Assembly (NCBI GenBank): GCA_002450255.1
Contig: DJYW01000052.1
Span: 1-10,232, forward strand
Direction: 5' to 3'
DNA: 10,232 nucleotides
Source: Gammaproteobacteria bacterium UBA6968
GTDB taxonomy: Bacteria; Pseudomonadota; Gammaproteobacteria; Pseudomonadales; Azotimanducaceae
How positions within the stretch are numbered: position 1 is the stretch's first letter; every line of letters begins with the position of its first letter. The notes beneath the pieces were generated by a model. That model saw only the letters and a program-made list of their open reading frames with translations, searched no databases and was not told the origin of the DNA. Both the position numbers and the translations under genes were made by a program. Positions 1 through 10,232 of the stretch are shown here, piece by piece.

Positions 1-1020
1 GCGCAGACCCAAGCTGATCTGCTCTATTACCAGCTTGCCGGGCTGCAACAGCAGCAAACTACTGATGAAGTCGCCGCGGTGATCACGAGTCAGCTAAGCA
101 ACACTCAATTGGGCTTACTCCTGGGTATCTGCGAAGCGCTGCCACTCAAAGTGCGGTGTTTTATTGACCGCGCTCTGCTGGCGCACCCGCAACAGATGAG
201 CAACGACAGTTATCACGTTCTCGATCTAGGCTTACATCAAAGTGTGCTCAGCCGTGTCGCGATGGAGCAGCAAACTTTGCGTGTGATAGAGCATAAAGCC
301 CTCCCCAACCTAGGGCTATTTACCATCGTCGACGGTTGGCTGAATCAAATAGCCGACGTCTGTATCCAAAACAGCCGATTTGACCCCCTGCATAATGCCG
401 CTGGAGAACAAAGCCTATTTGACCAGATTTACGCCTGGCTGCAGCAGGAGCAGGGCGGCAACCTAAACGTCAGCGTGATGCACAATGGCGCGAGCAGAAA
501 CATAGAGGTAACCACACAAGAGCTATCTGCGACGTTACAGAAGCGTATCGACCAAGAACTGTTCAGCGCAGTAGGCGCGTTACAACTGACCGCCACCAGC
601 AATCATTTGCCAGGCCTTCAAAATCTGATAAAAAGCATTATGAATAACACCCAAATAGTTGATTTAAATCACTATTTGAGAAATGCCATCTCGATTCACG
701 AAAACGCTAGTGAGGCTCAGGTTGAACGAATTAGCGAGCTCAATATGCAACGCACCGAGGCATCGCTAAGCGCGCCAGCTATCGCTAACAATGAGGACGC
801 TAGCGGCGCCGCCAAGGTGCCTGCTACGCACCTGCTGCTTGGCAGCACAGCGAAACCCCTCACTCACGCAGACTTCAATGCGTTCCTAGATGCAGATGGT
901 TTGTTAAGGCCGCAAACCACTGCCCTGATAAATGGTGCGGCACCGATCAGTGCGCGCCTCGCCGCGGGTGATCACGTTCAATTTGGCGATGCCACCTGGC
1001 TCGCTATCAGTGCGAGTTAA
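1..1020 (+). CDS. Hsp70/DnaK-like (actin-fold) protein with degenerate ATPase motifs, 5' partial
   Basis: The frame is open from base 1 to the TAA at 1018-1020 (339 residues visible), so the true start is left of the window; the GTG at 79 is an internal valine. Several blocks align by eye, in order, with the Hsp70 nucleotide-binding domain. Residues 23-45 (EVAAVITSQLSNTQ... then LPLKV) match the 'EAVITVPAYFNDAQR... GLEV' block. VLDLGLHQSV (73-82) sits where DnaK has the phosphate-2 loop DLGGGTFD. An NLG/DPL-containing stretch (about 103-131) matches 'HLGGEDFD... DPLAMQRL'. TATSNHLPGLQ (197-207) sits where the adenosine motif VGGxTRMPxVQ lies. The glycines and threonine of both nucleotide motifs are lost, so ATP hydrolysis is doubtful. 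The last ~65 residues form a separate segment (INGAAPISARLAAGD...) faintly like the end of an FHA domain. The gene leads into the vWA genes after 9 bp. Alternative: another actin-fold protein. The fold call is inference. Confidence 0.7.
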   Translation, partial: AQTQADLLYYQLAGLQQQQTTDEVAAVITSQLSNTQLGLLLGICEALPLKVRCFIDRALLAHPQQMSNDSYHVLDLGLHQSVLSRVAMEQQTLRVIEHKALPNLGLFTIVDGWLNQIADVCIQNSRFDPLHNAAGEQSLFDQIYAWLQQEQGGNLNVSVMHNGASRNIEVTTQELSATLQKRIDQELFSAVGALQLTATSNHLPGLQNLIKSIMNNTQIVDLNHYLRNAISIHENASEAQVERISELNMQRTEASLSAPAIANNEDASGAAKVPATHLLLGSTAKPLTHADFNAFLDADGLLRPQTTALINGAAPISARLAAGDHVQFGDATWLAISAS

Positions 1021-1029
1021 CGTATAGCC

Positions 1030-2118
1030 ATGGCTCAAGCACGCCGACTCACCACATTTTCGCTGTCTTTTCTAGACGTGATGTCGTGCGGATTCGGTGC
1101 GGTGGTCCTGATTTTTTTGTTGCTTAACCATGCCTCCAAAGAAGAACAAAAGGTGGTGAATAAGGATCAACTGGCAGAAATCAGACTGCTGGATTACCAA
1201 GTCCAAGAAGGTGAAAAAGAACTCTTTGAACTGCTTGAGACCACAACTGAAATCAATCGCCAACTGGAGCGCACAGATAGCCAAGTGGCGCGCGTTGAAT
1301 CCCAGCTAGAAAGCCAAACAGAGGCTTTGGAAACTCTTGAGACCGACGCCCAAGCCACGCTTGAGAACGTCAATCGACTGCGCTCCGACCTGGACAGCAG
1401 ACAGGACGAGGTGCAAAAGCTGCAAGCGCTGAAGGCAGCCGCAGATGGCACCCAGCTGCGCGCCATAGAGGGCGAAGGCGATCGGCAGTATTTAACGGGC
1501 ATGAAGGTCGGCGGACGCAATATCGTGATCGTGATTGATACGTCAACCAGCATGTTGGATGACACGCTAGTGAACGTCTTAAGACGGCGCAACATGGCGC
1601 CAGAGCGCCAACAGCAGGCACCAAAGTGGCAACGCGCGCTGCGCACAGTGGATTGGTTAGCGGCGCAACTGCCACTAGACGCGGAAATTCAGCTGTATGC
1701 TTTCAATGAGAAGGCTGCGAGTTTGCTTGGAGACGGCGCGATGGACTGGCAGCCGATGGGTGATGGGTCCACTCTAAATCGCGGCATTGAGCGTCTCGCG
1801 GAAGAGATTCCTAGCGGAGGCACCAATCTAGAGGGACTGATTCTTGCGATACGCGAGCTTTCACCGATTCCAGATAATGTCTATTTCATTACCGACGGCC
1901 TACCCACGCGAGGTGAATCGCCGCCACGCCAAGCGACAGTTGATGGCAAACGTCGTATGCGACTATTTACCGAAGCAGTATCGCGATTGCCCCGGCAGAT
2001 TCCGGTCAATGTCATCTTGTTTCCAATGGAAGGAGATTTCATGGCGGGGGCCGCCTGGTGGCAGTTGGCTCGCGCCAGCGGCGGCGCATTTATTTCACCG
2101 TCCTGGGATTGGCCGTAA
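1030..2118 (+). CDS. Membrane-anchored vWA-domain protein with ExbD/TolR-like transmembrane aspartate (first paralogue)
   Basis: 362 residues. The N-terminus is basic (MAQARR), followed by one hydrophobic helix at about residues 10-32 containing SFLDVMSCGFGA, with Asp16 near its start. Residues about 36-140 are polar, rich in Glu/Gln/Leu and read as coiled coil. A vWA domain follows from about residue 162: a hydrophobic strand, then the metal-site motif DTSTS (170-174), GGTN (263-266, supplying the usual MIDAS Thr265) and FITDG (286-290, Asp289). All MIDAS elements are present, so divalent-metal-dependent protein binding is expected. The topology should be N-in/C-out, placing the vWA domain in the periplasm. 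An aspartate at the head of a single N-terminal helix is the hallmark of ExbD/TolR/MotB, so this may be a stator-like subunit; that is inference. The ATG lies 9 bp after the preceding stop without a clear Shine-Dalgarno, suggesting coupling. The stop overlaps the next start (TAATG). Confidence 0.88.
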   Translation: MAQARRLTTFSLSFLDVMSCGFGAVVLIFLLLNHASKEEQKVVNKDQLAEIRLLDYQVQEGEKELFELLETTTEINRQLERTDSQVARVESQLESQTEALETLETDAQATLENVNRLRSDLDSRQDEVQKLQALKAAADGTQLRAIEGEGDRQYLTGMKVGGRNIVIVIDTSTSMLDDTLVNVLRRRNMAPERQQQAPKWQRALRTVDWLAAQLPLDAEIQLYAFNEKAASLLGDGAMDWQPMGDGSTLNRGIERLAEEIPSGGTNLEGLILAIRELSPIPDNVYFITDGLPTRGESPPRQATVDGKRRMRLFTEAVSRLPRQIPVNVILFPMEGDFMAGAAWWQLARASGGAFISPSWDWP

Positions 2119-3107
2119 TGGCTCGTGGTCGCCGCGAAGTCGCGGAATTTTCCGTTTCGTTTCTGGACGTCATTTGCTGCGGCTTTGGTGCTGTTATCTT
2201 GTTGCTCATGGTGACTCGTATTCTGGAACCACAACTACTCGAGGCGAGCCAAGTCGACCTTTCTGAGCAGGTCGCGGCACGCGAAGCCGCTCTGTTTGAA
2301 ATACGCGGCCAAATCAAAGAGCTACGTCGCCAAATGGTCGAGGAGTCGAATGATCTCGAAGCAGAGTTAACCCAATTAGCTGCACTGCAAACTGAGCTAG
2401 AGGCCGTGCTAGGCCGGTTCGATACCTTGTCTGAGTCACAGCAGGAAATTTCCCAGGAAAATCTGCAGCTTGCCGCTGCAAGGCAATCGTTGACAGACGA
2501 GATGGAACGCTTGCTGGGGCTCGATTTCCGCCGGGACTCGGGCCTGGTAGGCGGAATCACCGTGGATTCCGAGTACATAATTTTCATCATCGACACATCC
2601 GGCAGCATGCAATCAGCGGCATGGAATCAGGCCGTACGCAAGGTGAGCGAAACTCTCGCTATTTATCCTCAGGTGAAAGGCATCCAGGTCATGAACGACA
2701 TGGGCGATTACATGTTTCCTCGCTTTCGCGGCCAATGGATTGATGACAGCCAACAACGACGTAACGAGATCATCTCGCGACTACGCACTTGGGCACCGTT
2801 CAGCAACTCCAGCCCTGTGGAGGGCATCCGAGCAGCCATTCAAACATTTTATGATCCTGACAAACGTATCAGCCTGTATGTATTCGGCGACGACTACACC
2901 GGTGATTCAATTGAATCTGTGGTCGAGGCCGTAGACCGGTTAAATACCGCAGATGACAGTGGCCGACGCTTGGTACGTATCCACGCGGTGGGCTTTCCAG
3001 TGTATATTGATCGACCCAACGCGCGCGTCTATCGCTTTGCTGCGCTTATGCGGGAGCTCGCCTACCGCAACGATGGCACCTTCGTCGGGCTGACCGAATA
3101 TCAATAA
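2118..3107 (+). CDS. Membrane-anchored vWA-domain protein with ExbD/TolR-like transmembrane aspartate (second paralogue)
   Basis: 329 residues. I chose the ATG at 2118, which overlaps the previous stop as TAATG. From there the protein begins MARGRREVAEFSVSFLDV, matching its neighbour's start; the upstream in-frame ATG at 2058 would add 20 unrelated residues read from inside the neighbour's vWA domain. The single helix (about 11-32) contains SFLDVICCGFGA with Asp17. A Glu/Gln-rich coiled coil covers about 45-132, and a vWA domain starts at about 150: strand YIIFIID, MIDAS motif DTSGS (159-163), then FGDD (256-259) where the other copy has ITDG. The third MIDAS element is altered: SNSSP (229-233) replaces GGTN, so Ser rather than Thr would have to complete the metal site. 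With the first copy it looks like a diverged tandem duplication, perhaps a heterodimer pair. No strong ribosome site precedes it; translation is probably coupled. Confidence 0.87.
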   Translation: MARGRREVAEFSVSFLDVICCGFGAVILLLMVTRILEPQLLEASQVDLSEQVAAREAALFEIRGQIKELRRQMVEESNDLEAELTQLAALQTELEAVLGRFDTLSESQQEISQENLQLAAARQSLTDEMERLLGLDFRRDSGLVGGITVDSEYIIFIIDTSGSMQSAAWNQAVRKVSETLAIYPQVKGIQVMNDMGDYMFPRFRGQWIDDSQQRRNEIISRLRTWAPFSNSSPVEGIRAAIQTFYDPDKRISLYVFGDDYTGDSIESVVEAVDRLNTADDSGRRLVRIHAVGFPVYIDRPNARVYRFAALMRELAYRNDGTFVGLTEYQ

Positions 3108-3117
3108 TGCCGACTCA

Positions 3118-3879
3118 GTGACGACCCATTTAACCCTATTCGATATCCAACACATTATGCCAACTGCATCTACTGACCGATTGCCAATGCGTCCTAGCGC
3201 ACCCTCTTTAAATGCCACTAATGCCGCGCCGAAATCAAATCCGCGTCGCTTGTGGGGACTGGTCCTGCTGCTTGTGACTACGCTGCTTAACAGCGCTTGT
3301 GGCAGTCGTAACATAGAGCTGACCAACAGCTTCCCCGTGCCCTTGATTCAACCGGTGCCTGCCGCAATCGGGGTGCACCTACCGCCGGAGCTTCTCAATT
3401 TCACCCACGCCGAGTCTCTGGGTAACGACTCCGTCGCCATCAGTGTCGGCGGCGTGCAGCAGCGTTTGTTTCAGCGGTTATCCGGTGCTGCTTTTGCCGA
3501 TATGGTGATGCTCGAAGGGTTGCAGCCGATGCCTGATCTGGACGGTATTCTGGAGCCGGAAATCAAAGACTTTCAGCTATCCACCCCGGCGCAAACCCGC
3601 TCTGACTATTACGAGGTTTGGATACGTTTTCAGCTGCATCTATACGATTCCGAAGCGAACCTGGTTGGCAGCATTGACCTGCCTGCTTACGGCAAGGCCA
3701 ATAAAAATAACTTTGGCAACATTTCCAACGGGCTTTACGCTGCGACGGTTGCCGCTTGTCGCGATGCCATGGCCTACTTTAGCTTGAACTTTCGGCGCGA
3801 ACCGCTGTTTAAACAGTGGTTGGCCAAGCCACCAAATACGAGTCCGGTTAACGGCGTGCAGCCAGGAGATCCCTCATGA
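3118..3879 (+). CDS. Predicted lipoprotein of unknown function (first of two)
   Basis: 253 residues from the GTG at 3118, the first possible start after the in-frame TGA at 3091. ATG at 3157 and ATG at 3187 are alternatives and no start has a clear ribosome site. A type II signal peptide is plain: basic RR at 43-44, hydrophobic LWGLVLLLVTTLL, then lipobox LNSAC with Cys61 as the lipidated residue. Starting at 3187 would give a signal peptide of more ordinary length (37 residues before Cys). The mature part (~190 residues) lacks a domain I can name. Its C-terminal half, with YEVWIRFQLHLYDSEANLVG followed by a long Ala-rich helix, has the alternating pattern of small periplasmic lipoproteins such as YajG or LptE; this is a resemblance only. 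The residue after Cys is Gly, not Asp, so outer-membrane sorting is expected by the Lol rule. It is coupled to the next lipoprotein by ATGA. Confidence 0.8.
   Translation: MTTHLTLFDIQHIMPTASTDRLPMRPSAPSLNATNAAPKSNPRRLWGLVLLLVTTLLNSACGSRNIELTNSFPVPLIQPVPAAIGVHLPPELLNFTHAESLGNDSVAISVGGVQQRLFQRLSGAAFADMVMLEGLQPMPDLDGILEPEIKDFQLSTPAQTRSDYYEVWIRFQLHLYDSEANLVGSIDLPAYGKANKNNFGNISNGLYAATVAACRDAMAYFSLNFRREPLFKQWLAKPPNTSPVNGVQPGDPS
3864..3868 (+). promoter_or_regulatory. Shine-Dalgarno site of the second lipoprotein gene
   Basis: AGGAG lies 7 nt before the ATG at 3876 and within the end of the preceding gene. It is the only strong ribosome site seen in the left-hand cluster, so this cistron may be translated independently of coupling. 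Confidence 0.75.
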
Positions 3880-4574
3880 AAGACTTTCGTCCCAAACAGT
3901 TTGCTCTGCTCGGCTTGTTTATCTTCCTTGCAAGCTTGCTCGGTGGCTGTGTGACCGCAACAGTGCAGGAAATGCGTGAGAGCGCCACTGGCTTAACCGG
4001 CGATGAGGCCGTTGTTGTCATCGGCCGCCGCAGTCGACCGTCACCCCAAGAAACCGAATTCGATTTCATTCAATGCGTTGCCAAAGACCTGCAATCCGGC
4101 AGCGGTGGTATTACGGTAATTTCGGAACAACAGTTTATGGACGCCACCTTCCCCTGGTTCGAGCCGCGCACTGCGCCAGAAAGAACCAGCGATCTGCCGG
4201 CCCTGTTGGAAGAACCGCTGCTTGCAGAGCGTTTGGAGGAGATTGGACTTAAATATTTGGTTTGGATTGAAGGTCAGACCATTCGCACTTCTTCAGCCGG
4301 ATCGTTGGGCTGCACCGTATCCGGTGCGGGCGGCGGCTGTTTCGGCTTCCTGACCTGGGAGAACGATGCATCATACGAAGCGACTGTCTGGGATACGAAA
4401 AAAGTGCGTTCAGTGGGACGCGTTTCTTCCGATGCCGCCGGTACCAGCTATATGCCAGCCTTGATTATTCCCATTCCGATCATTGCGCAGGTCAAAAACA
4501 ACGCCTGCGACGGCTTAGCCACCCAGCTTCGGACGTTTATGACTGAAACAGCCGGGGCGGGCTCCAGCGGCTAA
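3876..4574 (+). CDS. Predicted lipoprotein of unknown function (second of two)
   Basis: 232 residues. The ATG overlaps the previous stop (ATGA) and has a good AGGAG 7 nt upstream. The signal peptide is clear: MKDFRPK, a hydrophobic run, then lipobox LLGGC with Cys25. Val follows the Cys, so outer-membrane sorting is expected. The mature part has four cysteines: Cys67, Cys146, Cys155 and Cys211. The middle two flank a glycine-rich loop (GCTVSGAGGGCFGF), suggesting disulphides in an exported protein. A strand-rich section after it (YEATVWDTKKVRSVGRVS) leads to a hydrophobic stretch (YMPALIIPIPIIAQV, 192-206) and a final helix. I do not recognise a named family. Context places it at the end of the Hsp70-like/vWA cluster, with a likely envelope role in the same machine. 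Its stop codon overlaps that of the convergent methyltransferase gene. Confidence 0.82.
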   Translation: MKDFRPKQFALLGLFIFLASLLGGCVTATVQEMRESATGLTGDEAVVVIGRRSRPSPQETEFDFIQCVAKDLQSGSGGITVISEQQFMDATFPWFEPRTAPERTSDLPALLEEPLLAERLEEIGLKYLVWIEGQTIRTSSAGSLGCTVSGAGGGCFGFLTWENDASYEATVWDTKKVRSVGRVSSDAAGTSYMPALIIPIPIIAQVKNNACDGLATQLRTFMTETAGAGSSG

Positions 4575-5200
4575 CGCGGACGGACTTCGACCACTTCGCC
4601 GATGTGGCGGTCGGGTTCGATGCAGTACCACTCCTGCAAAGAGACGCGGCTCTTTGCACCGACCTTGTCACAAAATTCGTAAAACGTCGGCCTGCCAGGG
4701 TCAGCGATTATGACTCGCTTGGTGCCATTCTTGAGTGCTCGCCAGGTCATTTTCACCAATGGATCGACCAGAGAATCCCAGAAACAGACGTCACTACCGA
4801 CAATCACGTTCTGCTCTCCTAACAGGTTCCCCGGCATTTTAGTGAAGTCACGACACCGCTTGCGAACCTCGACCGAGTTAATTTCAGCCAACACATTGAG
4901 ATAAGGAAACACCGCTGGATCTAAATCAACTGCTGTTACCTTAGCGTTGAAATGGTTTCCCGCAAAAATAGCAACGCCGCCCCAACCACAGCCTATCTCC
5001 ATAAACGTGCTGTTTTTCTTAATGGGATTGTGGCTTAGATAATCCATCATGACGAAAGCCGACTCCCAGGTGCGATCACCATGCACTGATGGCTTATATC
5101 TCTTGTTTAAAGCTTTGATTAGCCTGTGCTTTTTTTTCAACAAAAAAAGCCCGTAAGCGTAATCGATATGCGGTTCAGGCAGGCGTTCGAGCCGTGGCAT
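4571..5200 (-). CDS. Class I SAM-dependent methyltransferase, METTL20/METTL21-like (probable protein lysine methyltransferase)
   Basis: 209 residues, usual size for a single Rossmann methyltransferase. The ATG at 5200 is the only start after an in-frame TGA five codons upstream, and GAGAG lies about 9 nt before it. SAM-binding motif I is MEIGCGWGG (67-75); motif II ends VTAVDLDP (88-95), with Asp92 or Asp94 in position to hold the ribose. GSDVCFWDS (135-143) contains a D-x-x-F sequence, the post-II motif of the seven-beta-strand (family 16) lysine methyltransferases. ADPGRPTFYEF (166-176) resembles the DPGR segment of ETFB lysine methyltransferase (METTL20). By that likeness it would methylate a lysine of a cytosolic protein, perhaps ETF-beta; the substrate is a guess, and a small-molecule methyltransferase is not excluded. 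It is convergent with the lipoprotein gene and divergent from suf. Its 5' region has unusual repeat structure (5128-5150 and 5149-5258). Confidence 0.85.
   Translation of the reverse strand: MPRLERLPEPHIDYAYGLFLLKKKHRLIKALNKRYKPSVHGDRTWESAFVMMDYLSHNPIKKNSTFMEIGCGWGGVAIFAGNHFNAKVTAVDLDPAVFPYLNVLAEINSVEVRKRCRDFTKMPGNLLGEQNVIVGSDVCFWDSLVDPLVKMTWRALKNGTKRVIIADPGRPTFYEFCDKVGAKSRVSLQEWYCIEPDRHIGEVVEVRPR
5128..5150. repeat. A/T-tract inverted repeat inside the methyltransferase gene
   Basis: GC plus seven T pairs perfectly with seven A plus GC (arms 5128-5136 and 5142-5150, 5-nt loop). On the coding (minus) strand it appears as a T7 run and an A8 run at codons 18-24, the A8 run encoding three lysines. 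It may simply reflect codon choice, but it is a slippery sequence near the start of the gene. Confidence 0.7.
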
Positions 5201-5258
5201 TGAGTTATTCTCTCATCAGATTATTGAGCACGTTCTATGGCACCCGACGCTTACGGGC
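5149..5258. repeat. 12-bp inverted repeat flanking the methyltransferase start
   Basis: GCCCGTAAGCGT at 5149-5160 is the exact reverse complement of ACGCTTACGGGC at 5247-5258. The 86-bp interval holds the methyltransferase start codon (5198-5200) and its ribosome site. If the transcript begins upstream of 5258, the arms could pair and enclose the translation start. A chance match is possible. Confidence 0.55.
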
Positions 5259-5746
5259 CTTAAGTAAGCAATACGAATGCCTGTTTAGCTGTCCGGGAGC
5301 GAAGCTCGCTACGGCTGGCCGCGCACTTGTGAGTATCGACGGCAAATCGGTCGGGATAGTAACCGATGCAACCCCCAAAGAGACAGGAGAAGGACCAGAG
5401 GAGTCACAATAGAGAGGGCTCAGGACACCGCATTTTTGAGGGTGAATGTTGCGACACATGTGGTCGAAGCGATAGCGATATCAGTTACGGCATAGGCTGC
5501 GTTATCAGGTCTGACCGAAATTTCACGAAACTGAGCAGTTCTCTGTTCGATACTCCCCTTGGTTATTGCGTATGTGCCCCGATATTTACAACATCCGTGG
5601 CAGCCGCATGTGGCTCCGAAGTTAAGTTTTCGTTCGAGACGGCGGAGCGTATGATACGGATCTTGTTCCACCTATTTTCCGGGCGGTCTAAAGACCACTC
5701 CACGCTACCCCACCATACCGATCCACTTTAATTTAGAGGTCAGTCA
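5201..5746. other. Intergenic region between the divergent methyltransferase and suf genes
   Basis: 546 bp with no gene I can support. Open frames exist on both strands (for example 5366-5731 plus and 5420-5671 minus), but they overlap each other, lack ribosome sites and encode no recognisable domain. Small hairpin-forming sequences are visible: AGCGA/TCGCT at 5298-5310, ATCGGT/ACCGAT at 5346-5367, and GGTCT/AGACC at 5685-5696. The region must hold promoters for both flanking transcripts, yet no good -35/-10 pair or convincing IscR, Fur or OxyR site could be picked by eye. A decayed regulator gene or a small RNA remains possible. Confidence 0.6.
5735..5739 (+). promoter_or_regulatory. Shine-Dalgarno site fixing the GTG start of sufB
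   Basis: AGAGG lies 7 nt before the GTG at 5747. No ATG occurs in frame until codon 68, inside conserved sequence, so this site together with the GTG sets the start. Confidence 0.7.
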
Positions 5747-7258
5747 GTGTCCGAATCATCGCCATCCAATCTCGACACCCTTGTCGCAGGACAACGCGAA
5801 TATAGCGCAGGTTTTGTCACCGATATCGATTCGGAGACACTGCCTCCTGGTCTTGATGAAACGGTTGTCCGGTTTATTTCCGAGCGTAAGGGTGAACCTA
5901 CCTGGCTGACTGATTGGCGTCTGCAGGCACTCGAGAAGTGGTCGACCATGCAGGCACCTAACTGGGCGCATGTACATCATGAGCCGATCGACTTTCAGGC
6001 GATCTCTTACTACTCCGCACCTAAGAATCAACAGGATGGCCCTAAGTCCCTCGACGAGGTCGATCCTGAGTTACTGCGCACCTATGAGAAACTCGGTATT
6101 CCTTTGCATGAACAGGCCGCATTGGCCGGTGTGGTCAGCGACCCGGATGCCCCGCTCACAGGTGCAACATCGGGGCGCAGTAACGTCGCGGTTGACGTGG
6201 TTTTTGACAGCGTTTCGATCACCACCACTTTCAAAGAGAAATTGGCGGAGGCCGGAGTTGTTTTTTGCCCTATCTCCGAAGCCGTGCATAGCCATCCAGA
6301 GTTGATTAAGCAATACCTGGGCAGCGTCATCCCCCAGGGCGACAACTTCTATGCAGCATTGAATTCTGCAGTGTTTAGCGACGGCTCTTTTGTGTATATC
6401 CCCAAAGGTGTGCGCTGCCCAATGGAGCTTTCGACCTACTTCAGGATCAATGAACGCAACACGGGCCAGTTCGAGCGAACTCTAATCATCGCGGATGAGG
6501 GCTCACACGTGAGCTATCTGGAAGGTTGTACGGCGCCCATGCGGGACGAGAACCAGTTGCATGCCGCCGTGGTGGAACTCGTTGCTCTCGGTGATGCCGA
6601 AATCAAATATTCCACCGTCCAAAACTGGTATCCGGGCGACGAACAAGGACGTGGCGGTATTTACAACTTCGTGACCAAGCGAGGCATTTGCGCTGGCCCG
6701 CGAGCGAAAATTTCCTGGACTCAGGTTGAAACAGGCTCAGCCATTACCTGGAAATACCCAAGCGTGGTATTGCGTGGCGATGACTCGGTTGGCGAGTTTT
6801 ATTCCGTAGCATTAACCAACAACCGGCAACAGGCCGATACCGGGACAAAGATGATCCACCTCGGTAAAAACACTCGCAGCACCATCGTCGCCAAGGGCAT
6901 CAGCGCTGGCCGCAGCGATAGCAGCTATCGGGGCCTAGTACGCATATCGCCGACGGCGAAAAATGCCCGCAACTTTACCCAGTGTGACTCACTATTAATC
7001 GGCGGAGCCTGTGGCGCACATACGTTTCCGTATATAGAGAATAAATGCCGTTCCGCTATGGTCGAGCATGAGGCAAGCACATCCAAGGTCAGCGACGATC
7101 AACTGTTTGCCTGCCAACAGCGCGGCATCGACACAGAAAAAGCGGTCGGTATGATCGTTAATGGATTTTGCAAAGAAGTGTTTCGAGAGCTGCCCATGGA
7201 GTTCGCCGTGGAAGCTGGCAAGCTGCTTGAGGTCAGCTTGGAAGGAGCGGTCGGATGA
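5747..7258 (+). CDS. sufB: SufB, Fe-S cluster assembly scaffold protein
   Basis: SufB is the scaffold subunit of the cytosolic SufBC2D complex, on which sulfur from SufS and iron are built into Fe-S clusters. The protein has 503 residues (E. coli SufB has 495). It carries the full family pattern: the N-terminal helical part, the central parallel beta-helix (for example [19 protein letters not shown]) and the conserved C-terminus. Cys413, in [12 protein letters not shown], and His441-Glu442, in MVEHEASTS, correspond to E. coli Cys405, His433 and Glu434 with a constant offset of 8; these are the cluster-building residues. The C-terminal helical part includes [12 protein letters not shown] and NGFCKEVF. 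It starts with GTG behind AGAGG and is the first gene of the operon. Its TGA overlaps the sufC ATG (ATGA). No residue looks lost. Identification is secure. Confidence 0.97.
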
Positions 7259-8019
7259 CTTTGTTACAAGTCACCAATCTGCAAGCGGATGTCATAGAAA
7301 ACGAAGACACCCAGGCCCATACGCATATTTTGAAAGGCCTCAATCTGACCGTTAATGCCGGCGAAGTCCACGCCATAATGGGACCGAACGGCAGCGGCAA
7401 ATCGACCCTTGCTAGTGTGATGGCGGGACGCCCCGGCTACGTCGTTACCGACGGCAGCATCTGCCTGGAAGGACACAATCTAGCGGACCTGGAGCCACAC
7501 GAACGTGCTCGCGACGGTATTTTTTTAGCTTTCCAATACCCGGTAGAAATTCCGGGTGTCAGCAATATGGAATTTCTTAAGGCCAGCACAGACTCGCTTG
7601 CAGCAGCACGCGGTGAGTCTCCATTGAGCACCGCAGAATTCATTAAAACGGTTCGGAGCCTTGCTCAGTCGCTTGACCTCGATCCCCAGTTCCTGAAACG
7701 CGGGGTCAATGAAGGCTTCAGCGGAGGCGAGAAAAAACGCAACGAAATCATGCAGATGCTGCTGCTTCAGCCCAAGCTCGCCATCCTTGATGAAACCGAT
7801 TCCGGCCTCGACATTGATGCGCTGCAGGTCGTTGCCGAAGGCGTTAACCGCTTCCGCTCAACGGCAAATGGCTTGATCTTAATTACCCACTATCAGCGCC
7901 TGTTGGACTACATCCAGCCAGATTTTGTGCATGTTTTGGCCGATGGCCAAATCGTGCAATCCGGCGATAAGTCATTGGCACTCGAGCTAGAAGCCAAAGG
8001 CTACGCATGGCTAAGGTAG
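7255..8019 (+). CDS. sufC: SufC, ATPase of the SufBCD Fe-S assembly complex
   Basis: SufC is the ABC-type ATPase that dimerises on SufB and SufD and drives the conformational change needed for cluster assembly; it is cytosolic and not part of a transporter. The protein has 254 residues (family about 250). Walker A is GPNGSGKST (43-51), the signature is FSGGEK (155-160), Walker B is LAILDE (175-180), followed by the SufC-type D-loop region TDSGLD; the switch histidine is His212 (THY). The Q-loop lies in [11 protein letters not shown] (91-101), typical of SufC. The N-terminus has a few extra residues ([10 protein letters not shown]) between the first strand and the conserved LKGLNL. The ATG overlaps the sufB stop, with AAGGAG at 7242-7247, 7 nt upstream. 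The end overlaps sufD by 13 bp. Identification is secure. Confidence 0.97.
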
Positions 8020-9167
8020 CTCTCGCCCTGCCAGCCGACACTCGCGATTTGAGCTGGCTGCCAGAAACGCCACGCCAACAGGCCGGTAGCACTGCGTTAA
8101 CAGCCGCATTGAATAGCACCCTGCATCGCGAGCGCTGGAAATACACGTCGTCCAAGCTCTGCCTCGAGGCGCTCAACGCAGTTATGCAACCGCCGCGCAT
8201 TACAGGCTTGGACCAGACCGGAGTACAGCATTTAGACCTGGCGCCCTCTGCCCTGCCAGATGCTCTGTTTGATCCAATCAGCGCGCCTGAAGCTGCTGCT
8301 CGACTAAGCTATGCAAATCAGATCAGCATTGTTGAAATTACGGCGCCCCTGCAGCAATCGTTGCATATTTATCACGCTGCCAATACCCAGCCATGTATCA
8401 TTTTGCTGCGAACGAACAGCGAGGCCGAACTGCTCGAAATCATTCAGCCAAGCGACGCGCCCATGCAACAAACCTTGTGGGTTTACCTCGAGGCCAATGC
8501 GCGTCTGGTGCATTCGCGGAACACTGAGCCTGCTGAGAGCACCTCCGGCCACGGTGCTGCCTTAAGCAGTGCGACTGATCATAATTGGCAATATCTGCGG
8601 ATTTTGCTGGACCAAGCCGCTCGCTACAGCCTGCATAACCACCTGTGTGGCGCAAGCCAACGCCGTCAGGATATCCAGATTTGCCTGGCTGCACCGGACA
8701 GCGAAGCAAACTTGTTGAGCGCTGCAGCCATCGGTGCAAAGCAACATTTGGATCAGCAGGTCACCATAGAACATCGCGCACCGCGCACTCGTAGTCAGCA
8801 GCGCTTGCATAATGTGGTCGCCGATGGCGGCAATGTCACATTTAACGGACGCATCCATATCCACGCCGGTGCCAACGGCAGTGACGCACAGTTAAGCAAC
8901 AAAAATATTGCGCTAGGCGATGGGGCGACCATTAACACCAAGCCAGAGCTAGAGATCTACACCGATGATGTGCGCTGCGCTCACGGTGCGACTATTGGCC
9001 AACTCGCAGCAGATGAAATCTATTATCTGCAATCTAGAGGCATCAATGCCGAGCAGGCCCAGACCCTGCTCAGTCGCGGCTTTTTACTACAGTGCATGCA
9101 AGGACCTTTAGCGGAGTCGGCACAAAAACTCCTCAACACACTCGGCTTGGCACAGGAATCGACATGA
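8007..9167 (+). CDS. sufD: SufD, Fe-S cluster assembly protein
   Basis: SufD is the SufB paralogue in the SufBC2D complex, needed for iron acquisition. The protein has 386 residues, shorter than E. coli SufD (423). The N-terminal helical part, including RERWKYTSS (about 34-42), is followed by a divergent beta-helix region. The C-terminus is strongly conserved: NGRIHIHAGANGSDAQLSNK, then CAHGATIGQL with His326 (matching E. coli His360, which faces the SufB cysteine), then YYLQSRGI. The middle, about residues 90-230, is less conserved and rich in Ala/Gln, and most of the length difference probably falls there. The ATG at 8007 lies inside sufC (13-bp overlap) with AAAGG 6 nt upstream; no later start would keep the N-terminal helices. 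It is coupled to sufS by ATGA. Confidence 0.95.
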   Translation: MAKVALALPADTRDLSWLPETPRQQAGSTALTAALNSTLHRERWKYTSSKLCLEALNAVMQPPRITGLDQTGVQHLDLAPSALPDALFDPISAPEAAARLSYANQISIVEITAPLQQSLHIYHAANTQPCIILLRTNSEAELLEIIQPSDAPMQQTLWVYLEANARLVHSRNTEPAESTSGHGAALSSATDHNWQYLRILLDQAARYSLHNHLCGASQRRQDIQICLAAPDSEANLLSAAAIGAKQHLDQQVTIEHRAPRTRSQQRLHNVVADGGNVTFNGRIHIHAGANGSDAQLSNKNIALGDGATINTKPELEIYTDDVRCAHGATIGQLAADEIYYLQSRGINAEQAQTLLSRGFLLQCMQGPLAESAQKLLNTLGLAQEST

Positions 9168-10232
9168 GTATTCGCAAAGATTTTCCGATTCTACGTACTA
9201 GCGAGAATGGTAAAACCATTACCTATCTGGACAGCGCGGCGACGACGCAAAAACCCACCAGCGTGATTGCTGCCGTAGACCATTACTACCGCCAGCAAAA
9301 CTCAAATATTCACCGCGCGGCACATCATCTGGCGGACATTGCCACGCGGGCCTACGAGCACGCCCGGGAACTGTGCCGCGACTATATCGGTGCAGCAGAG
9401 ACCGCTGAGATCATTTTCACGTCAGGCACCACTGCCAGCATTAATCTTGTTGCACAAGCGCTAACGACCTCGGTCAAGCCTGGGCAAACCATTGTGATCA
9501 GTGAGCTTGAGCATCACTCAAATATCGTTCCATGGCAGATGCTAGCAGAACGCACGGGCGCGCAAATCGAGGCCATCGCGATCACCGATGAGGGCGATCT
9601 GGATCTTGCGGACGCGCGCGTGAAGATCGATTCACGCTGTGCTCTTGTCGCAATTACCCACATCTCTAACGGACTGGGCAGCATTAATCCCGTTGACGAG
9701 ATTATCCAACTAGCGAAACAGCAGGATGCGCTCACGCTTGTCGATGGCGCTCAGGCAGCATTACACCTGGACTTGGATGTTCAGGCTCTGGATTGTGACT
9801 TTTATGTCTTCTCCGGACATAAACTATTTGCCCCGACTGGTATTGGCATTCTTTATGGCAAACGCCGGCGTCTAGAAGAATTGCCGCCGGCGTCCGGTGG
9901 TGGAGAGATGATCGAGAAAGTCACTTTGACCGAGAGCACCTACCAAAAACCACCTTTCAAGTTCGAACCAGGTACACCAAATATCGCAGGGGCTATCGGC
10001 TTGGGGGCCGCCATTGAGTACATCAATCACATCCCGAAAGCGGAACTCAAGACCAAAGAAGACGCGCTGATCGAAGCCGCCCTGACGGGGCTGCAAAACA
10101 TGCCTGAGGTGCGTCTTGTCGGCCGACCGCAGCAACGATCTGCCGTCATTTCATTTTTGCTCGAAGGCGCCCATCCTAATGATGTCGGCACACTCCTCGA
10201 TCAACAGGGCGTTGCCGTGCGCACCGGGCATC
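9164..10232 (+). CDS. sufS: SufS, cysteine desulfurase, 3' partial
   Basis: SufS is a PLP enzyme that converts cysteine to alanine and carries the released sulfur as a persulfide for SufBCD, usually with SufE or SufU. 356 codons are visible (family about 405-415) and the frame is open to the window edge. The N-terminus MSIRKDFPIL, then YLDSAATTQKP, is typical. PLP-site residues are His117 (ELEHHSN), Asp194 (LVDGAQ) and Lys220 (SGHK), matching E. coli His123, Asp200 and Lys226 with a constant offset of 6. FEPGTPN and the terminal RTGH are also conserved. The catalytic cysteine should be residue 358, two codons beyond the edge, so it cannot be confirmed. The ATG overlaps the sufD stop (ATGA), with AGGA at 9154-9157. 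Group II (SufS/CsdA) desulfurase is clear; sufS rather than csdA rests on the operon. Confidence 0.96.
   Translation, partial: MSIRKDFPILRTSENGKTITYLDSAATTQKPTSVIAAVDHYYRQQNSNIHRAAHHLADIATRAYEHARELCRDYIGAAETAEIIFTSGTTASINLVAQALTTSVKPGQTIVISELEHHSNIVPWQMLAERTGAQIEAIAITDEGDLDLADARVKIDSRCALVAITHISNGLGSINPVDEIIQLAKQQDALTLVDGAQAALHLDLDVQALDCDFYVFSGHKLFAPTGIGILYGKRRRLEELPPASGGGEMIEKVTLTESTYQKPPFKFEPGTPNIAGAIGLGAAIEYINHIPKAELKTKEDALIEAALTGLQNMPEVRLVGRPQQRSAVISFLLEGAHPNDVGTLLDQQGVAVRTGH

Follow-up and report, generated by a model that had tools for sequence, protein, structure and literature searches.

Five genes run in one direction on the forward strand through positions 1–4574 of the window (the whole 10,232-nucleotide stretch analyzed, on contig DJYW01000052.1), as the first-pass annotation had described, and they make up the downstream half of a larger cluster (Table 1). 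Base 1 of the window is a contig edge. The missing 5′ part of the Hsp70-like gene comes from another contig of this genome, C11, which shares 24 bp with the window at that edge. There the start of the Hsp70-like gene overlaps the stop of a MotA/TolQ/ExbB gene as ATGA; a MotA/TolQ-like gene had been predicted just left of base 1, and this is where it was found. In the 67 loci compared, the genes usually follow one another as lipoprotein, lipoprotein, TPR, PEGA-FGE, small secreted protein, TolQ, (Hsp70-FHA), vWA1, vWA2, (LP1, LP2). Co-occurrence of the cluster was also seen in other genomes, and neither of the contrary outcomes named beforehand (homologs that fail to co-occur; no channel-like or cluster-related gene upstream) was encountered.

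Table 1. Genes and motifs in the first 4574 positions of the window
Feature	Position	Strand	Remarks
Hsp70-like protein, last 339 of 411 codons	1..1020	+	start at window position -215 on contig C11
FHA-like C-terminal domain of the Hsp70-like protein	approximately 826..1017	+	position inferred from alignment
vWA1: short N-terminal segment, then a single TolR/ExbD-like helix, a coiled coil and a putatively periplasmic vWA domain	1030..2118	+	
vWA1 Asp16 codon in the helix, putative proton-carrying residue	1075..1077	+	invariant in 20/20 sequences
vWA1 DxSxS metal-site (MIDAS) motif	1537..1551	+	D170, S172 and S174 invariant in 20/20
vWA2: paralog of vWA1 with the same helix/coiled coil/vWA layout	2118..3107	+	
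vWA2 Asp17 codon, counterpart of vWA1 Asp16	2166..2168	+	3/3 sequences
vWA2 DxSxS metal-site motif	2592..2606	+	D159, S161 and S163 invariant in 3/3
LP1 lipoprotein	3118..3879	+	start GTG 3118 or ATG 3157; lipobox Cys codon 3298-3300
LP2 lipoprotein	3876..4574	+	lipobox Cys codon 3948-3950; four further invariant cysteines; predicted PelC/TolB-N/CsgG-like fold

The 67 loci comprise the joined locus itself, L007-L012, L057-L096 and L101-L120, with short or duplicate loci (L001-L006, L013-L056, L097-L100) excluded; 60 of them are a selection of matched places that takes in all 19 other class-sample genomes, all 8 other phylum-sample genomes and 30 family-sample genomes (33 places). All but the joined locus were chosen for a vWA match, so the presence of vWA in 67/67 holds by construction. 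Genes were assigned to families at E<1e-6, the profiles having been iterated on those very loci, and since many loci are cut by contig ends, the subtype counts given below are restricted to loci with enough flank. The core, scored as a vWA match, was detected in 20 of the 276 sampled genomes of the class and is therefore not generally essential. As close relatives were used to make the search profile (A1), prevalence in the class and phylum is a lower bound for distant clusters. In one bacterial family, 97 of the 101 genomes sampled gave a match to the cluster. A scan of viral contigs with two short patterns turned up no relative, and a phage origin is therefore without support.

The TolQ-like gene and the paired vWA proteins

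The gene upstream of the Hsp70-like gene passes the Pfam cut-off for MotA_ExbB (PF01618; 57.9 bits against 22.9), and the TolQ family is present in 66 of the 67 loci. Residues T189, N220 and T222 are kept in 66/66, and T189 and T222 are presumed to correspond to the conserved pore-helix threonines of ExbB/TolQ. The match to the TolQ model TIGR02796 (E 3.5e-7, 30.2 bits) stays below its 221-bit equivalog cut-off. Against solved structures the TolQ profile returned no match at E<=0.1, though Pfam and NCBIfam place the family clearly. L066, the sole locus of the 67 in which no TolQ was recognized, also has no peptide tail of the kind described below.

In both vWA proteins a TolR/ExbD-like helix bearing an Asp is joined to a vWA domain, and the two are encoded as an unlike (heterologous) pair. 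The vWA1 protein passes the cut-off of PF13519 (28.7 bits against 27); vWA2 falls under it (16.3 bits) but has DxSxS, and the protein aligns with vWA1. Both motifs were sought in reading frames that had been lengthened at the 5′ side as far as the preceding stop (at most 150 codons), and odd frames were left unrepaired and counted: the helix motif F[LI]D occurs in 129 of the 131 vWA frames, and DxSxS, anywhere in the frame, likewise in 129 of 131. The two frames that lack F[LI]D (L066, L112) look like ORFs read in the wrong frame in GC-rich DNA; the two that lack DxSxS belong to L066 and L093. Within the fetched cluster stretches, an ExbD/TolR match was found in 0 of the 15 genomes searched, the nearest (G226) lying about 2 kb outside, and ExbD genes are present elsewhere in the genome in 15/15.

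Because the TolR/ExbD-like helix with F[LI]D and the TolQ threonines are kept, the vWA proteins look like the axle of the motor. The first-pass annotation had the channel energize the vWA proteins. The channel gene is indeed present, but since the TolR/ExbD-type helix is found in the vWA proteins themselves, vWA1 and vWA2 probably belong to the motor itself, as opposed to being energized by it as separate proteins.

Periplasmic, outer-membrane and cytoplasmic parts

In the FGE domain of the PEGA-FGE protein, Cys exceeds 20% of the sequences at a single column, 518 (55/60), and this Cys is taken as not catalytic. The catalytic cysteine pair of FGE enzymes is C-terminal, and the C-terminal stretch contains no Cys in three aligned sequences. 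A catalytic FGE role was dropped, as the catalytic cysteines are missing. The best NCBIfam match is GldK/PorK TIGR03525 (E 1.4e-22, 80.6 bits against a cut-off of 350). Among solved structures a Treponema variable protein matched best (E 1.4e-11), and true FGE enzymes and PorK matched about equally, both near 1e-8; judged by these scores, the resemblance to PorK is not specific. The FGE fold of PorK, a T9SS ring protein, likewise lacks the catalytic cysteines and has been described as a docking hub (PMC12421860).

The small secreted protein ends in [FYML]P.[DN]I followed by the stop codon in all 66 TolQ-containing loci. The tail lies directly upstream of tolQ in 64 of the 66, and both misses also have a copy. 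This broad pattern was picked after the first results had been seen, and control windows were therefore counted: matches number 0/66 on the other strand, 1/1468 control windows with the strict pattern and 5/1468 with the loose one, the lone strict match being the displaced genuine copy of L065, a locus scored as a miss. Earlier, stricter patterns gave 26/66 and 36/66, at least one of the latter (L077) in the wrong reading frame. As a word, FPVDI was found in no paper of the open PMC literature.

The lipid-carrying Cys is present in 22/22 LP1 sequences and 21/21 LP2 sequences. Scans with Pfam and NCBIfam yielded little for either lipoprotein, with no Pfam family above cut-off for LP2, and no solved structure was convincingly related to the LP1 or the LP438 profile. 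Of 3393 candidate proteins, 1003 match LP2 at E<=0.001. By sequence, LP2 has no relative among solved structures at E<=0.1; relaxing the threshold to E<=1 gives a single match, an adenosine deaminase-like protein (E 0.39). Its predicted fold resembles PelC and TolB-N in a model of medium confidence (pLDDT 75.5); LP2 would share this fold with the outer-membrane proteins PelC, TolB (N-domain) and CsgG, whereas its set of invariant cysteines is its own.

Whole-family searches were more informative for the Hsp70-like protein than Pfam and NCBIfam scans of the truncated window protein, which gave little. The score against PF00012 is 16.4 bits, under the Pfam cut-off of 20.6. The predicted model of the Hsp70-like protein has the nucleotide-binding-domain fold of Hsp70, with Ssz1 among the best structural matches. 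The phosphate-binding loops appear shortened or lost: in the model the first and second strands are just two residues apart, and the alignment consensus of the family contains neither LGTT nor GGGT, which we take to be the phosphate-binding motifs of Hsp70. The Pfam FHA family is matched by 5 of 23 homologs (best E 1.8e-12), and FHA chains from solved structures are matched by the C-terminal end of the profile (best E 0.0015). The FHA-like domain occupies the place that the substrate-binding domain has in an Hsp70. The protein is like atypical Hsp70s such as Ssz1 in its nucleotide-binding fold and unlike them in the FHA-like C-terminus in place of the substrate domain and in the apparently shortened or lost phosphate loops.

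The Hsp70-like gene is absent from 15 of the 61 loci that have at least 2.5 kb upstream. In the 43 loci that are flanked well enough on either side, LP1 and LP2 accompany it in 29 of 35 and are found in 0 of the 8 loci without it; a secreted TPR/TonB_C-like protein occurs in 31 of 37 clusters that carry the Hsp70-like gene, as against 0 of 10 that lack it. Two subtypes are therefore seen, with and without Hsp70-FHA, LP1 and LP2, sometimes both in one genome. LP1 and LP2 are sometimes upstream on the other strand, and LP2 is sometimes elsewhere in the genome. Eight class-sample genomes have LP2; seven of these are vWA genomes, all with the Hsp70-like gene in the cluster, and the eighth (G073) has no vWA match. 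For LP438, 18 of 19 genomes fall among the 20 vWA genomes (276 sampled), with G167 having LP438 without a vWA match, and G076 and G189 a vWA match without LP438. On these counts, the accessory parts are LP1, LP2 and the Hsp70-like protein.

Relation to described systems

The first-pass annotation knew of no named system with this composition. That no longer holds for the core: TolQ with a paired TPH-vWA axle was proposed for clusters gathered from an Idiomarina query (PMC12204202; Mol Biol Evol 2025), which is an independent published proposal. The clusters reported here have in common with that family a TolQ-like gene, two unlike vWA genes, a TolR/ExbD-like helix with a conserved Asp, and no tolR/exbD, a likeness judged from the published description of the Idiomarina clusters. 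Section 8 of that paper and its legend give only vWA and tolQ genes for this TPH-vWA family, the TPR gene in it is named for another vWA family, and the words 'Hsp70' and 'FGE' are absent from its main text. The wider cluster goes beyond the text of PMC12204202 in the PEGA-FGE protein, the lipoproteins, Hsp70-FHA and the small secreted protein. These remaining parts, including the small exported protein, seem undescribed.

Like the type IX secretion (T9SS) and gliding machinery (PorLM/GldLM, PorKN/GldKN), the cluster would combine a proton-driven inner-membrane motor, an FGE-fold protein without catalytic cysteines and an outer-membrane ring (PMC12421860, PMC9389320). It differs in its vWA heads, TolQ-family ring and PEGA repeats, and in an inner-membrane anchor, recognized by eye, on the FGE protein. 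With TolQRA-Pal and ExbBD-TonB it shares the TolQ-type ring protein and the TolR-type helix with Asp, but the vWA heads replace the TolR periplasmic domain and the score stays below the tolQ equivalog cut-off.

A putative rotary machine and its alternatives

Gene content, order, conservation, co-occurrence, motifs and two predicted folds were observed here. From these we infer a machine with its stoichiometry, rotation, topology, partners and work done, and we think it reasonably probable that the cluster encodes a proton-driven rotary trans-envelope machine, of which the window holds the downstream half. Five TolQ-like subunits would form the inner-membrane ring, and one vWA1 helix and one vWA2 helix would form the axle within it, a 5:1:1 arrangement replacing TolQ5:TolR2. 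Each axle helix would bring one proton-carrying Asp opposite the ring threonines, and proton flow would rotate the vWA1/vWA2 pair. The two unlike vWA heads would reach the periplasm on a coiled coil about 100 residues long, and their partners there may be the PEGA-FGE protein with its single helix, the TPR protein and the lipoproteins of the outer membrane. Like PorK, the PEGA-FGE protein may serve as a docking hub with a non-enzymatic FGE fold. The small secreted protein, with its C-terminal [FYML]P.[DN]I, may be a peptide ligand that docks the parts, in the FGE groove, a vWA metal site or a TPR groove. In one subtype, which usually also has LP1, LP2 and the secreted TPR/TonB_C-like protein, Hsp70-FHA would be a non-hydrolyzing cytoplasmic docking or control subunit. 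The interpretation given in the first-pass annotation is overall supported, its trans-envelope mechanism still as an inference.

The same ring could instead belong to a Ton/Tol-like energizer that pulls outer-membrane receptors via the secreted TPR/TonB_C-like protein encoded upstream. The ring is TolQ-like, TonB_C was matched in the two proteins scanned (E 1.7e-4 and 7.6e-4, below cut-off), and this protein occurs only in clusters with the Hsp70-like gene. We nevertheless judge this unlikely, with the core existing in the 10 clusters that lack both, an apparent signal peptide (by eye) where a TonB-type anchor would be expected, separate ExbD genes elsewhere in 15/15 genomes searched, and axle heads of vWA and not TolR type. 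A gliding or surface-attachment machine like Agl-Glt or Gld, in which vWA heads or outer-membrane parts move adhesins, would accord with AglRQS, which also has two unlike B-type subunits and one ring subunit (PMC9389320), and gliding was raised for a related vWA family by the authors of PMC12204202. The FGE domain also resembles GldK/GldJ, but the GldK score is far from its cut-off (80.6 against 350) and an unsystematic look at the fetched stretches recognized no adhesin or gliding gene, which leaves this reading quite improbable.

The accessory genes could also be unrelated neighbors of a TolQ-vWA core: a whole subtype does without the Hsp70-like protein, LP1 and LP2, and the lipoprotein genes are at times on the opposite strand or, for LP2, elsewhere. 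The joint presence of LP1 and LP2 in 29/35 clusters with the Hsp70-like gene against 0/8 without it, and the seven of eight LP2 genomes that are vWA genomes with that gene in the cluster, make such a chance neighborhood unlikely as well. ZorAB of the Zorya defense system is a membrane motor of the same class, and a motor with effectors of that kind was considered. The PADLOC library, which we take to hold ZorA/ZorB models, gave no Zorya match at E<=0.01 among nine cluster proteins, and the reading was dropped on this result; no nuclease or helicase was recognized in the cluster, and carriage by 97/101 genomes of the family is unlike a patchy defense island, all of which makes a Zorya-type system very improbable. 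Those weak PADLOC hits that were listed are to other systems and seem due to coiled coils or repeats.

Beyond the rotary machine as such, we tentatively suggest, at somewhat less than even confidence, an undescribed class of trans-envelope rotary machine that would follow T9SS motor and ring logic with parts of another origin. A TolQ pentamer would hold the asymmetric axle of vWA1 and vWA2, the hub would be the non-enzymatic PEGA-FGE protein, and a TPR protein and lipoproteins of the outer membrane would complete the set. It would be organized by a tiny exported peptide with its free C-terminal tail acting as docking ligand, perhaps gripping a vWA metal site via its Asp, and controlled from the cytoplasm by a pseudo-Hsp70 with FHA. 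The motor core of such a machine was already proposed in 2025 (PMC12204202).

Motors of the 5:2 type, driven by protons or other ions, are at work in flagella, Tol-Pal, Ton uptake, gliding and type IX secretion (see PMC9389320). The cluster, widespread in one bacterial family, offers an apparent parts list for a motor, a hub and their outer-membrane partners. The nearly fixed tail of the small exported protein would give a direct handle on its putative receptor, and the two subtypes may allow core and accessory roles to be separated.

Window genes and their continuation on a second contig

The five closely spaced genes that the first-pass annotation described at positions 1 to 4574 are real, and their tight packing was confirmed. 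The window opens contig C97 of its genome (3.16 Mb, 187 contigs), and its first 24 bases are identical to the 24 bases at the reversed end of C11, another contig of the same genome. Once the two are joined, the Hsp70-like frame is complete at 411 codons; its start, at window position -215, forms an ATGA overlap with the stop codon of the gene for a MotA/TolQ/ExbB protein of 266 residues. A MotA/TolQ-like gene had been predicted to the left of base 1, and it is indeed present, on C11. In all six named public contigs a TolQ-like gene lies immediately 5' of the Hsp70-like gene, whose product can be aligned over nearly its full length, across the position of the join; for these two reasons the joining of C11 to the window is credible.

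Further along the window, the SAM-dependent methyltransferase gene frequently follows LP2 in relatives and is probably just a neighbour of the cluster. In several relatives sufB is also near the cluster.

Coordinates of features in the window and of related copies on other contigs
Feature	Location	Strand	Remark
Hsp70-like protein	window 1-1020	+	
vWA1	window 1030-2118	+	
vWA2	window 2118-3107	+	
LP1 (lipoprotein)	window 3118-3879	+	
LP2 (lipoprotein)	window 3876-4574	+	
SAM-dependent methyltransferase	window 4571-5200	-	Methyltransf_25 above cut-off
Apparent SUF iron-sulphur genes	window 5747-10231		sufB, sufC, sufD, sufS-like; named by eye
Small secreted protein, own copy	C11, locus L006, near 1152-1745	-	partly N
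Second strong LP2 match, own genome	G000:C32:3-575		contig end; E 2.0e-81; away from cluster
LP2 in genome G149	G149:C52:13731-14360		away from vWA cluster (on C2)

A larger conserved cluster in two subtypes

The five genes at 1 to 4574 belong to a larger conserved cluster. Among the 67 loci compared (the window's own, six from named records and 60 from further genomes), the usual order is LCX (a low-complexity protein, in many cases a lipoprotein), LP438 (a 438-residue lipoprotein), TPR, PEGA-FGE, a small secreted protein, TolQ, the Hsp70-like protein where present, vWA1, vWA2 and, in some loci, LP1 and LP2. This order is strongly conserved, with a handful of rearranged or cut exceptions. When each family was counted only in loci with sufficient upstream sequence for it, TolQ was present in 60/61, PEGA-FGE in 56/57, the TPR protein in 53/54, LP438 in 51/53, LCX in 51/52 and the Hsp70-like gene in 46/61. 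Rearrangements were observed in L065, with tolQ after vWA, and in L119, with Hsp70-LP1-LP2 before tolQ. PEGA-FGE of L061 appears as two overlapping frames, either split, broken or misread, and was kept as is.

Prevalence was measured with a vWA1 profile search (E<=1e-10), the own genome being counted in the family, class and phylum samples. Matches were obtained in 97 of the 101 genomes from the window's own family, covering 36/36 genera, in 20 of 276 genomes sampled from the class and in 9 of the 299 sampled from the phylum. LP438 matches 19 of the 276 class genomes, and 18 of these are among the 20 vWA genomes, against ~1.4 expected by chance from both totals; G167 is matched by LP438 alone, and G076 and G189 by vWA alone. 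Of the eight class genomes with an LP2 match, seven are vWA genomes, and in each of these seven the cluster includes an Hsp70-like gene; in the eighth, G073, the LP2 match is weaker and vWA is not matched. In-frame stops in the LP438 matches of G085:C7, G208:C7 and G167:C1 reflect broken copies or sequencing errors, and these matches were kept as is.

Of the 43 loci with sufficient flank, 29 have LP1 and 29 have LP2, in both cases 29/35 loci with an Hsp70-like gene versus 0/8 without it; for a secreted TPR protein that matches TonB_C weakly, the figures are 31/37 versus 0/10. All three are split by the Hsp70-like gene, thus the cluster exists in two subtypes, with and without this gene. Three genomes carry one cluster of each subtype as a paralogous pair (G305, L088/L089; G334, L094/L095; G351, L109/L110). 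Four more class loci (L065, L066, L070 and L071) have the Hsp70-like gene, and their genomes have no LP2 match. The G149 cluster has an Hsp70-like gene and neither LP1 nor LP2 in the fetched stretch.

A small secreted protein upstream of tolQ

In 64 of 66 loci, a short reading frame immediately 5' of tolQ ends in [FYML]P.[DN]I-stop, 43 of them with exact FPVDI. Because the pattern was adjusted once initial results had been seen, control windows were counted: it was matched in 0/66 cases on the opposite strand of the same windows and in 1/1468 control windows of the same loci (5/1468 for a looser pattern). The sole strict control match proved to be the true small gene of L065, one of the two loci scored as misses: its tolQ has been relocated, and the small gene has kept its place before the Hsp70-like gene; in L118, the other miss, the copy lies within an over-extended TolQ frame. 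With both resolved, the tail is found in 66/66 loci with TolQ.

The N-terminus resembles a signal peptide by eye, and the body apart from the tail is variable and probably disordered. Only ~15-18 residues follow the likely cleavage site in some clusters that have no Hsp70-like gene, e.g., L073, L089, L103-L105 and L108, and a longer mature part is found in L061, L110 and L111, also without that gene. The combination of a variable body with a free, almost constant C-terminal tail suggests that the protein is a peptide ligand. Candidate receptors for the tail are the FGE-like domain, the TPR proteins and a vWA metal site, where the Asp of the tail could be bound.

The proposed TolQ and vWA motor core

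The two vWA proteins are paralogous to each other (hhalign probability 99.1), and each begins with a short basic stretch followed by a helix, e.g., FSLSFLDVMSCGFGAVVLIF. The F[LI]D motif and the DxSxS metal-site motif are each found in 129/131 vWA reading frames, and Asp16 in the vWA1 helix, a putative proton-carrying residue, is invariant (20/20 sequences). Approximately 125 residues with coiled-coil-type matches separate the helix from the vWA domain. In the TolQ family, T189, N220 and T222 are kept in 66/66. In none of the 15 genomes searched does the fetched cluster stretch contain an ExbD/TolR match; each has ExbD genes elsewhere, the nearest being ~2 kb beyond the fetched stretch in G226. 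Most simply read, the vWA proteins would stand in for TolR as the ring axle.

The motor core, including this axle reading, has been published as a proposal (PMC12204202), which describes vWA proteins that carry a TolR/ExbD-like helix with a conserved Asp, mostly as heterologous pairs, adjoining tolQ and with no tolR. As described there, the Idiomarina cluster resembles the present one in TolQ, the paired vWA proteins and the helix Asp, and the two may belong to one family. Searches of the open-access (PMC) literature turned up no account of the cluster's full composition, its subtypes, its FGE/T9SS analogy, the Hsp70-FHA architecture (an FHA-like C-terminal domain on the Hsp70-like protein) or the small secreted protein. 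Taken together, the observation holds up and makes biological sense, and the cluster is here placed among proton-driven 5:2 motor systems.
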